From: Candidatus Mcinerneyibacteriota bacterium
Lineage (GTDB): Bacteria > AUK180 > JAQVHJ01
DNA length: 5,509 bases
NCBI GenBank assembly: GCA_030630935.1
Contig: DAOVMD010000232.1
Span: 1-5,509 of the forward strand
Direction: 5' to 3'
Both the position numbers and the translations under genes were made by a program. Below, piece after piece: positions 1 to 5,509 of the stretch. The notes under the pieces are model-generated. The model saw nothing but the letters and a program-made list of their open reading frames with translations. It was not told the origin of the DNA and did no database searches. Numbering within the stretch: the first letter of the stretch is position 1; each line of letters starts with the position of its first letter.

Positions 1-2
1 CT

Positions 3-230
3 GCCTTTCTCATCTTCGTCTCATTTTTAATTTTGCCTATTATAATAGAAGTAAAACATAACGTCAATCTATTTACGATACAATCCGCTGTCAAGGTAAT
101 TACAATACATAACACTAGCAGTTTATCCCGATTCTTTCCATCGGGAAAACCCCTTTTGAGGGATTTGAGGGAGATTGTGGAGGTTTTTTACTACACTCCA
201 GAAGAAGTAGATTACCCACCTCTTCCCTAA
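3..230 (+). CDS. 3' end of an unidentified gene, truncated by the window edge
   Basis: The reading frame is open from the left edge to TAA at 228-230, so the start codon probably lies outside the window. The only internal start is a TTG at 33 without a ribosome binding site. The visible part begins with a hydrophobic stretch (AFLIFVSFLILPIII) that could be a membrane helix. It ends with a soluble tail of about 35 residues containing SSLSR, SGKP and LLRDLREIVEVFYY. I do not recognise the family. Two later spacers (2771-2866 and 3551-3613) encode a similar tail in the corresponding frame with silent third-position differences, which argues that this tail is or was translated. It could be an intact C-terminus or itself a remnant. 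Confidence is limited because only the end is visible. Confidence 0.4.
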   Translation, partial: AFLIFVSFLILPIIIEVKHNVNLFTIQSAVKVITIHNTSSLSRFFPSGKPLLRDLREIVEVFYYTPEEVDYPPLP

Positions 231-290
231 TTACTGTTCCTCATATAATGATTTAATTTGACAAATCTGATTCGGTATAGTATAATAATA
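116..290 (+). repeat. Spacer repeat, copy 1 (gene tail plus promoter)
   Basis: This copy starts at CTAGCAGTTTATCCCG and runs through the promoter. It contains a perfect hairpin, TCCCGAT (126-132) and ATCGGGA (140-146), with a 7-nt loop. It also contains AACCCCTTTTGAGGGATTT, GAGGTTTTTTACT and finally TAATTTGACA plus a TATAAT box. Copies 2 (2772-2900) and 3 (3550-3645) share these blocks. Copy 1 is about 40 bases longer between the tail and the promoter. Similarity to copy 2 fades quickly upstream of CTAGCAG, giving a fairly sharp left border. Confidence 0.7.
258..286 (+). promoter_or_regulatory. Consensus sigma70-type promoter P1
   Basis: A -35 box TTGACA (258-263) and a -10 box TATAAT (281-286) are separated by exactly 17 bases, a full match to the housekeeping consensus. 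Transcription would start near 293, giving a leader of about 20 nt before the ATG at 315. A TAAGGAG ribosome binding site lies at 303-309. It should drive the two-gene operon 315-2662. Confidence 0.85.
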
Positions 291-314
291 TTGGAATTAC
301 ATTAAGGAGTTAGT

Positions 315-1376
315 ATGAAAAAAGGAAAAATAATTGGATTCTTTATTATTATTGTATTTCTTGTCGTAGTTTTGGTTTTTATCCTTTGGATTTTTTTAGA
401 TATTGGTGATGGAGGTTGGCTCGGATATAAACTTGGATATGGACCATATAAAATGTTATTTCATCCAAAGTATAAAAAAATATTCATTTTAAAAAATGAC
501 CGAAGAACTATAGAAGTTCTTAAGGTTAATTATAGATGGGATATAGAAAAAGAACGGGAATATATATTTCAAGATGATATAAAAGATTTTTTATTCGCTA
601 AAAGTGCCAGAGGTGAATTTTGTTGTTTTATTATTCAGGACGGAAAGCTAAGTACGATAAATATTGAAAAGGGTTATGTTGATGTAATTAATAAAGATTG
701 GAGTAAATTTCAAGAGATAATCTACAATGGTCCAGAAATGCTCTTTATTGGTATTGATATGACGATAACAAGAGGTTTTTTAGGTATTAAAAAAAAATTA
801 CCAGGAAAGTATGTGGATAATTGTATTGTTAATAATCTGTCAATTTTATTATTAAAAGAAGAGAATTGCATTCTAGTTCTTGAGAGTGTAGTTAGTAGTA
901 TAAAACATCGCCCATATAAATTAGATTCAATTCCAAAGGATATAGAAGTTGATGATAAGGGTCAAATTTATGTTTTATTTGATAATGAGATTAAAGTATT
1001 TATCATTAATCCTGTAACAAATGAGGTGAAATTTATTAAGAAAATTAGGATTAAGGAAGATTTTGATGAGTTTCTGGTAACACCAAGAAGTAATGAAATA
1101 CTTGGTATCAATAAAGAAGGAATTACCAATTATGAATGGATTTATATGATTAGAAATAAAATACAATTAGCTCATGGTGAAACCAAATTTCATAATATCT
1201 TTATTTATGGTAAAAATAAACACCAATGGGATTTATTTTATTATGATGTAAAGGGAAAAGAGATAAAGATATATTGGAGTTATTCAGAGGGATACGACCA
1301 GAAAGAGTTGGAAAATTATCCACGAACAACATATTGGAAAAATAGATATGTCAAATTTGAGGATAAAGAAAAATGA
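315..1376 (+). CDS. Membrane-anchored protein of unknown function, beta-propeller-like
   Basis: This is a 353-residue protein. Residues about 6-29 form one strongly hydrophobic helix after a lysine-rich start (MKKGK), which suggests a signal anchor with the rest outside the cytoplasm. The remainder is rich in short beta-strand patterns. Residues 207-235 (PKDIEVDDKGQIYVLFDNEI and following) look like one blade of an NHL/YVTN-type beta-propeller. Weaker blade-like segments occur around 91-125 and 250-275. No catalytic motif is visible. The start is well supported: TAAGGAG lies 5 bases upstream and P1 lies just before that. The stop overlaps the next gene's start (ATGA), so the two genes are probably translationally coupled and work in the same envelope process. 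I do not recognise a named family, and the propeller call is inferred from pattern only. Confidence 0.85.
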   Translation: MKKGKIIGFFIIIVFLVVVLVFILWIFLDIGDGGWLGYKLGYGPYKMLFHPKYKKIFILKNDRRTIEVLKVNYRWDIEKEREYIFQDDIKDFLFAKSARGEFCCFIIQDGKLSTINIEKGYVDVINKDWSKFQEIIYNGPEMLFIGIDMTITRGFLGIKKKLPGKYVDNCIVNNLSILLLKEENCILVLESVVSSIKHRPYKLDSIPKDIEVDDKGQIYVLFDNEIKVFIINPVTNEVKFIKKIRIKEDFDEFLVTPRSNEILGINKEGITNYEWIYMIRNKIQLAHGETKFHNIFIYGKNKHQWDLFYYDVKGKEIKIYWSYSEGYDQKELENYPRTTYWKNRYVKFEDKEK

Positions 1377-2662
1377 AAAAACTCATCTTAACATTGTTAC
1401 TAATTTTACTCATCTTCCCTGTTGTTTATTGTGAGAATAAGGAGCTTGATGAACTGCCTGACCTTATTCCGTATAGGAAAGGAGATAAATGGGGATTCTG
1501 TGATAAGGACAAGAACATCGTGATTGAGTGTAAGTATGAAGAAATCAGACCATTTACAGGAGAAATTGCCAGAGTGAGGTTAAACGGAAAGTGGGGATTA
1601 ATAAATAAAAAGGGAGAGTTAATTACTCAAATATGTTTTGATTGGATAGAATTTCCTGAGGGGGAACTATTTCTAGTAGAGAAGGGTAAGCAAAAAGGTT
1701 TGTTTGATACTGATGGTAATGAAATTATTCCTTGTGAATATAATTGCGTTGTCCCTTGTTATAATGGAGTTATTATTGTTAAAAAAAATGACAAATATGG
1801 TTTAAGTAAAGAATCAGGTGAAATTATTATTCCGCCTAAATATAAAAGAATTAAAAAATTCAACAATGGTCTTGCCCCTGTAAAAAGATTAAATAAATGG
1901 GGTTACATAGATACTAAGGGGGAAATAGTTATTCCATTTATATTTAAAGAAGCATATAGTTTTAGAAACAATATTGCTATTGTAAAAAAAAGAAATAAAC
2001 GGGGATGCATAAATACAAAAGGTGAAATTATTATTCCAATTAAATACTGTTGTATTTATGATTTGGAAAATGGGTATTTATCTGTAGTTTATCGTAAAGG
2101 AAATGCAATAATGGATGATAAGGGGAATTTAATTGTTGAATCTAATGATAAGGTTTTTTTAGTTGTAACAGGAGGATTAGTAATTGCTCGCTATAAAAAA
2201 GAAGATAAGTTTGGAATCTTAAATTTTAAGGGAGAAGAAATTATACCTTTTAAGTATAGTATGGTTGAGAACTTTTCCGAAGATATGGCTGCGGTAGAAT
2301 TAGAAGGCAAATGGGGTTTTATCAATAATCAGGGAGAAGAAATTATACCTTTCAAGTATGGTTGGGCTGAGAGCTTTTCCGAAGGTCTCGCTGCAGTAAA
2401 ATTAGAAGGCAAATGGGGTTTTATTAATAAAAAGGGAGAAGAAGTTATACCTTTTAAGTATGATTATGCATCAGGATTTTCCAAAGGTCTTGCTTCAGTA
2501 GAATTAGAAGGCAAATGGGGTTTCATAAACAAGAGAGGTGAGGTTGTAATTTCAATAAAATACGATACTATTAAATTTCATTATGGTAATTTGATAACGG
2601 TTAAATATAATGGAAAATGGGGATTCATTGATAAGAACGGAACGGAGTACTGGGAAGATTAA
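1373..2662 (+). CDS. Secreted WG-repeat protein
   Basis: This is a 429-residue protein. Residues 1-20 (MKKLILTLLLILLIFPVVYC) are a clear Sec signal peptide. The cysteine at 20 is preceded by VVY, a poor lipobox, so a lipoprotein is possible but not favoured. The rest is twelve repeats of about 34 residues with the pattern GKWGFINKKGEEVIPFKYD..., typical of WG_beta_rep proteins. The WG or equivalent pair falls near residues 40, 74, 108, 142, 176, 210, 244, 280, 314, 348, 382 and 416. Repeats 3, 4, 6, 7 and 8 have lost the tryptophan, and the last is cut short (GTEYWED). Family members are mostly exported and of unknown molecular role, probably binding or scaffolding. GAGG at 1359-1362 lies 10 bases before the ATG. 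The start overlaps the upstream stop by ATGA, so the gene shares P1. Confidence 0.93.
   Translation: MKKLILTLLLILLIFPVVYCENKELDELPDLIPYRKGDKWGFCDKDKNIVIECKYEEIRPFTGEIARVRLNGKWGLINKKGELITQICFDWIEFPEGELFLVEKGKQKGLFDTDGNEIIPCEYNCVVPCYNGVIIVKKNDKYGLSKESGEIIIPPKYKRIKKFNNGLAPVKRLNKWGYIDTKGEIVIPFIFKEAYSFRNNIAIVKKRNKRGCINTKGEIIIPIKYCCIYDLENGYLSVVYRKGNAIMDDKGNLIVESNDKVFLVVTGGLVIARYKKEDKFGILNFKGEEIIPFKYSMVENFSEDMAAVELEGKWGFINNQGEEIIPFKYGWAESFSEGLAAVKLEGKWGFINKKGEEVIPFKYDYASGFSKGLASVELEGKWGFINKRGEVVISIKYDTIKFHYGNLITVKYNGKWGFIDKNGTEYWED
2204..2611 (+). repeat. Tandem 102-bp coding repeats inside the WG gene
   Basis: Four consecutive units begin at 2204, 2306, 2408 and 2510. The landmark TAGAAGGCAAATGGGG recurs at 2301, 2403 and 2505, exactly 102 bases (34 codons) apart. 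These C-terminal units are much more alike in DNA than the N-terminal ones. This indicates recent in-frame duplication or homogenisation at this end of the gene, and the number of units may differ between strains. Confidence 0.85.
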
Positions 2663-2770
2663 ACTCGAAACTCGTTTGAACCCCGCGAGGTTACTTTGTG
2701 GACCAATGTAGTACAATTTACAAATTTCAACTTTTCTTCATGTGTCATTACTTTCTTCCCCTTTTGCGAA

Positions 2771-2866
2771 TCTAGCAGTTTATCCCGTTGTCTATCGGGA
2801 AAACCCATTATACACGATTTACAGCAAATTATTGATGTTTTTTACTCGGATTCTGGGATATTATAA
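2771..2866 (+). pseudogene. Remnant gene tail, copy 2
   Basis: In one frame this stretch encodes SSSLSRCLSGKP followed by IIHDLQQIIDVFYSDSGIL and TAA at 2864-2866. It aligns with the tail of the left-edge ORF (SSLSRFFPSGKP, LLRDLREIVEVFYYT) with one codon deleted. Silent differences such as CGA/CGT and TTG/TTA and conservative exchanges (V/I, E/D) look like past coding selection. No start codon or ribosome binding site precedes it. The frame is open from 2663, directly after and in frame with the WG-gene stop at 2660-2662, so a former fusion or readthrough extension cannot be excluded. Confidence 0.5.
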
Positions 2867-2900
2867 TTTGACATTTTAGATTCTGTATGGTATAATATTT
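2772..2900 (+). repeat. Spacer repeat, copy 2 (gene tail plus promoter)
   Basis: It shares CTAGCAGTTTATCCCG with copy 1. It keeps the hairpin in shorter form, TCCCG (2783-2787) with CGGGA (2796-2800). It shares GATTTACAGCAAATTATT and the following TTTTACTC block with copy 3. It ends in TAATTTGACA and a TATAAT box. The rest of the 2663-2928 spacer shows only a weak CTCG/CGAG hairpin near 2671-2689 and no convincing terminator for the WG gene. Confidence 0.7.
2868..2896 (+). promoter_or_regulatory. Consensus sigma70-type promoter P2 with extended -10
   Basis: TTGACA (2868-2873) and TATAAT (2891-2896) are 17 bases apart. TGG immediately before the -10 box gives the TGn extended -10 motif, so this is the strongest-looking of the three plus-strand promoters. 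The tail's TAA stop (2864-2866) sits one base upstream of the -35 box. A start near 2903 would give a leader of about 26 nt for the gene at 2929. Confidence 0.85.
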
Positions 2901-2928
2901 ACATAAAAGCAGATGAAGTGGAGAAGAA

Positions 2929-3387
2929 ATGTCAAATCCAATAATAAGAAATTTCAGAAACTTTCTTTTAATTGTCGCTATAATTTTTTTTATTTACATC
3001 GAATTAGCAATGTACCAATATCACTTTGTTAGGGGTAATAGTTTATTATTAGCTTGCGAGGGGAATTTACGAAATCTTGGTGTTGTCGTAGAAAAATATT
3101 CAGTTGACCATAATGGACATTTTCCTCAAAACTTGAGGGTATTAGAAGAACAGATGTATTTATCTAGTTATTATCCTGTTTGTCCCGTTAAGAATCATGA
3201 ATATATTTATCAAGTAGATGGCTGGGATGATAATGATTTTACGATTTGGTGCCCAAACCCGAAGAAACATATTGGTGACAAACCATTTAGTCTAATAGGA
3301 AAATTATTCGGCAGGAAAATAAGAAAAAAGAAACATTTATATTTTCATTATAAAGAAGGATTAATTCATGTTTGGGAAAAGGAATAG
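2929..3387 (+). CDS. Pseudopilin-like membrane protein
   Basis: This is a 152-residue protein with one membrane helix at about residues 12-29 and a soluble C-terminal part. Residues 43-65 (CEGNLRNLGVVVEKYSVDHN, then GHFP) match a pattern I know from type II secretion or type IV pilin-like proteins of the prepilin cleavage/methylation group: C..NL.N.G...E.Y..D..G.FP, then a PxCP segment (VCPVK, 84-88), a Y.Y strand, and a final Y...G. Cysteines at 43, 85 and 108 could form a disulphide. Two features are unusual. The usual short leader ending in G-FTLIE is missing: FIYIEL (21-26) lies inside the helix instead of at a cleavage site. There is also a lysine-rich insert at 129-135. It may be a non-processed membrane-anchored relative. 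GGAG at 2920-2923 lies 5 bases before the ATG, and P2 drives it. Confidence 0.8.
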   Translation: MSNPIIRNFRNFLLIVAIIFFIYIELAMYQYHFVRGNSLLLACEGNLRNLGVVVEKYSVDHNGHFPQNLRVLEEQMYLSSYYPVCPVKNHEYIYQVDGWDDNDFTIWCPNPKKHIGDKPFSLIGKLFGRKIRKKKHLYFHYKEGLIHVWEKE

Positions 3388-3426
3388 ACTTAACCGATAC
3401 TAAAGAAGAAATTCTATATTCGATAT

Positions 3427-3485
3427 AAAGTCGAAAGAGTTAGGGTGCCAACCTATGACTTATGACTTTCTATTCCCCTTTTTTT
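3427..3485 (+). terminator. Possible terminator of the 2929-3387 gene
   Basis: An outer stem AAAGTC (3427-3432) with GACTTT (3464-3469) encloses an inner stem TAGG (3441-3444) with CCTA (3452-3455). About ten bases later comes a run of seven T (3479-3485). The stem is interrupted and the T-run is set back, so the call is weak. A second hairpin follows at 3490-3514 (AAAGAATTAC with GTAATATCTTT, one bulge). Confidence 0.35.
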
Positions 3486-3550
3486 AAGAAAAGAATTACA
3501 TAGGTAATATCTTTCAGAGATAGGGTGTTGGTCCTTTACTTTTTTCTTAA

Positions 3551-3613
3551 CCCCTTTTGAGGGATTTACAACAAATTATTGAGGTTTTCTACTCTGATTC
3601 AAAGACAATATAA
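3551..3613 (+). pseudogene. Remnant gene tail, copy 3
   Basis: This stretch encodes PLLRDLQQIIEVFYSDSKTI and TAA (3611-3613), in frame and collinear with copies 1 and 2. The SSLSR/SGKP part is absent and a TAA (3548-3550) stands directly before the first proline codon, so this copy cannot be expressed from upstream. Against copy 2, the codon pairs CAG/CAA, TTT/TTC, TCG/TCT and TCT/TCA are all silent changes. Confidence 0.5.
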
Positions 3614-3614
3614 T

Positions 3615-3643
3615 TTGACAAATTAGAACAATTGTAGTATAAT
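3615..3643 (+). promoter_or_regulatory. Consensus sigma70-type promoter P3 without a downstream gene
   Basis: TTGACA (3615-3620) and TATAAT (3638-3643) have a 17-base spacer. Transcription would begin near 3650 and run into the hairpin at 3705-3738. No gene follows on this strand apart from a five-codon ORF, so this is either a promoter whose gene was lost or the start of a short RNA. Confidence 0.75.
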
Positions 3644-3672
3644 ATTATAAGATTAAAATCAAGGATCGGGAC

Positions 3673-3690
3673 ATGAACCAGAAAATTTAA
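3673..3690 (+). other. Five-codon mini-ORF behind P3
   Basis: AAGGA (3661-3665) lies 7 bases before ATG at 3673, and the frame MNQKI ends at TAA 3688-3690. Promoter, leader length and ribosome binding site are all well formed, like those of the two real genes behind P1 and P2, but nothing follows. It may be the surviving 5' edge of a deleted gene. A leader peptide is an alternative. Confidence 0.3.
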
Positions 3691-3697
3691 TTGTAAT

Positions 3698-3738
3698 ATA
3701 AATAAAAACTCCCCCGGGATCTCTCCCGAGGGAAGTTT
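3698..3738 (-). terminator. Strong intrinsic terminator on the minus strand
   Basis: Read on the minus strand, the arms at 3738-3724 and 3719-3705 form a stem around the loop GAGA, followed directly by TTTTTATTTAT. The imperfect positions become G-U pairs in the minus-strand RNA, giving eleven continuous pairs. In the plus-strand RNA the same positions are C-A mismatches and only UUU follows. The structure is therefore built to stop minus-strand transcripts, either the small RNA proposed at 3701-3762 or readthrough from the 5112-3994 gene. Confidence 0.75.
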
Positions 3739-3762
3739 GGCTCTATACTATCATAATAGTAC
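3701..3762 (-). ncRNA. Candidate small RNA of about 60 nt
   Basis: A minus-strand extended -10 promoter (3769-3798) and a strong minus-strand terminator (3698-3738) bracket a segment too short for a gene. The predicted RNA would start near 3762. It would form a small hairpin ACTAT-TATG-ATAGT (3760-3747), then a single-stranded linker containing AGAGCCAAAC, then the terminator stem. It is antisense to the last part of any transcript from P3. The target and role are unknown, and existence is inferred from the signals only. Confidence 0.4.
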
Positions 3763-3768
3763 ATCAAT

Positions 3769-3798
3769 ATTATAACAGAAAACTGACAAAAAAGTCAA
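3769..3798 (-). promoter_or_regulatory. Minus-strand sigma70-type promoter with extended -10
   Basis: On the minus strand TTGACT (3798-3793) and TATAAT (3774-3769) are 18 bases apart, with TGT directly before the -10 box. The predicted start is near 3762. There is no coding frame of useful length downstream before the terminator at 3738-3698. Confidence 0.65.
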
Positions 3799-3800
3799 GA

Positions 3801-3825
3801 GAATTTACATCTATAGTGTAAATTC
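3801..3825. promoter_or_regulatory. 9-bp dyad, possible operator
   Basis: GAATTTACA (3801-3809) and TGTAAATTC (3817-3825) form a perfect inverted repeat with a 7-base centre. It ends two bases upstream of the minus-strand -35 box, a usual place for an activator or repressor site. The binding protein is unknown. Confidence 0.4.
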
Positions 3826-3840
3826 AGATAGTATAGAGCC

Positions 3841-3993
3841 GCGCATATATAATTCGTCATTTAAAATATTTATTTAATATATTTTCACGATGTCGCGATG
3901 TCGTATATACGACATCGTGCAACTTACATGAATAATAATTGTAAGGGTAACTTTGATTTGGAAATAACCAAAGAATGCAAGATATAGATAAGA
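3841..3993. other. Gene-free spacer downstream of the HigA/ImmA gene
   Basis: No coding frame of useful length is present. Besides the palindrome at 3886-3919 it holds an AT-rich tract (3850-3885) and a small inverted repeat, CTTACA (3923-3928) with TGTAAG (3940-3945). I see no terminator immediately after the minus-strand stop at 3994. Confidence 0.6.
3886..3919. promoter_or_regulatory. Nested perfect palindrome, possible operator
   Basis: CGATGTCG is directly repeated at 3888-3895 and 3896-3903, and its inverse CGACATCG lies at 3910-3917. Positions 3896-3917 are therefore a perfect 22-bp palindrome centred on TATATA. The outer arms CACGATGTCG (3886-3895) and CGACATCGTG (3910-3919) can also pair. 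No T-run follows on either strand, so it is not an obvious terminator. A protein-binding site is more likely. It lies about 75 bases beyond the 3' end of the HigA/ImmA gene. Confidence 0.5.
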
Positions 3994-5112
3994 TTAATAA
4001 TTTCTCCAGTCATACTTTTTAGGAATTTTGGGAAGAATTTTTTCCTTAAATCGATTCAAGTTTGTTCTTGAAAGAATATCATTATGTTGAAGGATTCCAA
4101 CTATAATTGATGGATGCACTTTGTATTTTTCTTTACACATTAATATTTTTAATTTAGAAATATACTTTGTGTTTGATCTGAAGAAGTTCATTATAGCTTT
4201 TTCTTTTAGAAGACTTAGAGCTTTTGCATTTGACTCAGATTCCTTATGTGTATTAATCTCTTTGATATTATCAATGAAAAAAGTTTCTTTTTTATTCAGG
4301 TGCAATAACACGTGTGCTAATTCATGAGCCATTGTGAACCAAAAATTATCCAATCGATTATATCTTCCGGTATATACTATAACCTTATTCACACCTTCTG
4401 TATAAACAGCCCCGTCAATATAAGTTTTTTGCAGGTGCGGTAATACTAAGAATTTTATTCCAGCTTGATTCAAGTCTTCAAGAAATTGCTGCACACCATT
4501 ACTTTCAATAGTATAATAATTGAAATCCTTAATAATTTCTTTTAATCTTCGATTAGAGTATTTGCCTACCTTTATTTTCTTCGAAATCTTCTTTGCCATG
4601 TTTAACCAGGTTAATGTGAAATAAAGATTGAACTGATTGTAAGCGGTGGATTTTCTCAAACTTGGTATTAATTTTTTATCCAAAAACTTAAAATCCAGTG
4701 CTTTAATACCCCAAAATTTTTTAACTATCCGGATTAGGTCTTTGGTGTCAGAAAAATCAGGGATCCAACCTTTCTTTATCATCTCCATTATGGGCATATA
4801 TTGATAAATATATGACCGAATCTCTGCCGACCTCGCTTTTTTATTCTCCTTCTCCAAACCCAAACGAAACAAAGTATCTAAGTTTATCCAATATTCTGTT
4901 GACTGTCCAAAAATCTTTCCCAATGCCTGGGCTACATCGAATGTTATGTGTTGCTTGTTATTTAAGATTAAACTTACATGTTTGGGATCCAGCATTAGAA
5001 TCAAAGATAAATCACCCTGAGTCCAACCTCTATACTCGAGCTCATCTTTTATGAAATCCCCCGGACCAATATTTTTCATCTTATCTAAACTTGAAATCAT
5101 TTTAGTCTCCAT
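3994..5112 (-). CDS. HigA-type XRE regulator fused to an ImmA/IrrE-type metallopeptidase domain
   Basis: This is a 372-residue protein. Residues about 16-79 are a helix-turn-helix domain of the HigA antitoxin/XRE type (GPGDFIKDELEYRGWTQGDL, then VSLILNNKQHITFDVAQAL). Residues about 215-340 match ImmA/IrrE peptidases. The zinc motif is MAHELAHVLLH, with ligands H263 and H267 and catalytic E264. The region ESESNA (291-296) probably supplies the third ligand. The ending HPSIIVGILQH (333-343) is usual for this two-domain family. Such proteins typically act as antitoxins or as DNA-binding sensors that cleave a partner repressor. No toxin gene lies beside it, although higB is usually directly upstream. 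The start is uncertain. The first ATG (5112) lacks a nearby Shine-Dalgarno, whereas the ATG at 5100 has GGAG six bases upstream, giving 368 residues. Confidence 0.9.
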   Translation of the reverse strand: METKMISSLDKMKNIGPGDFIKDELEYRGWTQGDLSLILMLDPKHVSLILNNKQHITFDVAQALGKIFGQSTEYWINLDTLFRLGLEKENKKARSAEIRSYIYQYMPIMEMIKKGWIPDFSDTKDLIRIVKKFWGIKALDFKFLDKKLIPSLRKSTAYNQFNLYFTLTWLNMAKKISKKIKVGKYSNRRLKEIIKDFNYYTIESNGVQQFLEDLNQAGIKFLVLPHLQKTYIDGAVYTEGVNKVIVYTGRYNRLDNFWFTMAHELAHVLLHLNKKETFFIDNIKEINTHKESESNAKALSLLKEKAIMNFFRSNTKYISKLKILMCKEKYKVHPSIIVGILQHNDILSRTNLNRFKEKILPKIPKKYDWRNY

Positions 5113-5120
5113 AATGTTTT

Positions 5121-5143
5121 GAGATTTGAATAATAGAAATCTC
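5121..5143 (-). promoter_or_regulatory. Inverted repeat in front of the HigA/ImmA start
   Basis: GAGATTT (5121-5127) and AAATCTC (5137-5143) form a perfect 7-bp dyad with a 9-base centre, ending 9 bases before the first ATG. On the minus strand its left arm overlaps an AGGAGAG purine run (5147-5141), which is too far from either ATG to serve as a normal ribosome binding site. It could be an autoregulatory operator, common for HigA-type proteins, or a leader hairpin. I see no convincing -35/-10 pair for this gene. Confidence 0.4.
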
Positions 5144-5196
5144 TCCTATTGTTTGTTCCGTTACTGTTAAATATTTATTCACAGAAACCTGTTATT

Positions 5197-5213
5197 TATC
5201 GAATAATACGATA
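5197..5213. promoter_or_regulatory. Short dyad upstream of the HigA/ImmA gene
   Basis: TATCG (5197-5201) and CGATA (5209-5213) are inverted around AATAATA. The minus-strand core TCGTATTATTCGA resembles TCGTATATACGA at the centre of the 3896-3917 palindrome. This makes it a weak candidate for a second site of the same regulator. Confidence 0.25.
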
Positions 5214-5282
5214 TTTACAGGACTTTCAGTTTCCTCCCCCCCATTTGCCTGTCTTAATGGAGTTTACAAATAAAAAATTAAC

Positions 5283-5300
5283 CACTGAACACACTGAACA
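5283..5300. repeat. Tandem CACTGAACA repeat
   Basis: CACTGAACA occurs twice in direct tandem (5283-5291 and 5292-5300). A related string, GGACACTGAGAACACGGAGG, appears at 5405-5424. Strings of this kind are familiar intergenic low-complexity repeats in some environmental bacteria and archaea and do not code for protein. Confidence 0.7.
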
Positions 5301-5376
5301 CACCGCTATATTATAAATTGCAATATACTTGTTTAAATTTGGAGATACTTATAACACAACCGAATGTAAAATTTTC

Positions 5377-5407
5377 ACCACCCCGAAAAAACGGGGTAAA
5401 CTCTGGA
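5377..5407. repeat. Hairpin repeat, copy A
   Basis: The unit ACCACCCCGA...CGGGGTAAACTCTGGA contains a perfect stem ACCCCG (5380-5385) with CGGGGT (5392-5397) around six A. It is paired with copy B at 5460-5493, about 80 bases on, in the same orientation. Confidence 0.7.
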
Positions 5408-5459
5408 CACTGAGAACACGGAGGAAAACAAATAAAAACAAAAGAAAAAGAATTTTTTA

Positions 5460-5493
5460 ACCACCCCGAAGTGAATTCGGGGTAAATTCTGGA
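5460..5493. repeat. Hairpin repeat, copy B
   Basis: The stem is longer than in copy A: ACCCCGAA (5463-5470) with TTCGGGGT (5476-5483). The same flanks are present (ACC before, AAA.TCTGGA after). The loop and inner stem differ while pairing is kept, so the hairpin rather than the exact sequence seems conserved. Confidence 0.7.
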
Positions 5494-5509
5494 TTAAGCA
5501 TGCTGCGAC

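Follow-up and report, generated by a model that had tools for sequence, protein, structure and literature searches.

REP, BOX and ERIC elements are intergenic repeats of bacteria, and in the vsp-type families of mycoplasmas, surface proteins share a common promoter and signal-peptide cassette. The nearest described process to the one considered here is horizontal regulatory transfer, whereby recombination replaces an intergenic region independently of the genes under its control, as outlined in PMC5890482, which cites the original work on E. coli.

Here we analyze repeated intergenic blocks in a 5,509-nt stretch of DNA (hereinafter the window), which is the whole of contig C20 (DAOVMD010000232.1) in the draft genome of Candidatus Mcinerneyibacteriota bacterium (GCA_030630935.1; 3.16 Mb, 471 contigs). 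An initial annotation of the window described three such blocks as the tail of a protein-coding gene joined to a consensus promoter, forming a conserved junction behind which unrelated genes are exchanged; of these two ideas, the junction holds better than the gene tail. The reading that we favor, with a probability of roughly 0.6, is that the blocks belong to intergenic islands, that is, recombining regions with a promoter and an upstream element that would serve genes for exported proteins, with cargo genes exchanged or lost behind them and the surviving ones comprising a candidate regulon.

A lineage-restricted family of promoter units

Self-alignment of the window confirms that the three blocks (116-290, 2772-2900 and 3549-3646) are homologous, with gap-free pairwise identity of approximately 68-76%, and in a whole-genome search, the relationship is far above chance (E 1e-13 and 4e-7). 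The promoters reported at the ends of the blocks are there as well, all three matching TTGACA-17-TATAAT at 12/12 positions (Table 1), with the -35 and -10 hexamers and the 17-nt spacing of the sigma70 type, from which we infer sigma70-type promoter activity of the copies. Two more full copies are present on contig C383, where copy A precedes a WG-repeat gene and copy B lies behind the same gene. Shorter copies, which share the promoter and 10-80 nt upstream, were detected at positions 172, 3162 and 5096 of contig C121 and at position 3925 of contig C341, along with a weak copy at 5982 of the latter. A sequence-model search of the genome recovered seven strong copies, two long-form promoters and one weak copy; altogether, the promoter unit is represented by about nine to ten copies, each of which points into a gene start or a gene stump. 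The same search found no convincing copy in six other genomes of the class: the promoter unit is a lineage-restricted family.

The multiple copies, the hairpin in the left half of the block and the outward promoter are features that a small, MITE-like mobile element carrying a promoter could display. However, the alignments of the copies contain neither terminal inverted repeats nor target duplications, the left ends of the blocks vary from copy to copy, and the sequences flanking the hairpin are different at its other sites in the genome; we therefore rejected this origin as highly improbable.

The copies come in distinct forms. In the long-form copy at 116, the frame stops at 228-230, and both long-form copies carry approximately 46 extra nt between the conserved upstream element and the -35 hexamer; the copy at 3550 is devoid of the hairpin and the first 11 codons and retains only the last 20. 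The supposed tail was thought to run through a junction sequence into the promoter in every copy. This is the case for the two short forms, in which the stop codon runs into TAATTTGACA, but not for the long form at 116, which stops about 28 nt before the -35 hexamer.

Table 1. Coordinates of the features discussed (positions in the window).
Feature	Position	Strand	Evidence
Hairpin TCCCGAT-TCTTTCC-ATCGGGA (126-146) with flanks; left half of the block, SSLSRFFPSGK in the initially annotated frame	116..147	+	Hairpin count
Right half of the 'tail', long form (PLLRDLREIVEVFYYTPEEVDYPPLP stop)	148..230	+	86% identity to C383 copy A
Linker, promoter TTGACA-17-TATAAT (258-286), leader start; end of island 1	231..293	+	C383 identity ends at 293
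353-aa protein, N-terminal membrane helix, no family; between promoter island and signal-peptide island	315..1376	+	Translation, C383 comparison
Signal-peptide island, start of the WG gene	1353..1537	+	Common to C383 (88%) and C461 (82%); first 70 nt C121 (87%)
WG-repeat exported protein, 429 aa	1373..2662	+	Pfam PF14903, E 1.8e-104; 40% identical to C383 copy
Non-coding spacer after the WG gene	2663..2771	+	~90% identity to C383
Hairpin (stem shortened) and short-form 'tail', stop TAA 2864-2866	2772..2866	+	Block alignment
Conserved element of ~30 nt directly upstream of -35 (TTTTTTACTCGGATTCTGGGATATTATAAT)	2837..2867	+	78-82% identity, five copies
Promoter TTGACA-17-TATAAT	2868..2896	+	12/12 match
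152-aa pilin-derived membrane protein (GNLRNLG..DHNGHFPQNL)	2929..3387	+	37-43% identical to C121 and C461 proteins
Third 'tail' copy, short, without hairpin; stop TAA 3611-3613	3549..3613	+	Block alignment
Promoter TTGACA-17-TATAAT, no gene behind	3615..3643	+	12/12 match
Start of five codons, ATGAACCAGAAAATTTAA (MNQKI), that may remain from a lost pilin-type gene	3673..3690	+	Sequence; inference

The open frame within the block

In all five tail copies (three in the window and two on C383), the frame is open and encodes peptides of the type SSLSRFFPSGKPL(L/I)(R/H)DL...FY..., with the position of the stop codon conserved and TGA replacing TAA in one copy. The peptides read as originally annotated, except that the copy at 116 is the long form and the copy at 3550 lacks its first 11 codons. 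The open frame with its retained stop is compatible with the block being the decayed 3' end of a lost protein-coding gene that was duplicated together with the promoter that follows, and so is an excess of variable columns in the third codon position (14/8/18 by codon position, permutation p 0.022, five copies). A potential relative is the HEPN-domain gene (PF05168) at C121:4692-5114, the 3' end of which, LLREIV*MFY, shares the frame of LREIVEVFY in the tail, with silent AGA/AGG and GAA/GAG differences; the resemblance is in register with the same promoter and significant compared to random genome windows (p 0.005), but it spans only 28 nt. The HEPN gene is paired with a nucleotidyltransferase gene, the product of which includes an N-terminal MarR-like part; the pair (locus L036 on C121, 4147-5114) is of the toxin-antitoxin type, and its end adjoins a copy of the promoter unit.

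Several lines of evidence make such a gene relic unlikely. No full-length gene with this tail was found in the same genome, 59 relatives, the GTDB species genomes, IMG/VR, phages or plasmids, and the tail peptides have no family match in Pfam or NCBIfam. When the C341 and C121 copies are added, the third-position excess fades, with counts of 12/8/11 in the short-form group (p 0.47) and 17/10/20 for all seven copies (p 0.12). The lack of a full-length gene and an even spread over codon positions were named in the initial annotation as favoring a non-coding repeat; the former holds in the genomes searched, and the latter largely does. The silent differences originally taken as the mark of protein-level selection do exist, but they are no convincing evidence of such selection: an antisense frame that contains stops has equally many synonymous differences. 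Furthermore, between the window copy at 2772 and C383 copy B, the tail differs at 11 of about 90 sites (~12%), which equals the divergence of the adjoining non-coding spacer (~11%). The gene-tail interpretation is weak, and the open frame most likely is incidental rather than a real gene end; more generally, an open frame common to repeated intergenic DNA need not be the relic of a gene. A small antisense protein (2659-2808, minus strand) was considered and rejected as well: most of the changes between the window and C383 alter the amino acid, and in one of the copies, a stop interrupts the frame.

The left half of the tail also argues against a gene end. Codons 4-10 coincide with a TCCCGAT..ATCGGGA hairpin, and exact hairpins of this kind occur 40 times in the genome, compared to 0 for a control pattern, most of them with flanks other than those of the block. 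This genome-wide family (TCCCGAT-N4..14-ATCGGGA, 40 sites) includes several members with common flanks, for example, CAGCAGGTCGACGAACAGAGAGAGGAGA..GAACTGAAGAGAAC. No credible Rfam match was obtained for the window. Because the hairpin at 2772 resembles a tRNA on contig C33, an origin from an anticodon arm was considered, and it was rejected given that the match is limited to the hairpin and the window contains no tRNA. A tRNA-like gene with an anticodon loop of eight bases (ARAGORN anticodon gtct, type unknown) is located on C33 (locus L144, 1474-1548), between tRNA-Val and a normal tRNA-Asp; it may have decayed from another copy or might decode four bases.

A conserved element upstream of the -35 hexamer

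The 30 nt that precede the -35 hexamer are 78-82% identical among five short-form copies, whereas identity over the initial 14 nt of the promoter spacer in these copies is 36%, compared to the 33% that composition predicts. Selection acting on the upstream segment accounts for its retention next to an effectively random spacer and suggests a candidate regulatory element. Alternatively, a recombination boundary could lie near the -35 hexamer; however, the shared starts of the promoter spacer (AAATT, TTTTA) track the version of the upstream sequence, which mildly disfavors a sharp boundary at this point. The approximately 46 extra nt in both long-form copies are hard to fit with a simple activator site. 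If the element is regulatory, the conserved 30 nt might bind the alpha subunits of RNA polymerase or an activator, and such binding would make the island copies a small regulon.

Islands conserved beyond the genes that they flank

The window and C383 share the order block A, WG gene, block B, and the 353-aa gene inserted between block A and the WG gene is present in the window only. High DNA identity between the two loci is confined to islands: 86% over 115-293 (block A), ending at 293; 88% over 1353-1537 (the start of the WG gene with the signal peptide); and 85% over 2600-2898 (the end of the WG gene, the spacer and block B). Between the islands, in the gene core, it drops to approximately 45-65%, and the WG proteins are 40% identical. 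Over the last 23 codons of the WG genes, synonymous sites have reached saturation, as they largely have in the core (pS 0.5-0.8), and dS is 0.48 in the first 55 codons, compared to the 85-90% identity of the promoter, hairpin and spacer. Given that identity is about 90% in the spacer that begins right behind the stop codon, next to saturated synonymous sites, the intergenic DNA is younger than the flanking genes, homogenized, or far more constrained. If the entire spacer were under strong constraint at the DNA level, the same contrast in identity could arise without exchange.

The site patterns among the five copies conflict, 5 sites pairing the copy at 116 with that at 3550 and 9 sites pairing it with C383 copy A, so the copies have recombined, as judged from copies within one genome, the sole one of its genus among the genomes searched. 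A mosaic of copies and an island conserved beyond its flanking genes are what a recombining junction is expected to leave. Together with the loss of cargo behind the copy at 3550, these observations bear out the initial proposal that a duplicated unit serves as a conserved junction with differing genes behind it.

A simpler scenario includes only segmental duplication of the promoter region, conserved through its function as a regulated promoter, with no exchange of cassettes. The conserved element upstream of the -35 hexamer fits this scenario, as does the fact that four of the five tail copies trace to a single arrangement, block A - WG - block B, that was duplicated. It is at odds, however, with the mosaic site patterns, the insertion of the 353-aa gene between two islands, and the orphan promoter and broken signal-peptide start described below, and we consider it possible but rather unlikely.

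Cargo genes

The genes behind the unit belong to a few families. WG-repeat proteins are found behind C383 copy A and the C341 copy, and pilin-derived proteins behind the window copy at 2772 and at C121:3231 and C121:5200; other cargo includes the 353-aa protein behind the copy at 116, a 762-aa protein (C121:256), a 500-aa protein (C341) and, behind C383 copy B, an exported protein truncated where the contig ends. The copy at 3550 is followed by no gene, only by the five codons of ATGAACCAGAAAATTTAA, which can be compared with the starts of the pilin-type paralogs, MNEI or MNNI. The statement that different genes follow each copy applies to those copies in the window that are followed by a gene, with the WG-repeat and pilin-derived families recurring elsewhere. 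In every cargo protein checked, the N-terminus is strongly hydrophobic, being either a signal peptide or a membrane helix; because the cargo families are few, this association with exported proteins is not independent across copies.

The pilin-derived proteins (window 2929-3387; L036 3231-3977 and 5200-5952; L037 5880-6335) have lost the prepilin signal and kept a C-terminal GNLRNLG/HGHYPQNL region, which in some cases is duplicated within one protein. The family was recognized by way of a MAG STE_202 relative, which starts like a classical prepilin and adjoins a prepilin-peptidase-like gene and pilus-assembly-like genes; the pilin-derived designation, including that of these neighbors, is our reading of the sequences rather than a database match.

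On C121, the signal-peptide start of the WG gene is found in front of a carboxypeptidase-regulatory-like domain, and on contig C461, in front of another protein; also on C461 (L037, 8010-8100), a broken copy of this start (KKLILIFLLIILIFPVV stop) is located right behind the end of a WG gene. The orphan promoter at 3615, the broken start on C461 and the signal-peptide start in front of differing domains resemble traces left by cargo that was gained and lost.

Downstream in the window, a 372-aa protein encoded on the minus strand (3994-5112) combines a HigA-type helix-turn-helix with an IrrE-like peptidase domain (M78), an architecture of the antitoxin or repressor type, and has no obvious toxin partner within the window. 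At 3740-3840, a 14-bp inverted repeat (GGCTCTATACTATC / GATAGTATAGAGCC, about 74 nt apart) adjoins a strong minus-strand hairpin (3734-3709) that resembles a terminator.

A model of island evolution

Under the favored reading, the repeated unit is an intergenic island that consists of a non-coding spacer, the hairpin, the upstream element and a putative sigma70-type promoter. Copies of the promoter region would have spread by segmental duplication and been kept alike by recombination. If the islands act as tracts of homologous recombination or gene conversion, genes and gene cores could be exchanged, gained and lost while the cargo keeps the same promoter. A stronger version, in which exchange recurs at the islands (promoter, signal-peptide start, and gene end with spacer) as part of a modular system that diversifies exported proteins by swapping WG-repeat, pilin-derived and other cores under one promoter and upstream element, appears quite doubtful.

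As for the recombining islands as such, in this one genome of an uncultured lineage, intergenic promoter DNA has recombined and is much better conserved than the surrounding genes. The analysis singles out a defined stretch of 30 nt as a candidate regulatory element, and the exported proteins behind the islands as a candidate regulon.

Comparison with known systems

In the literature on WG-repeat promoters and duplicated promoters, we found nothing close to this arrangement. Like REP, BOX and ERIC, the TCCCGAT..ATCGGGA hairpin is a repeat dispersed between genes (40 sites), but unlike these repeats, the promoter unit has only about nine to ten copies and is always aimed at a gene start or stump. 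The likeness to the mycoplasma vsp-type families lies in a shared promoter and leader before diverging mature parts; no inverting recombination site, silent copies or phase variation were demonstrated for the islands, and several unrelated cargo families are involved here. With horizontal regulatory transfer, or switched intergenic regions, as presented in PMC5890482, the islands share intergenic DNA that recombines independently of genes; that process is a switch between strains at one locus, whereas here the copies compared reside within one genome.
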